Source: Bradyrhizobium diazoefficiens
GTDB lineage: Bacteria > Pseudomonadota > Alphaproteobacteria > Rhizobiales > Xanthobacteraceae
DNA: 64,000 nucleotides
Reading direction: 5' to 3'
Assembly: GCF_018131185.1 (NCBI RefSeq)
Contig: NZ_JAFCJE010000003.1
Location: 434,001-498,000 of the forward strand
Both the position numbers and the translations under genes were made by a program. Positions 1 to 64,000 of the stretch are shown here, piece after piece (the stretch's first letter is position 1; every line of letters begins with the position of its first letter). Below the pieces are notes generated by a model that was given only the letters and a program-made list of their open reading frames with translations, was not told the DNA's origin and did not search any database.

Positions 1-214
<214 letters not shown>

Positions 215-296
215 TTAATTAAGATTTCAAAGCCCGCTTCGGAACTCTCCCGACACGCGTCGGGCCGCATCTTCCGCCAAGCCGCATTCAGGTAAC

Positions 297-327
297 AAAA
301 AAGAGCGGGTCCTTTCGGGCCCACTCT
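297..327 (-). terminator. Terminator-like hairpin in the rimP leader (possible attenuator)
   Basis: On the minus strand a GC-rich stem (arms 303-312 and 317-326, 4-base loop, one mismatch and one wobble) is followed at once by six T residues (302-297). This is a textbook intrinsic terminator shape. It lies between the putative promoter at 365-392 and the rimP start at 184, so it would stop transcription before rimP unless relieved. It could instead end a short RNA of about 60 nt. Confidence 0.6.
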
Positions 328-364
328 CACTACGCGGATCGTATGAGAAGATGAATTGGCGCTG

Positions 365-392
365 ATATAGCGCTTTTGATCCCCCCGGACAA
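365..392 (-). promoter_or_regulatory. Putative sigma-70 promoter of rimP
   Basis: On the minus strand TTGTCC (392-387) and CTATAT (370-365) are separated by 16 bases. This resembles the rhizobial consensus CTTGAC-N17-CTATAT. Transcription would start near 358, about 170 bases upstream of the rimP ATG, and would run through the hairpin at 297-327. The remaining stretch 393-544, up to the divergent DUF2336 gene, shows no gene. Confidence 0.5.
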
Positions 393-544
393 GGCCTATC
401 GCGGGCCAAACGAGGCTTTTTGCGCCCGATTCGCGGCCTCCCCGGGCCTAACGCTTCTTTCACCTCGGAGGGCTAAATTCCCTGATTGTGGGGCGGCTTG
501 GACCAGGGCGCACCCGCGGCGTGCCCTGATCGAGTTGCGCTTTC

Positions 545-1627
545 ATGACCGTTGCCACGTCGCTCATTCCCGGACTGGACGACATCGTCAAACGCGGCGA
601 TCCGCGGCGACGCGGCGAGATCGCGCGCGCCATCTCCGAATTGTTCTTCCAGGATTCCGCCAATCTTCGTCCCGAGCTCATCGATCTCTTCGACAATCTC
701 CTGATCGATCTCGTCCCGCATGCCGAGCTCGCCTCGCGCATCGACCTGGCCGAGCGCTTCTCGCACCTGAACAACGCGCCGCCGCATTTGGTCAATCAAC
801 TCGCGCGCGAAAACGAGATCATGGTGGCGGCCCCCGTGCTGCGCCGCTCGCCCGTGCTCGATGACGCCGCCCTGGTCGAGATCGCGCGGCTGAAGGGCCA
901 GGGCCATCTGCTGGCGATGACCGAGCGGCCCGCATTGTCGGCCGAGATCACCGACGTGCTGGTCGAGCGCGGCGATCGCGACGTGGTGCGCCGCGCCGCC
1001 GGCAATGCCGGCGCAGTGTTCTCGCCGGGCAGCTATTCCGAGATGATCAAGCGCGCGGCACAGGACGGCGTATTGACGCTCAGGATCGGTCAGCGCAACG
1101 ATCTTTCGGGCGAGCACCTGAAAGAGCTTCTCGACGGGACGCTCGACGTCATCCGCCGGCGCCTCTCCAGCGTGGTCAACCCCGCGCGCCAGCTCGAGAT
1201 CAAGCGCGCGATGGCGGCGATCGAGGAAGCCGCGCTGCCGCCGGGTCCGCGGCGCGATTTCTCCGGGGCACAGCGCACGGTTCTCACCTTGCATCGCGAG
1301 GGCCATCTCGGCGAGAGTGCGCTGCTCGGCTTCGCCAAGGCGAACAAATACGAGGAATCGATCGCGTCGCTCTCGGCGATGTCCGGCGTCCGCCTTTCGG
1401 TTCTCGACCGCCTGATTTCAGGCGACCGCTACGATCCGATCCTCATCATCGGTCGGGTGCTGAATCTGGGCTGGCCCACGGTGCGCGCGCTCATCCTGCT
1501 CTGGTACGGTCCGCACCGCACGCCGGCCGATGCCGACATCGAGGGCGCGCGCGTCAACTTCACACGCCTGATGCCGACGACCGCCGAGCGCGTCGTGAAC
1601 TTCTGGCGCAACCGGCAGACGATTTAA
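545..1627 (+). CDS. DUF2336 domain-containing protein
   Basis: 360-residue cytoplasmic protein, almost entirely helical, with no signal peptide or membrane segment. The repeated short helices with Arg-rich turns and the central stretch around ISELFFQDS and LVPHAELASRI are typical of DUF2336, a family found almost only in alphaproteobacteria and of unknown biochemical function. It starts at the ATG at 545. It stands alone, divergent from rimP and convergent with trmB, from which it is separated by a palindromic repeat. Family assignment is from memory of the family; no function is claimed. Confidence 0.75.
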   Translation: MTVATSLIPGLDDIVKRGDPRRRGEIARAISELFFQDSANLRPELIDLFDNLLIDLVPHAELASRIDLAERFSHLNNAPPHLVNQLARENEIMVAAPVLRRSPVLDDAALVEIARLKGQGHLLAMTERPALSAEITDVLVERGDRDVVRRAAGNAGAVFSPGSYSEMIKRAAQDGVLTLRIGQRNDLSGEHLKELLDGTLDVIRRRLSSVVNPARQLEIKRAMAAIEEAALPPGPRRDFSGAQRTVLTLHREGHLGESALLGFAKANKYEESIASLSAMSGVRLSVLDRLISGDRYDPILIIGRVLNLGWPTVRALILLWYGPHRTPADADIEGARVNFTRLMPTTAERVVNFWRNRQTI

Positions 1628-1647
1628 TCCAGGTCCATGTCGACGTC

Positions 1648-1733
1648 GTCATGGTCGGGCTTGTCCCGGCCATCCACGTTCTGTGTGCACGAGAGAAGGT
1701 CCGTGGATGACCGGGACAAGCCCGGACATGACG
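1648..1733. repeat. Palindromic intergenic repeat, family A, complete copy
   Basis: Two arms of about 31 bases, beginning GTCATGGTCGGGCTTGTCCC and ending ...CCCGGACATGAC, are near-perfect reverse complements around a loop of about 23 bases. The same unit recurs complete at 12691-12770, and in shortened form at 40501, 50864 and 60860. It lies between two convergent genes, where a bidirectional hairpin could act as a transcription stop. Confidence 0.75.
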
Positions 1734-1756
1734 ATCGCGGAGGGCGTGCACAAGAA

Positions 1757-2467
1757 TCACACCCGCCTGAACCGCAGATACGCCGCCTTGCGTCCTTCGC
1801 GCGCTGCCTTCCGGCCGTAGCGGGTCATGGTGTATCCGGCCCATGGTTTCCTGAAGTCGTCGGCACGTTCGGCAAGCCAGACGAAATCCTGCGAACGCGC
1901 AAGATGCGACAGCGTCCACGCGCAGTAATCGTCGATGTCGCAGACGAAGCGGAATTCGCCGTTCGGCTTCAGCACGCGCGCCATCGCGGCGATCGTCCTG
2001 TCCTGGACGAAGCGGCGTTTCCAGTGCCGCCGCTTCGGCCAGGGATCGGGATGGATCAGGTCGATCCGGGATAGTGATGCCTTCGGCAGCCAGGCCAGCA
2101 GTTCGGCAGCATCGCCCGCGAACAGGCGGATGTTGCCGACGTTGGCGGCCTCGATCTGCGCGAGGATCTTTGCCATGCCGTTGACGTAAGGCTCGCAGCC
2201 GATGAAGCCTGTCGTGGCGAAGTTCTGTGCCTCGGCCGCCAGATGCTCGCCGCCGCCGAAGCCGATCTCGAGCCGCACGTCTTCGGCCGCGGGGCCAAAG
2301 ATCTCGCGGGCATCCGCCGGCGTTTCACCCTCGATGTCGAGGGCAAGATGCGGCAGCAGATGATCGACCAGCTCGGCCTGGTGGTGCCTGAGCTTGTGGC
2401 CCTTGCGGCGCCCGAAGAAGGCGCGTTCGCGGTCCTCGCGATCGGGGTCTGATTTGCGCTCGCTCAT
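1757..2467 (-). CDS. trmB: tRNA (guanine-N7-)-methyltransferase TrmB
   Basis: 236 residues. Methylates G46 in the variable loop of tRNA with S-adenosylmethionine. The SAM-binding motif LEIGFGGGEH is at residues 66-75 and the family signature HPDPWPKRRH at 139-148, with D and Y residues of the C-terminal DDFRKPWAGYTMTRYG tail also in place. The length is normal for the family. Its ATG overlaps the stop of the upstream M20 peptidase gene by 4 bases (ATGA), so the two are probably translationally coupled. Confidence 0.93.
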   Translation of the reverse strand: MSERKSDPDREDRERAFFGRRKGHKLRHHQAELVDHLLPHLALDIEGETPADAREIFGPAAEDVRLEIGFGGGEHLAAEAQNFATTGFIGCEPYVNGMAKILAQIEAANVGNIRLFAGDAAELLAWLPKASLSRIDLIHPDPWPKRRHWKRRFVQDRTIAAMARVLKPNGEFRFVCDIDDYCAWTLSHLARSQDFVWLAERADDFRKPWAGYTMTRYGRKAAREGRKAAYLRFRRV

Positions 2468-3591
2468 CGCAGCGTCTGATACAGGCGATGGAGCAGCCGC
2501 GCGCGCGGTGCGAGCGACGAGATATAGAGCTGCTCATAATGGGTGTGCGCGCCCTTGCCGTCGACGCCGAGCCCGTCGAGCGTTGCGGTGTGGGCGGCGG
2601 TGAAATTGCCGTCCGAGCCGCCGCCGGTGTGGGTGTCGATCAGCTCGAAGCCGATCTCGCTGGCGAGCGTCTTCGCATGCTCGTACAGCGAAGCGCCTGC
2701 GTTGCTCTTCTCGTAAGGCGGTCGGTTGAGCTCGCCCGTGACCTTGACGGTGACGCCGTCGGTCTTCGACGTGAGCGCGAGGATCTTGCCGACGAACTCG
2801 TCCGCATCCCTGAGGCTCAGCACGCGCAAATCGACCTCGGCATAGGCCTCTTCCGGCGTGACGTTGGGGCGCGTGCCGCCGCGCACCACTCCGACATTGA
2901 CGGTGACGCCGCGTTCCAGGTCGTTCATCCCTTCCAGCGCCAGGATGACGTTGGCGAGCTCGCGGACGGCGCTGCGGCCGTCTTCGGGCCGGGTGCCGGC
3001 ATGCGCCGGTACGCCCTTGACGAACACGCGGAAGCGGCCGACGCCCTTGCGTCCGGTGACAATCTTGCCGCCGTCACGTGCCGGCTCCGTCACCAGCACG
3101 TATTTGGCCTTGCGTCCTTCCTGCTCGATGAGTGCGCGCGAGGTGGGGCTGCCGATCTCCTCGTCGGAGGTGAACAAATGCGTGATGCCGAGGGGCGAAC
3201 GATCGTCGCCCGCGCAGAGCGCCTGAAAGGCGTGAAGGGCGATGTAGGCACCGCCCTTCATGTCGTAGATGCCGGGACCGAACGCGACGTCGCCTTCGAC
3301 CTTGAACGGCAGGCGCTCGATGAATCCGAGGGGATGAACGGTATCGAGGTGGCTCAGCACCAGGATGCCCGGCGTGTCATGGCCCCAGTTCGACCGCGCG
3401 ATGAGATGATCGCCGCAGCCATCGACGCCGGCGACGCGCTCGAGCGTGACGGGCAGATCGCGGTATTGGTCCGCGACCACAGAGATCAGCCTGTTGACCT
3501 GTTCAGGCGCTTCCGTCGGCGTCTCGACCTCCACCCAGCGGCGGATGCCATCGAGAATAGTTTGAGAATCGAACCAATTCGAGTTGGCCAT
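2464..3591 (-). CDS. M20 family metallopeptidase (carboxypeptidase G2 / glutamate carboxypeptidase type)
   Basis: 375 residues from the ATG at 3591; a longer reading frame adds 10 unlikely residues. Di-zinc ligands of the M20 family are visible: the SHLDTVHP motif, GPGIYDMKGG, the SDEEIGS Glu pair, and a C-terminal His in the GGGSDGNF/GAHTHYE region. No signal peptide, so it should act in the cytoplasm. It resembles glutamate carboxypeptidases and acetylornithine-deacetylase-like enzymes, and the substrate cannot be told. It occupies the place between the XRE regulator and trmB where several other Rhizobiales carry metK. Confidence 0.82.
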   Translation of the reverse strand: MANSNWFDSQTILDGIRRWVEVETPTEAPEQVNRLISVVADQYRDLPVTLERVAGVDGCGDHLIARSNWGHDTPGILVLSHLDTVHPLGFIERLPFKVEGDVAFGPGIYDMKGGAYIALHAFQALCAGDDRSPLGITHLFTSDEEIGSPTSRALIEQEGRKAKYVLVTEPARDGGKIVTGRKGVGRFRVFVKGVPAHAGTRPEDGRSAVRELANVILALEGMNDLERGVTVNVGVVRGGTRPNVTPEEAYAEVDLRVLSLRDADEFVGKILALTSKTDGVTVKVTGELNRPPYEKSNAGASLYEHAKTLASEIGFELIDTHTGGGSDGNFTAAHTATLDGLGVDGKGAHTHYEQLYISSLAPRARLLHRLYQTLR

Positions 3592-3705
3592 GGACGCATC
3601 TGTGCCTTTGAATCGCATCATCGAAGCGGACGCGCGTCAAAGCGCGGCCTTGAATGACGACATAGGCCAGATTTGACGCGGTCTCAAATCGCTATCGAGG
3701 TCGTA

Positions 3706-4119
3706 TCAGCGCTTGTCGGGCCCTTCGCGAGCCGCGATCTGCTCGACGAGATCGACGATCGAGCGGCGCATCTTCGAGTCGGTGATTCGCGTGAACGCCT
3801 TGGTCAAGGCAAGTCCTTCGGAGGTCGCGAGAAAGTCCGACACGTAGGAGGGCGAGGCGCCTTCGGCGAAGCCGTCCGGACCCGGCACGCCGCTCGGACC
3901 GCCTTCGAACAGGAAGGACACGGGGACCTGCAGAATCTCGGCGATTTGCTGGATGCGGCTTGCGCCGACCCGGTTGGTGCCCTTCTCGTACTTCTGTATC
4001 TGCTGGAAAGTCAGGCCCAAAGCTTCACCGAGCTTTTCCTGACTCATGCCCAACATGATGCGGCGCATACGCACGCGACTGCCGACATATTTGTCAACAG
4101 GGTTGGGCGCTTTCGACAT
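3706..4119 (-). CDS. XRE-family helix-turn-helix regulator (PhrR-like)
   Basis: 137 residues. A Cro/CI-type HTH spans about residues 16-70 (VRMRRIMLGMSQEKLGEALG, then QQIQKYEKG and RIQQIAEIL), followed by an acidic/Gly-Pro linker and a short helical tail. It resembles the regulator found next to lnt in rhizobia (phrR in Sinorhizobium, induced by acid pH). The ATG at 4119 is preceded by a GGGG stretch. A near-perfect inverted repeat sits upstream (4281-4305) and may be its own operator. The targets are unknown. Confidence 0.85.
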   Translation of the reverse strand: MSKAPNPVDKYVGSRVRMRRIMLGMSQEKLGEALGLTFQQIQKYEKGTNRVGASRIQQIAEILQVPVSFLFEGGPSGVPGPDGFAEGASPSYVSDFLATSEGLALTKAFTRITDSKMRRSIVDLVEQIAAREGPDKR

Positions 4120-4280
4120 TTCCCCAGTCCTCCAAACACCACCTTCAGCGCAATCAACCGGAGTGCGTCAGGTGCAAGCAACGTCAAATCAAACCCTCTT
4201 ATTGGGAAACATTGCGGAGAAATTTAGCAATGCCCACTGTCTTTTGCAGTCGGTGCAGAATGGGGAGCCCGTGTGCAGTC

Positions 4281-4305
4281 TGTCAACCGTGGACTGCGGT
4301 TGTCA
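4281..4305. promoter_or_regulatory. Inverted repeat upstream of the XRE regulator gene, candidate operator
   Basis: TGTCAACCG (4281-4289) and CGGTTGTCA (4297-4305) match as inverted arms at 8 of 9 positions around a 7-base centre. On the minus strand both arms also carry TTGACA-like -35 elements. It lies about 165 bases upstream of the XRE gene and downstream of its other neighbour, lnt. Its position suggests autoregulation, but this is inference. Confidence 0.35.
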
Positions 4306-4339
4306 AAAGTTTCCGGCTACCTCCGCTGCGACGGTGCGA

Positions 4340-5953
4340 TCAGCTCTGCAGCTTGGTAACGCGTCGGCGGACCGCCAGGATCACCGCAAGCGCGACGAGC
4401 ATGGCTGCGGGCGCGTCACCCACCCGTGCGTAGACGGTCGGCGGGATCGCGGCCGGCAGGTTTGCATCCAAAATGCCTTCGATGCCGAGGCCGAGGCTGG
4501 CGACGTTGCGGCCCACCGGATCGATCACGGCGGAGATACCGGTATTGGCGGAGCGAACCAGCGGCAATCCGAGTTCGATCGCGCGCATCCGCGACTGCTC
4601 CAGATGCTGATAGGGGCCGGTCGAGATGCCGAACCAACCATCATTGGTGAGGTTCACGATCCAGCCCGGACGCTCGTTGCGTCCAGCCACTTCGCCGGGA
4701 AAGATGGCTTCGTAACAGATCAGCGGCAGCGCGGGCGGTGCACCGGGTACCGGCAGCGCGTGTCGTACCGTGCCGGGAATGAAGCCGCCGCGCACACGCG
4801 TCAGTTGCTCGAAACCGAGCTTCTCCATCAGTGCCTGGAAGGGAAGAAATTCGCCGAACGGCACCAAATGCAACTTGTCGTACACTGCGAGCACGCTGCC
4901 GTCGTGATCGATCACGTAGATCGAATTATAGGCACGCGTGATCGGCGTGCTCCGGGGCAGGTCGGGCGCGCGGACTGACCCCGTGATCAGTACCGTGCCC
5001 TTGGGCAGAAGGTCTGCAATCTGAGCCATCGCGTCGGCTTCGCGAGTCAGGAAGAACGGAAAGGCGGATTCCGGCCAGATCAGGATGGTGGCATCGCGCA
5101 CGCCGGTCGATTGCGGGCCCGAGGCGCGGTCCGACAACGCCAGGTATTTCTTCATCACCTCCGCCTTGGCGGCGTAGTTGAACTTGGCGTTCTGCTGGAG
5201 ATTCGGCTGCATCAGGCGCAGCTTGGCGCCCGATACCATCGTGGTCGGATGCAGCGACAGGCGGATCGCGCCGAAGATGCTCATGACGATCAAGAGTGCG
5301 ATTGCCGCCGCCGGCACGCGCCATGGCAGGCGGCGATCGGGCGTGCGGTCAATCAGGGTCGCGGGGCTCGCGAAGATCGCAACCGTCAGGAACGTCATGC
5401 CCCACAGTCCGATCAGCGACGCCGCCTGCGCCAGCGGCAACGGCTCGGAGAGCGCATAGCCGAACGCGTTCCAGGGAAAGCCGGTCAGGGCATGGCCGCG
5501 CAACCATTCGCTCAACGTGAGGCTTGCTGCGAGCGCAAGCACCCGCGTGGCGTCCTTGGTCCAGAGCAGGCGTGCCAGCGCAAAGCCAATGGCCGTGAAG
5601 ACGGACAGATAGGCCGGCAGGCCGAGCACGGCGAACGGCGTCAGCCAGGCGAACACATCGGCATCGACGAAAAAGGCGTAGCCGATCCAGTAGAGGCCGG
5701 GCACGAAATAGCCGAGGCCGAACCAGTAGCCGGTCAGTGCCGCGGCCGGGACGCCGCCATAGCGTCCCGCGCCAGTGCCGTCGATCAGCCAGACCAGCAC
5801 CGGGAAGGTGATGAACAGCACCGGGAAGAGGTTGAACGGCGCCAGTGCCAGCACCGACAATGCTCCAGCCGCCATCGCGATGACGGCGCGCTTCCATCCC
5901 CAGGCGAGGATGATGGCAAGCGCAATCTGCCGAAGTCGCTGGAACGGACTCAC
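4340..5953 (-). CDS. lnt: Apolipoprotein N-acyltransferase Lnt
   Basis: 537 residues, GTG start whose GTGA overlaps the stop of the upstream CBS-domain gene by 4 bases. Catalyses the last step of lipoprotein maturation, N-acylation of the diacylated Cys, in the inner membrane. About six hydrophobic segments fill residues 10-225. A nitrilase-like domain follows with the expected catalytic residues: Glu295 (WPESAFP), Lys360 (YDKLHLVPFGE) and Cys413 (ICYEAIFPG). A final membrane segment closes the protein. Length and order are normal. Last gene of the phoH-ybeY-corC-lnt run. Confidence 0.95.
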   Translation of the reverse strand: MSPFQRLRQIALAIILAWGWKRAVIAMAAGALSVLALAPFNLFPVLFITFPVLVWLIDGTGAGRYGGVPAAALTGYWFGLGYFVPGLYWIGYAFFVDADVFAWLTPFAVLGLPAYLSVFTAIGFALARLLWTKDATRVLALAASLTLSEWLRGHALTGFPWNAFGYALSEPLPLAQAASLIGLWGMTFLTVAIFASPATLIDRTPDRRLPWRVPAAAIALLIVMSIFGAIRLSLHPTTMVSGAKLRLMQPNLQQNAKFNYAAKAEVMKKYLALSDRASGPQSTGVRDATILIWPESAFPFFLTREADAMAQIADLLPKGTVLITGSVRAPDLPRSTPITRAYNSIYVIDHDGSVLAVYDKLHLVPFGEFLPFQALMEKLGFEQLTRVRGGFIPGTVRHALPVPGAPPALPLICYEAIFPGEVAGRNERPGWIVNLTNDGWFGISTGPYQHLEQSRMRAIELGLPLVRSANTGISAVIDPVGRNVASLGLGIEGILDANLPAAIPPTVYARVGDAPAAMLVALAVILAVRRRVTKLQS

Positions 5954-7068
5954 TGTTGGCCCGTCCCGTCGCTTGGCGGCGGGCTGGGCGTGTCGCTGGC
6001 GGGCGATTGACCGCTGTCCGTCGCGGCTTCGCGACGCCGGCTCTCGCGCTGGGTGCGCGGGGCGGGACGTTCTTTGCGCGTCGAGATGCGCAGCCGCTTG
6101 ACGCGGCGCGGATCGGCATCGAGCACCTCGACCTCGTAATTGCCGGGGCCCGAGATCACCTCGCCGCGCACTGGCAGACGCCCGACGAAGCTGACGAGAT
6201 AGCCGCCCAGCGTCTCCACCTCCTCGCCGGCTTCACCGGTGACGAAATCCTCGCCGATCACCGAGCGGACGTCGTCGAGGCTGGCGCGAGCATCGGCGAT
6301 GAAGGCGTTGTCGGGCAGGCGCACGATCGAGGGCGGCTCGTCGCTGTCGTGCTCGTCGTCGATCTCACCGACGATCTGCTCGACGATGTCCTCGAGCGAA
6401 ACCAGGCCGTCGCTGCCGCCATATTCGTCGACCACCAGGGCGAGGTGGATGCGCGTGGCCTGCATCTGCGCGAGCAGGTCGATCGCCCGCATCGACGGCG
6501 GCACGTAGAGCAGCTTGCGGATGATGCGCGCGTCCTCGAGCGGCAGCGCAAGGTCCACGGCCTTCAGATCGAGCCCGGCGGGCAGCGGTTTCTTGCGCTT
6601 GGTCTTGGTGGCCTCGGACACGCGCGCCCGCGCGGTCATGAAAGCGAGCAGGTCGCGGATGTGGACGATGCCGACGGGATCGTCCAGCGTCTCATTATAA
6701 ACGACGAGGCGCGAATGGCCGGCGCTCTCGAAGCGGTCCATTAACTCGCCGAGCGGGATGTCGCGCTTCACCGCGACGATGTCGGCGCGATGCACCATGA
6801 CGTCGGCGATGCGGCGCTCGTGCAGGCCCAGGATGTTGCGCAGCATGGTGCGCTCGACCGCGGAAAAGCCGGTGTCGTCGGGCGTCGTTGCGTTGAGCAC
6901 GACCTGGAGGTCTTCGCGCACCGATCCGGCCTTCCAGCCGAACAGCGTGCGGATGGCGCGCAGCAGCCATCCTTCCGCGGTCGGGCGCATCACCTCGCCC
7001 TGGGTCACGACGGCGGGCAGATTGGCCGTGTTGCGTGGGTTGTCCTGAATAGGGTCGGAATCCGGCAT
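5950..7068 (-). CDS. Hemolysin/CorC-type CBS-domain protein
   Basis: 372 residues from the ATG at 7068, one base after the ybeY stop. Two CBS domains lie at roughly residues 75-210 (RIADVMVHRADIVAVKRDIP starts the first), followed by a CorC_HlyC domain with the SDGLVSLEDIVEQIVGEI signature. No membrane segment is seen, so it is the soluble CorC/TlyC form rather than the membrane CNNM form. CorC proteins are linked to magnesium/cobalt efflux and the family name hemolysin C is historical. The C-terminus is long, basic and low-complexity. Confidence 0.85.
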   Translation of the reverse strand: MPDSDPIQDNPRNTANLPAVVTQGEVMRPTAEGWLLRAIRTLFGWKAGSVREDLQVVLNATTPDDTGFSAVERTMLRNILGLHERRIADVMVHRADIVAVKRDIPLGELMDRFESAGHSRLVVYNETLDDPVGIVHIRDLLAFMTARARVSEATKTKRKKPLPAGLDLKAVDLALPLEDARIIRKLLYVPPSMRAIDLLAQMQATRIHLALVVDEYGGSDGLVSLEDIVEQIVGEIDDEHDSDEPPSIVRLPDNAFIADARASLDDVRSVIGEDFVTGEAGEEVETLGGYLVSFVGRLPVRGEVISGPGNYEVEVLDADPRRVKRLRISTRKERPAPRTQRESRRREAATDSGQSPASDTPSPPPSDGTGQQ

Positions 7069-7069
7069 C

Positions 7070-7579
7070 TCAGTGCGTCCCTGCGCGGTCTGCATAGGGA
7101 TCGGGAATTCCAAGGTGAGCCAGGATCTGCGTCTCCAGCGCTTCCATCTCCTCGGCGTCGTCCTCGTTCTCGTGATCGTAGCCGATCAGATGCAGGAAGC
7201 CGTGTACGGCGAGGTGGCTCAAATGGTGGTCGAACGGCTTTTGTTCCTCGTCGGCCTCGCGCCGCATGGTCTCGTAGGCGATCGCGATATCGCCGAGCAT
7301 GCGCGGCGCATCACCCGGCTTCCACTCGCCCTCCGGCTGGAGCGCGGGAAACGACAGCACGTTGGTCGGCTTGTCGATGCCGCGCCAGTTGCTGTTGAGG
7401 GTGCGGATGCCGGCATCATCGGTCAGCATCACGGCCACTTCCGCGTCGGCAACGTCTTCGTCGACACTCTCGGCGGCGGCCGCAACGGCGCGCTGGATCA
7501 CGGCTTCGGAATCGGGCTCTCGCTGCCAGCAATCGGCGACGACGAGGACTTCGGTCATGGGAAGGTTGGGATGGGACAT
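7070..7579 (-). CDS. ybeY: Endoribonuclease YbeY (16S rRNA processing)
   Basis: 169 residues if it starts at the ATG at 7579, the first good start after the phoH stop (MSHPNLPMTEV); an ATG at 7558 is also possible. The zinc-binding signature HGFLHLIGYDH, with its three His, is present near the C-terminus, and the family sequence KPTNVLSFP is in the middle. YbeY processes the 3' end of 16S rRNA and takes part in ribosome quality control. Sits between phoH and corC, as in most bacteria. Confidence 0.93.
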   Translation of the reverse strand: MSHPNLPMTEVLVVADCWQREPDSEAVIQRAVAAAAESVDEDVADAEVAVMLTDDAGIRTLNSNWRGIDKPTNVLSFPALQPEGEWKPGDAPRMLGDIAIAYETMRREADEEQKPFDHHLSHLAVHGFLHLIGYDHENEDDAEEMEALETQILAHLGIPDPYADRAGTH

Positions 7580-7640
7580 TGTGCTGTCTGGGACGAAAGG
7601 GCGCATTGTCCGCGCCCCAAGGGGTCCCGCTGTTGCCTCG

Positions 7641-8696
7641 TCAGGATTGGCCGGCGACCGGCCGCTGCGGCGAACCTTCGTAAGCGGCGACGATCCGCGC
7701 CACGAGCTCATGGCGGATCACGTCCTCGGCTTTGAAATGAACCTGGGCAATTCCCTCGACGCCGCCCAGGAGGCGGGTCGCTTCGGCCAGGCCCGAGGTC
7801 TGGCCGTTCGGCAAGTCGATCTGCGAGGGGTCGCCTGTCACGATCATGCGGCTGTTCTCGCCGAGGCGCGTCAGGAACATCTTCATCTGCATCGACGTGG
7901 TGTTCTGCGCCTCGTCCAGGATGATGGCGGCGTTGGTGAGGGTGCGGCCGCGCATGAAGGCGAGCGGCGCGATCTCGATCTCGCCGGTCTGCAGCGCACG
8001 CTCGACGATGCGTGCATCCATGAGGTCATAGAGCGCGTCGTAGATGGGACGAAGATATGGATCGACCTTCTCGCGGAGATCGCCGGGCAGGAAGCCGAGC
8101 CTCTCGCCGGCTTCCACCGCCGGACGCGACAGGATGATCTTGTCGACCTCCTTGCGCTCGAACAGTTGCGCGGCATGCGCGACCGCAAGCCAGGTCTTGC
8201 CGGTGCCGGCGGGGCCGATGCCGAACACCAGCTCGTGACGCTTCAGCGCGCGGATGTAGGAGTCTTGAGCGGCCGTGCGCGCGCGCACCGGGCGCTTGCG
8301 CAGATTGATGCTGTCGAAGGCCGATTTGGCCGATTTGGCGTCGAACTCGAACAGCGAGCCCTGGGCGATGACGGCGCGGATCGCGCCTTCGACCTCGCCC
8401 TGGTCGAGGTCCTGTCCCTTCACGGCCTGGGCGTAGAGCACCTCCAGCACGCGGCGTGCGGCGTCGCAGCCGTCGCGCGTGCCGCCGATCGTGATGTGGT
8501 TGCCTTTGGAATCGACGACGACACCGAGCCGCCGTTCGATCTGCGCCAGATGCTGGCCGTAGGGGCCGACCAGCGCGGATGCGGCACGGTTGTCGTCGAA
8601 GTCGATGACGACCTGGGTCTCGGGCGGAACTTGCATGTCGCGGTCAAATTTGCGGCTGGGAGCGATAGAAGACGAATCCGATGCGCTTTTTGGCAA
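7641..8696 (-). CDS. phoH: PhoH family ATPase (PhoL type)
   Basis: About 351 residues from a TTG at 8696 that follows a GGAG sequence and lies just after the miaB stop; a GTG at 8735 would overlap miaB. A KH-like N-terminal region (ALVGPYGQHLAQIERRLG) precedes a P-loop domain: Walker A GPAGTGKT and Walker B IILDEAQN. PhoH/PhoL proteins are ATPases with suspected RNA roles and are almost always paired with ybeY, as here. The start is uncertain; the family is not. Confidence 0.88.
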   Translation of the reverse strand: MPKSASDSSSIAPSRKFDRDMQVPPETQVVIDFDDNRAASALVGPYGQHLAQIERRLGVVVDSKGNHITIGGTRDGCDAARRVLEVLYAQAVKGQDLDQGEVEGAIRAVIAQGSLFEFDAKSAKSAFDSINLRKRPVRARTAAQDSYIRALKRHELVFGIGPAGTGKTWLAVAHAAQLFERKEVDKIILSRPAVEAGERLGFLPGDLREKVDPYLRPIYDALYDLMDARIVERALQTGEIEIAPLAFMRGRTLTNAAIILDEAQNTTSMQMKMFLTRLGENSRMIVTGDPSQIDLPNGQTSGLAEATRLLGGVEGIAQVHFKAEDVIRHELVARIVAAYEGSPQRPVAGQS

Positions 8697-8700
8697 GGGT

Positions 8701-10095
8701 TCAGGCTCCAATGGCTTGCGATAAAGCGGGCTCACGCGCGGGGCGCGGTGTGGCGAGCTCGCCGAGGAAGCTGTAGCGCTCGAGGCTGTCGATCCGCACA
8801 GGCAGGATGTGTCCGATGATGTCGGGCGAGGCCATCACGTGGGCGGGCTGCAGGAATGCGGTACGGCCGACGATCTGGCCGTCCTTGCGCGCCGGACGTT
8901 CGAACAGCACGTCGACCGTTGAGCCAATCGCAGCCTTGTTGAAGGCCGATTGCTGGCTGTCGATCAGTTCCTGGAGCCGCTCCAATCGCTGGTCCATCTC
9001 GGCGGGGGACACCGTCTCCTGCATATCCGCGGCCGGCGTTCCCGGCCGGGCGGAGTATTTGAACGAATAAGCCGCAGCGTAGCCGATTTGCGTGACAAGC
9101 GCGAGGGTGGCGAGAAAATCTTGCTCGCTCTCCCCGGGGAAGCCGACGATGAAATCTGATGAAAAAGCAATGTCTTGGCGCGCGGTGCGGAAACGGTCGA
9201 TGACCCGCCGGTAATCATCGGCGGTATGTTTCCGGTTCATGGCCGCCAGAATGCGGTCCGAGCCCGACTGCACCGGCAGGTGCACGAACGGCATCAGGGC
9301 ACCGAGATCGCGATGGGCAGCAATCAGACTGTCATCGACGTCGCGCGGATGGCTGGTCGAATAGCGCAGCCGCGCAATGCCGGGAATCGTCGCCAGATGC
9401 TCGAGCAGTCTGCCGAGCGGCCAGGCTTTCCCGTCCGGCCCCTCGCCATGATAGGCGTTGACGTTCTGCCCGATCAGCGTGAGCTCGCGCACGCCGTTGT
9501 CGGCAAGCCGCCTCACGTCGTCGATGATCCTCGCCACGGGGCGCGAGACTTCCGCGCCGCGCGTATAGGGCACCACGCAGAAAGTGCAGAACTTGTCGCA
9601 GCCTTCCTGCACGGTCACGAAGGCGGAAATGCCGCGCGCGCGGATCGCTGCGGGTTTTGGCTGGGCCAGGAAGCCGAACTTGTCCTCGGCCGGAAACTCG
9701 GTCTCGATCGCCCGGCCTTCGTTGCCGGCGCGCTTCAACAGTTCGGGCAGATGATGGTAGCTCTGCGGTCCGACCACGACGTCCACGACAGGCGCGCGGC
9801 GCACGATTTCCTCGCCCTCTGCCTGCGCCACGCAGCCCGCGACCGCGATCTGCATGGTGCGGCCCCCGCGTGCGGCCTCGTCCTTGGCGACGCGCAGGCG
9901 GCCGAGCTCGGAATAGACTTTTTCCGAGGCCTTCTCGCGGATATGGCATGTATTGAGGATGACGAGGTCGGCCTCCTCGGCGCTGGCCGTCTCCACGAAT
10001 CCTTCCGGAGCCAGCGTGTCCACCATGCGCTGGGCATCGTAGACGTTCATCTGGCAGCCATATGATTTGATGTGCAGCTTGCGCGGCGGCGTCAT
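8701..10095 (-). CDS. miaB: tRNA-2-methylthio-N6-dimethylallyladenosine synthase MiaB
   Basis: 464 residues. Radical-SAM enzyme that adds a methylthio group to i6A37 of tRNAs reading U-starting codons. The N-terminal UPF0004 domain has Cys14, Cys50 and Cys88 for one 4Fe-4S cluster; the radical-SAM motif is Cys166-x3-Cys170-x2-Cys173 ([10 protein letters not shown]); a TRAM domain follows to the C-terminus. The [11 protein letters not shown] start is typical. First gene of the miaB-phoH-ybeY-corC-lnt run. Confidence 0.96.
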
Positions 10096-10177
10096 GGAAC
10101 CCGAAAATGGAGGTGGAGGACGGCCCTCAGATATAGGCTGGAGGGTGGAAAATCCAGCAAATCGAGGCCATTTGCGC

Positions 10178-10272
10178 CGTCATTCCGGGGCGCGTGCAGC
10201 GTGAACCCCGAATCTCGCGCCAAAATGTCCGGATTCCGGGTTCACGCGCCTCGCGCGTGCCCAGAATGACGG
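10178..10272. repeat. Palindromic intergenic repeat, family C
   Basis: Begins CGTCATTCCGGGGCGCG and ends with a near-complementary ...CCCAGAATGACGG; the middle holds a second inverted pair (GAACCCCGAATC / GGATTCCGGGTTC). A second copy lies at 51741-51845. It sits between the HAD phosphatase gene and miaB. Confidence 0.65.
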
Positions 10273-10286
10273 CGAGAGAGCGAAGA

Positions 10287-10967
10287 TCAGCCCGCCAAGG
10301 CCTCCGCCGCGACCCGCCGAACCAGCTCCGGCAATTGCCGCATATCGTCGAACGTTAATCCGGCACCGGCGGCACGAAGCCTCTCGGCATGGCCGGTCGG
10401 GCAGTGGCTGCCACCATGAAAGCCCAGCACGGACATCCCGGCCGCATGCGCGCCGGTCACTCCGGGGACGCTGTCCTCGATCACGAGACATCGCTCGGGC
10501 GCGACTTTCATCTGTGCGGCTGCAAACAGAAACAGATCGGGCGCAGGCTTGCCGCGAGCGACCTGGCTTGCGGAAAAGATGTTGGGAGCGAGCAGGTCGT
10601 ACAGCCCGGCACAAGTCAGGCCGTGAAGGATCTTCTCCGGTGTGCCGCTCGACGCGACGCATTTGGGCAAATTAATCGCGGCGATCGCGGCCGCCACATG
10701 GGTGATCGGCTGGAGATCGCTGGCGTAGAATTGCAGCGTGGCCGCACTGATCTGCTGCTCCAGGTCACCCGGGAGGCTGCGGCCGATCTCCTGTTCGACC
10801 ATCAGTCGTGCGTCCTTCTCGGATACGCCGAGGAAACGGACCAGCACCTGCTCGGATGTGATCGGATAACCGTGCCGCGTCAGCACGTCCGCATGGGCGC
10901 GACAGGAGATCACCTCGCTGTCCACGAGCACACCGTCGCAATCGAAGATGATGAGATCGATGGGCAC
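10287..10967 (-). CDS. HAD-family hydrolase, phosphoglycolate-phosphatase-like
   Basis: 226 residues from a GTG at 10967 (no usable ATG). The N-terminal HAD motif FDCDGVLVDSE gives the nucleophile Asp9 and the acid Asp11; motif II is ASSGTP, the Lys is in RGKPAPD, and motif III is the VIEDSVPGV Asp. A helical cap of the beta-phosphoglucomutase/phosphoglycolate type lies between. The substrate is unknown. It follows fur with a 4-base gap. Confidence 0.82.
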   Translation of the reverse strand: MPIDLIIFDCDGVLVDSEVISCRAHADVLTRHGYPITSEQVLVRFLGVSEKDARLMVEQEIGRSLPGDLEQQISAATLQFYASDLQPITHVAAAIAAINLPKCVASSGTPEKILHGLTCAGLYDLLAPNIFSASQVARGKPAPDLFLFAAAQMKVAPERCLVIEDSVPGVTGAHAAGMSVLGFHGGSHCPTGHAERLRAAGAGLTFDDMRQLPELVRRVAAEALAG

Positions 10968-10971
10968 TAAA

Positions 10972-11427
10972 TCAGGACGTCGGCTTGTCGTCGTCGAGCG
11001 GGACGCAATAGAGCTCGAGCCGGTGGTCGACCAGCTTGTAGCCGAGCTTGCGGGCGATCTCCGCCTGCAGCTTCTCGATCTCCTCGGAGGTGAACTCGAT
11101 CACCTTGCCGTCGCGCAGATTGATGAGGTGGTCGTGATGGCTGTCGCGCATCGTCTCGTAGCGCGCGCGGCCTTCGCGGAAATCATGACGCTCGATGATG
11201 CCGGCATCCTCGAACAGTTTTACAGTCCGATACACGGTCGAGATCGAGATCTTGTCGTCGACGGCGACGCAGCGCCGGTACAATTCCTCGACATCGGGAT
11301 GATCGACGGCCTCCGCGAGCACGCGCGCGATGACGCGGCGTTGCTCGGTCATGCGCATGCCGGTGGCGGCACAGCGCGCCTCGATACCGGAGGCCTTGGA
11401 TGCGGCGGAAGCTTTAAGTCCAGTCAT
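10972..11427 (-). CDS. fur: Fur-family metal-responsive repressor (Fur/Mur)
   Basis: 151 residues from the ATG at 11427; an upstream ATG at 11460, just after the rimI stop, would add 11. Winged-helix DNA-binding domain (RMTEQRRVIARVLAEA, STVYRTVKLFEDAG) and the metal-site His run HHDHL followed by GKVIEF identify Fur. The Cys pairs of the structural zinc site in E. coli Fur are absent (INLRDGKV replaces the Cys motif), which fits the manganese-responsive Mur-like Fur of rhizobia. It lacks the heme motif of Irr. Confidence 0.88.
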   Translation of the reverse strand: MTGLKASAASKASGIEARCAATGMRMTEQRRVIARVLAEAVDHPDVEELYRRCVAVDDKISISTVYRTVKLFEDAGIIERHDFREGRARYETMRDSHHDHLINLRDGKVIEFTSEEIEKLQAEIARKLGYKLVDHRLELYCVPLDDDKPTS

Positions 11428-11465
11428 GTGTTGTCTGCCTGACGGGGCGCGTTCTGCCATCGATA

Positions 11466-11951
11466 TTACGACAAGTCACGTCGCATCAGAAGGGCGTTCA
11501 ATTGTTCCCCGTCCGGCTGCTTATAGTAGCGTTCGCGGCGCCCGACCACCATGAATCCGCAACTGTCGTAGAGTCGCCGCGCCGGCTGGTTATTTTCCTC
11601 GACTTCGAGAAATATTGTGCGCACGCCGCGCCCCGCGAGATGGCCGAGATGGGTCATCAGCAGCGCGCGGGAGAGGCCGCGGCCACGATGGGCCTCATCC
11701 ACCGCGATCGAGAGGATTTCCGCCTCGTCAGCGCCGATCCGCGACACCGCAAAGCCGATCGTCTTGCGGCCGAGACGCAACCGATGCACCAACGTGTTGC
11801 GCTCGCTGAGCATGCCCTCGAACTCGCCTTCGCCCCAGCCGCGCGCGAAAGAGGCGCCGTGAAGCTGCGCCAGCCGCGCGGCATCGCGCGCGGATGCGGG
11901 CTCGACGGCGGCCGTGCCGCCGCGCCACCATTGCGACAGCCATCTCATCAT
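11466..11951 (-). CDS. rimI: Ribosomal protein alanine N-acetyltransferase RimI
   Basis: 161 residues. GNAT acetyltransferase that acetylates the N-terminus of ribosomal protein S18. The acetyl-CoA loop is in EILSIAVDEAHRGRGLSRAL, and the C-terminal Asn/Tyr region ENNQPARRLYDSCGF matches RimI. Start placed at the ATG at 11951, which overlaps the tsaB stop by 4 bases; longer readings run into tsaB. The tsaB-rimI pairing is widespread and supports the call. Confidence 0.88.
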   Translation of the reverse strand: MMRWLSQWWRGGTAAVEPASARDAARLAQLHGASFARGWGEGEFEGMLSERNTLVHRLRLGRKTIGFAVSRIGADEAEILSIAVDEAHRGRGLSRALLMTHLGHLAGRGVRTIFLEVEENNQPARRLYDSCGFMVVGRRERYYKQPDGEQLNALLMRRDLS

Positions 11952-12643
11952 GAGGTTGCGGCTTGTGCTGCAAATGGCGGCTGCGCCGGCGGCTTGGCGT
12001 CGGGTGCCTTCAAATAGAACGGGCGTGCCGGCGTTGTCTCGGGATTGGCTGCGGCGCCGAGCCATGCGACCCAGCTGATGTCGGGCGCGGCCTGCGCATC
12101 GACCGCGACCGGCTGCGGACTATCCTTCGGCCAGCGCTCGGCGAGGATCCCTGCGGCATTGCCGACCAAATGCGGCGTACCGAATTGCGAGGCCGCGATC
12201 GCCTCGTCGATACTGGCGACCTTCGGTCGCACCAGCTGGCTGCCATCGCCGGCGACGATCTGGAAATAGACGTGATCGTGCCGCGCGTCGATCGCCGAGA
12301 TCACGGGCGCTGATTTGCTCTGGCCGACGATTGCGGCGGCATAGGCCGACAAGGTGGTGAGGCCGATCGCCGGCCGCTCGGCTGCGAGCGCAAGGCCGCG
12401 CGCCGCCGAAATGCCGACGCGCAGGCCGGTGAAGCTGCCGGGACCGACGGTGACCGCGATGCGGTCGAGCGAGGCGAAGGCGAGACTGGCCGATTGCATG
12501 ACGCGCGCGATCATCGGCATCAGGGCCTCGGCGTGGCCGCGCTTCATGAGAAGCTGCTCCTGCGCGAGGAGCTCGCCGGCGTCGGTGTCCAGCACGGCGA
12601 CGGAGCAGGCGTCGAGCGCAGTATCGATGGCGAGGATCAGCAT
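11948..12643 (-). CDS. tsaB: tRNA threonylcarbamoyladenosine biosynthesis protein TsaB
   Basis: 231 residues. Partner of TsaD and TsaE in making t6A37 on ANN-decoding tRNAs. The ASKHA-fold start MLILAIDTALDACSVAV and the hallmark TVGPGSFTGLRVGISAARG are present; the C-terminus is short and variable, as usual for TsaB. Leads the tsaB-rimI-fur-HAD run. Confidence 0.93.
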   Translation of the reverse strand: MLILAIDTALDACSVAVLDTDAGELLAQEQLLMKRGHAEALMPMIARVMQSASLAFASLDRIAVTVGPGSFTGLRVGISAARGLALAAERPAIGLTTLSAYAAAIVGQSKSAPVISAIDARHDHVYFQIVAGDGSQLVRPKVASIDEAIAASQFGTPHLVGNAAGILAERWPKDSPQPVAVDAQAAPDISWVAWLGAAANPETTPARPFYLKAPDAKPPAQPPFAAQAATS

Positions 12644-12690
12644 GGCCTGATCATAGCATTGGCAACTGGATGATGGCCAAGGTTCTCGCC

Positions 12691-12770
12691 GTCATGGCCG
12701 GGCTTGACCTGGCCATCCACGACTTTGCGGCCCCAAGAACGTGGATGCCCGGGACAAGCCCGGGCATGAC
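12691..12770. repeat. Palindromic intergenic repeat, family A, complete copy
   Basis: Starts GTCATGGCCGGGCTTGACC and ends ...CCCGGGCATGAC; the two arms of about 31 bases pair almost fully around a loop of about 18 bases. Same unit as 1648-1733. Lies between nfuA and tsaB, both leftward, so it could act as a stop for nfuA transcripts. Confidence 0.75.
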
Positions 12771-12800
12771 GGAGTGAAATCAGTGCGCAGACTCTGCAAT

Positions 12801-13370
12801 TCACATCGGCCGGACTTCGACCACGTCGGGCACGAAGTGCTTGAGCAGGTTCTGGATGCCGTGTTGCAGCGTCGCGGTCGATGACGGGCAGCCGGCGCAG
12901 GAGCCCTTCATGTTGAGATAGACGATGCCGTCCTTGAAGCCGCGGAAGGTGATGTCGCCGCCGTCATTGGCGACCGCCGGCCGCACGCGCGTCTCGATCA
13001 GGTCCTTGATCATGTCGACCGTTTCGGCATCGGACTCGTCGAAGAACTCGTCCTCGTCGTCGAGATCAGTATCATCTTGAGCCGCCCCGTCGGCGAGCAG
13101 CGGTGCGCCGGACATGTAGTGCTCCATGATGGCACCGAGGATCGCGGGCTTGAGCTGCTGCCATTCACCGTCCGCCTTGGTCACGGTGATGAAGTCCGAT
13201 CCGTAGAACACGCCGGTGACGCCGGGCACCTCGAACAGCTTTTCGGCGAGCGGGGAGCGCGTGGCGGCTTCGCGGCTCGAAAATTCCATCGGGCCGCCAT
13301 CGACCACGACGCGGCCGGGGATGAACTTCAGCGTGGCGGGATTGGGGGTGGCTTCGGTTTGAATGAACAT
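12801..13370 (-). CDS. nfuA: NfuA/NifU-type iron-sulfur cluster scaffold protein
   Basis: 189 residues from the ATG at 13370. The N-terminal Nfu domain starts MFIQTEATPNPATLKF. An unusually acidic linker (about residues 99-117, mostly Asp and Glu) joins it to the NifU C-terminal domain, which carries the cluster-binding CxxC at Cys158 and Cys161 (GSCAGCPSS). Such proteins carry Fe-S clusters to target enzymes; MiaB in this window is a known type of client. Monocistronic by appearance. Confidence 0.9.
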   Translation of the reverse strand: MFIQTEATPNPATLKFIPGRVVVDGGPMEFSSREAATRSPLAEKLFEVPGVTGVFYGSDFITVTKADGEWQQLKPAILGAIMEHYMSGAPLLADGAAQDDTDLDDEDEFFDESDAETVDMIKDLIETRVRPAVANDGGDITFRGFKDGIVYLNMKGSCAGCPSSTATLQHGIQNLLKHFVPDVVEVRPM

Positions 13371-13533
13371 GGCTCTCTCCAGACGTCGCCGGTTCAAGGC
13401 CGGCGCGTGCCCTAATCCCTAGCAGATGGCGACGGCGAACGCACGATCAAGGGGCCAGAACGACGTTCTGTTGTTATATCAGCGGGTTAAGTGCGTTCTT
13501 ACCTTCCCTGGAGGGGAGAGGGTGAGAGGCGTC

Positions 13534-14028
13534 CTACGACAGCGAATCCACGCTTTCGTCGCTCAGCGCGCCGGAAATGATCGTCATCGGGATCGGGAAC
13601 GTGCCCACCTCGTGCGCGAGCAGGGCGACCAGGGGGCCCGGCCCTTCCGCGCCGGGATTGGCGGCGAGCACCAGCATGGCGATGTCGGGGTCCTCGTCGA
13701 TCACGGCGAGCAGTTGTTCCATCGGCGTGCCCTCGCGGATCACCCGCTCCGGGGTGATCGCGGCGATGCCGTTGGCGCGGCCGGCGGCGCGGTCGAGCGC
13801 GGCCTCCGCCGCTTCCTGCGCCTCCGCGCGCATGATGTCGGCGACCCCCAGCCATTCCTGGCTCTGCTGATTGGGCTCGATGATACGCAGCATCACCACG
13901 CCGCCGCCGACGCGGATCGCCCAGCGGCTGGCATAGTAGACCGCGCGATCCCATTCGGCGGTGTCATCGACGATGACGAGGCATTTGGGCTTGTGACCCG
14001 GCTCGTAGCAAAGTCGCTTGCTGGTCAT
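13534..14028 (-). CDS. Universal stress protein (UspA) family protein
   Basis: 164 residues from the ATG at 14028; a longer frame upstream has no family-like residues. One UspA-type domain: KCLVIVDDTAEWDRAVYYAS at the start, a central AIVREGTPMEQL-like strand, and DIAMLVLAAN towards the end. The classical nucleotide-binding G-x2-G-x9-G motif is not clear. Leftward, downstream of trpS, and probably cotranscribed or separated from it only by the hairpin at 14094-14117. Confidence 0.75.
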   Translation of the reverse strand: MTSKRLCYEPGHKPKCLVIVDDTAEWDRAVYYASRWAIRVGGGVVMLRIIEPNQQSQEWLGVADIMRAEAQEAAEAALDRAAGRANGIAAITPERVIREGTPMEQLLAVIDEDPDIAMLVLAANPGAEGPGPLVALLAHEVGTFPIPMTIISGALSDESVDSLS

Positions 14029-14093
14029 GCATCTCCCGGAATCTGCAGGCACAGCATGCTGCCACACTCCCGCAGCGTTGGGGAGAGCAGATG

Positions 14094-14117
14094 CGGCCGG
14101 CGCGTCAGCGCCGGCCG
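14094..14117 (-). terminator. Perfect 10-bp hairpin just after trpS
   Basis: CGGCCGGCGC (14094-14103) and GCGCCGGCCG (14108-14117) form a perfect stem with the loop GTCA, ending 4 bases from the trpS stop. There is no T-run on the minus strand, so it may pause or protect the 3' end rather than terminate strongly. Confidence 0.45.
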
Positions 14118-14120
14118 TCT

Positions 14121-15173
14121 TTAGCGCCGGTAGATGAAGCCGACGATATCCTTGCAGAGCTTCATCGTCTCGTCGGCGATGGCGCGGGCCCGGTCGGATC
14201 CGTCGTTCAGGATCGCGTCGATATGGCCGGGGTCGGCGACGAGGCGCTTCATTTCGCCCGCGATCGGCGCGAGTTTTGTCACGCACAGCTCCGCCAGCGC
14301 GTTCTTGAAGCTGGAGAACTGGCCACCGCCGAATTCGCGCAGCACATCCGCCTTGGCGCGGCCGGAGAGCGCTGCGAAGATGCCGACGAGATTGTCGGCC
14401 TCGGGACGGGCTTCCAGCCCCTTCTCCTCTGACGGCAGCGGTTCCGGATCGGTCTTCGCCTTGCGGATCTTCTGCGCGATGGTGTCGGCGTCGTCAGTCA
14501 AATTGATGCGCGAATTGTCCGACGCATCGGATTTCGACATCTTCTTGGTGCCGTCGCGCAAGCTCATCACCCGCGTCGCCGGCCCCGTGATCAGGGGTTC
14601 CGGCAGCGGGAAGAACAGGCCGTCATTGTTTCCCTGGGCGCGAATGGAATCGCCGAAATCGTTGTTGAACTTCTGCGCGATATCGCGCGAGAGCTCGAGA
14701 TGCTGCTTCTGGTCCTCGCCGACCGGCACGTGCGTGGCCCGGTACAAGAGGATGTCGGCCGCCATCAGCACGGGATAGTCGAACAGCCCGACCGAGGCGT
14801 TCTCGCGGTCCTTGCCGGCCTTCTCCTTGAACTGGGTCATGCGGCCGAGCCAGCCCATGCGCGCGACGCAGTTGAAGATCCAGGCGAGCTCGGCATGGCC
14901 CGAGACCTGGCTCTGGTTGAACACGATGTGCTTGTTGGGATCGATGCCGGCGGCGATGAACGCCGCGGTGACCTCGCGGGTGTTGCGCGTGAGCTCGGCC
15001 GGGCCGCCCCAGACGTCGATGCCTTGCGTGATCGCGTGCATGTCGACGACGCAATAGATGCAGTTGTGGGTTTCCTGCATCTTCACGAAGTTGACGATCG
15101 CGCCGAGGTAATTGCCGAGATGCAGATTGCCCGTCGGCTGGACGCCCGAAAAAACCCGTTCAACGAATGGCAT
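14121..15173 (-). CDS. trpS: Tryptophanyl-tRNA synthetase
   Basis: 350 residues from the ATG at 15173, which has GGAAAG 8 bases upstream; an ATG at 15188 is the alternative. Class I synthetase: the HIGH-type motif is in [13 protein letters not shown] and the KMSKS loop in [10 protein letters not shown]. Charges tRNA-Trp in the cytoplasm. Length is normal. Follows murJ, both leftward. Confidence 0.95.
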
Positions 15174-15255
15174 GGTCAGCTTTCCCATAGGTATTCGGGC
15201 CGTCGTTTCCAACAGCGGCGCTGCCCCGTCAAGGGTATTTCGCCGGGCTCGCGGT

Positions 15256-16788
15256 TTAGGCCGGCCGTTTCAACGCGTTAACCGCCTCGCGCCAGGAGGC
15301 TGCGCCGAGGATTTGCAGGAGCAGGCCGTAGACGGCTATCCCGGCCGCGATCTGCACGCCCAGCACGATGAACTTGATGAAGCCATGGGTCTCGGCAGGC
15401 ACGAGGTCCACAGTGAGCCAGAGCAGGGCGCCCATGGCGGCTGCGGCGAGCACGATCCGCGGCAGCCGCTTGCGGGCGGTGGCATCGACCGAGAAGCCGA
15501 ACTCGGCCGTGCCCTTACGGAGCAGCGAGAGCGCGCTGCTCCAGGCACCAAGCGCGATGCTGGCCGCGATTCCGCTCGCGCCGAAGACATGACCGAGCAG
15601 AACCGCGAGGGCGACCGTCACCACGAAGCCTTTGGCTGTGGCGAGCAGCGGCGTCATCGTGTCGCCGCGGGCATAGAACGCCGGCGACAGCGCCTTGATC
15701 AGCACGTGGGCGGGCAGGCCAAGTGCCAGCCACGTCAGCGCATGCGCGGTTGCCGTGCTGTCATTCGCGCCGAAGGCGCCATGCTCGAACAGCAGCCGCA
15801 CGATCGGCTCGGCCAGCACGATCAGGCCGAGCGTGGCGGGCAGCGCCAGCCCGGTCGCAAGCTCCAGCGCACGGGATTCCGCATGCGCCACCGCCTCCCG
15901 GTCGGAGCTGGCGATGGCGCGCGTCAGCTCCGGCACCAGCACGGTGCCCATGGCGACGCCGACGATGCCGAGCGGCAGCTCGATCAGCCGGTTGGCGAAA
16001 TAGAGCCAGGACACAGCGGACGGCGTCGCCGAGGCGATGATCGCGCCGGCCACCATCAGCCATTGCGGGCCGGAGCTTGCGATCATGCCGGGAATGGCCT
16101 TGGCGAAGAAGCCGCGCATCTCCTTGTCGAAACTCACGCGCAGCGGGGTGGCCAGTCGCGCACTTTGCTGCGACAGCAACATCAGCAGTTGCAGCAGGCC
16201 GGCGATGCCGACGGTCGCCGCCAGCATCCACGCCGCAAAAGCGGCATCGGCGCGCCAGACCAGGAGCATCGCGATTGCGGCGATCAAGGCGATGTTGAAC
16301 AGCAGCGGCGAGAACGCCGTGAGCGCAAAGCGTCCTTGCGCATTCAGCAGGCCCATCAGGACGGTGACCGGGCCGGCGAAGGCGAGATACGGCAGCATCA
16401 GCCGCGCGTTAGCGATGGCAAGATCGAGCGTCGCACTGCCGACAAATCCCGGCGCGATCACCGTGATGATCAGCGGCATCAGAAGCGCGATGCCGATCGA
16501 GATCGCGACCAGGGCCGCGCTGACCGCGCCGAGCACGCGTCCCGCGAATGCCGAAGCGGCCATCTCGCCATCGCGGTCGCGCACCCGCAGCCAGGCCGGG
16601 ATCAGCGCCGCATTGAGCGCCCCCTCGCTGAGCAGGCGGCGCACCACATTGACGAGCTGGAAGGCCGCCAGAAACGCGTCCGCCACGGCGCCGGTGCCGA
16701 GCAGCGCCGCGATCAGGGAATCGCGGGCAAAGCCCAGCAGCCGCGAGGCCAGCGTTCCCGTCGAGACGGTGAGAAAGGAGCGGATCAT
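15256..16788 (-). CDS. murJ: Lipid II flippase MurJ (MviN)
   Basis: 510 residues with about fourteen hydrophobic segments across its length, as expected for the MOP superfamily. The N-terminus [20 protein letters not shown] and the [11 protein letters not shown] loop are typical. MurJ moves lipid II across the inner membrane for peptidoglycan synthesis. Directly upstream of trpS (82-base gap). Many alphaproteobacteria carry murJ next to trpS, which supports the call. Confidence 0.94.
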
Positions 16789-16912
16789 GCTCTTTAATAA
16801 TACCGTTGCTTGCCCGTGCAGGCCCGGTCGTGATAGGCCGCGAGCCGGATTTCAGGCCGACAGGAAGCGGATTTCCGCTGGGATCGCAATCCGCCAAACG
16901 GGATCAAGGTGA

Positions 16913-17914
16913 ATGGCTGACGTGAAATATGACGTTCTCGGCATCGGCAACGCGCTGTTCGACGTGCTGGTCAGGACCGACGAGGCCTTTCTGGCCAGGC
17001 ACGGCATGGCCAAGGGCAGCATGTCCCTGATCGACGAGGGGCGTGCGGCGGCCATTTACAAGGACATGGGTCCGGCCACGGAAGTCTCGGGCGGCTCCGC
17101 CGCCAACACCATCGTCGGCATCGGCAGCCTGGGGGCACGGGCCGCCTATGTCGGCAAGGTCAAGGATGACCAGATCGGCAAGCTCTATGTCCACGATATC
17201 CGCGCTGCCGGCGTTGCCTTCAACACGCCCGCCGCGACGGACGGTCCCGCCACCGGTTGCTCCTACATCCTGGTCACGGATGACGGCGAGCGCACCATGA
17301 ATACCTATCTCGGCGCGGCGCAGGATCTGTCGCCAGCCGATATCGATCCGGCGGAAATCGCCGGCGCCGGCATCGTCTATCTCGAAGGCTATCTCTGGGA
17401 TCCCAAGAACGCCAAGGACGCCTTCGTCAAGGCGGCCAAGATTGCCCATGATGCCAGGCGCAAGGTGGCGCTGACATTGTCGGATTCGTTCTGCGTCGAC
17501 CGCTATCGCGACGAGTTCCTTTCCTTGATGCGCAACGGTACCGTCGACATCGTGTTTGCCAACGAGTCCGAGCTGCACTCGCTCTACATGACTTCGGATT
17601 TCGATACCGCGCTGAAGCAACTGCGCAATGACGCCAATCTCGGAATCGTGACCCGCAGCGAGAAGGGCTGCATGGTTGTGTCGTCCGAAGACGCCGTCGC
17701 GGCGCCAGCCTTCCCGGTCAACAAGGTGGTCGACACCACCGGCGCCGGCGACCTCTTCGCCGCAGGCTTCCTGTTCGGCCTGGCGCGCAATCTTGCGTAC
17801 AAGCAGTGCGGCGAGCTCGGCGCGCTCGCGGCCGCCGAAGTGATCCAGCACATCGGCGCGCGGCCGCAAGTGTCGCTGAAGGAGCTCGCCCAGCAGCGCG
17901 GGCTGACGGCGTAG
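16913..17914 (+). CDS. PfkB-family carbohydrate/adenosine kinase
   Basis: 333 residues. Ribokinase fold: N-terminal YDVLGIGNALFDVLV, the Gly-Gly substrate motif VSGGSAANT, and the C-terminal signature DTTGAGDLFAAGFL with the catalytic Asp and anion hole. Closest in style to adenosine kinases and sugar kinases of alphaproteobacteria. The substrate is not decided by sequence alone. Divergent from murJ with about 125 bases between. Confidence 0.85.
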   Translation: MADVKYDVLGIGNALFDVLVRTDEAFLARHGMAKGSMSLIDEGRAAAIYKDMGPATEVSGGSAANTIVGIGSLGARAAYVGKVKDDQIGKLYVHDIRAAGVAFNTPAATDGPATGCSYILVTDDGERTMNTYLGAAQDLSPADIDPAEIAGAGIVYLEGYLWDPKNAKDAFVKAAKIAHDARRKVALTLSDSFCVDRYRDEFLSLMRNGTVDIVFANESELHSLYMTSDFDTALKQLRNDANLGIVTRSEKGCMVVSSEDAVAAPAFPVNKVVDTTGAGDLFAAGFLFGLARNLAYKQCGELGALAAAEVIQHIGARPQVSLKELAQQRGLTA

Positions 17915-17930
17915 GGTCCCGCTCTCTCCC

Positions 17931-18017
17931 CGTCATTGCGAGGAGCTCTTGCGACGAAGCAATCCAGAACCCCTCCGCGGGGACAGACTGGATTGCTTCG
18001 CTACGCTCGCAATGACG
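17931..18017. repeat. Palindromic intergenic repeat, family B
   Basis: Starts CGTCATTGCGAGGAGCTC and ends CGCTCGCAATGACG, with inner arms AAGCAATCCAG / CTGGATTGCTT. A second copy is at 23331-23415. Both copies lie between convergent genes. Confidence 0.75.
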
Positions 18018-18040
18018 GTGTGGATGCAGGTTCTCGGCCG

Positions 18041-19735
<1,695 letters not shown>

Positions 19736-19850
19736 GTTGATGTCCTCCAGCCTAAGCCTTGTCTCCCGTGCCCGGACCGGGTGCCTCACCGGGCACGAGA
19801 GTATCCATTGTGTCGTGAGCGCGCGACAAGTCGCGCCTCATGCTAAGGGG

Positions 19851-21047
19851 CTAGGCTGCCTTCTGCCCGCTCCCGGCAGCATCGAGCCCGGCATAGACCC
19901 CGCGCTCAAATCCCGCGAACGCTTCCAGGCATTTCGCGTCGGCGAACGGCAGCAGCTGCATCAGGATCACGCCGGTGACGTCGCGGGCCGGGTCGATCCA
20001 GTAATAGGTGTTGGCGAGGCCTGCCCAGGCGAGGCTGCCTGCGCTGCGTCCTTCCGCGGTCTTGGCGGTGTTGATCATGAAGCTGAGGCCCCACTTCTTC
20101 ACCTGCTCCGGATAGAGATCGACGTCGTTGGTGTACATCGGTGCCGCCGTGGTCATCTTGCCCATGGCGAGATCGCCGATGTGGTTCTGTCCCATCGTGG
20201 CGACCGTCTCGGCCTTCAGCACCTGGTTGCCGTTGCCGCGGCCCTTGTTGAGGATCATCCGGGTGAACTTGATGTAGTCGGCCGCCGTCGAGTAGAGGCC
20301 GCCGCCGCCCATGTGGAATTCCGGCTCCTGCTCGAGCTCGAACGGGATCGATGCGAGCTGGCCGTCCTCGCCGCGCGCGTGCATGCCGACGAGGCGCTTG
20401 CGCATGTCCTCGGTGATCTTGAAAGCCGTATCACTCATGCCGAGCGGGCTGAACAGATTGTCGCGCAGGTAAGCATCGAGCCGTTTGCCGCTGGCGGCCT
20501 CCACGGCCTTGCCGACGAAATCGATGTTGGTGCCGTACTCCCAGCGCGTGCCAGGGTCGGTCATGATAGGCGTCTTCAGCGCCGCATTCTGGCAGGTGGT
20601 GATGGCGGGAATGCCGTTCTTGTCCAGATAGAGCGCAAGATCACCATTCCACATATTGTAGCAGAAGCCGGCGGTGTGGGTCATGAGTTGGCGCAGCGTG
20701 ATCGGCCCCTTGGCCGGCCGCAGCTTCGCTTCGCCCTTGGCATCGAATCCTTCGAGCACCTGCGGCTTGGCGAGATCGGGCAATACATCGCCGATCGGCG
20801 CGTCCAGCGACAGCTTGCCCTGCTCGACCAGCTGCATCGCGCCCGCCGACGTCACGGCCTTCGTCATCGATGCGATCCAGAACACGCTGTCCGCCGTCAT
20901 CGCATCGGGCTTCGACAGGTCGCGCTTGCCGAACGCGCCCTGGTACAGCACGTCGTTACCGCTGGCAGCGATCGCCACGACGCCGGGGATTTCCCTGGCA
21001 TCGCTCTTCTGGCGCAGAATCTCGTCGATCTCGGCTTTGCTCTGCAT
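19851..21047 (-). CDS. Beta-lactamase-related serine hydrolase (class C / esterase family)
   Basis: 398 residues from the ATG at 21047 with a GGAGGA 8 bases before it. The catalytic SxxK is Ser60-Met-Thr-Lys63 (IASMTKAV); a WEYGTN sequence supplies the Tyr motif. No signal peptide is seen, so it is probably a cytoplasmic esterase/EstB-like enzyme rather than a true beta-lactamase. Monocistronic, divergent from the small protein at 21394. Confidence 0.82.
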   Translation of the reverse strand: MQSKAEIDEILRQKSDAREIPGVVAIAASGNDVLYQGAFGKRDLSKPDAMTADSVFWIASMTKAVTSAGAMQLVEQGKLSLDAPIGDVLPDLAKPQVLEGFDAKGEAKLRPAKGPITLRQLMTHTAGFCYNMWNGDLALYLDKNGIPAITTCQNAALKTPIMTDPGTRWEYGTNIDFVGKAVEAASGKRLDAYLRDNLFSPLGMSDTAFKITEDMRKRLVGMHARGEDGQLASIPFELEQEPEFHMGGGGLYSTAADYIKFTRMILNKGRGNGNQVLKAETVATMGQNHIGDLAMGKMTTAAPMYTNDVDLYPEQVKKWGLSFMINTAKTAEGRSAGSLAWAGLANTYYWIDPARDVTGVILMQLLPFADAKCLEAFAGFERGVYAGLDAAGSGQKAA

Positions 21048-21263
21048 GCGTGTTTCCTCCGGTTTGATTATTGTTGGAAGTGATCGATTGTCCTCCCCCG
21101 CGCCCCGCGCGGCAAGCGTGTCCAGATGCCTGCGGCGGTCGCGATGTCGTGACTTGACGGGCCGCACCCGGCGCAGGACGACAGGACGGCTGAACTGCAA
21201 CACTCCGTCACAATCTGCGGTGGATGACTGTGGCCCGCCGTGACCTTGGATGGCGCCGCCGGT

Positions 21264-21294
21264 ATGTTTCGGGTGTTTGAATCACTTGAAACAT
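21264..21294. other. Stable hairpin in the 346-base divergent intergenic region
   Basis: ATGTTTCGGGTG (21264-21275) and CACTTGAAACAT (21283-21294) pair over 12 positions if two G-U wobbles are allowed, with loop TTTGAAT. It is followed by TTTTGTG on the plus strand. It lies 100 bases before the small gene at 21394 and 217 bases before the serine hydrolase start. As DNA it is a near-palindrome (10 of 12), so operator or RNA structure are both possible. The rest of 21048-21393 shows nothing else. Confidence 0.4.
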
Positions 21295-21393
21295 TTTGTG
21301 CGTTGCGGCGTTTCAGCACGCGGCCAATCGGCCGGCGACAGTAAGACTTGATGCAAATTGGCGGCTGCTGAGCGGCCGCGAGGGGGACCTCAG

Positions 21394-21714
21394 ATGATTT
21401 CGACCTGGAGCGAATGGAAGCGCTATCCCCGTCCCGGACGGGGCGAGAATTTGGAGGCGCCGATTTCGCCCGGCATCTACGAGGTGCGCATCGCCGGCAC
21501 CGGCGCGCTCTATTCCTTCGGTGCGGTCGACAATCTGGCGCAATCCCTGGCGCTGCTGCCGATCGGCTCGAAAAACTGGTTCGGCCGCCGTAACCCGTCC
21601 GACGTTCCCGATCTCGAATACCGGACGTGCGCAACGTCGTCGAAGGCCGACGCCAAGGCCGCGGCCGAGCGCATGATTGGCCGCCGCGAAACCTATATGA
21701 GCGGCGCGGCGTAA
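21394..21714 (+). CDS. Conserved small protein of unknown function
   Basis: 106 residues from the ATG at 21394, which has AGGGGG upstream. Soluble, basic and aromatic-rich: begins MISTWSEWKRYPRPGRGE, has PISPGIYEVRIAGTGALYSF in the middle and an alanine/arginine-rich helical tail ending ETYMSGAA. The middle resembles the start of GIY-type small folds only loosely and I do not claim homology. Codon use looks like its neighbours. Just upstream of gabD (107-base gap), so the two may share transcripts. Confidence 0.6.
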   Translation: MISTWSEWKRYPRPGRGENLEAPISPGIYEVRIAGTGALYSFGAVDNLAQSLALLPIGSKNWFGRRNPSDVPDLEYRTCATSSKADAKAAAERMIGRRETYMSGAA

Positions 21715-21820
21715 GGCCGCCCTCTTCCAAGCTACAGGCAGATGTGCGTTGCGGGGCGGTGCATTGGGCACCGCTTGCCCCTATATTCCGGCCGATCCGA
21801 TCGCCCCTGGGAGTAACGCC

Positions 21821-23314
21821 ATGACACCGACCGCCGCCGCACGCGCCCCGCAAGCCACCGCCACCCTGCGCGACCGGTTGAAGGACCCTTCGCTCCTGAA
21901 GGAGGCCTGCTACATCGACGGCGCCTGGGTCGGCACCCCGGTCTTCGCGGTCAACAATCCCGCGACCGGTGTCGAGCTCGCAAAAGTTCCGCAGCTTGGT
22001 GCCGATGATACGACCAAGGCGGTCGAAGCCGCCGAGCGCGCCTTTCCGGGCTGGGCCAAGCACACCGCCAAGCAGCGCTCCAACATCCTTCGCAAATGGT
22101 TCGAGCTGATCACGGCCAACCGCGAGGACCTCGCACTGATCCTCACCTCCGAGCAGGGCAAGCCGCTCACCGAGGCGCTCGGCGAGGTCGACATCGGCGC
22201 CGCCTATATCGAGTTCTTCGCCGAAGAGGCCCGGCGCGTCTATGGCGAGACCATTCCGACGCAGCGGCCTGACGCGCGGCTGCTCGCGATCAAGCAGCCG
22301 ATCGGCGTCTGCGGCGCCATCACGCCGTGGAATTTCCCGAACTCCATGATCACCCGAAAGGTGTCGCCGGCGCTCGCCGCCGGCTGCACCGTGGTGCTCA
22401 AGCCCGCCAATGAAACGCCGCTGTCGGCGCTGGCGCTGGCGGTACTCGCCGAGAAGGCCGGCATCCCCAAGGGCGTGCTCAACATCGTTACGGGTGACGC
22501 GCCGCCGATCGGCAAGGTGCTGTGCGAGCATCCGGCGGTGCGCTTCGTCGGCTTCACCGGCTCGACCGCGGTCGGCAAGATCCTCTACCAGCAGGCCTCC
22601 GTCGGGGTGAAGCGGCTTGGCCTCGAGCTTGGCGGCAATGCGCCCTTCGTGGTGTTCGACGACGCCGACATCGACGCCGCGGTCGAAGGCGCCATCGTCT
22701 CGAAATACCGCAACATGGGCCAGACCTGCGTCTGCGCCAACCGCCTCTACGCCCAGGACAAGATCTACGACGAATTCGTGCAGAAGCTGTCGAAGAAAGT
22801 CGCGACGATGAAGATCGGCGACGGCACCGAGAGCGGCGTCACGCAAGGGCCCCTGATCAACATGAAGGCGGTCGACAAGGTCGAGCGCCACATTGCGGAC
22901 GCCGTCAAGCGCGGCGCTAAAATCGTCACCGGTGGCAAGCGCAGCGAGCTTGGACGCTCGTTCTTCGAGCCCACCGTGCTGGCCGACGTCAAGTCGGACT
23001 CGCTAGTGTCGCAGGAGGAAACCTTCGGCCCGCTCGCGCCGGTCATCCGCTTCAAGGACGAGGCCGACGTCATTGCGATGTGCAACGCCTCGCCGTTCGG
23101 TCTTGCCTCCTACTTCTATTCCCGTGATCTCGGCCGCGTCTGGCGCGTCGCCGAGGCGCTGGAATCAGGCATGGTCGGCGTCAACACCGGCCTGATCACC
23201 ACCGAGGTCGCCCCCTTCGGCGGCGTCAAGGAGAGCGGCCTCGGGCGCGAAGGCTCGCGTCACGGCATGGAAGAATATGTCGAGATCAAATACGTGATGA
23301 TGGCGGGGGTTTAG
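21821..23314 (+). CDS. gabD: NAD(P)-dependent succinate-semialdehyde dehydrogenase
   Basis: 497 residues from the ATG at 21821 with GGGAG upstream. Oxidises succinate semialdehyde to succinate, last step of GABA breakdown. Aldehyde dehydrogenase core with general base Glu269 (GLELGGNAPFVVFDDAD) and catalytic Cys303 (GQTCVC). The double Cys TCVC and the C-terminal FGGVKESGLGREGS match GabD rather than other aldehyde dehydrogenases. No gabT is nearby. Confidence 0.9.
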   Translation: MTPTAAARAPQATATLRDRLKDPSLLKEACYIDGAWVGTPVFAVNNPATGVELAKVPQLGADDTTKAVEAAERAFPGWAKHTAKQRSNILRKWFELITANREDLALILTSEQGKPLTEALGEVDIGAAYIEFFAEEARRVYGETIPTQRPDARLLAIKQPIGVCGAITPWNFPNSMITRKVSPALAAGCTVVLKPANETPLSALALAVLAEKAGIPKGVLNIVTGDAPPIGKVLCEHPAVRFVGFTGSTAVGKILYQQASVGVKRLGLELGGNAPFVVFDDADIDAAVEGAIVSKYRNMGQTCVCANRLYAQDKIYDEFVQKLSKKVATMKIGDGTESGVTQGPLINMKAVDKVERHIADAVKRGAKIVTGGKRSELGRSFFEPTVLADVKSDSLVSQEETFGPLAPVIRFKDEADVIAMCNASPFGLASYFYSRDLGRVWRVAEALESGMVGVNTGLITTEVAPFGGVKESGLGREGSRHGMEEYVEIKYVMMAGV

Positions 23315-23330
23315 AGGTTCGTTCTCTCCA

Positions 23331-23415
23331 CGTCATTGCAAGCAGAGCGAAGCAATCCGGAGTCCTTCCATGGAGGCAGTCTGGGTTGCTTCGTCGCGGG
23401 CTCCTCGCAATGACG
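23331..23415. repeat. Palindromic intergenic repeat, family B
   Basis: Starts CGTCATTGCAAGCAGAGCG and ends CTCGCAATGACG, with inner AAGCAATCCGG / CTGGGTTGCTT arms. Same family as 17931-18017. Between convergent gabD and the SulP fusion gene. Confidence 0.75.
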
Positions 23416-23427
23416 GTGCGAGCCGTC

Positions 23428-25644
23428 CTACCGCCTCAGCACCGCGATCGTTCTATTCGCGAACGTCAACCGCTCCGCCATCACCGACACGAAATACGTC
23501 AGCAGCTTGTGGCTGAGTGCGGGATCTTCGCTCCTAATCGCGTCGAACTGGTGGGTGTTGAGGACGTAGAGCACGCTGTCGACCTCGGCCTGGATCGTTG
23601 CGCTGCGCGGCGTGTTCGACACCAGACCCATCTCGCCGATCGTGGTGTAGCGGCCGAGGCTGCGCACGCGGGTGGTGCGGTCTTCGTCGGCGGGGACCAT
23701 GATGCCGACGCGGCCGTCCAGGATGAAATGCATGGAATCGGCGGGGTCGCCGGCCTGCACGATGACTTCGCCGGCCCCGACCTCGATGCGCTGGCAGCGG
23801 TGGATCAGCGCGTCGGCGTCGTCCTCGCTGCCGAGAATGCGCGTGAACCACTCGCGCAGGCTGGCTTCTTCCTGGGCCCGTCCCTGATGTTGCGCGATGA
23901 TCTCGTTCTCGCACCATTCCAGCGCGTGATCGAGCTCCGGAACGATAGTGACGCCCTCGCCCATGAAGCCGCTGGAGCGCAGCACCTTCTCGGCTGCCGG
24001 CGGCAGGTGCACGAGGATCAACTCGACGCCGAGTTCGGCCGCGCTGCGCTTGATCTGTGCAAAGCTGTAGGCCGCTGACGAATCAACGCCCGTGACGAGC
24101 TTGAAGTCGAACAGCAGGTAACGGCACTGCGGCCGCTCCTGGAGCAGGCGCTTGACGTGCTGAAAGAGGCGGTTTGCGGAGCCGAAGAACAGGTAGCTCT
24201 GCAGATTGAGTCCCTGGATATTGCCGCCATGGGCCAGCAGCACTTGCTGGTCGTCGCGCGAGCGATCGAGCGAGGAGCGGTATTCCGAGCCGTCGAAACT
24301 GTACTTGATGGACTCCACCCGCGCCGCGCTGAACGCGAAAGTCGCGCAGCCGATGATTACGCCGATCAGGATGCCCGGTACGAAGCCCCAGGTCATAATG
24401 ATGACGATGATGGCAAGCAGCGAGAGATATTCGAGATTCGAAAGGCGCCTGCGCGATTCGATGATCCATTTGTGCAGCTGGTCGGCGCCGAGATAGAGCA
24501 GCAATCCGCCGAGCACGAATTTCGGGATGTAACCGAGTAGTTCGGGCGCGATCGCGAGCATCAGCACCGACATCACCGCGACGGTGAGGCCGGACAGCCG
24601 GCCGCGGCCGCCGCTCGAGAAGTTGAGGAGCGAGCGGCTGACCGAGATGCATCCGGGATAGCCGCCGAGCACGCCGGTCAGCATGTTGGCCGCACCGGTG
24701 ACGTTCAGCTCTCGTTCCAGATCGGCCTCCCGATGCACGGCCACCTCGATCCCCGTGGTGTTGAACAGCGTGCTGGACGCCGTGACGAAGACGACGGCGA
24801 CGAGATTGCCGAGCAGGTCCGGGACCGCGAACCAGGGATATTGCCTGAAGCCGTCGGCATGCCAGGGCACCACGAAGGAAGCCGCCGGCGGTGGCTGGAA
24901 GGTCCAGCCGAGTGCGCGGACTTCAGCGAGCGGGACGCCAGAGATCCAAAACGCCAGATGCGCCGCGAGCACGCCTCCCACCAGGATGATCGGCAGTCCG
25001 AACGGGCTACGCGAGCGGTGCCAAGTCAGATACAGCACCAGGGCCATGCAGCAGGCCGCGCCCAGGCCCCATAGCGCGACCCCGTCTGCCAAGCGCGGCA
25101 GCGAGGCGACATCCACGGGATGATCGGTGATGACACGGATCGCGCCCATGACGATCAGGAGCCCGGTGGCGCCGAGGAAACCGCCGACCACGGGATAGGG
25201 CACGTAGCGAATGGCGCGACCCATGCGCGTCAGGCCCAATCCGCACAAGACAACGCCGGTCAGCACGGTCGACAGGCACAGCGTGATCAGGACGGGCGAG
25301 AGCAGCGGCGCCGACGGATCGGCCGCCGCCATGCGTTCGACCAGCGAGGCGATCAAAATTCCCGTCACCGCGGCGATCGAGCTGTCGGGAGCGGCAACCG
25401 CGAAGGGCAGGGAACTGCCGAGCGCGATGACGGCTGCGAGCACGGCGGACCCGATGAAGGTCGCCGCAATTCCGTAAGACAGATACGGCGACAGGGGGCC
25501 GGTGAAAATCAGCAGCGAGTAGGACAGTCCGAACGTGATGGTCAGGACGCTGGCGGCGCTTCCGCCCAATATGTCATTCAACGCACGCTTGAAGGCCGGA
25601 TTGAATCTGGGAGCCGGGCTGAAAACAATTGCTGGATCGTTCAC
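23428..25644 (-). CDS. SulP-family anion transporter fused to STAS and cyclic-nucleotide-binding domains
   Basis: 738 residues from a GTG at 25644. Residues about 20-450 hold ten or more membrane segments of the SulP (sulfate permease/bicarbonate) type, including the NFSSGGRGRLSG segment. A STAS domain follows at about 470-590 (LLFDFKLVTGVDSSAAYSF). A Crp-like cNMP-binding domain fills 612-735, with GEMGLVSNTPRSATI preserving the Glu and Arg of the phosphate-binding cassette. The triple architecture suggests anion transport gated by cAMP or cGMP. The substrate is unknown. Confidence 0.88.
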   Translation of the reverse strand: MNDPAIVFSPAPRFNPAFKRALNDILGGSAASVLTITFGLSYSLLIFTGPLSPYLSYGIAATFIGSAVLAAVIALGSSLPFAVAAPDSSIAAVTGILIASLVERMAAADPSAPLLSPVLITLCLSTVLTGVVLCGLGLTRMGRAIRYVPYPVVGGFLGATGLLIVMGAIRVITDHPVDVASLPRLADGVALWGLGAACCMALVLYLTWHRSRSPFGLPIILVGGVLAAHLAFWISGVPLAEVRALGWTFQPPPAASFVVPWHADGFRQYPWFAVPDLLGNLVAVVFVTASSTLFNTTGIEVAVHREADLERELNVTGAANMLTGVLGGYPGCISVSRSLLNFSSGGRGRLSGLTVAVMSVLMLAIAPELLGYIPKFVLGGLLLYLGADQLHKWIIESRRRLSNLEYLSLLAIIVIIMTWGFVPGILIGVIIGCATFAFSAARVESIKYSFDGSEYRSSLDRSRDDQQVLLAHGGNIQGLNLQSYLFFGSANRLFQHVKRLLQERPQCRYLLFDFKLVTGVDSSAAYSFAQIKRSAAELGVELILVHLPPAAEKVLRSSGFMGEGVTIVPELDHALEWCENEIIAQHQGRAQEEASLREWFTRILGSEDDADALIHRCQRIEVGAGEVIVQAGDPADSMHFILDGRVGIMVPADEDRTTRVRSLGRYTTIGEMGLVSNTPRSATIQAEVDSVLYVLNTHQFDAIRSEDPALSHKLLTYFVSVMAERLTFANRTIAVLRR

Positions 25645-25821
25645 GCCGTTGCGCTCGCCCCATGAAAATACCGTCGTAGACGACTACCGGCTTAACGCAA
25701 CAGGATTCTTGAAACTATGAGATAGCTGACAATTCTGCCGCAGGCCCCGGCTTTCGCCGGGAGGACCTTGGTGACGTATCGAGCCAGGACGCAATGAGGA
25801 CGTGAGACCCGATAGCCGAGC

Positions 25822-26736
25822 CTAAATCTTCAGCTCTGTCCCCGTCACGCGCCTGTAAGCTTCGAGGTATCGCTTGCTGGTCGCGTCCACTACGCTCGCC
25901 GGCAGCGGGGGCGGCGGGGCGTCGCCGTTCCAGCGGCCGGCGCGGCGCTCGGCGTCGAGATAGTCGCGCAGCGGTTGCTTGTCGAAGCTCGCTTGCGGCT
26001 GGCCGGGCTTGTAGGCGTCGACTGCCCAGAAGCGCGAGGAATCCGGGGTCATCACCTCGTCGATCAGGATGATGCGGCCGTCCTTGTCGCGGCCGAACTC
26101 GAACTTGGTGTCGGCGATGATGATGCCCTGCTCGCGGGCCAGCTCCTCGCCGAGTGTATAGATTGCGCGCGTCATGCTCTCCAGCGTGTAGGCGACCTCG
26201 TCGCCGACGACGGTGCGCATCTTGGCGATGGTGATGTTCTCGTCATGGCCGCTCTCGGCCTTGGTCGCCGGGCTGAAGATGGCGGGCTCGAGCTTCTCGC
26301 TCTCGACGAGACCGGCCTTCAACGTCTCGCCGGCCAGCGTGCCGCTCGCGGCGTACTCCTTCCAGGCCGAGCCCGAGAGATAGCCGCGGATCACGCATTC
26401 GATCGGGAAGACCGTGGTACGCTTGCACAGCATGGCGCGGCCGAGAATCTCGGCGCGGTGCGGCTTCAAGGCCGGCACGGCCGCGATGATCGCGTCGGTA
26501 TCGGCGCTGATCATGTGATGCGGCACCACGCCTTCGAGCTCGTTGAACCACCAGGCGCTCATTTGAGTCAGCACCGCGCCCTTCATCGGAATGGTCTCGC
26601 CCATCACGACGTCGAAAGCGCTGATGCGGTCGGTGGTGACGAGCAGCAGGCGGTCGCCATCCACGTCGTAGATATCGCGCACCTTGCCGCGTCCGATCTT
26701 GGTCAGGGGCAGGTCGCTGGAGAGCATGGTGGTCAT
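25822..26736 (-). CDS. purC: Phosphoribosylaminoimidazole-succinocarboxamide synthase (SAICAR synthase)
   Basis: 304 residues from the ATG at 26736, which has GAAGG 8 bases upstream; ATGs at 26760 and 26727 are alternatives. Joins CAIR and aspartate in purine synthesis. Family motifs [22 protein letters not shown] and [14 protein letters not shown] are present. This is the longer 300-residue form rather than the 240-residue enterobacterial form. Not next to purS, purQ or purL here. Confidence 0.94.
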
Positions 26737-26799
26737 CGGCAAAGCCTTCGCGCGGGACATCCGGCCGCGTCGGATGACGCCGCCGGAAGCCGGATTAGC

Positions 26800-27717
26800 C
26801 TATTCCGGCAGCGGAATGAACTCATGTTCCTGCGGAACTGCCGCGAAGCGGCCGGTTTTCCAGTCCTGCTTGGCCTGCTCGATCCGTTCCTTGCTGGAAG
26901 AGACGAAATTCCACCACACGTGGCGGGGCCCTTCCAGCGCATCGCCGCCGAGAAACATCATCCGCGTCGCCTTGAGCGCCTTCACGGTGATGCGATCGCC
27001 GGGCCGGAAGATCAAGAGGCGCGGCGCTTCGTAGCGCTCGTTCGCGATCTCGACCTCGCCGTCGACGATGTAGATCGCGCGCTCCTCATGGTCGGGGTCG
27101 AGCGGCACGCTCGCACCCGCCACCGCCGTAACCTCGGTGTAGAACCAGGGCGACACCATGGTGACAGGCGAGGTGATGCCGAATGTCGAACCCGCGATCA
27201 CCCGCGCGGTAAAATCGCGCTCGGAGATCATCGGTAAATCGCCCGCGCCGTAATGCTGGAATGATGGTGCGATCTCCTCCGATCCGGCCGGCAGCGCGAT
27301 CCAGCTCTGCAGGCCAAGCATCTTCTGGCCCGAGGCGCGCTGCGCCTCCGGCGTGCGCTCGGAATGGGCGATGCCGCGTCCGGCGGTCATCAAATTCATC
27401 GCGCCCGGCGCGATCTCCTGGACATTGCCTTCGCTGTCGCGATGCATGATCGCGCCGTCGAACAGATAGGTCACGGTGGCGAGCCCGATATGCGGATGCG
27501 GCCGCACGTCCATGCCCTTGCCGGAGACGAACTGCACCGGTCCGAAATGGTCGAAGAAGATGAACGGCCCGACCATCTGCCGCTTGCCATGCGGCAGCGC
27601 GCGCCGCACCGCGAATCCGTCGCCGAGATCGCGCGTGCGCGGCACGATGACGAGATCGAGCGCATCGCAGGACATGGGATCGCCGAGCACGGGATCGTTC
27701 GAGGGCTGCCAGCTCAT
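26800..27717 (-). CDS. Pirin family protein (bicupin)
   Basis: 305 residues from the ATG at 27717. The pirin N-terminal cupin shows RPHPHIGLATVTYLFDG (metal His) and AHSERTPE; the C-terminal cupin begins near LPLDPDHEERAIYIVDGE. Pirins bind Fe or other metals; some act as quercetin dioxygenases and others as redox-sensitive regulators. The role here is unknown. Divergent from the AraC gene, leftward towards purC with a 63-base gap. Confidence 0.88.
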   Translation of the reverse strand: MSWQPSNDPVLGDPMSCDALDLVIVPRTRDLGDGFAVRRALPHGKRQMVGPFIFFDHFGPVQFVSGKGMDVRPHPHIGLATVTYLFDGAIMHRDSEGNVQEIAPGAMNLMTAGRGIAHSERTPEAQRASGQKMLGLQSWIALPAGSEEIAPSFQHYGAGDLPMISERDFTARVIAGSTFGITSPVTMVSPWFYTEVTAVAGASVPLDPDHEERAIYIVDGEVEIANERYEAPRLLIFRPGDRITVKALKATRMMFLGGDALEGPRHVWWNFVSSSKERIEQAKQDWKTGRFAAVPQEHEFIPLPE

Positions 27718-27942
27718 GGTGAATTCCTTCTCTATTGCGGCGATCTTAACGGGATTTGACTGCCCCGTCGCGACGCCGCCGCAACGCCGCGACGGTCTAT
27801 TTGCCGTCATCGCGCGATATCGGCGAGACCAAATCCGGAAACAGGGGCGGGTGATGGTTTCTCTGATATGGATCCATCTTGAAAAGCGCCGTCTGACGAA
27901 GGATGTTCGGTTGATGTCAACCGCGACCGATCGCATCACCCG

Positions 27943-29004
27943 ATGACCCTTGCGGCAACAGAGCTCGCCTTCCGCGCCGCCAGCGTGGCGTTGCTGCTGA
28001 TGCTGGCTGCGTCGCTGGTCTCCGATTTCCGCAACGTGCTGGCGGCCCGTCTCGCCATCGCCTTTGCCCTCGGTTCGGCCGCGCATGCGGCGAGCTATTC
28101 GGTGGATGTCACGTCACCGATCCCGATCCTGCACGCACCGCTGGTCGCGTTGTCGACCGGCACCATCGTGGTGTTCTGGCTGTTCACACGATCCCTGTTC
28201 GACGACGAGTTTCGCCTTCGCTGGTGGCACGGATGCATCTGGGCGCTGGTGACGGCATTCAGCTTCGCAGGCTGCGTCTGGATTGCGCCCAGCGGCCATG
28301 TGCGATTCTCGGTGACGGTGGTCAATCTGATCGTGCTCGGTTTCATCGCGCTTGCGGTCGGGAAGATGATCGCCTCCTGGCCGGCCGACCTGGTCGAGCG
28401 CCGCCGCAGCGCTCGCGTCTTCATCGTCTGCGCCATCGCGCTCTATGGCGGGCTGAACGCTGTGCTCCAGATCGCCGCCGCCGGCTACCACGTCGGCGAT
28501 GTCGCCGAAACCGTCAATGCGGGCGCGCTCACCTGTACCGTTGCGGCGATCGTCTATGCCATGATGCGCGTGGACGGAGCGGACCTCTTTCCGGCCACAG
28601 CGGAGCCCGCACCACCGATTGTTTCCAGTCAACCTGCGACCGAGGATGCCGCCGACCAAAAGCTTATCGACGCCCTGATGCGCTTGATGGCGGACGAGCG
28701 GATCTATCGCCACGAGAACATCACCATCGGGGTACTCGCTGGCCGGCTGAAAATCCCGGAATATCGCCTGCGCCGGCTGATCAACCAGCGGCTCGGCTAC
28801 CGCAACTTCAATGTGTTCCTGAACAACCACCGGATCGAGGAGGCCAAGGCCGCGCTGGCCGATCCCGCCCAGGCGGAGGTCCCCGTCATCACCATCGCGA
28901 TGGATGCGGGCTTCCAGTCGCTGGGGCCGTTCAACCGCGCCTTCAAGGCCGTGACCGGCGTGACGCCGACCGAATACCGGCGCCTCAAGGTGAACGCAGC
29001 CTAG
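27943..29004 (+). CDS. AraC-family regulator with N-terminal membrane segments
   Basis: 353 residues. Residues 1-210 hold six or seven hydrophobic stretches (for example ASVALLLMLAASLVSDF and TIVVFWLFTRS). Residues about 235-350 form an AraC HTH domain (GVLAGRLKIPEYRLRRLIN, then VITIAMDAGFQSLGPFNRAF and TGVTPTEYRRL). The membrane region presumably senses a signal and the HTH is on the cytoplasmic face. The next gene downstream, a secreted serine hydrolase, is a possible target. Confidence 0.82.
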   Translation: MTLAATELAFRAASVALLLMLAASLVSDFRNVLAARLAIAFALGSAAHAASYSVDVTSPIPILHAPLVALSTGTIVVFWLFTRSLFDDEFRLRWWHGCIWALVTAFSFAGCVWIAPSGHVRFSVTVVNLIVLGFIALAVGKMIASWPADLVERRRSARVFIVCAIALYGGLNAVLQIAAAGYHVGDVAETVNAGALTCTVAAIVYAMMRVDGADLFPATAEPAPPIVSSQPATEDAADQKLIDALMRLMADERIYRHENITIGVLAGRLKIPEYRLRRLINQRLGYRNFNVFLNNHRIEEAKAALADPAQAEVPVITIAMDAGFQSLGPFNRAFKAVTGVTPTEYRRLKVNAA

Positions 29005-29145
29005 GTTTCAAGCCTCTGTAATTACAGCAATATTTTGGAATCGGCCAGCGCGCTGCGGTTTCAGGCAGGCCGATTTCCAAATCCGGCGAGCATCCACCGT
29101 CCGCGTGCCGCTTCCTCCCGCCATGTTCCCAGCCGGAGAAAGCCC

Positions 29146-30576
29146 GTGACCCGCCGCCGCAAGATCGTCCTCCTCGCCACCACCATCGTCTGCGCCGGCC
29201 TTGCGCTCGGCGCCGCCCGGGCCCGCGATGTGCCCAGGGTCGCCACCGGCTTCGTCGCCGGCATCCTGTGCTCGGAAACGTTCGTCTCCGGCCTCGACCA
29301 CCGGCGCAACTTTGTCGAGACCACCGACGCCATGCCCGGGACCGGTCTGATTACCTGGGCGATGGACTACCGGCTCGACCGCGTCCGCAAGGACGTCACG
29401 GTAACGCTGTTCGGCATTGGCCGCAGCCATGCGGTCTATCGCGAAGGTCTCGGCTGCACGCTCGACCATGGCGCGGCACTTGCCGATGTGGCGGTGTCGC
29501 CCGCCGATGACAGGCGGCCGGCATTGCTGCCCGAAATCGCCGGTCCTGCGATCGTGTCGGCGCAAACCCGGGAGCTGGCTGTCGCGCTTGAAAAGGCCTT
29601 CACCGAATCCGCACAGCCGCCTCACCGCCGCACCCGCGCCATCGTCGTGATGAAGGCCGGCCGCGTCATCGCCGAGCGCTACGCCGACGGCATCGGACCG
29701 GAGACACAGTTGCTCGGCTTCTCCATGACGAAATCGGTGATTTCGGCGCTGACAGGCGTGCTGGTGCGCCAGGGCAGACTCAAGCTCGACGGGCCCGCGC
29801 CGGTCGCGGCTTGGGCAAATCCGGATGATCCACGTCATGCCATCACCGTCGATCAATTGTTGCGGCACACTGCGGGCCTTGCGCTCGGCAGCTCATTGGA
29901 GGCCTCGCTTGGCTCGGTCTTCGAGCCGGTCAACCGGATGAAGTTCGTGGAGGCTGACATGGCTGCCTATGCCGCGAGCACCCCGCTCAAGACCGCGCCC
30001 GGCACGGCGTGGAATTATCACGACGGCAACACCCTCATCCTCTCGCGTCTGATCCGCGATGCTGCCGGCGGAAATCCCGCGGATGCGCTCCGCTTCGCGC
30101 GCCGCGAATTGTTCGCCCCGCTCGGCATGCGCCATGTCACGCTTCAGCTCGATGGTTCGGGCACGATCGAGGGCTCGAGCGAAATGCTGGCATCGGCGCG
30201 CGACTGGGCGCGCTTCGGCCAGCTCTATCTCGACGACGGCGTCGCCGGCGGCAAGCGCATCCTGCCCGAGGGATGGGTGAACTACACGGCCTCGCCGACA
30301 CCGAACGCGTGGGTCGGCATCGGCGCCGGTTTCTGGACCAACCAGGGCGACAGCTTTGGCGCGTCATTTCGCGTGGAGCACGGCTGGCCACGCGATGCGT
30401 TCTTCGCCAAGGGCACGATCGGGCAATACACCATCGTGATTCCGTCGGAGAAGCTGGTGATCGTCCGGATGGGGCGCTCGCCGAACGGACCGCCGCAGGC
30501 CGACGGCGTGTTCGATCTCGTGCGCGACGTGGTGGCCGCAACGCGCGGGAAGGGAAAGATAGCGGGAGTGAATTGA
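29146..30576 (+). CDS. Secreted beta-lactamase-family serine hydrolase
   Basis: 476 residues from a GTG at 29146 with GGAG 8 bases upstream. The start TRRRKIVLLATTIVCAGLAL is a signal peptide or anchor. A leader domain of about 170 residues precedes the beta-lactamase/transpeptidase-like domain: the SxxK is SMTK in GFSMTKSVIS, with a WNYHDGN Tyr motif. The class-C-like fold suggests esterase, peptidase or 6-aminohexanoate-dimer-type hydrolase. It is not closely similar to the hydrolase at 19851-21047. Confidence 0.82.
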   Translation: MTRRRKIVLLATTIVCAGLALGAARARDVPRVATGFVAGILCSETFVSGLDHRRNFVETTDAMPGTGLITWAMDYRLDRVRKDVTVTLFGIGRSHAVYREGLGCTLDHGAALADVAVSPADDRRPALLPEIAGPAIVSAQTRELAVALEKAFTESAQPPHRRTRAIVVMKAGRVIAERYADGIGPETQLLGFSMTKSVISALTGVLVRQGRLKLDGPAPVAAWANPDDPRHAITVDQLLRHTAGLALGSSLEASLGSVFEPVNRMKFVEADMAAYAASTPLKTAPGTAWNYHDGNTLILSRLIRDAAGGNPADALRFARRELFAPLGMRHVTLQLDGSGTIEGSSEMLASARDWARFGQLYLDDGVAGGKRILPEGWVNYTASPTPNAWVGIGAGFWTNQGDSFGASFRVEHGWPRDAFFAKGTIGQYTIVIPSEKLVIVRMGRSPNGPPQADGVFDLVRDVVAATRGKGKIAGVN

Positions 30577-30603
30577 GCAGCGAGGCGCAGCGCCGCCTCT
30601 TCT

Positions 30604-30752
30604 TCCCTTCTCCCCCTTGTGGGAGAAGGTGGCGCGAAGCGCCGGATGAGGGGTATCTCTCCGCGCATCCAAATGAGAGTCGGATTCGCGGAGAGAACCC
30701 CTCACCCGGCTGCGCTTCGCGCATCCACCCTATTCCACAAGGGGCGAGGGTG
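30604..30752. repeat. Intergenic repeat, family F
   Basis: Contains TCTCCCCCTTGTGGGAGAAGG and GCGCGAAGCGCCGGATGAGGGG, followed by the inverted forms CCCCTCACCCGGCTGCGCTTCG and CCACAAGGGGCGAGGG. A relative is at 37611-37750, and short remnants are at 13501 and 54380. Lies between convergent genes. Confidence 0.65.
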
Positions 30753-30777
30753 CACCGCCTGCGCGGCTGGAATCCAA

Positions 30778-32145
30778 TTACCTTCCCAATTCCGTCGCCT
30801 GCGCCACGCGCTCGAACCGCTCCAGTGCCATGATCGCATCCGCGAATTTCTCCGCGCGCGCGTTCAGCACCGGCCGTGCCAAGGTCAGGAATTTCTGCTG
30901 CATCGCATGAGCATCCGGGAACGAATTGGGCTCACCGGAGGGATCGGCATAGAGCCGCTCATGCACGCCGTCCTCCGTGATGATGCTGACGCGCGCGCCG
31001 AACGGATGGGTGCGGCCGATCTCGAGCCGGTCGTCCTGCACCACGTCGAACTTGTCGGCGAGCGCGTCGATCGCGCTGTCACCAAGGCGGCTGTAATCGT
31101 CCCAGCCGAACGAGCCCTGGTCGAGCGCGAGAGCGCCGGTGAAGAACATCGAGAACTGGCCGCCGACGATCGAGGTCGGATGCCGCTTGGTGGCGGCATC
31201 GCCGGTCAGGGTGATGCCGTTGCGGTGCAGCCCGATCTCGACGCGCTTGACCTGGTCGGGTGTCAGATTGTGCTCGCGCCGCATCGCGATCAGCGCGTCG
31301 ATGGCGGCGTGCGTGTAGCGGCAGCTCGGATAGGGCTTTACGCCGATCTTCATGGTCTCGTAGGTCTTGCCGAGCTCGGCGACGGCCTTGTCCGGATGCG
31401 CGTCGTCGGTATAGCCGGCGAGCAGGCCGTGCTTGCCCTCGACCGATTCCGCAGAGCCGACAAAATCGTTACGGGCGAGCGTCGCGGCGATCACCCCGTT
31501 CATCGCGGCGGCGCCGACCTGGTAACGCTTGTTCCAGGCGCCGTTGACCAGGAATTGCAGCGAGCCTGCCGCCTGGCTGCCGGAGACGCCAAAGGCGGCG
31601 ATGAGCTGCTGCTCGGAAAGGCCGAACAGCTTTCCGGCGGCGGCTGCCGCGCCATAGGTGCCGGCGGTCGCGGTCGGGTGGAAGCCGCGCGCATAATGCG
31701 AGGTGGGATCGAGCGCATTGCCGAGCCGGCAGCAGACCTCGTAACCCGCCACGATCGCGGTCAAGACATCGCGTCCGGAGGCGCCGACCATCTCGCCGAC
31801 GGCGAAGGCGGCCGGAACCACCGGAGCACTCGGATGCAGCGAGGAATCGGCGTGGGTATCGTCGAAATCGAGCGAATGGCCGAGCGCGCCGTTGAGCAGC
31901 GCGGCGACCGCCGGCGTCCAGGTCTTGGCATCGCCGAACACGGTGGATTCACCCTTGGTGTCGAGTGCCAGCGCTTCCAGCATTTTCAGCATCGACGGGG
32001 TCGATTCCGCCTCGCGCCTTGCCCGGATCGCGCTGCCGAGGAAGTCCAGCGTCAGCACTTTTGCGCGATCCAAGACCTCTGCCGGAATATCCTGGTACTT
32101 CAGGTTGAAGACATAGGCGGCGAGCGTTGCGGTTTCGTGAGCCAT
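30778..32145 (-). CDS. MmgE/PrpD family protein
   Basis: 455 residues, ATG at 32145 with GAGGAA upstream. The MmgE/PrpD fold is recognisable from LDFLGSAI, the DFDDTHADSSLHPSAPVVPAA stretch, and CRYTHAAIDALIAM. Members include 2-methylcitrate dehydratase and cis-aconitate decarboxylase. No prpB, prpC or mmgD gene is adjacent, so it could be a dehydratase or isomerase of another pathway. No signal peptide. Confidence 0.85.
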   Translation of the reverse strand: MAHETATLAAYVFNLKYQDIPAEVLDRAKVLTLDFLGSAIRARREAESTPSMLKMLEALALDTKGESTVFGDAKTWTPAVAALLNGALGHSLDFDDTHADSSLHPSAPVVPAAFAVGEMVGASGRDVLTAIVAGYEVCCRLGNALDPTSHYARGFHPTATAGTYGAAAAAGKLFGLSEQQLIAAFGVSGSQAAGSLQFLVNGAWNKRYQVGAAAMNGVIAATLARNDFVGSAESVEGKHGLLAGYTDDAHPDKAVAELGKTYETMKIGVKPYPSCRYTHAAIDALIAMRREHNLTPDQVKRVEIGLHRNGITLTGDAATKRHPTSIVGGQFSMFFTGALALDQGSFGWDDYSRLGDSAIDALADKFDVVQDDRLEIGRTHPFGARVSIITEDGVHERLYADPSGEPNSFPDAHAMQQKFLTLARPVLNARAEKFADAIMALERFERVAQATELGR

Positions 32146-32262
32146 CGTGTTTCCTCGTTTTGGCGCGCAAGTTAGGCGGGCTGATTTGGCCTTTCAAGCG
32201 GCCTTGCGGCCGTGGGCATCAGCCATGCTTTTGCCCGGCTCAAGAGGATCGGGATATTCCGC

Positions 32263-33378
32263 ATGACGCGCGCAAGGCAGATGTTCGACCGGATCAGGTC
32301 GCGGCGGACGCAACTCGGATTGGCGATCCGGGTCACGGTTGCGGCGGTCGCGGCCTATGCGCTCGCCACCGCGCTGCATCTGCTGTTGCCGCTCTGGGCG
32401 GTCCTGACCTCGCTGATCGTGACGCAGATGAGCGTCGGCCGCTCGCTGAAGGCGACGCGTGACTACATGCTCGGCACCATCGGCGGCGCGATCTATGGCG
32501 GTGCCATCGCGATCCTGATCCCTTATTCCAGCGAAGCCGGGCTACTGGGATTGCTGGTGCTGTCGGTCGCCCCGCTCGCTTTCATCGCTGCGATCAATCC
32601 GAGCCTGAGTGCGGCCACCGTGACCGCCGTGATCGTGCTGCTGGTTCCGACCATGCATCACTCCGATCCCCTGACGTCGGCAATCGACCGCGTCAGCGAG
32701 GTCGCGGTCGGCGCCATCACCGGCCTCGTCGTCTCCTTCCTGGTGCTGCCGTCACGCGCGGTGCGGCAGATCCGCGCCAGCGCGGCGAAACTGCTCGAGC
32801 TGATCGCCGATGCCTTCACCGAACTGCTCGCGGGCCTCACCCGCGGCCGCGACAACGATGCGCTGCACCGGATCCAGGACGGCATCGGCAGCGCCATGGT
32901 CAACCTCAATGCGATCGGCTCCGAAGCCGAGCGCGAGCGCGCCGCGCGCCTGTCGAGCGGTCCGGATACTGGCCCCTTGCTGCGAACCATCCTGAGGCTG
33001 CGCCATGACGTCGTGATGATCGGCCGCGCCACCGTGGTGCCGCTGCCGGCCAACGTGCAGACGCGGCTCGCAGGTCCGCTGACCGAGGTTTCGATGGTGA
33101 TCGCGCGCTTCCTGCGTTCGGCCGCCAGCGCCTTGCGCGAAGGCGCCGGCGCGCCGCCGATCCATCCCGTCCATGTCGCGCTCCAGCACTATGCCGAGGC
33201 CGTCGCCGCCGTCCGTCACGATGGCCTGATCCGCGGCCAGCCCAGCGACACCGCCGAACGCTTCTTCGCGCTCGGTTTCTCGCTGGAGCAGATGCACCAG
33301 AATCTCTGCGATCTCGACCGCGTCGTCGGCGAATGGTCGGAGGCAGCGGCGGACAAGCCGGCGCGGGTCGCCGAATGA
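32263..33378 (+). CDS. FUSC-family inner-membrane protein (aromatic acid exporter-like)
   Basis: 371 residues from the ATG at 32263; an upstream GTG at 32212 is weaker. About six hydrophobic segments cover residues 20-165, then a cytoplasmic helical region of 200 residues. The N-terminal part (TRIHMGxx-free FUSC style with KATRDYMLGTIGGAIYGG) is like FUSC/AaeB exporters. Such proteins export p-hydroxybenzoate and related compounds with a periplasmic partner, which is absent here. Function inferred only at family level. Confidence 0.75.
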   Translation: MTRARQMFDRIRSRRTQLGLAIRVTVAAVAAYALATALHLLLPLWAVLTSLIVTQMSVGRSLKATRDYMLGTIGGAIYGGAIAILIPYSSEAGLLGLLVLSVAPLAFIAAINPSLSAATVTAVIVLLVPTMHHSDPLTSAIDRVSEVAVGAITGLVVSFLVLPSRAVRQIRASAAKLLELIADAFTELLAGLTRGRDNDALHRIQDGIGSAMVNLNAIGSEAERERAARLSSGPDTGPLLRTILRLRHDVVMIGRATVVPLPANVQTRLAGPLTEVSMVIARFLRSAASALREGAGAPPIHPVHVALQHYAEAVAAVRHDGLIRGQPSDTAERFFALGFSLEQMHQNLCDLDRVVGEWSEAAADKPARVAE

Positions 33379-33379
33379 G

Positions 33380-33868
33380 CTAGCGCGCGGGCTCGACGAT
33401 CCGTCCCATCATGCTGCGGACCACGAGCTTGTGGAAGGGCATGATGAGGGTGAGGTAGGTCCGGCCGAGGAGATTATGCGTCCGCACCAGCGTGGTCGAG
33501 GTCACCCGGCGGCTCGCCGCATCGCCCGTCACGTCGACGACAATGCGGAAATCGAGGTGAGAATCGTCGAATCCAGCGACCAGCCGCTCGGGCGTTTCGC
33601 TCAGCACCGGAAACAGGCCGATCAATCCGCCCGGTGCCGGCGCACCTTCACCGGATGTCTTCAGGCCGAACGGCGACACCAGAATATGGCGCAGGCGCAG
33701 CAGCGCATCGATCCAGCGCGGTCCGTGCAGCACCATCCGGGTGCAGGCCTCGCGGGCATTCACGTGCGCTGCGCCGATCTCGACGCGAAACGCGTCGGCG
33801 AACTGCGCGCCTGATAGCAGCGCATTGGTGTCGACCTCAGGTGTGACTTCGCGGGCGATGCCGATCAT
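33380..33868 (-). CDS. DUF2867 domain-containing protein
   Basis: 162 residues from the ATG at 33868, which overlaps the MATE stop by 4 bases. Contains the DUF2867 pattern, with GLFPVLSETPERLVAGFDDSHL and the membrane-proximal RTYLTLIMPFHKLVVRSMMG tail. The family appears as the second domain of NAD-dependent epimerase-like proteins and also alone, with no known activity. The overlap makes it translationally coupled to the MATE exporter. Confidence 0.72.
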   Translation of the reverse strand: MIGIAREVTPEVDTNALLSGAQFADAFRVEIGAAHVNAREACTRMVLHGPRWIDALLRLRHILVSPFGLKTSGEGAPAPGGLIGLFPVLSETPERLVAGFDDSHLDFRIVVDVTGDAASRRVTSTTLVRTHNLLGRTYLTLIMPFHKLVVRSMMGRIVEPAR

Positions 33869-35259
33869 CCCGCCAATCTGCGCGTCAGCATCCGGAAGCG
33901 CAAGATCAGAAGACCGGCATAGACAAATGTCCCGATCGAGAATCCGACCCAGACGCCGATCGCGCCCAGTCCGGTGTGGAAAGCCAACACCCAGGCGATG
34001 GGAAAGGCGATGCACCAATAGCCGATCGCCGCGAACACGAGTGTCATCTTGGTGTCGTTGATTCCGCGCAGCGCGCCGCCAACGATGGTCTGGAGCCCGT
34101 CGGCGATGAAGAAGGTCGCGCCGACCACCAGCAATGTCGCGGTCAGCTCGACGGTTGCCGCGGCGGCCTCACTGCTGCCGAAGAACAGCCGGCCGAGCTG
34201 GTAGCGGCCGAGAATGATCGCGATCGTCAGTGCGGAGACCAGCGCGATTCCGAGCACGGTCGCGACCTGCCCGGCGCGCCTCACCGCCGCCGGTTCGCCC
34301 CGGCCGAAGGCATGGCCGACGCGCACGGTCGCGGCCATGCCGATGCCGAGCGGAACCATGAACAGCACCGCCGTGACCTGCAGCGCGATCTGATGCGCGG
34401 CGAGCGCCGTCGTCGAGATCAGTCCCATCAGCAGCGCTGCCGATGAGAAGAGGCCGTATTCCATCAGCAGCGAGAACGAGATCGGTGCGCCGATCGCGAT
34501 CAGCTGGCGCATCAAGGGCCAATCGATCCGCCAGAGACGGGCGAGCGGATGATAGTCCGAAAACGGCTTGCGCCAGGCGGCAATGGCGAGTGCGGCGAGG
34601 AAGGTGCCGAGATTGACCAGCGTGGTCGCAAGCCCCGCGCCGAACAGGCCGAGCTCCGGGAGGCCGAACAGACCGTGGATCAGGACGTAGACCAGGACGG
34701 CATTGATCGGGATCGCCGCGGCCGTGATCCACAGGGGCGCCTGCGGCCGGTTCACCGCGCTCATCATGCTGCGGAGCGCGATGAAACCCAGCGCCGGTGC
34801 GATGCCCCAGGCGAGGCCATTCAGGTAGCGCTGGGCGAGCGCGGCCGATTGCGGCACCTGACCCAGCGCGAGCAGGATCTGCTCGCCATAGAGCGGCGAA
34901 GCCATCATCGGCAGTGACATCAGCAAGGCGACCCAAAGGCCGACGCGCAAGGATCGGCGGATCAGCTTGGCATCGCCAGCGCCAAAGGCCTGCGCGGCGA
35001 GCGGCGACACCGCCGACATCAATCCCAGCCCGAAGGTGAAGTTGACGAAATAGACCGTATGCGCCAGCGCCGCCGCGGCCACCGCGCTCTCGCCGAGGTG
35101 CCCGATCATGGCAAGATCGGTCGTAATCATCGCGATCTGCCCGAGCTGCGTCAGCATCAGCGGCACGGCCAGCCGCAGCGTCTCGACGAACTCCTGCGCG
35201 AGATGGTTTTGCGGCACGCCGGCTTGCGGCTGCGAATGATGTTGGACGGTGTCGAGCAT
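33865..35259 (-). CDS. MATE family multidrug/toxin efflux transporter
   Basis: 464 residues from the ATG at 35259; an ATG at 35295 is possible. Twelve hydrophobic segments in two bundles, with the MATE-typical N-terminal LAVPLMLTQLGQIAMITTDLAMIGHLG and a repeated half that includes IGAPISFSLLMEYGLFS. Exports cations or drugs in exchange for H+ or Na+. NorM-like in length. Coupled with the DUF2867 gene. Confidence 0.9.
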   Translation of the reverse strand: MLDTVQHHSQPQAGVPQNHLAQEFVETLRLAVPLMLTQLGQIAMITTDLAMIGHLGESAVAAAALAHTVYFVNFTFGLGLMSAVSPLAAQAFGAGDAKLIRRSLRVGLWVALLMSLPMMASPLYGEQILLALGQVPQSAALAQRYLNGLAWGIAPALGFIALRSMMSAVNRPQAPLWITAAAIPINAVLVYVLIHGLFGLPELGLFGAGLATTLVNLGTFLAALAIAAWRKPFSDYHPLARLWRIDWPLMRQLIAIGAPISFSLLMEYGLFSSAALLMGLISTTALAAHQIALQVTAVLFMVPLGIGMAATVRVGHAFGRGEPAAVRRAGQVATVLGIALVSALTIAIILGRYQLGRLFFGSSEAAAATVELTATLLVVGATFFIADGLQTIVGGALRGINDTKMTLVFAAIGYWCIAFPIAWVLAFHTGLGAIGVWVGFSIGTFVYAGLLILRFRMLTRRLAG

Positions 35260-35342
35260 GGCGGGCTCAATAGCACGGCCGAGCGACGAAAACATGGCCC
35301 AAAGCGCAAGACGGTGAGGGGATCTATCCGCTAGCTCGGTAC

Positions 35343-35436
35343 CGTAGGGTTGGCAAAGGCGCGCAAGCGCCGTGCCCACCACCTATCTCATATTGCAAGA
35401 GATGCGTGGGCACGCTGCGCTTTGCCCACCCTACGA
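35343..35436. repeat. Intergenic repeat, family E
   Basis: Left arm CGTAGGGTTGGCAAAGGCGC and CGTGCCCACCAC; right arm CGTGGGCACGCTGCGCTTTG and CCCACCCTACG. Other copies lie at 44885-45012 and 59026-59125. Between murA and the MATE gene, both leftward. Confidence 0.75.
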
Positions 35437-35472
35437 CACTGTGCGCTTCGCCACCTCTGCCTCAACAGGACC

Positions 35473-36768
35473 TCAGCCCTTTCGCTCCGGCACGCGCTTG
35501 ATCTTCGCACCCAGTGCGTTGAGCCGTTCCTCGATCCGCTCGTAGCCGCGCTCGATCTGGTCGGCGTTGTTGATGGTGGAGGTGCCCTGGGCGCACACGG
35601 CGGCCAGCAGCATGGCCATGCCGGCGCGGATATCGGGCGAGGTCATGGTCGCGCCGTGCAGGCGGCTGGGCCCTGCGATGATCGCACGGTGCGGGTCGCA
35701 CAGCACGATGCGCGCACCCATCGCGATCAGCTTGTCGACGAAGAACATCCGCGATTCGAACATTTTTTCGAACATCAGGATCACGCCCTCGCATTGCGTG
35801 GCGGTGACGATCGCGATCGACATCAAATCGGCGGGAAAGGCCGGCCAGGGCTGGTCTTCCAGCTTCGGCACGTGGCCGCCGAAATCGTCCTGGATCTTCA
35901 GCGTCTGGTTCGACGGCACGATGAGGTCGTCACCCTCGACGCGGCAGACGATGCCGAGCCGCTCGAACCCCATGCGGATCGAGCGCAGGTGCTCGACACC
36001 GGCGCGCGTGATGCGCAGCGGCGAGCGCGTCACGGCGGCGAGCCCGATCAGCGAGCCGACCTCGATGTGGTCGGGCTGGATCCGATAGGTCGCTTCCCCC
36101 AGCGTCGCCGGCCCATGCACGATCATGGTGTTGGTGCCGATGCCCTCGATCTTCGCACCGAGCGCGACCAGGAAGTTGGCGAGATCCTGCACGTGCGGCT
36201 CGGAGGCCGCGTTGCGCAAGTGGGTGATGCCGTCCGCGGCGACCGCCGCGACCAGCGCGTTCTCGGTCGCGGTGACGCTCGGCTCGTCCAGGAATACGTC
36301 GGCACCCGCGAGTTTGGGCGCGCGGAATTCGAGCCGGTCGGTCGCGGTGACTTTTGCGCCCAATTGCTCCAGCGCCAGCACATGCGTGTCCAGCCTGCGG
36401 CGGCCGATGACGTCGCCGCCGGGCGGCGGCAGCATCACTTCGCCGCAGCGCGCGAGCAGCGGGCCCGCGAGCAGGATCGAGGCGCGGATGCGCACGCACA
36501 GCTCCGGGTCGAGGTCGGCGGCGCGGATACTCTTGGCGTGGATGTGCAGCGTATTGCGGGCGGTCCATTCCGCCGACGCGCCGACCGAGCGGATCAGCTC
36601 GACCAGCGTCTCGGTGTCGCGGATCCGCGGCACGTTCTCCAGGGTCACCGGATGCTCGGTGAGCAGCGCCGCGGCGATGATCGGCAGCGCCGAATTCTTG
36701 TTGCCGGACGGCTCGATCGAGCCCGAGAGCCGGTGACCGCCCTCGACGATATATTGGATGGGCGCCAC
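35473..36768 (-). CDS. murA: UDP-N-acetylglucosamine 1-carboxyvinyltransferase MurA, with Asp in place of the active-site Cys
   Basis: 431 residues from a GTG at 36768. First committed step of peptidoglycan synthesis. Lys of GNKNSALP, the Asp of PAFPADLMS and the Arg of IERGYERIEERL match the E. coli Lys22, Asp305 and Arg397. In the loop where E. coli has Cys115 (PGGCTIGAR) this protein has PGGDVIGRR, with Asp119. Asp at this position gives fosfomycin-insensitive MurA in mycobacteria and Chlamydia. Length is normal. Confidence 0.9.
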   Translation of the reverse strand: MAPIQYIVEGGHRLSGSIEPSGNKNSALPIIAAALLTEHPVTLENVPRIRDTETLVELIRSVGASAEWTARNTLHIHAKSIRAADLDPELCVRIRASILLAGPLLARCGEVMLPPPGGDVIGRRRLDTHVLALEQLGAKVTATDRLEFRAPKLAGADVFLDEPSVTATENALVAAVAADGITHLRNAASEPHVQDLANFLVALGAKIEGIGTNTMIVHGPATLGEATYRIQPDHIEVGSLIGLAAVTRSPLRITRAGVEHLRSIRMGFERLGIVCRVEGDDLIVPSNQTLKIQDDFGGHVPKLEDQPWPAFPADLMSIAIVTATQCEGVILMFEKMFESRMFFVDKLIAMGARIVLCDPHRAIIAGPSRLHGATMTSPDIRAGMAMLLAAVCAQGTSTINNADQIERGYERIEERLNALGAKIKRVPERKG

Positions 36769-36891
36769 TTGGTTCTCGCTGTCCTGTTGGTGGGCTGTTT
36801 CGGGGCGGAAACTACAGAGAATCGAGCGCGGGAGCAATTGCGCTCGCGGTGGTTCGTGGCCGGTGCGTGAGCTGCGGTCAGGCTGCTAGTC

Positions 36892-36996
36892 CCTCATGGT
36901 GAGGAGCGCAGAACGCGCGTCTCGAACCATGCAGGCCCCTATATCGCCTGCGGCCATCCTTCGAGACGCCCGCCTTGCGGGCTCCTCAGGATGAGG
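36892..36996. repeat. Palindromic intergenic repeat, family D
   Basis: Begins CCTCATGGTGAGGAGC and ends GGGCTCCTCAGGATGAGG, with inner CTCGAACCATG and CCTTCGAGACGC segments. A shorter relative is at 53156-53210. Between murA and the membrane protein gene. Confidence 0.7.
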
Positions 36997-37020
36997 ACAG
37001 GAGCTTGTATCAAGGGGCCT

Positions 37021-37488
37021 TCAGAGCAACCCGATGATGTTCCCCACCACATAGAGGATCGCGATCAGGATCAGCGCGCCGAGCATGAAGAAGGAGATCT
37101 CGATCGCGATGGCGCCGGTGCCGAGCGTGGCGGCGACGGCGGCGAGGAGCCGGTCTTCCCTGAAGATCAGCGAAAGGACCGAGAGGAGGATGGCAAGCAG
37201 GCCGAGCGAGATCGCGCTGACCGACGCGGTTTCGCTCCAGCTTCGCCCCGTGGATTTTTCGATCTTCGGAGCCTGATACTCCACGCCCTTCACCTTGGCG
37301 ATGACGCGGTCCTTGAGGCGTTGTCCGGTGTCGACGATCACCTTGTCCGCCGGCGGCGGCGGAAACACGATCGGCACGACCCAATGCGGCAACACCGCCG
37401 CTATCAGCGCCAGCACGCCGACGATGCTGCCGATGATGCCGAGGCGGCGGGATGGCACGGTGGAACGGGTCGTTGCGGAGGCGATCAT
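37021..37488 (-). CDS. Small inner-membrane protein of unknown function
   Basis: 155 residues from the ATG at 37488. Hydrophobic segments are at about 17-42, 88-107 and 112-150; a soluble segment between (LKDRVIAKVKGVEYQAPKIE) probably faces the periplasm. No recognised domain. It lies between murA and gyrB and looks like a real gene: codon use and the third-position GC are as in neighbours, and the overlapping alternative frames have no plausible proteins. Confidence 0.65.
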   Translation of the reverse strand: MIASATTRSTVPSRRLGIIGSIVGVLALIAAVLPHWVVPIVFPPPPADKVIVDTGQRLKDRVIAKVKGVEYQAPKIEKSTGRSWSETASVSAISLGLLAILLSVLSLIFREDRLLAAVAATLGTGAIAIEISFFMLGALILIAILYVVGNIIGLL

Positions 37489-37610
37489 GGCGTGAGGGTT
37501 TCCCGGCCGGAATGGCCGACGGGTTCATGCCGTTTCGTCGCGATGGCGAGGGGGGAGGTTCAGGGGTGTCCTGGAGTGCAATGGGACTCGTGGCCAGGAC
37601 GGCGATGTGC

Positions 37611-37750
37611 GCCCTCCCCCGCTTGCGGGGGAAGGGCGGGGGAGAAGGTGTCTCCGCAATGGGACAATCCCCATGTGGAAAAAGCCCTCACCCGCCACGC
37701 TCTGCGAGCGTGTCGACCTCTCCTGCAAGCGGGACAGGTGCAGCGAGGGC
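37611..37750. repeat. Intergenic repeat, family F
   Basis: GCCCTCCCCCGCTTGCGGGGGAAGG at the left forms a strong local hairpin; further right CCCTCACCCGCC and CTCCTGCAAGCGGGACAGG are its inverted relatives. The gap 37489-37784 between gyrB and the membrane protein gene is filled almost entirely by this element. It may end gyrB transcripts. Confidence 0.65.
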
Positions 37751-37784
37751 TTGGCTGGGACCGGGCTACGAGCTTGAGGGGCGA

Positions 37785-40538
<2,754 letters not shown>

Positions 40539-42704
40539 TCAATACATCTGCAGCGGCAGCACGTCTCCGTTCGGGCCCACCAGAAGACCCCAGGCCTCGC
40601 CGGCCGCAACGGTCAAGGTCTCGGTGCGGGCGGGCTGCCCGGGCAGGCGCACCGCGTACGGATACTTGCCTGGCGGCAGATCGAGCATGGGGCCTTTCGG
40701 TGATCGCGGGCCACCGGCACCGGCCGCGATCTTCACCGTCTGCTTGTTGATCGTCAGCGAGGCCTCGGCTGCTCCCATGTTGCCAAGCATGAGCCTCGCT
40801 TGTCCCGCCTTCGGCATGATGTCGGCCTTAGCAGCGACATCCGCATTCTTCTGCGCCAGGCTGACGGTGGTCTCGCCCTTGGTGCGCCCGAGCATGAGAA
40901 GAGCCGGGCCTTGCGGCGAGGTGAAGTGGAGCTGCGCGCGTTCTGCCGACACGGTCGCGCCGTCGGCCTTCTCCTGCCAGCCGAGCTTGGACAATTCGGC
41001 ACGGTAGAAGGCGAGGACGTCCTGGAGCGGCGCGGGGATGCTGGCTGTCAGCTCCTGGCGGAGCGGCCCCTCGCCGCCGGGTACCTTTGTGGTGGCAAAC
41101 GATTTCGACGAACGCTGCGTCGGCACGGGCAGTTGGGATTCAGGATCGGGCCTGAGCGGCTCGGAGGATTTGGCCTGCACCTCCATCTCCGTGCTGGCCG
41201 CAGGCTTGGCCGCTCCCGTCACCAGGCCCGAACCGTCGGCGCGGACACTCACCTTCGAGCCCATCTGCATCACGGTCATCGAGATCGACTTGCCGCCCTT
41301 GGAGAACGCCATCACCGCCATGTTGGGCTGGTTGATGACGGAGGGCTGCTCCTTCCAGCCCGAGCCCTTCAGCGCCGTGCGATAGAAGCTGCTGAGCGCC
41401 TTCACGCTCGACGCCGAGGAGAATTCCAGCCGGCCGTCGCCGCCTTCGAACTTCACGCCTTCCGCATTCTCGGGTAGCGGCACCGGCGTCTTGCTGTCGG
41501 CGAGCGGAGTGAGCGGGGCGTCCGACAGCGAGGCCGCCTGCGACTTGCGCCGGGCCTCATCCGTCGCGATGAGCTGCTGAGCCGCACCCAAGGCATCGCC
41601 CAAGAACCTCGCGTCGGCCTCCTTCTTCGCCTTGGCGCGGGCCGCGAGCGCCGATTCCTTCACCTGCGCAGTCAGGCTGATCATGGTGAAATCATATCTG
41701 CGGCCGAGCCGCAGCACGCCGGTTTCCTCCGCCGACGAGATTCTGATCGCGACCTCGTCGCCGGGCGCGAGCGGTGCGTTACCGTCCTCCTGCCAGCCGC
41801 GCGCGGCGAGCTCGCGACGATAGAAGGCGAGCACGGCGGGCATCTCGGCCATCGCGGCGGCCGACATCTCGCGTTTGTTGGAGCTCGCACTACCAAGGCC
41901 TCGCGCCGACTTGGTCGGCTTGGGGCGCGGCAGGCCGGCCATATCGTCGTCGGCCTCGAGCTCCTGGGGCAGTGCGAACGGCGCCACCCTGATCTCGACA
42001 TTGGTGCGGCCGTCGTCGCGGCGCGTCAGGGTCAGCATCACCGGTTTCTGCTTGTAGAACTGCGTCGTGTCACCGCCGGGATGATCGTAGAAGGCGCGCA
42101 CGCCGTTCGGGACGGCCTCGCCGAGATCCGCATTCGGCCAGCGCGAAGCGGTCTCTGGCGTGAGCTTGCGCCATCCCATCGCTTCCATGTCCTTCGCAAA
42201 GAACTCCGAGGTGGCGTCGAGCGCGCCGGGCGCGATGCAGCCGAGATAGGGCCGGGTCTCGTCGAACACGAGGTCGGTCGCGCCGTCCGGGAAGGGCACG
42301 TTGGAATAGATCCGGTTCGGCGTGTAGGATACGGCGGACTGGTCGGGCCGCCCGCGCGCCTGCGTGAAGGAGACACGCAGCCCCTGCCGTCCCTTCTTGA
42401 AGCTCAGCGTGCTGCTCTTCTCGTCCAGCGGATACACATAGGGCACCCAGCCCTCGGCGCTCAGCAGCTTCCTGGTGGCGTCCGATGTGGCGGCCGGTGC
42501 GGTGGGCACGGTGTAGATCACGCGATGGTTGTCGGGGCGCGAGGTGTCCTCGACCGCGCCCTCGAGCCGCGGCAGGGTGTGGACCTCCACGATGCCTTCG
42601 TCTGCGGCGCCCGCCGGACGCGAGGTGCTCGCCATGACGAGAATGCCGCAGGCAAGCAGCAGCCATTTTGCCGGGACTTGCGCCCCGCGCCGGATCATCG
42701 GCAT
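40539..42704 (-). CDS. Large secreted protein with repeated FYR-GW modules
   Basis: 721 residues from the ATG at 42704 (AGGAG 8 bases upstream; a TTG two codons earlier is weaker). Signal peptide at about 1-33 (KWLLLACGILVMASTSRPAGA). The rest repeats a module in which a short proline-led strand is followed by a helix ending in Gly-Trp: SDATRKLLSAEGW, TSEFFAKDMEAMGW, VLAFYRRELAARGWQED, ALSSFYRTALKGSGWKEQ and VLAFYRAELSKLGWQEK. The C-terminal 150 residues match the neighbour gene. No known function; FY-x5-L-x3-GW modules occur in other uncharacterised lipoproteins. Confidence 0.75.
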   Translation of the reverse strand: MPMIRRGAQVPAKWLLLACGILVMASTSRPAGAADEGIVEVHTLPRLEGAVEDTSRPDNHRVIYTVPTAPAATSDATRKLLSAEGWVPYVYPLDEKSSTLSFKKGRQGLRVSFTQARGRPDQSAVSYTPNRIYSNVPFPDGATDLVFDETRPYLGCIAPGALDATSEFFAKDMEAMGWRKLTPETASRWPNADLGEAVPNGVRAFYDHPGGDTTQFYKQKPVMLTLTRRDDGRTNVEIRVAPFALPQELEADDDMAGLPRPKPTKSARGLGSASSNKREMSAAAMAEMPAVLAFYRRELAARGWQEDGNAPLAPGDEVAIRISSAEETGVLRLGRRYDFTMISLTAQVKESALAARAKAKKEADARFLGDALGAAQQLIATDEARRKSQAASLSDAPLTPLADSKTPVPLPENAEGVKFEGGDGRLEFSSASSVKALSSFYRTALKGSGWKEQPSVINQPNMAVMAFSKGGKSISMTVMQMGSKVSVRADGSGLVTGAAKPAASTEMEVQAKSSEPLRPDPESQLPVPTQRSSKSFATTKVPGGEGPLRQELTASIPAPLQDVLAFYRAELSKLGWQEKADGATVSAERAQLHFTSPQGPALLMLGRTKGETTVSLAQKNADVAAKADIMPKAGQARLMLGNMGAAEASLTINKQTVKIAAGAGGPRSPKGPMLDLPPGKYPYAVRLPGQPARTETLTVAAGEAWGLLVGPNGDVLPLQMY

Positions 42705-42862
42705 CGTCAAAACTCCTGGATGTCGCGCGGGTCGTCCTGCCCTCGCGCGTTGGCAGGCCGCGTCGCCGTCGGCGCGCGGCCTTAGACAAGAAGTCGCGGT
42801 GGGAACCGGAGAGGTTCAACGAGCGCGCCCGGCCGGCGCCATGGCTGCGACGGGCGCAGTGC

Positions 42863-43597
42863 TCAGTACAGCTGCAGCGGCGGCCACGCGTCACCATCGC
42901 GCCCGACCGTGAGCTCCCAGGTATCGCCGGCCGCGACCGTGAGGATGTTCGTGGTGGCCGGATAGCCCGGCACGCCCAGCCTGTAGGGATATTTGCCGGG
43001 CACGAGGTCAAGCGCGACCGCGTTCGCCCCGGCCCGGCGCGGGATGGTTTGGTCGTTGATCTCGAGCACGGCTTCCTTGTCGCCGATGTTGCTGAACACC
43101 AGCTTCGCCTGACCGGGCTCCGGCAGGACGTTCGCTTTGGCCGCCGTCGCCGCATTCTTCTGCACGAGATGGACCGAGGTGCCGGAATCCTTGCGGGCAA
43201 GCTTCAATGCTGCCGGCCCGAGCGGCGAGACGAAGGCGAGCTGCACGTGGTCGGCGCCGATCACCGCGTCATCACGCTGTTCCTGCCAGCCGAGCCTTTC
43301 AAGCTCGGTGCGATAGAAGGCGAGGACGTCGCCGAGCCCTGCGGGCACGGCGGCGTCCAGCCTGACGCGGAGCGGCGCTTCGGCGCCCCGCATCAGCGTG
43401 GTGTGGATTCCTCTATAAGTGTAGCGCGTCGGTGCGGGCAGCTTGGCATCCGAATCCAGCGTGAGCGTCGTCGGAAACAGATGCGGCAGCGAGGCGCCGG
43501 CGCTGGCCGCGAGCAGGCACATCGCAAGCAGGACGAGGCCGTATGCAAACACCCGCCATCGTGCCGGGGCTCGCACCCCATGCCTCACCGTCGTCAT
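42863..43597 (-). CDS. Secreted single-module paralogue of the FYR-GW repeat protein
   Basis: 244 residues from the ATG at 43597, with GGAG 7 bases upstream. Signal peptide about 1-38 (WRVFAYGLVLLAMCLLAASA). One module, VLAFYRTELERLGWQEQ, followed by a tail that parallels the larger protein residue by residue: AQLAFVSPLGPAAL against the neighbour's AQLHFTSPQGPALL, VHLVQKNAATAAKANVLPE against SLAQKNADVAAKADIMPK, and a final PPLQLY against LPLQMY. Tandem duplication is evident. Function unknown. Confidence 0.75.
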   Translation of the reverse strand: MTTVRHGVRAPARWRVFAYGLVLLAMCLLAASAGASLPHLFPTTLTLDSDAKLPAPTRYTYRGIHTTLMRGAEAPLRVRLDAAVPAGLGDVLAFYRTELERLGWQEQRDDAVIGADHVQLAFVSPLGPAALKLARKDSGTSVHLVQKNAATAAKANVLPEPGQAKLVFSNIGDKEAVLEINDQTIPRRAGANAVALDLVPGKYPYRLGVPGYPATTNILTVAAGDTWELTVGRDGDAWPPLQLY

Positions 43598-43705
43598 GCT
43601 CATGCTCCAAGAATATCGCGCGTGTCCGAATTCGGCGCGATGGCCGCTGCTCGCGGCCTCAAGCAGCTAGTCGCTGATGAAACTGGGCGGGTTCAACCCG
43701 TCGGT

Positions 43706-44842
43706 CTACCTTCGGGCCGAGACCTGTCCGCTCTCGACGTCGAAGACTTCGCCTCCGGCGCCGATCTCGGCAAACGCCGCCGGGTCCGCGCCCGTCAGCC
43801 AGACCTGCGCACCGAGCCTCTTCAGCTCGTCGAACAGCGCGGCGCGGCGGTTCGGATCGAGATGGGCGACGACCTCGTCGAGCAGCAGCAGCGGGACGAT
43901 GCCGGTCATTTCCGCCACCAGCGTCGCATGCGCCAGCACGAGGCCGATCAGCAGCGCTTTCTGCTCGCCGGTGGAGGCGTCGCGCGCCGGCATGCTCTTG
44001 GGCGCATAGATCACCTGAAGGTCGGTGAGATGCGGACCGTCGGTGGTGCGGCCGGCGATGGCGTCGCGCGGACGGTTGTCGCGCAGGATCTGACGGTAGC
44101 GGTCCTCGACCGACGTCGCGGTCTCCTGGAGCAGCGCATTCTCCATCCAGCCGTCGAGCGCGATTTGCGCCGAGGGAAAGGCGGAGGCCTGCGCGCGCGC
44201 ATTCAGCATCCCGGTCAGCTTTGCTGCTGTCTGGCCGCGCGTTGCGGCGACCGCGACCGCGAGCTCCGCGGTCTCGCGTTCGATCGCATCACACCAATGG
44301 TCGTCGTAATTGCGGGTTTCGAGCAGGCGGTTGCGTGAGCGCAGCGAACGTTCCAGCGCGGAGATGCGGCTGGAATGATCGCTGTCGATGGCGAGCACCA
44401 GGCGGTCGAAGAAGCGCCGCCGCTCGGATGCCGCGCCCATGAACAGCCCGTCCATCGCCGGCGTCAGCCAGACCATGCGGATGTGGTCGCCGAAAGCTGT
44501 CGCCGAATTGACCGGCTCCCGGTCGATGCGGCAGCGCCGGCTCACCGCGTTGTCGAGCTTGGGCGCATCGACGCCGGTGCCGAGCGTCGCCAGTCCCAGC
44601 GCGCCCTCGACTTGCGCCGACACCGCCCAGGAGCCGTCGCCCTGGTTATCGGCGACGTCTTCCAGCGTCGCGCGCCGCAGGCCGCGTCCCGGCGACAGAA
44701 ACGAGATCGCCTCGATGCAATTGGTCTTGCCCGCCCCGTTCGGCCCGACCAGCGCCACCATGTCAGCCGCCGTCTCGAGCCCCGCCGCCCGATAATTGCG
44801 AAAATGCGTCAGCGTCAGGCGATGAATGCGGGAGGGAATCAT
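43706..44842 (-). CDS. recF: DNA replication and repair protein RecF
   Basis: 378 residues. SMC-like ABC ATPase that loads RecA at gaps with RecO and RecR. N-terminal IHRLTLTHFRNYRAA, Walker A GPNGAGKTN at 33-41, the SFLSPGRGLR segment, and the C-terminal signature/Walker B region (STGEQKALLIGLVLAHA, then PLLLLDEVVAHLD). Length normal. Follows dnaN, separated by repeat E. Confidence 0.95.
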   Translation of the reverse strand: MIPSRIHRLTLTHFRNYRAAGLETAADMVALVGPNGAGKTNCIEAISFLSPGRGLRRATLEDVADNQGDGSWAVSAQVEGALGLATLGTGVDAPKLDNAVSRRCRIDREPVNSATAFGDHIRMVWLTPAMDGLFMGAASERRRFFDRLVLAIDSDHSSRISALERSLRSRNRLLETRNYDDHWCDAIERETAELAVAVAATRGQTAAKLTGMLNARAQASAFPSAQIALDGWMENALLQETATSVEDRYRQILRDNRPRDAIAGRTTDGPHLTDLQVIYAPKSMPARDASTGEQKALLIGLVLAHATLVAEMTGIVPLLLLDEVVAHLDPNRRAALFDELKRLGAQVWLTGADPAAFAEIGAGGEVFDVESGQVSARR

Positions 44843-44884
44843 GGGCTATTCGTCATGGGCGCGCTCTCCCTTCGGGAGCATGCC

Positions 44885-45012
44885 TTAGGGTGGGTAAAGG
44901 CGCGCTCTGAGCGCGCCGTGCCCACGCTTCGCTGCGATCCGGGCCGCTGCACGGTGGGCACGCTTTCGCCTTCGCTCTTCGAGCTACAGCACAAGCTTTG
45001 CCCACCCTACGG
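44885..45012. repeat. Intergenic repeat, family E
   Basis: Left arm TAGGGTGGGTAAAGGCGCGC and GCCGTGCCCACGC; right arm CGGTGGGCACGC and GCTTTGCCCACCCTACG. This copy has extra sequence in the middle. It fills most of the 198-base gap between dnaN and recF. Confidence 0.75.
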
Positions 45013-45040
45013 CTCCGATGGATGGTCGAGAGAACGCCCC

Positions 45041-46159
45041 TCACACCCGCATCGGCATCAGCACGTACAGCGCGCTCTTGTCGTCGCGGTCCTGCACCAG
45101 GGTGGGCGAGCCTGGGTCGGCGAGCCTGAGCGTTGCGACGTCGCCTTCGATCTGGGCGGCGATGTCGAGCAGATAGCGGGAGTTGAAGCCGATATCGAGG
45201 GCGTCGGAGGCGTATTCGACTTCCAGCTCTTCGGTCGCGCTGCCGGAATCCGGATTGGTCACGGACAGCACCAGCTTGCCCGGCGCCAGCGACAGTTTTA
45301 CCGCGCGCCCGCGTTCGCTGGAGATGGTGGAAACGCGGTCGACCGCGTTCTCAAAGTCCTTCTTGTCGACGACGAGCTCCTTGTCGTTGCCTTGCGGGAT
45401 GACGCGGCCGTAGTCGGGGAAGGTGCCGTCGATCAGCTTCGAGGTCAGCACGACGTTACCGATCGTAAAGCGGATTTTGGCCTGCGACAGCTCGATCGTC
45501 ATCTCGGCGTCGGTGTCCTCGATCAGGCGCTGCACCTCGCCGACGGTCTTGCGCGGCACGATCACGCCCGGCATGCCCTCGGCGCCCTTGGGCTGCACCA
45601 GATCGAGCTGGGCGAGACGGTGACCGTCGGTGGCGACGCCGCGCAGGGTGGCGGCCTTGGGCGTGCCGGCGACGTGCAGATAGATGCCGTTGAGGTAATA
45701 GCGCGTCTCCTCGGTGGAGATCGCGAACTGGGTGCGGTCGATCAGCCGCTTGACGTCCTTGGCGGCGAGCGAGAAGGAGTGCGACATGTCGCCGGCGGCC
45801 AGATCCGGGAAGTCATTCTCGGGCAGGGTCTGCAGCGTGAAGCGCGAGCGGCCGGCACGGATCGCCAGCACGGCGCGGTCGCCGTCGGCCTCCAGCACGA
45901 TCTGCGAACCATCCGGCAGCTTGCGCACGATGTCGTAGAACATGTGCGCCGGCACGGTGGTGGAGCCCGCGGTCGCGGTTTCCGCCGGCAGCGTCTCCGT
46001 CACCTCGAGATCGAGGTCGGTCGCCTTCAGCGACAATTTCGCGTTCTCGGCGCGGACCAGCACGTTGCCGAGGATCGGAATCGTGTTGCGGCGTTCGACC
46101 ACGCGGTGGACGTGGCCCAGCGACTTCAGGAGTTGCGCGCGTTCGACCGTAACCTTCAT
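45041..46159 (-). CDS. dnaN: DNA polymerase III subunit beta (sliding clamp)
   Basis: 372 residues in three similar domains that form the ring clamp as a dimer. The N-terminal MKVTVERAQLLKSLGHVHRV and RNTIPILGNVL are typical, and the C-terminus ends in the clamp peptide-binding ALYVLMPMRV. Tethers Pol III to DNA. Directly downstream of dnaA in the same direction, with a 260-base gap that holds a hairpin terminator. Confidence 0.96.
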   Translation of the reverse strand: MKVTVERAQLLKSLGHVHRVVERRNTIPILGNVLVRAENAKLSLKATDLDLEVTETLPAETATAGSTTVPAHMFYDIVRKLPDGSQIVLEADGDRAVLAIRAGRSRFTLQTLPENDFPDLAAGDMSHSFSLAAKDVKRLIDRTQFAISTEETRYYLNGIYLHVAGTPKAATLRGVATDGHRLAQLDLVQPKGAEGMPGVIVPRKTVGEVQRLIEDTDAEMTIELSQAKIRFTIGNVVLTSKLIDGTFPDYGRVIPQGNDKELVVDKKDFENAVDRVSTISSERGRAVKLSLAPGKLVLSVTNPDSGSATEELEVEYASDALDIGFNSRYLLDIAAQIEGDVATLRLADPGSPTLVQDRDDKSALYVLMPMRV

Positions 46160-46363
46160 TGCACTACTCGCCCGATCCCCAAGGAAACATCACGTTGAAG
46201 AAGCCTGGCGGTCGAAAAGCCGCCGCGGCACGAAGACCCCGTCAAGCCAGGGTCATCCAACCGATATGACCAAAGCCGCCAGGGTCGCGCAAGGTGGCGC
46301 GGAAAGCCATCCGATTCAAGGGATTGGGGGCCTAGTTCCCCACGATTTACAGCTTAAAACGAA

Positions 46364-46394
46364 GCCGCCGCCCGGGCGAGGCCGGGGCGGCGGC
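46364..46394 (-). terminator. Candidate terminator between dnaA and dnaN
   Basis: GCCGCCGCCC (46364-46373) and GGGCGGCGGC (46385-46394) pair perfectly over 10 bases; on the minus strand the stem is followed by TTCGTTTT. The T-run is short. dnaN may therefore have its own promoter in 46160-46360. Confidence 0.5.
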
Positions 46395-46419
46395 AGAATG
46401 GCGGGAGCGCCTTAGGCGT

Positions 46420-47829
46420 TTATTCCTGAAGCTGGCGCTTCAGCGACTCCACTTCCTCCGACAGCGCGGTGTCCTTGGAGACCAGGGCCTCGATCTTGCG
46501 CACGGCGTGCAGCACCGTGGTGTGGTCGCGCCCGCCGAAGCGGCGGCCGATCTCCGGCAGCGAGCGCAGGGTCAGCGTCTTGGCGAGATACATCGCCACC
46601 TGGCGCGGGCGGACCACGTTGGCGGTGCGCCGCGAGGACAGGAGGTCGGAGCGGCTGACATTATACTGCCGCGCCACCACGCGCTGGATGTCCTCGATCT
46701 TGATCCGCTTCGGCTCCTGCGGCCGGACCAGGTCGCGCACCTCGTGCTCGGCCATTTCCAGCGTCACGGGCCGGTTGTTGAGTTTCGAGTGCGCGAGCAG
46801 ACGGTTGATCGCGCCTTCGAGGTCGCGGCCGTTGTGGGTGATGGTGCGCGCCAGATAGAGCAGCACCTCCTCGGGCACCTCGAACGTCGCATGATGGGCA
46901 CGGGCTGCCGCGACGCGCGACTTGAGAATGCCGTGGCGCAGCTCCTCGCCGAGCGAGCCCATCTCGACCACGAGGCCGCCGGCGAGCCGCGAGCGCACGC
47001 GGTCGTCCAGGCTTTCCAGATCGGAGGGCGGCCGGTCGGCCGCGACCACGACCTGCCGGCCGGCATCGATCAGCGCGTTCAGCGTGTGACAAAACTCGGC
47101 CTGGGTGGACTTGCCCTGCAGGAACTGGAGATCGTCGATGACCAGCACGTCGATGCCGCGCAGCGCTTCCTTGAAGGCCAGCGCCGTCTGCGTCTTCAGC
47201 GCGGCGACGAAGCCGTACATGAATTTTTCCGCCGTGAGATAGAGCACCTTGCGCTCGTTGCCGGAATTGCCGGCCCAGGTCACCGCCTGGAGCAGGTGCG
47301 TCTTGCCGAGCCCGACACCGGCATGGATGTAGAGCGGGTTGAACATCACGGGGTCGCCGCGACGCCCCTCGGCAACTTGGCGAGCGGCGGCGAGTGCCAG
47401 CGTGTTGGAGCGGCCGACGACGAAGCTCGCGAAGGTCAGGCGCGGATCGAGCGGCGAGCCGCCGAGCGCGTCGTGATTGGCCGAGACCGGCGCAGTCGCG
47501 GTGGAGCGCAGCTCCGGCGTGGGCGCACGGCGCGTCTCGGCCGGCAGCGGGGCTTCCTTCGGCTGCGCCAGCGGGCGCACGGCCGAACGCACCGTGAGGT
47601 CGATACGATGCACTTCCGGCATCTCGGCCTGCCAGCACGACAGCACGCGCTCGGCATAATGGGCCTGGATCCAGCTCTTCAGGAAGCGGGTCGGCACCGA
47701 GAGCCGCACGCTCTCGTCCTGCACGCCTTCCAGATCCATGCGCGCAAACCAGCTCGTGTAAACGTCCTCGCCAACGCTCGAGCGCAGCCGACCCTTCACG
47801 CGTGACCAGCGATCCTGTTCCATTGTCAT
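46420..47829 (-). CDS. dnaA: Chromosomal replication initiator protein DnaA
   Basis: 469 residues; the ATG at 47829 and another at 47823 are both possible. Domain I is at about 1-85, a Pro-rich linker at 85-125, the AAA+ domain at about 130-345 (Walker A GVGLGKTH 171-178, Walker B VIDDLQF), and the DNA-binding domain IV ends with [16 protein letters not shown], the DnaA-box-reading signature. It initiates chromosome replication. The upstream 1.2 kb leader carries DnaA-box-like sites. Confidence 0.97.
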
Positions 47830-48016
47830 CGTCAGAAAACTTCTCTTGAGAGATATGGTTGCGTTGTGAGCGCCATGCAGGGTTCCTGCCGGACCCCTTG
47901 AGCAGGGCCCTTGGAATGGCGCGACCTCAAAGCGAGTCCATCGTCAGGCATGGCTCGACCGTCCGGCGGGAATGCCGCGTCAGATCAGCGATGTCAGAGA
48001 TGGAGGGTTCGCGAGG

Positions 48017-48130
48017 TCAGCGCGTACTCGGCGCTTCGTCACACGCGGGAGGCTGGAGGTTCGACGGATCTAGAACGGCATCGTGGGAATGGGAAACGTG
48101 CTGCAATACCGCGTTGAGTCCGTAAGACAT
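48017..48130 (-). CDS. Candidate 37-residue leader peptide upstream of dnaA
   Basis: ATG at 48130 preceded by a strong Shine-Dalgarno GGGGAGG about 5 bases upstream, then MSYGLNAVLQHVSHSHDAVL and DPSNLQPPACDEAPSTR to a TGA. It lies 187 bases upstream of dnaA in the same direction, so it would be in the dnaA transcript if that starts further up. There is no homology known to me; a chance ORF with a good Shine-Dalgarno is possible. Longer frames upstream of this ATG look random. Confidence 0.35.
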   Translation of the reverse strand: MSYGLNAVLQHVSHSHDAVLDPSNLQPPACDEAPSTR

Positions 48131-48539
48131 AATACCTCCCCGTCCTGCCGTGATTGCTCGCGACAAGGTCCTGCGTGTCTTGACGACAGCCGCGCCGTAC
48201 TCCTGCGCGGATGCCTGCCCGTGTACTGGTCGTCCGCTCGACTTCGCCGCCTTGCGTGCCGGGGTAGCTTCGCGATGTCTCTCATATGCGCTTGGCACGA
48301 GGCGGGAAGATCCCGCTTGGAGACATTCAGACAAAGAGCTACCATTCCCACATTGCTATGGGTTGTGAACCGTCATCACTTGTTGAAGCGTCGCCTACGT
48401 GCACACCGCCGCCGATTTGCACGCTCGCCCCGTTTCCTAAACCGCGCTGGTCTGAAGATCGTGGGCGCCGCTGACGACTTAAGGAATACACTAAGCGGAA
48501 AGACTCGCAACGAATTGATTCACATCTGAGCCACCAAAA

Positions 48540-48760
48540 AAACTTGACGTCGGTTAACGCCCACGCGACTTGTGCACAGGCTTTGGAGCAAGTTTTTGGA
48601 TTCGTGCACAGAATCGAAAATGCCGCGCCTCATGTGACAATTCTCCGCCACCGCCAAATTTTTTTAACAAATTCGTCACGCGCCCGACGCGCGGGTGAAT
48701 TTTTCAAACGCTTGCGATCGCTATGTCGATAAGTGATTAGCGAGACACCGTTTTTTGAGT
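48540..48760. promoter_or_regulatory. AT-rich segment with DnaA-box-like sites in the 1.2 kb dnaA-rpsT gap
   Basis: TTATCGACA on the minus strand (48732-48724) differs from the TTATCCACA DnaA box at one position. TTGTGCACA at 48570-48578 differs at two, and TCGTGCACA at 48602-48610 at three. Runs such as AAATTTTTTTAACAAATTCG are AT-rich against the local background. This may be the dnaA promoter/autoregulation zone. The wider gap 47830-49001 shows no other convincing gene. Confidence 0.4.
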
Positions 48761-49001
48761 CTCGTTTCGCAGGGTAACTCCCACCGACGTGCGTTCCTGT
48801 GAATCTACGGTGTGTAGAACTTTCGTCGCCCGCGGATTCATTTCGAGCGTGCAGCGCAGGGGTTTTTGCAACGCGGTGAAAGTTTCCGCTGTTGCAGAAC
48901 ATCGGCAGGTAGAACTACGGAACGAAGCATAGCGCAGGCGGCAAACCTTCCAATCGAACATCGACGGCGGTGTGACCGCGTGCGAGAATATGACACGCAA
49001 C

Positions 49002-49027
49002 AAAAAAGCCCGGCGCGATGCCGGGCT
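49002..49027 (-). terminator. Intrinsic terminator of rpsT
   Basis: AGCCCGGC (49007-49014) and GCCGGGCT (49020-49027) pair perfectly around GCGAT, and on the minus strand the stem is followed by six T residues (49007-49002, partly within the stem). It is 50 bases after the rpsT stop and is the clearest leftward terminator in the window. Confidence 0.9.
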
Positions 49028-49076
49028 GTCTGACGCTTGCGATGTTGGATCGATCAGTCGATCGATCGGTCCGCCA

Positions 49077-49343
49077 TTACTTGGCGAGCTTGGCGATCTG
49101 CGCGGTGAGCCGCGAGACTTTGCGGCTGGCATTGTTCTTGTGAATGATGTTGCGCTGGGCGGCACGCATCAGGGCGGGCTCGGCATTCGCGAGCGCCTTT
49201 GCGGCAGCGGCGCGGTCGCCGGTCGCGATGGCTTCTTCAACGGTGCGAACGGCGCCGCGCATCTGGGTACGGCGCGACTTGTTGACGGCGGTGCGGCGGG
49301 CGATCTTGCGCGTCGCTTTTTTGGCGGAAGTGGTATTGGCCAT
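49077..49343 (-). CDS. rpsT: 30S ribosomal protein S20
   Basis: 88 residues, very basic N-terminus ([25 protein letters not shown]), then [27 protein letters not shown] and the [19 protein letters not shown] tail, all typical of S20. Primary 16S rRNA-binding protein. Its own promoter (49550-49578) and terminator frame it as a single-gene unit, with a leader of about 200 bases. Confidence 0.97.
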
Positions 49344-49549
49344 GGTCTCAATATCCTTTGCGGGTACCGGTCGCGTCTTGGTCGGGTAGCGCCGGCTTGC
49401 TTGACCGCGTAATCGACGCTCGGATTTAGGGTGTTCGGTTGCTGGGCTGTCCCCGGAACACGAGGCCTCAAAGAGCCTGTCAGCTCAAGGGACCTGCAAC
49501 TGCTCAAAGAACAGCGGCGGCAGGATTGCGCCCGCCGCCAGTTGGCGCC

Positions 49550-49578
49550 CTTATAGAGAGGGTCGTGTGCACCGTCAA
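49550..49578 (-). promoter_or_regulatory. Promoter of rpsT
   Basis: On the minus strand TTGACG (49578-49573) and TATAAG (49555-49550) have a 17-base spacer, a close match to the sigma-70 consensus. Transcription would start near 49543, giving an rpsT leader of about 200 bases, in which GGCGGCGGGCGCAATCCTG and CCGCCG can fold. The rest of 49344-49721 has no gene. Confidence 0.65.
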
Positions 49579-49721
49579 CGCTTTCCGGGCTGGAAAAGCG
49601 GCCCCTGGGCGCTCCAGGGCGACGGTAACGCCCTGAAGAGGTTGAATTTCTGCCGTCTCCCGGCTATTGGCTGGCGGCGTTTTGTCGGGTTCTCCGATCG
49701 GACGACCATATAAGGTGAGGC

Positions 49722-50039
49722 ATGATCCGCGGCTTTTTCCGACTGATTGGGCTGTTGCTGCTCGCCGGCGGGTTCATCTTCATGGTCTATGACGGCGCCC
49801 GCTGGGTGGCCGACCAGACCCTGCGGTTCACCCGGTTCGGCCAGTTCTGGAACGACATCAATCAGGCCAGCCAGTCGGCCTTCCGCACCTGGGTCGAGGC
49901 CAAGGCGCCCTGGCTCTGGACCTCGGTGATCCGCCTGCTGCTGGATCAGCCGGTCTTTGCCGTCCTCGGCATTCTCGGCATCCTGCTGATGTTCCTGTTC
50001 CGGCCGCGGAAACCGCTGATCGGCTATTCCCGGGATTGA
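49722..50039 (+). CDS. Small membrane protein of unknown function
   Basis: 105 residues, ATG at 49722 with GGTGAGG just before it. Hydrophobic segment at 5-24 (FFRLIGLLLLAGGFIFMVYD), an amphipathic middle with several Trp (FWNDINQASQSAFRTWVEAK), and a second hydrophobic segment at about 78-92, ending RPRKPLIGYSRD. No domain recognised. Divergent from rpsT; msrA follows 150 bases downstream. Confidence 0.65.
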   Translation: MIRGFFRLIGLLLLAGGFIFMVYDGARWVADQTLRFTRFGQFWNDINQASQSAFRTWVEAKAPWLWTSVIRLLLDQPVFAVLGILGILLMFLFRPRKPLIGYSRD

Positions 50040-50191
50040 TCTTCAATTCCCGCCGGGATTTGAGCGCCGCGAGGCGCGGCGTAACAAGGCTGCCTGCGCT
50101 GACGTAGAATCCCTATATCCCCACCTGATCGCGAGCACGCCGCGTGAGCATCTGGCTCAGGCGACGGACAGCTCGTTTCGGAGACCCAACC

Positions 50192-50848
50192 ATGCTGTTC
50201 ATGCGCAAGACCACCGCGTTGCCGAGCGCAGCCGAGGCGCTGCCCGGCCGCGCGCAAGCCATTCCGACCGCGACCACCCATTTCGTCAACGGCAGCAGGC
50301 TCAAGCCGCCTTATCCCGCGGGCCTCGAGCAGGCCGTGTTCGGGCTCGGCTGCTTCTGGGGCGCCGAGCGCAAATTCTGGGAGCTCGGCGAGGGCATCTA
50401 CACGACGGCCGTCGGCTATGCCGGCGGCCACACGCCGAACCCGACCTATGAAGAGACCTGCTCGGGCCGTACCGGCCACACCGAAGTGGTGCTGGTCGTG
50501 TTCGACCCGAACAAGATCTCCTACCAGGCGCTGTTGAAGACGTTCTGGGAAAGTCACAACCCGACCCAGGGCATGCGTCAGGGCAACGATGTCGGCACGC
50601 AGTACCGCAGCGCGATCTACACCTATTCCGATGCGCAGATGAAAGCGGCCGACGAGTCGAAGACGCTTTATCAGAAGGCGCTCGCAGCCAGGGGCCTCGG
50701 TGCCATCACAACCGAGATCGCACCATCAGGCGAATTCTATTTCGCCGAGGATTACCATCAGCAATATCTGGCGAAGAATCCCGCCGGCTATTGCGGCCTT
50801 GGCGGCTCCGGCGTGTCCTGCCCGATTGGCGTCGGTGTGAGCGCATAG
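50192..50848 (+). CDS. msrA: Peptide-methionine (S)-S-oxide reductase MsrA
   Basis: 218 residues from the ATG at 50192 with CGGAGA upstream. Repairs oxidised methionine. Catalytic Cys54 is in [18 protein letters not shown] and the [13 protein letters not shown] and EDYHQQYL segments follow; C-terminal Cys residues (GYCGLGG, VSCPIG) can serve as recycling thiols. The N-terminal 45 residues are an extension typical of the longer MsrA form. No msrB adjacent. Confidence 0.95.
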
Positions 50849-50863
50849 TCCTACCGGAGGCTC

Positions 50864-50896
50864 GTCATGGCCGGGGCTTGCTCCCGGCCATCCACG
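50864..50896. repeat. Short palindrome, family A half-copy
   Basis: GTCATGGCCGGGGCTTGCTC then CCGGCCATCCACG: one arm of the family A unit without its partner. It lies between msrA and the Wza-like gene. Confidence 0.55.
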
Positions 50897-50967
50897 ATCC
50901 CGCTCAACGCTTTATTAACCATAACCGGTGCATCACTGGAGCCGTCTCGTTTCGAGGGATAGGTCCG

Positions 50968-51717
50968 GTGCCAGTTGCACGCGCGTTTCGATCGTCGATC
51001 TCGGCAGTGCTCTTGGCAGCGTCCGCCGCGCTGCCCCTTGGCGGCTGCATGCAGACTGCGGGTCCCGTCCTGGTGGGGCAGCCGCGCGCCGATCTCGACT
51101 CGATGGCCTACGGCCAGCCCTACGGCGCTCCGCAGCCGGTCGTCGTCGCCAACAACGGCGGCGGCGCCATCGCGGCGCTCAACAATTCCTTTGCCTCTTC
51201 GCCCGCACCCATGCCGGTCGGCTATGCCGCGCCGAGGGCGGTGCCGGTGCGCTATGATGCCTCCTACCATCTCGATGCCGGCGACAAGCTCCGCGTCGTG
51301 GTCTACGGCCAGGAAGGCCTCACCAACAGCTACGCCATCGATGCCGGCGGCTCCATCACCATGCCGCTGATCGGCGCGGTGCCGGCACGCGGCCGCACCA
51401 CGGCTGGTCTCGCCGGTGAGATCGCCGCGCGCCTGCGCAACGGCTATATCCGCGAGCCCTCGGTCGCGGTGGAGATCGAGGCCTATCGTCCGTTCTTCAT
51501 TCTCGGCGAAGTCACGGCGCCCGGCCAGTATCCCTACGTGCCGAACATGACGGTCGAAAGCGCGGTCGCGATCGCCGGCGGCTTCTCGCCGCGCGCCAAG
51601 CGCGACGTCGTCACCGTCACCCACACCGAGAATGGCGGCTCCATGCGCGCCGTGGTGCCGCTCGGTACCCCCTTGAACCCCGGCGACACCGTGTTCGTGG
51701 GCGAGCGCTGGTTCTAG
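50968..51717 (+). CDS. Outer-membrane polysaccharide export lipoprotein (Wza/KpsD-like, Poly_export domain)
   Basis: 249 residues from a GTG at 50968 with GAGGG 9 bases upstream. Lipoprotein signal: SSISAVLLAASAALPLGGC, lipobox LGGC. Residues about 90-175 are the polysaccharide export domain (YHLDAGDKLRVVVYGQEGLT, ITMPLIGAVPARG), followed by an SLBB-like region (FILGEVTAPGQYPYVPNMTV). Would form part of an outer-membrane channel for exopolysaccharide, but no polymerase, Wzc or glycosyltransferase is nearby. It is smaller than E. coli Wza. Confidence 0.85.
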   Translation: MPVARAFRSSISAVLLAASAALPLGGCMQTAGPVLVGQPRADLDSMAYGQPYGAPQPVVVANNGGGAIAALNNSFASSPAPMPVGYAAPRAVPVRYDASYHLDAGDKLRVVVYGQEGLTNSYAIDAGGSITMPLIGAVPARGRTTAGLAGEIAARLRNGYIREPSVAVEIEAYRPFFILGEVTAPGQYPYVPNMTVESAVAIAGGFSPRAKRDVVTVTHTENGGSMRAVVPLGTPLNPGDTVFVGERWF

Positions 51718-51740
51718 ATTTAAGCGCGTCTCTCTCCTCC

Positions 51741-51845
51741 GTCATTCCGGGGCGCGCGATAGCGCGAGCCCGGAATCCATTCATACACAAACTCTGACGC
51801 ACGATGGATTCCGGGCCTGCGCCTATCGGCGCATCCCGGAATGAC
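51741..51845. repeat. Palindromic intergenic repeat, family C
   Basis: Starts GTCATTCCGGGGCGCGCG and ends CGCATCCCGGAATGAC, with inner GAGCCCGGAATCCAT and ATGGATTCCGGGC arms. Same family as 10178-10272. Between convergent genes. Confidence 0.75.
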
Positions 51846-51866
51846 GTCGGGGATTGTCCCAGACCC

Positions 51867-52349
51867 CTACCTTCGAAAATCCAGCCGGCCCTCTGGAAAA
51901 CATCCGTCGATCCGCCCGGCCTCGACGACCCGCCCGATCCACGGCCGCGTGATCGCCGGCGTGGTCAGGTTGATGTATTTTCCGACCAGGCGTCCCGCGC
52001 CGTCGCGCGCGGCCTCGATCAGCCCGTGGCGGCGGCCGTCGTCCCAGTCGAAGCGCAGATAGATCCGGCTCCCCGCGATGCGGATCTCCGCGCGCCCCGG
52101 CTTCCACTTGTCCGGCGTATCGCCGGCAATGGTCGGATCGGCGCCGCCGTTCCAGCGGCTTGCCCAGATTCCCTCGATCGGATCCGATGGTGCTGCGATC
52201 GCGGCCCACGCCGCCGCATTGACGTCTGCCGCATCGCCGGCCAGCGTGGCCGTCGCGGCATAGTCCTTCACTTCGGCATCATCGGGTGAGGGGACGTCCA
52301 TGGTCCCGAATGGATTGCGGATGACGAGGTGCGCGATGGCTTGCTGCAT
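51867..52349 (-). CDS. Conserved protein of unknown function
   Basis: 160 residues from the ATG at 52349; in-frame sequence further upstream is a shadow of the neighbouring gene. Composition: AAWAAIAAPSDPIEGIWASRW, IAGSRIYLRFDWDDGRRHG and GKYINLTTPAITRPWIGRVV. It has the look of a small beta-rich cytoplasmic protein. No signal peptide and no family known to me. The gap of about 90 bases to the dienelactone hydrolase gene suggests a shared transcript. Confidence 0.6.
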   Translation of the reverse strand: MQQAIAHLVIRNPFGTMDVPSPDDAEVKDYAATATLAGDAADVNAAAWAAIAAPSDPIEGIWASRWNGGADPTIAGDTPDKWKPGRAEIRIAGSRIYLRFDWDDGRRHGLIEAARDGAGRLVGKYINLTTPAITRPWIGRVVEAGRIDGCFPEGRLDFRR

Positions 52350-52441
52350 AACGAGTTCCCGGCGTGAGTTGGGTTGACCAGCCAGCTCTATCGCCGCGCC
52401 GCTGCATGCAGCCACCCGATTTCTGCGAGGGGACGCGCTCT

Positions 52442-53113
52442 CTACCTCAAATGCTTCGCGAAGAACTCTATGCTGCGCGGCCAGGCGATGTCGGCGCTGG
52501 CCTTGTCGTAGCTCGCGCGCTCGTCGCAATGAAAGCCGTGCTGCGCGCCCGGATAGATGAAGACCTCCACGTCCGGCCGCTTCGCCTTGATGGTCTCGAC
52601 GTCGGTCAAGGGGATGCCGGCATCCTTCTCGCCGAAATGCAATTGCGTCGGCACTTTTGGTGTCTCGTCGGCAAAGCGCACGACCGCGCCGCCGTAGTAG
52701 CCGATTGCGGCCTTCAGGCCGGTCAATCGCGTCGCCGCGACGAAGGCGATGCTGCCCCCCAAGCAAAAGCCGATGATGCCGACTGGGCCGACGCCTTGGA
52801 CCGCATCGATCGCCGCCTGCGTGTCGCGCAGCATCGCGGCCCAATCCGGACTGGCGACGAATTTGCGCGCCTCGGCGACCTCGTCCGGCGAATAGCCCGA
52901 CTGGAAGCCCGGCGCGGTACGGTCGAAGATCGACGGCGCGATCGCGACATAGCCTTCGCCGGCGAGGCGGTCGCAAACCGAGCGGATGTGGTGATTGACG
53001 CCGAAGATCTCCTGGATCACCACCACCGCGCCCTTGGGCGTGCCCGAGGGATCAGCGCGATAGGCGCCAAAATGGAAATTGTCGGACGCCGTCAGCTTGA
53101 TGTCTTGTCCCAC
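52442..53113 (-). CDS. Dienelactone hydrolase family protein
   Basis: 223 residues from a GTG at 53113 with GAAGGA upstream. Alpha/beta hydrolase with a cysteine nucleophile: Cys117 in IIGFCLGGS, Asp in HFGEKDAGIP, His in PGAQHGFHCD. The family hydrolyses dienelactones in chloroaromatic breakdown, but most members are of unknown substrate. No catechol genes are adjacent. Cytoplasmic. Confidence 0.88.
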   Translation of the reverse strand: MGQDIKLTASDNFHFGAYRADPSGTPKGAVVVIQEIFGVNHHIRSVCDRLAGEGYVAIAPSIFDRTAPGFQSGYSPDEVAEARKFVASPDWAAMLRDTQAAIDAVQGVGPVGIIGFCLGGSIAFVAATRLTGLKAAIGYYGGAVVRFADETPKVPTQLHFGEKDAGIPLTDVETIKAKRPDVEVFIYPGAQHGFHCDERASYDKASADIAWPRSIEFFAKHLR

Positions 53114-53155
53114 GCGGGTTGTCCTTCTTGGTTGTTACGAACTCTGCTCTTTCCC

Positions 53156-53210
53156 CTCATCCTGAGGAGCGGGCCCTTCGAGACGCGGCTAGCCGCTCCT
53201 CACCATGGGA
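53156..53210. repeat. Palindromic intergenic repeat, family D, short copy
   Basis: CTCATCCTGAGGAGCGGG then CGAGACGCGGCTAGCCGCTCC and TCACCATGGG: a compact version of the family D unit seen at 36892-36996. Confidence 0.65.
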
Positions 53211-53217
53211 GATGAAT

Positions 53218-53553
53218 CTACTCCCACATCCAGTTCTCGCCGTAATCCTCCTTCCATCCCGCCAGCCGTCCGTGGCGGAATTGCAGGAACAGGCGGTGGC
53301 GGTACGGGATCAAGCCGCTACCGCCGATGTTGCGCAGAGCGAGATAGATTTCGTTGCCGGGACGCCCGCGCACATATTGCAGCGGCTGCCCGAGGGCACG
53401 GGCGGTCTGTTCGGCGTCCATCCCGAAGGCGAGCGGAATGTTGTTCGACAGGGTCGTGACGAAAGGCCGGCGCGACGGCACCGCGCCGAAGGGATCGGCC
53501 TGCGCAGATATCGACAGCAACATCGTGGCCGCAGCCAGCATCGCCCGCTTCAT
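53218..53553 (-). CDS. Secreted small protein of unknown function
   Basis: 111 residues from the ATG at 53553. Signal peptide MKRAMLAAATMLLSISAQA, cleavage after about 19. Mature part: ALGQPLQYVRGRPGNEIYLALR, then RLFLQFRHGRLAGWKEDYG. The pattern of a short beta-rich periplasmic protein, with the layout of SmpA/OmlA-like small domains (TEQ...LGxPxxxx) but too weak to claim. Located between the dienelactone and alpha/beta hydrolase genes, all leftward. Confidence 0.65.
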   Translation of the reverse strand: MKRAMLAAATMLLSISAQADPFGAVPSRRPFVTTLSNNIPLAFGMDAEQTARALGQPLQYVRGRPGNEIYLALRNIGGSGLIPYRHRLFLQFRHGRLAGWKEDYGENWMWE

Positions 53554-53577
53554 CGCCTACGTCCTCGCTTGCCCGAC

Positions 53578-54342
53578 CTATGCCGGCAAGTTCTTCAGGA
53601 AAGGCTCGACGGCGTCAACAAAAGCCTTGGGCTGATCGATGTTGACGGCGTGACCGGCCGCGGGGATCACGACCTTTTGTGCGCCGGGGATTTTTGCCGC
53701 CATGTAATCGGACGCCGCGAGGAACGGCGTGTCGTCGGCACCAACCACAATGAGGCAGGGCACCTTGATGTCGGGCAGCAGCTCGATCACGCGGGCGTCG
53801 CGCTGGGTCAGCATGCCGCGTGCGGCGAGCGCCAGTCCCCTGGCGTTGCGATGACTGGCGGCGGCCCGCTCGGGCGTCGCCGACTTCAGGACGTCGAGCC
53901 CTTCGCGGTCGAGCCTCTCGGCGGTGGCCAGCGCACGCGCATTCCAGGCCTCGCGCGCGTCGTCCTTCTTGAAGCCCGGACCGGTGTCGATGATCAGCAG
54001 CGCGCGGGTGCGCTCTGGATGAGCCCGGTAGAACGCCAGCGACATGTAACCGCCGAGTGACAGCCCGCCGATGATCGCTTGCTCAGTGCCGACCGCATCG
54101 AGGATCGCCGCGATGTCGCCGACGGTCAGAGCTTCGCTGTAGGCGTTCGCGTCACCGGGATAATCGGATTGGCCGTGGCCGCGCATGTCCCACAAGATCA
54201 GCTTGTGCTCCTTCGCGAGCGCATCGATCTGGCCGTGCCACATCGCGGAGGTCGAGGAGTAGCCGTGGGTCAGCAGCAATGGCGGCCCCTCGCCATGAAC
54301 CTCATAGTAGATATTGACGCCGTCCCGATCGATCTCAGGCAT
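53578..54342 (-). CDS. Alpha/beta hydrolase (hydrolase/lactonase fold)
   Basis: 254 residues from the ATG at 54342; ATGs further upstream add non-conserved residues. Oxyanion HGY motif LLLTHGYSSTSAMW, nucleophile Ser95 in GGLSLGGYM, Asp in VVGADDTPF and His in IPAAGHAVNID. Resembles 3-oxoadipate enol-lactonase and haloperoxidase-type hydrolases. The substrate is not determined. No signal peptide. Confidence 0.88.
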   Translation of the reverse strand: MPEIDRDGVNIYYEVHGEGPPLLLTHGYSSTSAMWHGQIDALAKEHKLILWDMRGHGQSDYPGDANAYSEALTVGDIAAILDAVGTEQAIIGGLSLGGYMSLAFYRAHPERTRALLIIDTGPGFKKDDAREAWNARALATAERLDREGLDVLKSATPERAAASHRNARGLALAARGMLTQRDARVIELLPDIKVPCLIVVGADDTPFLAASDYMAAKIPGAQKVVIPAAGHAVNIDQPKAFVDAVEPFLKNLPA

Positions 54343-54726
54343 TGCTTCCGACCCTGTCTTTCTCATCTCGCCGCGACGCCGGTGCACCCTCTTTCACAAG
54401 GGGAGACGGGACGTTCGCGGCGGCAGTTTTGCTCACCTCACTTCGTCACAGTCTAGCCTGCCTGGTTACCTGTAAGAAACTGCCTCGACGCGATGGCACG
54501 CATGTGCGGCGCGCCGCTGTTGCGTCCAGTCGCTGCGTCGGTGCCGTTGGCGCGGCGCACAACGAGCAAGTGCAGAGGTCGTCTGTTTCGACTCATTCCA
54601 AATTGCATTTGCCACGGCAACCAAACCCGATCATTCTCGCCGGCAAGGCTGGCGCCGGCCCGGTGGGCGTCCGCCATTCAAGTTGCCGCCGTAAGCGGCT
54701 TCATGCACCGGCAGGGGAAGACGCCT
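54343..54726. other. 384-base divergent intergenic region upstream of the oxidoreductase pair
   Basis: Holds a short remnant of repeat F (CACCCTCTTTCACAAGGGG near 54384-54402), the sequence GGTTACCTGTAAGAAAC near 54463 and AT-richer sequence near 54590-54610 that may hold the promoter of the 2Fe-2S gene. I see no gene in it. Confidence 0.4.
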
Positions 54727-55218
54727 ATGCCAACACTCACCATCAACGGGCGGAGTCTGTCCGTGGATGCGGCGAACGACACGCCGCTCCTCTGGGCGAT
54801 CCGCGAGCAATTGCAGATGACCGGCACCAAGTTCGGCTGCGGTGCCGGGCTGTGCGGTGCGTGCACCGTGCACGTCAACGGCGAAGCCGTGCGCTCGTGC
54901 CAAACCATGCTCAGTGACGTCGCCGGCAAGAAGATCACCACCATCGAAGGCCTCTCCGCCAAGGGTGATCATCCCTTGCAAAAAGCATGGATCGCCGAAC
55001 AGGTGCCGCAATGCGGCTATTGCCAGTCCGGGCAGATCATGCAGGCAGCCTCGCTGCTGTCGAAGAATCCCAATCCGTCCAAGGAGGAAGTGGTCGCGCA
55101 CATGGACGGCAATCTCTGCCGCTGCATGACCTATTCACGGATCCAGAAGGCGATCATGCGCGCCGCATCCGAGATGCGCACCGCGTCGGCCACCTCCAAC
55201 GAGCGGAGGCCCACATGA
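54727..55218 (+). CDS. 2Fe-2S subunit of an IorA/CoxS-type molybdenum hydroxylase
   Basis: 163 residues from the ATG at 54727, with GGGGAAG upstream. Plant-type ferredoxin cluster Cys38, 43, 46 and 58 ([16 protein letters not shown]) and a second 2Fe-2S cluster Cys96, 99, 131 and 133 ([14 protein letters not shown]). Like isoquinoline 1-oxidoreductase alpha subunit or aldehyde dehydrogenase small subunit. Overlaps the next gene by 4 bases. It passes electrons from the molybdenum subunit. Confidence 0.92.
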
Positions 55219-57500
55219 ACGAGCATGTGAAGAACGTGACTCCCGAGACGACGACCGATCTCAGTCGCCGCTCCTTCCTCGTCGGCACCGCCGCAACCGG
55301 ACTCGTGCTCGGCTATGCCGGCGTCCCCGGCATCGGCGAAGCGCTCGCTGCGCCCTCGAATTTCGAGCCGAGCGTCTGGTACGCGATCTCGCCGGATGGT
55401 CTGGTCACAGTGACCTGTGGCAAGGCCGACATGGGCCAACACATCGCCTCCACCATGGCGCAGATCGTCTGCGAGGAGCTAGGCGCGAAGTGGAGCGACA
55501 TGCGCGTCGCGCTCGCCTCCAACGATCCGAAGTTCAACGACCCCGTGCTTGGCGCCCAGATCACCGGCGGCAGCTGGTCGACCATGATGAACTTTGACGC
55601 CATGAGTCGCGCGGGCGCCGCGGGCCGCATGGCCCTAACGGAAGGCGCGGCCGCCGCGATGGGTGTGCCGGCATCGGAACTCGTGGTGCGCGATTCCATG
55701 ATCGTGCATCCGAAGTCGAAGAAGCAGATGTCGTTCGCGGACGTCGTGAAGAGCGGCAAGGCGACGAAAACCTTCACGCCGGACGAGCTGAAGGCGATCA
55801 AGCTGAAGACGCCGGACCAATACACCATGGTCGGCGTCTCGGTGCCGCAGCTCGACATTCCCTCCAAGACCAACGGCACGGCCAAATACGGCATCGACGT
55901 GATGCTGCCTGGCATGGCCTATGGCGCGGTGGTCACTCCGCCGGTGCGGTTCGGCGCCACGGTAAAATCGGTCGACGACAGCACGGCGAAGAAGGTGCCG
56001 GGCTTCATCAAGGCCGTCACCCTCGACGACAAGACCGGCACGACCTCCGGCTGGGTCGTTGCGGTCGCCAGCACCTATGCCAACGCCAAGAAGGCGGCGC
56101 AGGCGCTGAAGATCGCCTATGACGGTGGTCCGAACGCGAAGCTGTCGAGCCAATCGTTGCTCGACGAGGCCAAGCGGCTCCAGAAGCTGGACGATTCCGG
56201 TCAATACTTCGTCAAGGACGGCGATCCCGCAGCGGCGTTCGGTTCCGCAGCAAAGGTGGTCGAGGCCGAGTACACCACCAGCATCAACATCCATGCGCCG
56301 CTGGAGCCGATGAACGCCACTGCGGAGTTCAAGGGCGACATCCTGCACATCTATTCCGGCAACCAGTTCGCGACGCGCTCCGGCGCGATTGCAGCGGGCG
56401 CAGCCGGGATCGATCCGAAGTTCGTGGTCATGCACCAGATGTGGCTGGGCGGCGGCTTCGGCCGCAGGCTCGATGCCGACATGATGATTCCGGCCGTGCA
56501 GGCGGCGAAGGCGGTCGGCAAGCCGGTCAAGGTGATCTACACGCGCGAGAACGACATGACGATGGATTTCTCGCGTCCGCTCACCTACCAAAAGGTCAAG
56601 GCCGGCGTGGACGGCGACGGCAAGCTGGTCGCGCTCAGCCACGACGTGGTCTCGGCCTGGCCGACCGCGCGCTGGGGGATCCCCGATTTCCTGACGCCCT
56701 CGGTCGACAAGAAGGGGCCGCTCGACAGCTTCACGGTGAACGGGGCGGACTTCTTCTACACCGTGCCCAACCATTATGTGCGGGCGATCAAGAACGAGCT
56801 CGCGCACAACGCCACGCCGTCCGGTCAGCTCCGCTCGGTGGCGCCGGGCTGGACCTTCTGGGCGGTCGAAAGCATGATCGACGAGATCGCGGCAGCCACG
56901 GGCAAGGATCCCGCCCAGTTCCGCATCTCGCTGCTCGACGGTGCTGGCAAGAACGACGGCGGCGCGCAACGCTTACGCAACACGCTGCTCGCCGCGATGG
57001 GTCTGTCAGGCTACGGCAGCAGGCAATTGCCGAAAGGCGAGGGCATGGGGGTTGCCTGCGTGTCGTCGCAGGAGCGTGCGACCGCAAGCTGGACCGCCTG
57101 CGTCGCCCATGTCGCGGTGGCGCCGTCGGGCGCCGTCACGGTGAAGAAGCTCACGATCGCAACCGACGTCGGCACCCAGGTGCATCCCGACAACATCCGC
57201 GCCCAGGTCGAGGGCGCGGCGCTGTGGGGGCTCTCGCTTGCGATGTACGAGAAGGCGACGCTGAAGGACGGTGGCATCGAGCAGACCAATTTCGACAGCT
57301 ACACGCCCTTGCGCATGAGCCAGGTGCCCGAGGTCGCGATTGCCGTGATCGCCAATGGCGAGAAGGCCACCGGCGTCGGCGAGCCCGCGGTGACGGTGGT
57401 CGCGCCCGCCATCGGCAACGCCATCTTCAACGCGAGCGGGGCCCGCGTGCGGGCACTGCCCATCACGGCCGAGGCCGTGAAGGCGAGCATGAAGGCGTAA
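55215..57500 (+). CDS. Molybdopterin-binding subunit of an IorB-type oxidoreductase
   Basis: 761 residues. A twin-arginine signal, [18 protein letters not shown] (Arg18-Arg19), targets the folded complex to the periplasm. Xanthine-dehydrogenase-family molybdopterin domains follow ([47 protein letters not shown]), with a GVGEPA active-site loop near the C-terminus. With the small subunit it makes an IorAB-like hydroxylase or aldehyde oxidoreductase. No FAD subunit or cytochrome c is adjacent, and the electron acceptor and substrate are unknown. Confidence 0.92.
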
Positions 57501-57528
57501 GCCGGGCTGCGATTGCCGAATGAGATGA

Positions 57529-57563
57529 TCCGCCGGAGGGCGACCTCCGGCGGATTTGTTTTG
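57529..57563 (+). terminator. Intrinsic terminator after the oxidoreductase pair
   Basis: ATCCGCCGGAGG (57529-57540) and CCTCCGGCGGAT (57545-57556) form a perfect 12-bp stem with loop GCGA, followed by TTGTTTT. It is 28 bases past the stop. Confidence 0.9.
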
Positions 57564-57585
57564 GGGACTCTCCACAATCTCAGTG

Positions 57586-57699
57586 TCATGCCCCGGCTTG
57601 ACCGGGGCATCCAGTGCGTGGCCGCGGACGTGGTGAGAGCGAACTCTCCAACGTCGGCCTCTGGAATACTGGATCGCCCGGTCGAGCCGGGCGACGACA
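57586..57699. repeat. Palindromic intergenic repeat, family A-like variant
   Basis: GTCATGCCCCGGCTTGACCG...CATCCAGT at the left and ACTGGATCGCCCGG...GGGCGACGAC at the right form inverted arms separated by about 55 bases. Related to family A in layout but with different inner sequence. In the 422-base gap 57501-57922; the rest of that gap holds the terminator and probably the promoter of the HD-GYP gene. Confidence 0.6.
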
Positions 57700-57922
57700 G
57701 CGGAGGGTGGGCGAGAACACCCGAAATTCCCCTTATCCATCAATGCCCGTTCTACTGTGCATGGGGTTGTTTTCGCAATTTTTGAAGTTCCCGTCGTTGG
57801 AACCCAAATCCCTAAAATTGCACCCAATCCCCCAAGGTTCCGTTGAGCACGCCTCTTAAGGGCCAGAAAACCTGATCCGGCCTAGGCTGTCGCCAAATCC
57901 AGTCCCACGCTTTGGGGAAGTC

Positions 57923-59017
57923 ATGAACGCGCTAGCCAAAACCGCCGCCAAACGCCGGCTTCTGCTCGCCTCCGACCGAAGCGACGAGAGCACCGAGCTC
58001 GCCAGCATCTTGAAAGCAGTCGGCGAGGTCTCGACGGTGTCGACAGAGGAGATTCCCACCCAGCCGGCGCGCGATCTCTCCGGCCTCGTGGTCGACATCA
58101 ACCTGCGCTCGCCTGAGAGCGTGCAGCGGGTGCGCAACAAGCTGCGCGGCGATGCCTATCGGTCGATGCCGCGGCTGTTCGTGCTCGCCGATGCCCTGCA
58201 TCACGGCACAATGCAGGCATGGGCGCTCGGCGCCACCGACACGATCTCGCGGCCGCTTCAGGCCGATGCCATTTTGCAGCGCATCCGCGCCGCCTTCCCG
58301 GACACCGCCGCCTATGACGCGACTGATCGCGGCAAGACGCTCAACCGCGGGGTCGACGCGGCGCATGCCGTGCTGAAGAAGATGTTCGAGAAGCTTCCGC
58401 TCGGCGTGCCCCTGACCTTCGACGATGTCATCGCCGCGGAAAGCAAGATCCTGAAGGCGATCAAGCACTCCTCGCTGCGCGAATGGCTCACCACGGTCGG
58501 CTGCCACCATGTCGGCAGCTATCGTCACTGCCTGTTCGTCACCGGTTTCGCCGTCGCCTTTGCGCAGCATCTCGGCATGCGCGAGGACGACCAGCGCCGC
58601 CTGACCCGCGCCGCGCTGCTGCACGACGTCGGCAAGGCTTTCGTACCCTCCGCGCTGCTCGACAAGCCCGGCAAGCTGACCGACGAGGAGATGGCCGAGG
58701 TCCGCCAGCATCCGCGCCGCGGCTATGACGCGCTCGCAGCCCAAGGCGGCTTCCCGCCGGAGATGCTCGACGTCGTCTTGCATCACCACGAATTCCTCGA
58801 CGGCAGCGGCTATCCGAACGGTCTGTCGTCGAACCAGATCAGCGACATCGTGAGGGTGACGACGATCGTCGACATCTACGCCGCTCTGGTCGAGAAACGC
58901 GCCTACCGCATGCCCTTCACGCATTCGCGTGCGTTCGGGATGATGGAAGGCATGGGCGGCAAGCTCGATCAGCAGCTGTTGCAGGCGTTCCGCCCGGTGG
59001 CGCTGGGCTCGTTCTAG
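57923..59017 (+). CDS. HD-GYP domain protein with a degenerate receiver-like N-terminus
   Basis: 364 residues from the ATG at 57923 with GGGGAAG upstream. Residues 10-125 look like a response-regulator receiver: Asp58 is kept in LVVDINL, but the acidic pair after strand 1 is absent (LLLASDRSD) and the Lys site is Arg110 (TISRPL). Residues about 180-350 are HD-GYP: ALLHDVGK, then HHHE (287-290) and the GYP signature DGSGYPNG. Likely degrades cyclic-di-GMP. Metal ligands appear complete. Confidence 0.88.
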   Translation: MNALAKTAAKRRLLLASDRSDESTELASILKAVGEVSTVSTEEIPTQPARDLSGLVVDINLRSPESVQRVRNKLRGDAYRSMPRLFVLADALHHGTMQAWALGATDTISRPLQADAILQRIRAAFPDTAAYDATDRGKTLNRGVDAAHAVLKKMFEKLPLGVPLTFDDVIAAESKILKAIKHSSLREWLTTVGCHHVGSYRHCLFVTGFAVAFAQHLGMREDDQRRLTRAALLHDVGKAFVPSALLDKPGKLTDEEMAEVRQHPRRGYDALAAQGGFPPEMLDVVLHHHEFLDGSGYPNGLSSNQISDIVRVTTIVDIYAALVEKRAYRMPFTHSRAFGMMEGMGGKLDQQLLQAFRPVALGSF

Positions 59018-59025
59018 GCGAGCTG

Positions 59026-59125
59026 CCGTAGGGCGCAAAGGCGCGCTCTTTGCGCGCCGTGCCCACCACGTGCATCATCCGCATCCGGGAGTTGGTGGGC
59101 ACGCTACGCTTTGCCCACCGCACGG
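59026..59125. repeat. Intergenic repeat, family E
   Basis: Left CCGTAGGGCGCAAAGGCGCG and CGTGCCCACCACGTG; right GTGGGCACGCTACGCTTTG and CCCACCGCACGG. Same family as 35343-35436. Between convergent genes. Confidence 0.75.
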
Positions 59126-59148
59126 CGTGCCGTTTGGCGGCACCTTCC

Positions 59149-60729
59149 TCACCCCACCATCTTCCTCAGCTCCGCCTTCGCGACCTTTTCCAGCGTCGAG
59201 CGCGGCATGTCGTCGACGAACCGGATCTCACGCGGCACCTTGAAGTCGGCGAGGCCGCTACGGCAGGCGGCCATCACGCGGTCATGCAGGTCGGGCGCAG
59301 CGCCCGCGACGCCGCCCTGCGGAATGATGAAGACGACAGGCACCTCGTCCAGCATCGGATGGGCCTTCGCCACCACGGCCGCCTCGCGCACGCCCGGCAC
59401 CACCGCGATCACCTGCTCGATCTCGGAGGCCGCGACGTTCTCGCCGCCGACCTTCAGCATGTCCTTGGCGCGGTCGCCGAACTTGATGTAGCCGTTCGCG
59501 AGACGCTCGACCCGGTCGCCGGTAAGGAAGAAGCCGTGCTCGTCAAAACTCTCCCGCGTCGCCTTTTCGTTGTGCAGGTATTCGGCGAACAGCGACAGGC
59601 CGGGAATGCCCTTGATTGCGAGATTGCCGGTGCCGCCGACGTCCGTCGGCCGGCCGTCATCGTCGGTGATGCGGGTCTGATACTCCGGCGCGGCGCGGCC
59701 GATCGACATCGGGATGTTGGGCTGGTCGACCTCGCCGATGATGCCGTGGGTGATGGTCTCGGTCATGCCCCACCAGCCGATCATCTTGACGCCGAAGGCG
59801 GCAAAGGCCGGCGGCTCGTTGATCGCGGTGCCCCACAGGCGGAATTTGTGGTCTTTCGGGATCTCCTGCTCGAGCAGAGCCTTCATGCAGAAGGGAATCG
59901 TCGAGGTCCAGGTCGCGCCGTGCTCGCGCGCGACGCCCCAGAACCGGCGCGCGGAAAAACGCGGCTGGATCACGCAGGTGCTGCCGACCCACAGCGTCGC
60001 CAGCATGGAATAGGCCAGCGCATTGGTGTGGAACAGCGGCAGATAGGCCTGGTGCACGTCGCCGGCATGCAAATCCTCGTGCGCGGCGTTGATCTTGGCA
60101 CCCCACAGAGCGTTGGCATGGGTCCACAGCACAGCCTTCGGACGCGACGTCGTGCCCGAGGTGTATTGCACGCTGCACGGCGCGAGCGGATCGGTCGCGC
60201 GCTTAGGACGACCGGCGCTGTCGGCGAACAGCGATTCAAAACTGTCGCCGCGTGAAACCGCCTGCGCGGGCGCCGTGCCCGCATCATGCGAGGTGACCGC
60301 CATCCAGCGGAGGTTGCGGCAGTTCTGCGCGACGATCTCCGCATAGGCCGGCTGCGTGATCGCGGCGACTGCGCCGCAATGATCGGCAAAATAGGCGATC
60401 TCGGCCGGCGCCGACCGGGTGTTGGTGGTGACCGCGATGGCGCCGAGCTCGACACAGCCAAACCACGCCAGCATCGCCTCGATGCAATTGTCCAGATGAA
60501 TGAGCACATATTCGCCGGGCTTGATGCCGCGTCGTGCCAGCCCCGCCGCGAGCGCGCCGACCCGTTCGTGAAATTCGCCATAGCTCCAGCGCCGCGCCGG
60601 CGCATCGAACGGCGCCCAGATCAGGAACGGATGGTCACGGCGGACCTCGGCCCGCATCCTCAAGAGCCAGGGCACGTCGAGCCCGTCGAACGGGCCGACG
60701 ATTCCGGTGTCGGTCTGATGAATGGACAT
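59149..60729 (-). CDS. AMP-binding acyl/aryl-CoA ligase
   Basis: 526 residues from the ATG at 60729 with GGGGAGGA upstream. Adenylation signature VQYTSGTTSRPKAVLWTH (Ser in place of the usual Gly/Lys neighbour at one position), WWGMTETITHG, and the C-terminal FGDRAKDMLKVGGENV. The N-terminus lacks the FadD-like start. It resembles crotonobetaine/carnitine-CoA ligase and bile-acid CoA ligase (CaiC/BaiB) types. The substrate is unknown. Confidence 0.87.
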   Translation of the reverse strand: MSIHQTDTGIVGPFDGLDVPWLLRMRAEVRRDHPFLIWAPFDAPARRWSYGEFHERVGALAAGLARRGIKPGEYVLIHLDNCIEAMLAWFGCVELGAIAVTTNTRSAPAEIAYFADHCGAVAAITQPAYAEIVAQNCRNLRWMAVTSHDAGTAPAQAVSRGDSFESLFADSAGRPKRATDPLAPCSVQYTSGTTSRPKAVLWTHANALWGAKINAAHEDLHAGDVHQAYLPLFHTNALAYSMLATLWVGSTCVIQPRFSARRFWGVAREHGATWTSTIPFCMKALLEQEIPKDHKFRLWGTAINEPPAFAAFGVKMIGWWGMTETITHGIIGEVDQPNIPMSIGRAAPEYQTRITDDDGRPTDVGGTGNLAIKGIPGLSLFAEYLHNEKATRESFDEHGFFLTGDRVERLANGYIKFGDRAKDMLKVGGENVAASEIEQVIAVVPGVREAAVVAKAHPMLDEVPVVFIIPQGGVAGAAPDLHDRVMAACRSGLADFKVPREIRFVDDMPRSTLEKVAKAELRKMVG

Positions 60730-60859
60730 GATTCCTCCCCGTGCAGCCTGCATCTTGATGGCAGCTGTCTTTTGATGATTGCGTCTTCCTGCCATCGGAC
60801 GAGGCGGGGCGCAAATCGGGGGGCATTTGCATGAAGTAAGGAGCGCGCTCTCTCCTCCG

Positions 60860-60889
60860 ACATGGCTGGGACAAGCCCGGGTGTGACGA
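60860..60889. repeat. Short palindrome, family A half-copy
   Basis: CATGGCTGGGACAAGCCCGG and GTGTGACG correspond to one arm of the family A repeat. Between the VOC and ligase genes, both leftward. Confidence 0.5.
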
Positions 60890-60913
60890 TGGAGTGTGTC
60901 GCGCCGGGTTGAC

Positions 60914-61324
60914 CTAATCCGCGTACGACGAGATCTCGATCAGGCTCCCATCCGGATCCCGGCAATAGACCGAGCGCAGCGTGCCGCGGGCGCCCTGCTT
61001 GGGAACCGGGCCTTCCTCGATCGCGACGCCATGTGCCGTTAAATGCGCCACCACCTCGTCGGGCGGCGAGGAGGTCAGGAAACACAGGTCTTCGCTGCCG
61101 GCGGCTGGGTTGTTCGCGGTGAACCATTCCACCTTGTCGGCGTCGCGCGGCCGCACGTTGATCTTCTGATTACCAAACGCGAGCGACGTCCGCGGCGCTT
61201 TGCCGCCGCCAGGGTCGAACACTTTGACTTCCATGCCGAGGATCTTGCGGTACCACTCCGCGGTCGCCGCAACGTCCGCGGCGTTGATCACGAGATGATC
61301 GAGGGCCTCGACCTTGACCGGCAT
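60914..61324 (-). CDS. VOC (glyoxalase/dioxygenase superfamily) protein
   Basis: 136 residues, ATG at 61324 with AAGGA upstream. VOC fold: KVEALDHLVINAADVAATAEWY at the start, FGNQKINVRP in the middle, and C-terminal YCRDPDGSLIEISSY, whose Glu is a typical metal ligand. Close in style to glyoxalase/fosfomycin-resistance-like and virulence VOC proteins. The activity is undefined. Divergent from the Bug protein gene. Confidence 0.85.
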   Translation of the reverse strand: MPVKVEALDHLVINAADVAATAEWYRKILGMEVKVFDPGGGKAPRTSLAFGNQKINVRPRDADKVEWFTANNPAAGSEDLCFLTSSPPDEVVAHLTAHGVAIEEGPVPKQGARGTLRSVYCRDPDGSLIEISSYAD

Positions 61325-61449
61325 GCCTTATCCTTTCGTCGTGATGCGCCCCGCGCACTTTTCGCCTGCGGCAAGCTTTGTTACAACCCCACCGACGCCG
61401 GCTTCAAGACATCTGGCTTCAAGAACAACACGTTGGGAGAACCCTTGAG

Positions 61450-62424
61450 ATGATCACTCGCCGTACCGCGCTGGGCCTGCTCGCCGCCAGTCCGCTTGCA
61501 GCCACCCCGCTGTCGAAGGCTTTTGCCGCCGATTACCCGGCCCGGCCGGTGAAATGGGTGGTCGGCTATCCGCCGGGCGGAGCCACGGACATCCTGGCGC
61601 GGCTGATCGGCCAGCGGCTGTCGGAAAAGCTCGGCCAGCAGTTCGTGATCGAGAACAAGCCCGGTGCCGGCAACAATATCGCCACCGAATCGGTCATCAA
61701 TGCCGAGCCCGACGGCTATACGCTGCAGCTGATCAACCCGGCCAACTATATCAACGCCTCGCTCTACAAGAATCTCAAGTTCAACTTCGTGCAGGATATG
61801 GCGCCGGTGGCCTCGTTCCAGCGCGTGCCGAACGTGATGACCGTCAACAAGGACGTGCCGGCCAAGACCGTCGCCGAGTTCATCGAGTACGTGAAGGCCA
61901 ACCCCGGCAAGGTCAACATGGCCTCGTCCGGCAACGGCACCTCGGTGCATCTGTCCGGCGAGATGTTCATGGCCATGACCGGCTGCAAGATGCAGCACGT
62001 GCCCTATCGGGGCGCGGCGCCCGCGATCACCGACATGCTCGCCGGCCAGGTGCAGGTGATCTTCGACAACATGCCTTCGATCATCCAGCACATCCGCTCC
62101 GGCTCGCTTCGCGCCATCGGCGTCACCACCACGGAACGCTCGCCGCAGCTGCCCGACGTGCAGCCGGTCGCCGACACCGTCAAGGGCTATGAGGCCAGCG
62201 CGCTGTTCGGCATGGGCGCGCCGAAGAACACGCCGAAGGAAATCATCGCCAAGCTCAACGCCGAGGTCGCCGCGGTGCTGAAGGAGCCCGACATGACCAA
62301 GCGCCTGGTCGAGCTCGGCGGCGAGCCGCGGATCCAGACTCCGGAAGCGTTCGGTGAGGAGATCAAGGCCGAGACCGAAAAGTGGAGGAAGGTCGTCGAA
62401 TTCGCCGGCCTGAAGGTCGAGTAG
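61450..62424 (+). CDS. Bug-family tripartite tricarboxylate transporter substrate-binding protein
   Basis: 324 residues from the ATG at 61450. Signal peptide MITRRTALGLLAASPLAATP, with a twin-Arg at 4-5. Bug/TctC features: YPARPVKWVVGYPPGGATDI, GAGNNIATE, MLAGQVQVIFDNMPS. Binds small carboxylates in the periplasm. No TctA/TctB membrane genes are adjacent, as is common for orphan Bug proteins. Confidence 0.92.
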   Translation: MITRRTALGLLAASPLAATPLSKAFAADYPARPVKWVVGYPPGGATDILARLIGQRLSEKLGQQFVIENKPGAGNNIATESVINAEPDGYTLQLINPANYINASLYKNLKFNFVQDMAPVASFQRVPNVMTVNKDVPAKTVAEFIEYVKANPGKVNMASSGNGTSVHLSGEMFMAMTGCKMQHVPYRGAAPAITDMLAGQVQVIFDNMPSIIQHIRSGSLRAIGVTTTERSPQLPDVQPVADTVKGYEASALFGMGAPKNTPKEIIAKLNAEVAAVLKEPDMTKRLVELGGEPRIQTPEAFGEEIKAETEKWRKVVEFAGLKVE

Positions 62425-62449
62425 CGATCTTGTGACAACCGGAAAATGG

Positions 62450-62476
62450 AGCCCTGCCGCATGGCAGGGCTTTTTT
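62450..62476 (+). terminator. Intrinsic terminator after the Bug protein gene
   Basis: AGCCCTGCC (62450-62458) and GGCAGGGCT (62463-62471) form a perfect stem with loop GCAT, followed by TTTTTTC. Stem plus six T residues makes this a strong intrinsic terminator. Confidence 0.92.
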
Positions 62477-62536
62477 CTTGCGTGCCTGGTTGCGCGGCGC
62501 GCGAGGCCGGTCGCGCCGTATCAAGAGCTGGCGGAT

Positions 62537-63781
62537 TTACCGCTTCGCGTCCGCCTGTTCCGTGCCGGTGCATGAGATCAGCATCGTGTAGGCGCGGGCG
62601 TTAGCGGCGATGTCGGTGGTCTTCAGTTCACCCTTTGGCTCCGCGGTCTGGTAGGGCACCACGGAATTGTCGAGGAAGTCGCGCAGCGCGCCGGTCTTGA
62701 TGGCGAAGTTGATGTTCTCGGGGATGTTACCGGTTGCGACCGCGATTCGCAGATTGTCGAGCTTTCCCGTAACCACGCCGACGATCTGCCCGGTGGTGTC
62801 GAACAGCGGGCCTCCGCTATTGCCGGGCTGCACGGGTGCGCTGATCTGAAGGAAACGTGAATCGTTGCGCATCCCACTGAGCGAGCTCACGATACCAGTG
62901 GTGACGGTGAAATCCGAGCTCAGAAGTCCACGGTAGGGAAAGCCGATCGCCACGACGGAATCGCCGGAGCGGATTGAGCGATCGCGAATCCGGACAAACT
63001 CTTTGAACGTCGTTGTCGACGGCGCCTGCAAGAGGGCGAGATCGTTCATTGCATCGCTCGATACGACGCGCAACGTCATTGCGGCCTCTCCTGTGAGATT
63101 GCCTTTGAGGTCGCTGCAACCGTCGATCACATGGTGGTTCGTGACGACGTGCCCGCTGGCACTCACCACGAAGCCGGTGCCGCTCTTCGACTTGGCAGAC
63201 TTGCCGGACGCAGGCGGCGACGCCTGCTTCTCCGTCGTGGCGGCTGGCTTGGCCGTACCCTTGGTGAAGTCGCCGGCCTTGTCGAGCCCGTCGGCTTTCA
63301 CCTTGGTCACGCAATTGGTCAATGCCGCGATGACCGGCCCGGTCGATGTCAGATCGAAATTCAGAACGGCGCGGCCAGCTGTTGCGACCATCAGGCTGGA
63401 CTTCTGGAACGTCCGCACAACGTTGAGTGGCATGACGGCCGTCAACATGTTGGACTGATATGCCGTCGCGTACAGCCTGGCTTGCTCCCGCCCGTCGAAG
63501 ATCACGTCGATCGCGGCGTTCTCGCCCTTGTTGAAGTGGTAGCCGGGGCTTGCAAAAGCCAGCAACCAGGTGCCGGCGGCGTTCTGGCTTACGACCAGGA
63601 TGACGCCGTTCGCATAGGGGCTCGTTGCGGCGCAATGGGAGAAAGCGCCCGTCTCATCGTTGCTGAAGGCGCCGCCGACCCAGTTACCGACATTGACGCT
63701 GCCGAACGGTCCTTTCGCGTGCGCGATGCCGGCGATACCCAACTGCAACAAGGACGCAACGATCAATGATTTAAGCCACAT
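62537..63781 (-). CDS. Secreted trypsin-like serine protease with a novel-looking N-terminal domain
   Basis: 414 residues. Signal peptide MWLKSLIVASLLQLGIAGIAHA. Residues 23-160 form an unnamed domain with paired Cys (SHCAATSPY and TNCVTK). A Lys/Pro-rich linker (170-200) leads to a trypsin-like domain with the triad His217 (TNHHVIDGC), Asp247 (NDLALLQ) and Ser322 (VQPGNSGGPLF). The DegP/HtrA-like core lacks a PDZ domain. It probably acts in the periplasm. The gene is opposite the Bug terminator. Confidence 0.88.
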   Translation of the reverse strand: MWLKSLIVASLLQLGIAGIAHAKGPFGSVNVGNWVGGAFSNDETGAFSHCAATSPYANGVILVVSQNAAGTWLLAFASPGYHFNKGENAAIDVIFDGREQARLYATAYQSNMLTAVMPLNVVRTFQKSSLMVATAGRAVLNFDLTSTGPVIAALTNCVTKVKADGLDKAGDFTKGTAKPAATTEKQASPPASGKSAKSKSGTGFVVSASGHVVTNHHVIDGCSDLKGNLTGEAAMTLRVVSSDAMNDLALLQAPSTTTFKEFVRIRDRSIRSGDSVVAIGFPYRGLLSSDFTVTTGIVSSLSGMRNDSRFLQISAPVQPGNSGGPLFDTTGQIVGVVTGKLDNLRIAVATGNIPENINFAIKTGALRDFLDNSVVPYQTAEPKGELKTTDIAANARAYTMLISCTGTEQADAKR

Positions 63782-63884
63782 ACCAGCCCCCGGACCCTTT
63801 CGGTTGCATCATATCTGCGGGGCCACGCGTCGCGCAACCGGCAGTTGTTCGTTCCGGCGCAATCTGCTCGCGTCGAGGCTTGCG

Positions 63885-63924
63885 GTTACTTTGCATTCCT
63901 ATATACTTTGCGATACAAAGTAAC
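63885..63924. promoter_or_regulatory. ACTTTG operator cluster overlapping a promoter
   Basis: GTTACTTTG (63885-63893) and CAAAGTAAC (63916-63924) are a perfect 9-base inverted pair. A third half-site TACTTTG (63904-63910) also pairs with CAAAGTA (63916-63922) around CGATA. ACTTTGC is thus repeated in direct and inverted orientation. A CTATAT -10 like sequence (63899-63904) lies between the sites. Expected binding of a dimeric repressor; the family is unknown. Confidence 0.55.
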
Positions 63925-63962
63925 GGGACGGGCAATCCCGGCAAGCATTGGCGGAGCGGGGT

Positions 63963-64000
63963 TTGGCGTTGCCGATACGCGATCTCGACAAGGCACTGGC
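63963..64000 (+). CDS. Possible start of a rightward gene cut by the window edge
   Basis: After the operator the frame is open from 63924. TTG codons at 63948, 63963 and 63969 could start it; GGAGCGGGG precedes the second. It reads LALPIRDLDKAL to the edge. There is no ATG or GTG and too little sequence to assign a family. If real, it is the gene controlled by the operator. Confidence 0.3.
   Translation, partial: MALPIRDLDKAL

Follow-up and report, generated by a model that had tools for sequence, protein, structure and literature searches.

DcrB and Eag proteins (PF08786, DUF1795), known from envelope and chaperone contexts, carry a single Mog1p/PsbP-like unit per protein. Eag chaperones, which are members of the DcrB Pfam family, are described as binding the transmembrane regions of effectors (PMC7773334). 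In PA1624 of Pseudomonas aeruginosa (DUF4892), a domain of the same fold is followed by an OmpA-like second domain; the protein is reported to be periplasmic and of unknown function (PMC7716261). AlgF, which consists of two tandem beta-sandwiches and works with AlgI/J/X, is described as a periplasmic mediator of protein–protein interaction in alginate O-acetylation, for which a non-catalytic adaptor mode has been proposed (PMC10641220). Finally, BamC is a helix-grip lipoprotein of the BAM complex with tandem alpha/beta units. Here we compare these systems with two proteins encoded in a window of 64,000 nt from Bradyrhizobium diazoefficiens (the whole stretch of DNA that was analysed). Judged by predicted models, their folds are known, and their sequence family and multi-module architecture are undescribed.

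Two genes between recF and gyrB

The gene order on the minus strand of the window is dnaA-dnaN-recF-small-large-gyrB. As a sequence-only reading of the locus had claimed, recF and gyrB are parted by two genes for signal-peptide proteins; these are co-oriented, and the direct neighbours of the pair are recF and gyrB rather than AlgI/J/X-type partner genes. For the large gene, the ATG at 42704, with AGGAG 8 bases upstream, is a better start than the TTG at 42710, and for the small gene we prefer the ATG at 43597, which stands 7 bases from an upstream GGAG, over that at 43603, where the spacing is 1 base. Features are as follows:

42863..43597, minus strand: small protein gene, 244 aa from ATG 43597 (246 aa from the alternative ATG 43603), stop at 42863
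40539..42704, minus strand: large protein gene, 721 aa from ATG 42704 (alternative TTG at 42710); signal peptide, modules M1–M5, Ala-rich helical linker between M3 and M4, C-terminal domain (CTD)
42300..42587, minus strand: module M1, about residues 40–135; weakest member, no FYR, fold predicted
41961..42317, minus strand: module M2, about residues 130–248; FFAKDMEAMGW; holds C156 (RPYLGC)
41649..41951, minus strand: module M3, about residues 252–352; FYRRELAARGW; DcrB Z 8.9
41499..41651, minus strand: Ala/Arg/Lys-rich helical linker, about residues 352–402; helix at 350–391 in the model
41220..41504, minus strand: module M4, about residues 401–495; FYRTALKGSGW; Flpp3 Z 8.1
40839..41147, minus strand: module M5, about residues 520–622; FYRAELSKLGW; counterpart of the small protein's module
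40542..40841, minus strand: CTD, about residues 622–721; predicted AlgF/PepT-like beta-sandwich; last residues PLQMY, with the terminal Tyr nearly invariant

Both genes are under purifying selection: dN/dS was 0.17–0.40 for the large gene at 12 chosen loci and 0.29–0.48 for the small gene at the nine of these with a comparable copy, the upper value standing against 0.07–0.22 for recF. Chance ORFs are ruled out by these ratios together with conservation. The small protein comprises a signal peptide, one module (about residues 52–159) and a CTD beta-sandwich (about 160–246, in 246-aa numbering), and over residues 3–246 is 48% identical to the C-terminal part of the large protein. This measurement bears out the earlier estimate, by eye, that it repeats the last module and the shared CTD at 30–50% identity. 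Within Bradyrhizobium, a duplication shortened to the signal peptide, last module and CTD gave rise to the small gene.

The signal peptides of both proteins were recognized by inspection, and the models show an N-terminal helix at low confidence. Neither window protein is a clear lipoprotein, as inspection found no standard lipobox in either; a pattern scan of orthologues detected a lipobox-like motif in 11 of the 80 large proteins, leaving 69 long forms without it, and in 33 of the 73 small ones, so some family members may be membrane-anchored. Signal peptides, along with module and CTD folds common to periplasmic proteins, make an envelope location likely for both proteins, presumably as residents of the periplasm.

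Modules, folds and families

The large protein had been credited with about five copies of a module ending in an FYR-GW motif. This count is fair: the three FYR-GW sites are present (residues 294–304, 440–450 and 566–576 in ATG numbering), whereas M1 and M2 lack FYR but retain helix-GW and a leading P-x-P-like strand. C156 in M2 is the sole cysteine of the large protein beyond residue 35, and across the long forms one cysteine, the C-terminal tyrosine and the helix motif are all nearly invariant.

Homology among the modules was assessed by comparing profiles of 50-sequence blocks, one block per module. Matches among M2 to M5 reached 99.6% (M3–M5), 95.4% (M2–M4), 94.2% (M4–M5), 93.8% (M2–M5), 89.6% (M2–M3) and 81.7% (M3–M4), and in a control in which the columns of seven module pairs (M2–M4 and M1–M4 left out) were shuffled 30 times per pair, the maximum was 14.7%, for M2–M3, with the other six pairs at or below 3.2%. 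The alignment spans the full module (93 columns) in M3–M5 only; the remaining pairs among M2 to M5 share 24 to 67 aligned columns, most of them around helix-GW. M1 matched M4 at 27.5% (an unshuffled pair), M2 at 14.7% (shuffles at most 1.5%), M3 at 2.5% and M5 at 0.8%. Given these percentages relative to the shuffles, M2 to M5 are homologous to one another beyond chance, and membership of M1 in the set is suggestive only.

The predicted models (mean pLDDT 88.1 and 82.2) have confident domains, although the pTM of the large model (0.47) leaves their relative placement unsure. The module is predicted to fold as beta-beta-alpha-beta-beta-beta-beta, and profiles and models together contain every feature proposed for an FYR-GW module: an opening LPxP strand, a helix with FYRxxLxxxGW and four strands after the helix. 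In a search with the predicted structures, the module resembled the Mog1p/PsbP-type envelope proteins DcrB, PA1624, Flpp3 and BamC. The small protein's module matched the PA1624 N-domain (Z 9.0, rmsd 2.8, 96 aligned), DcrB 6e8a (Z 8.9, rmsd 2.4, 87 aligned), SciW (Z 8.7, rmsd 3.0, 83 aligned) and BamC (Z 7.8, rmsd 3.1, 87 aligned), while M3 matched DcrB (Z 8.9, rmsd 3.0, 89 aligned) and M4 matched Flpp3 (Z 8.1, rmsd 2.6, 80 aligned). The CTD matched the extracellular domain of PepT1 (Z 11.1, rmsd 2.3, 84 aligned), the AlgF domains 6d10 and 6czt (Z 10.1 and 9.6, rmsd 2.4, 80 and 79 aligned) and, in the acetyltransferase HGSNAT, the lumenal domain (Z 10.0). Hits on domain 4 of cholesterol-dependent cytolysin, on IglE and on carboxypeptidase domains were put down to generic beta-sandwich likeness. 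Z values of 8–11 are moderate. Structure prediction, one of the checks that the sequence-only reading had proposed, thus points to a Mog1p/PsbP-like fold for the module and an AlgF-like beta-sandwich for the CTD.

These likenesses have clear limits. The DcrB-like fold recurs in M3, M5 and the small protein's module (Z 7.7–8.9), but here five units stand in a row and are joined to a beta-sandwich. PA1624 likewise has a second domain after the first, but it has one module, and its OmpA-like domain takes the place of the AlgF/PepT-like one found here. Where AlgF has two sandwiches, each of our proteins has one, of a fold that is common; and in contrast to BamC, the long form has five units and mostly lacks a lipobox-like motif. 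None of DcrB, AlgF, BamC, BamF (DUF3035) or the PA1624-type family was matched at E 0.01 in a Pfam search of 102 family rows (52 + 50).

All Pfam, NCBIfam and PHROGs models fell below cut-off for the window proteins, a PDB sequence search with the family profiles gave nothing credible, and no paper on these proteins was found in the open-access literature, as judged by title or start of abstract. The sole recurring Pfam family was fvmX5 (PF20003), at E ≤ 0.01 in 14 of 50 large proteins. In a one-by-one scan, eight of 20 orthologues matched it at E 0.01 and one, L166, exceeded the cut-off of 24.2 bits by 0.1 bit (24.3), the sole passer among 21 proteins with scores. The L166 alignment runs over residues 263–386 (M3 and the Ala-rich helix) and positions 13–138 of the 187 in the profile, and may be due in part to that helix. 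The window's large protein scored 20.9 bits, below the cut-off, over 29 residues at M5, and its small protein had no fvmX5 match. As described in PMC7159879, FtsH ternary systems are conflict systems of the AAA+ type; its available text contains neither the name fvmX5 nor a function under it, and FtsH ternary system parts were not seen at this locus. The match, faint but recurrent and in one orthologue reaching the cut-off, may hint at kinship with these systems but falls short of assigning a family. With the window proteins below every curated cut-off and one orthologue barely passing fvmX5, the modules have not gone to a known, functionally described family, the outcome against which the sequence-only reading had staked its claim.

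How might such proteins work? We see about an even chance that both are exported, non-catalytic periplasmic binding scaffolds, a binding function being suggested by the modelled folds. They would be Sec-exported to the periplasm and, having no recognisable catalytic features, would act by binding: each Mog1p/PsbP/DcrB-like module would hold a partner protein or segment, and through the AlgF-like sandwich of the CTD the protein would dock to a further component of the envelope. With its five units in a string, the long form could be capped, competed with or adapted by the small form. The scaffold reading is limited because fold likeness shows no function and both folds serve differing jobs; the moderate Z values, the unsure domain placement, the lack of a recurring partner gene and the dispensability of the gene (below) also count against it.

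The recF–gyrB gap in Bradyrhizobium and beyond

A survey of recF–gyrB intervals, also proposed in the sequence-only reading and run over 36 Bradyrhizobium genomes, showed the gap to be empty, acyltransferase-bearing or occupied by family genes, of which a gap holds zero to three copies. Family genes were absent from the gap in 16 genomes, and one more has a remnant only, so the large gene is dispensable. The gap also holds a gene that by eye is sulfatase-like at L129, and membrane protein and methyltransferase genes in genome G035; it is a site of gene turnover in this genus. Where both recF and gyrB are present, the large gene lies between them at all 77 named loci (of 80 named, contig ends truncate L127, L151 and L169), and the same holds for two other genera, in six genomes. 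Mobile insertion is ruled out by this constant position and by the lack of PHROGs matches. In 14 of 20 stretches from other genera, some of them short or cut by contig ends, neither recF nor gyrB was found beside the gene.

The idea that a place next to replication genes hints at function is not supported by these comparisons. Because the long form is sited elsewhere in several other genera, and because further Bradyrhizobium have the gap empty or filled by an acyltransferase gene, the neighbourhood says little on function, and we rejected a role in replication, for which position is the sole evidence. Nor did any recurring partner gene stand beside family members in the stretches read. The phrase 'uncharacterised envelope system' is therefore to be kept only in part: the proteins are uncharacterised, exported and tandemly duplicated, and probably reside in the envelope, but 'system' lacks support.

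An AT3-type acyltransferase gene occupies the gap in nine of the 36 genomes, in three alongside the large gene, with AT3 and SGNH domains Pfam-confirmed in one. This raises the alternative of a surface-polysaccharide O-acetylation adaptor, AlgF-like and paired with AT3 (OafA-type) acyltransferases, which would also fit the resemblance of the CTD to the pair of AlgF domains, at a Z of about 10, and to the HGSNAT lumenal domain. However, the beta-sandwich is common and matches unrelated binding domains too, the acyltransferase was found at only seven of 80 named large-gene loci (not in the stretch at the other 73), it occurs in six of the 16 genomes without the large gene, and it lies on the opposite strand. 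We consider such a pairing very doubtful.

The variable copy number, the remnant, the sharing of the gap with other genes and a small-protein dN/dS well above that of recF could instead indicate an envelope protein that evolves fast, has an ecological use particular to its lineage, where the cell meets a host plant, phage or stress, and lacks a fixed partner molecule. This seems rather unlikely, as the near invariance of the helix motif, cysteine and C-terminal Tyr argues for a fixed interaction.

Single-module lipoprotein relatives

Lipoprotein relatives with a single module are common in Alphaproteobacteria, with matches at E 0.001 in 87 of 289 sampled genomes (67 of these at E <1e-12), and occur outside the class in 16 genomes of a phylum sample of 249. 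An alignment profile of module plus CTD matched them at 97.9% and mutM-linked proteins at 96.7%. A cysteine follows the signal sequence in all 11 relatives that were aligned, and in the ten relatives scanned every Pfam and NCBIfam model fell below cut-off. Neighbours at 28 examined loci include bamB at four (BamB Pfam-confirmed in two) and, named by eye, a MipZ-like gene at two and hisI/pyrG-like genes at two; given this inconsistency, we set the neighbourhood aside as a functional clue.

The bamB neighbours nonetheless bear on a further alternative, an outer-membrane biogenesis factor whose tandem modules are BamC-like helix-grip domains that aid the beta-barrel assembly machine or act as chaperones for proteins of the outer membrane. 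The structural match to BamC, the lipobox-like motifs of some orthologues and a report giving no alphaproteobacterium with BamC (PMC3359395) are consistent with it. On the other hand, a Z of 7.8 falls in the range that the tool calls common, neither BamC nor BamF was matched by sequence, most long forms lack the motif, bamB was not found at 24 of the 28 loci and, unlike core BAM parts, the gene is missing from many Bradyrhizobium. We judge this role improbable.

A bolder extension of the scaffold reading, which we regard as a long shot, is that single-module lipoproteins and multi-module scaffolds form an undescribed alphaproteobacterial periplasmic module superfamily, a lineage-specific client-binding or assembly platform that in Bradyrhizobium would do what BamC- or AlgF-like adaptors do elsewhere, and in which the lone, nearly invariant cysteine of the long form would link a partner covalently. 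With the FYR-GW module described, many hypothetical envelope proteins could be annotated at once, and work on the envelope of root-nodule symbionts would gain a testable candidate.

Two probably exported proteins between recF and gyrB

The sequence-only reading saw the dnaA-dnaN-recF-gyrB block as broken by two genes, and we confirm this gene order in the window, where a small (244 aa) and a large (721 aa) protein are encoded between recF and gyrB:

46420-47829, minus strand, dnaA
45041-46159, minus strand, dnaN
43706-44842, minus strand, recF
42863-43597, minus strand, small gene
40539-42704, minus strand, large gene
start about 40220, minus strand, gyrB

Support was not found for taking this placement as a functional hint, nor for the label 'system'. 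The large protein, up to 89% identical to proteins of named Bradyrhizobium loci, is built as follows:

N-terminus, signal peptide (by inspection)
about residues 40-135, module M1
about residues 130-248, module M2
about residues 252-352, module M3
residues 350-391, long Ala-rich helix (model)
about residues 401-495, module M4
about residues 520-622, module M5
about residues 622-721, C-terminal domain (CTD)

The small protein shares this CTD, preceded by a signal peptide and a single module; inspection bore out the signal peptides claimed for both. The proline-rich strand said to lead each module is present as P-x-P in M2-M5 and the small protein (NVPFP, GLPRP, PVPLP, QLPVP, KLPAP), with TLPRL at this site in M1. 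The helix that follows carries FYRxxLxxxGW in M3, M4, M5 and the small protein, and variants in M2 (FFAKDMEAMGW) and M1 (RKLLSAEGW).

In profile-profile comparisons of 50-sequence blocks, the six pairs among M2-M5 scored 81.7-99.6%, while 30 column shuffles for each of seven pairs (M2-M4 and M1-M4 left out) reached at most 14.7% (M2-M3) and ≤ 3.2% in the other six. The M3-M5 alignment spans 93 columns and the remaining M2-M5 pairs 24 to 67, chiefly round the helix. M1 scored 27.5% with M4, 14.7% with M2 and only 2.5% and 0.8% with M3 and M5, and its membership therefore rests mainly on predicted fold. The earlier count of about five modules thus holds, with M1 the weak one.

Predicted folds and remote relatives

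Scans of Pfam, NCBIfam and PHROGs placed both window proteins below every curated cut-off, in keeping with their earlier description as uncharacterised, and family profiles gave no credible match to PDB sequences. At E 0.01, 52 small/C-terminal and 50 large rows matched only three Pfam families: fvmX5 (PF20003, a domain of FtsH ternary systems; 2/52 and 14/50), DUF2059 (2/52 and 4/50) and RecJ_C (0/52 and 2/50). When 20 large proteins were scanned singly, fvmX5 appeared in eight, passing its cut-off in one (L166, 24.3 versus 24.2 bits, over M3 and the Ala-rich helix), and DUF2059 and RecJ_C stayed below theirs. Remote kinship with fvmX5, the sole Pfam lead, is thus possible; the name is absent from the consulted paper on FtsH ternary systems (PMC7159879).

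AlphaFold2 models built with family alignments had mean pLDDT 88.1 and pTM 0.74 (small) and 82.2 and 0.47 (large); given the latter pTM, the predicted domain folds of the large protein are usable and their mutual placement is not. A beta-beta-alpha-beta-beta-beta-beta module is predicted in the small protein, M3 and M5, and the same core in M1, M2 and M4, where the assignment shortens or omits some strands.

Likeness of predicted models to known folds (VIA-align): query, match, Z, rmsd, aligned
Small-protein module, PA1624 N-domain, 9.0, 2.8, 96
Small-protein module, DcrB, 8.9, 2.4, 87
Small-protein module, SciW, 8.7, 3.0, 83
Small-protein module, BamC, 7.8, 3.1, 87
M3, DcrB, 8.9, 3.0, 89
M4, Flpp3, 8.1, 2.6, 80
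M5, PA94, 7.8, 3.7, 87
CTD, PepT1 extracellular domain, 11.1, 2.3, 84
CTD, AlgF C-domain, 10.1, 2.4, 80
CTD, AlgF N-domain, 9.6, 2.4, 79
CTD, HGSNAT lumenal domain, 10.0, 2.8, 86

Published work describes PA1624 as periplasmic, with a Mog1p/PsbP-like N-domain and of no known function (PMC7716261), and AlgF as mediating protein-protein contacts; PepT1/2 are listed as close in fold to AlgF itself (PMC10641220). All of these matches compare predicted folds, their Z values are moderate, and fold alone is no proof of function. We consider it most likely that both proteins are exported by Sec into the periplasm, where they would be soluble or held loosely and would bind by means of modules and CTD. 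Folds come from prediction, conservation from observation and export from reading the sequence; binding, partner and phenotype are what we infer.

A rival reading, a BAM-linked factor, can point to the BamC likeness and to a lipoprotein group of single-module relatives in other Alphaproteobacteria (profile match 97.9%, hhalign), whose gene adjoins bamB in 4 of 28 loci examined; no common neighbour was found at the rest. At E 0.001 the lipoprotein profile matched 87 of the 289 genomes sampled from the class (a count that takes in weak rows and the window's own genome), and at E below 1e-12 it matched 67; in a phylum sample it matched 24/249, 16 of these outside the class. A second single-module group (96.7%) adjoins mutM-like and enoyl-CoA-hydratase-like genes in all three loci with flanks fetched (names by eye). 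These exported relatives lie between the two genes (L192, L193, L198), with dnaA and rpsT nearby in L193 and L198 (by eye). Ten distant relatives, including a 585-aa form and the distant paralogue of the window's own genome, had no Pfam or NCBIfam match over cut-off.

Distribution and origin of the small gene

Among 36 Bradyrhizobium genomes (the window's own and 35 relatives), the recF-gyrB gap holds one to three family genes in 19 (G007 and G016 on broken contigs) and none in 16; in G026 the 399 bp gap retains a 23-residue C-terminal remnant (L064, 3609-3833; 74% identical), the leftover of a lost family gene. An AT3-type acyltransferase gene occupies the gap, on the opposite strand, in nine of the 36 (L060, L061, L062, L073-L078), and AT3 and SGNH domains were confirmed in that of G024. 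An O-acetylation adaptor is another rival to the periplasmic-binding reading. Acyltransferase and large gene share the gap in three genomes (G001, G023, G032), and the acyltransferase occurs there without the large gene in six (G020, G024, G025, G028, G031, G033).

Of 97 confirmed named loci with the large protein the best 80 were fetched, and in all 77 that hold both recF and gyrB the large gene lies between them. Layouts across the 80 were small-large (26), small-large-small (22), large alone (12), large with acyltransferase (6), large-small (2), large-large (2) and ten singletons. In L129 (7751-10356), ~2.6 kb of overlapping open frames, sulfatase-like by eye, separate the large and second small genes, and L139 has a gap of similar length; the gap of G035 (L079, 1351-3743) holds a methyltransferase-domain gene (Pfam) and a 545-aa protein, a membrane protein by eye with no Pfam match. 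G011 shows the recF-gyrB region twice on one contig with the same matches (L051, L066), possibly an assembly artefact, and gyrB of G031 reads as two open frames (L077, 167-2606), owing to a frameshift, sequencing error or break.

In the wider bacterial family 49/295 genomes (13/47 genera) had a match, and the long forms of other genera have open frames of up to 1020 aa. Of 20 other-genus stretches fetched, six, from two genera, carry the gene in the recF-gyrB gap; recF/gyrB were not found in the other 14, some of them short or at contig ends, and in two BLAST recognised no family frame. The window's own genome carries a third, distant paralogue of one module and CTD on a separate contig (L034, 8977-9960).

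In a tree of 200 distinct module-plus-CTD units (quick method, midpoint root), the 83 small proteins encoded in the gap fall into a single group (SH-aLRT 99), which sits inside the Bradyrhizobium large proteins and divides into subgroups of 58 and 25, for the most part the upstream and the downstream copies. Small and large N-termini are 37-49% identical (query residues 2-40 to 2-68, six relatives). Nesting and N-termini together indicate that the small gene arose by duplication of the large gene, minus the inner modules, and was then copied once more; this agrees with the tandem duplication proposed earlier.

Constraint and conserved residues

Against 12 chosen named loci, NG86 dN/dS was 0.168-0.404 for the large gene (12/12) and 0.286-0.483 for the small gene (9/12, three lacking a comparable one), compared with 0.066-0.222 for recF and 0.048-0.230 for gyrB. 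Large and small are real genes under constraint, weaker than that on their neighbours. A third rival reading is a lineage-specific interface protein. Of the large proteins, 79/80 have exactly one cysteine past residue 35, 79/80 have RPYLxC and 79/80 end in Tyr; the cysteine motif occurs in only some long forms of other genera (4/14 among those listed). In the periplasmic-binding reading, C156 of the large protein might form a covalent link. Tyr is also final in 72/73 small proteins, 61/73 of which have no cysteine past residue 40.

A pattern scan found lipobox-like motifs in 11/80 large and 33/73 small proteins, which suggests that some family members may carry a lipid anchor; inspection found none in the window's own pair. 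Among the downstream small copies, 10/22 carry a lipobox-like LAGC/LASC sequence (e.g. L115, 8294-8986; L128, 8391-9083), and in that part of the genus the duplicate may thus be membrane-anchored.
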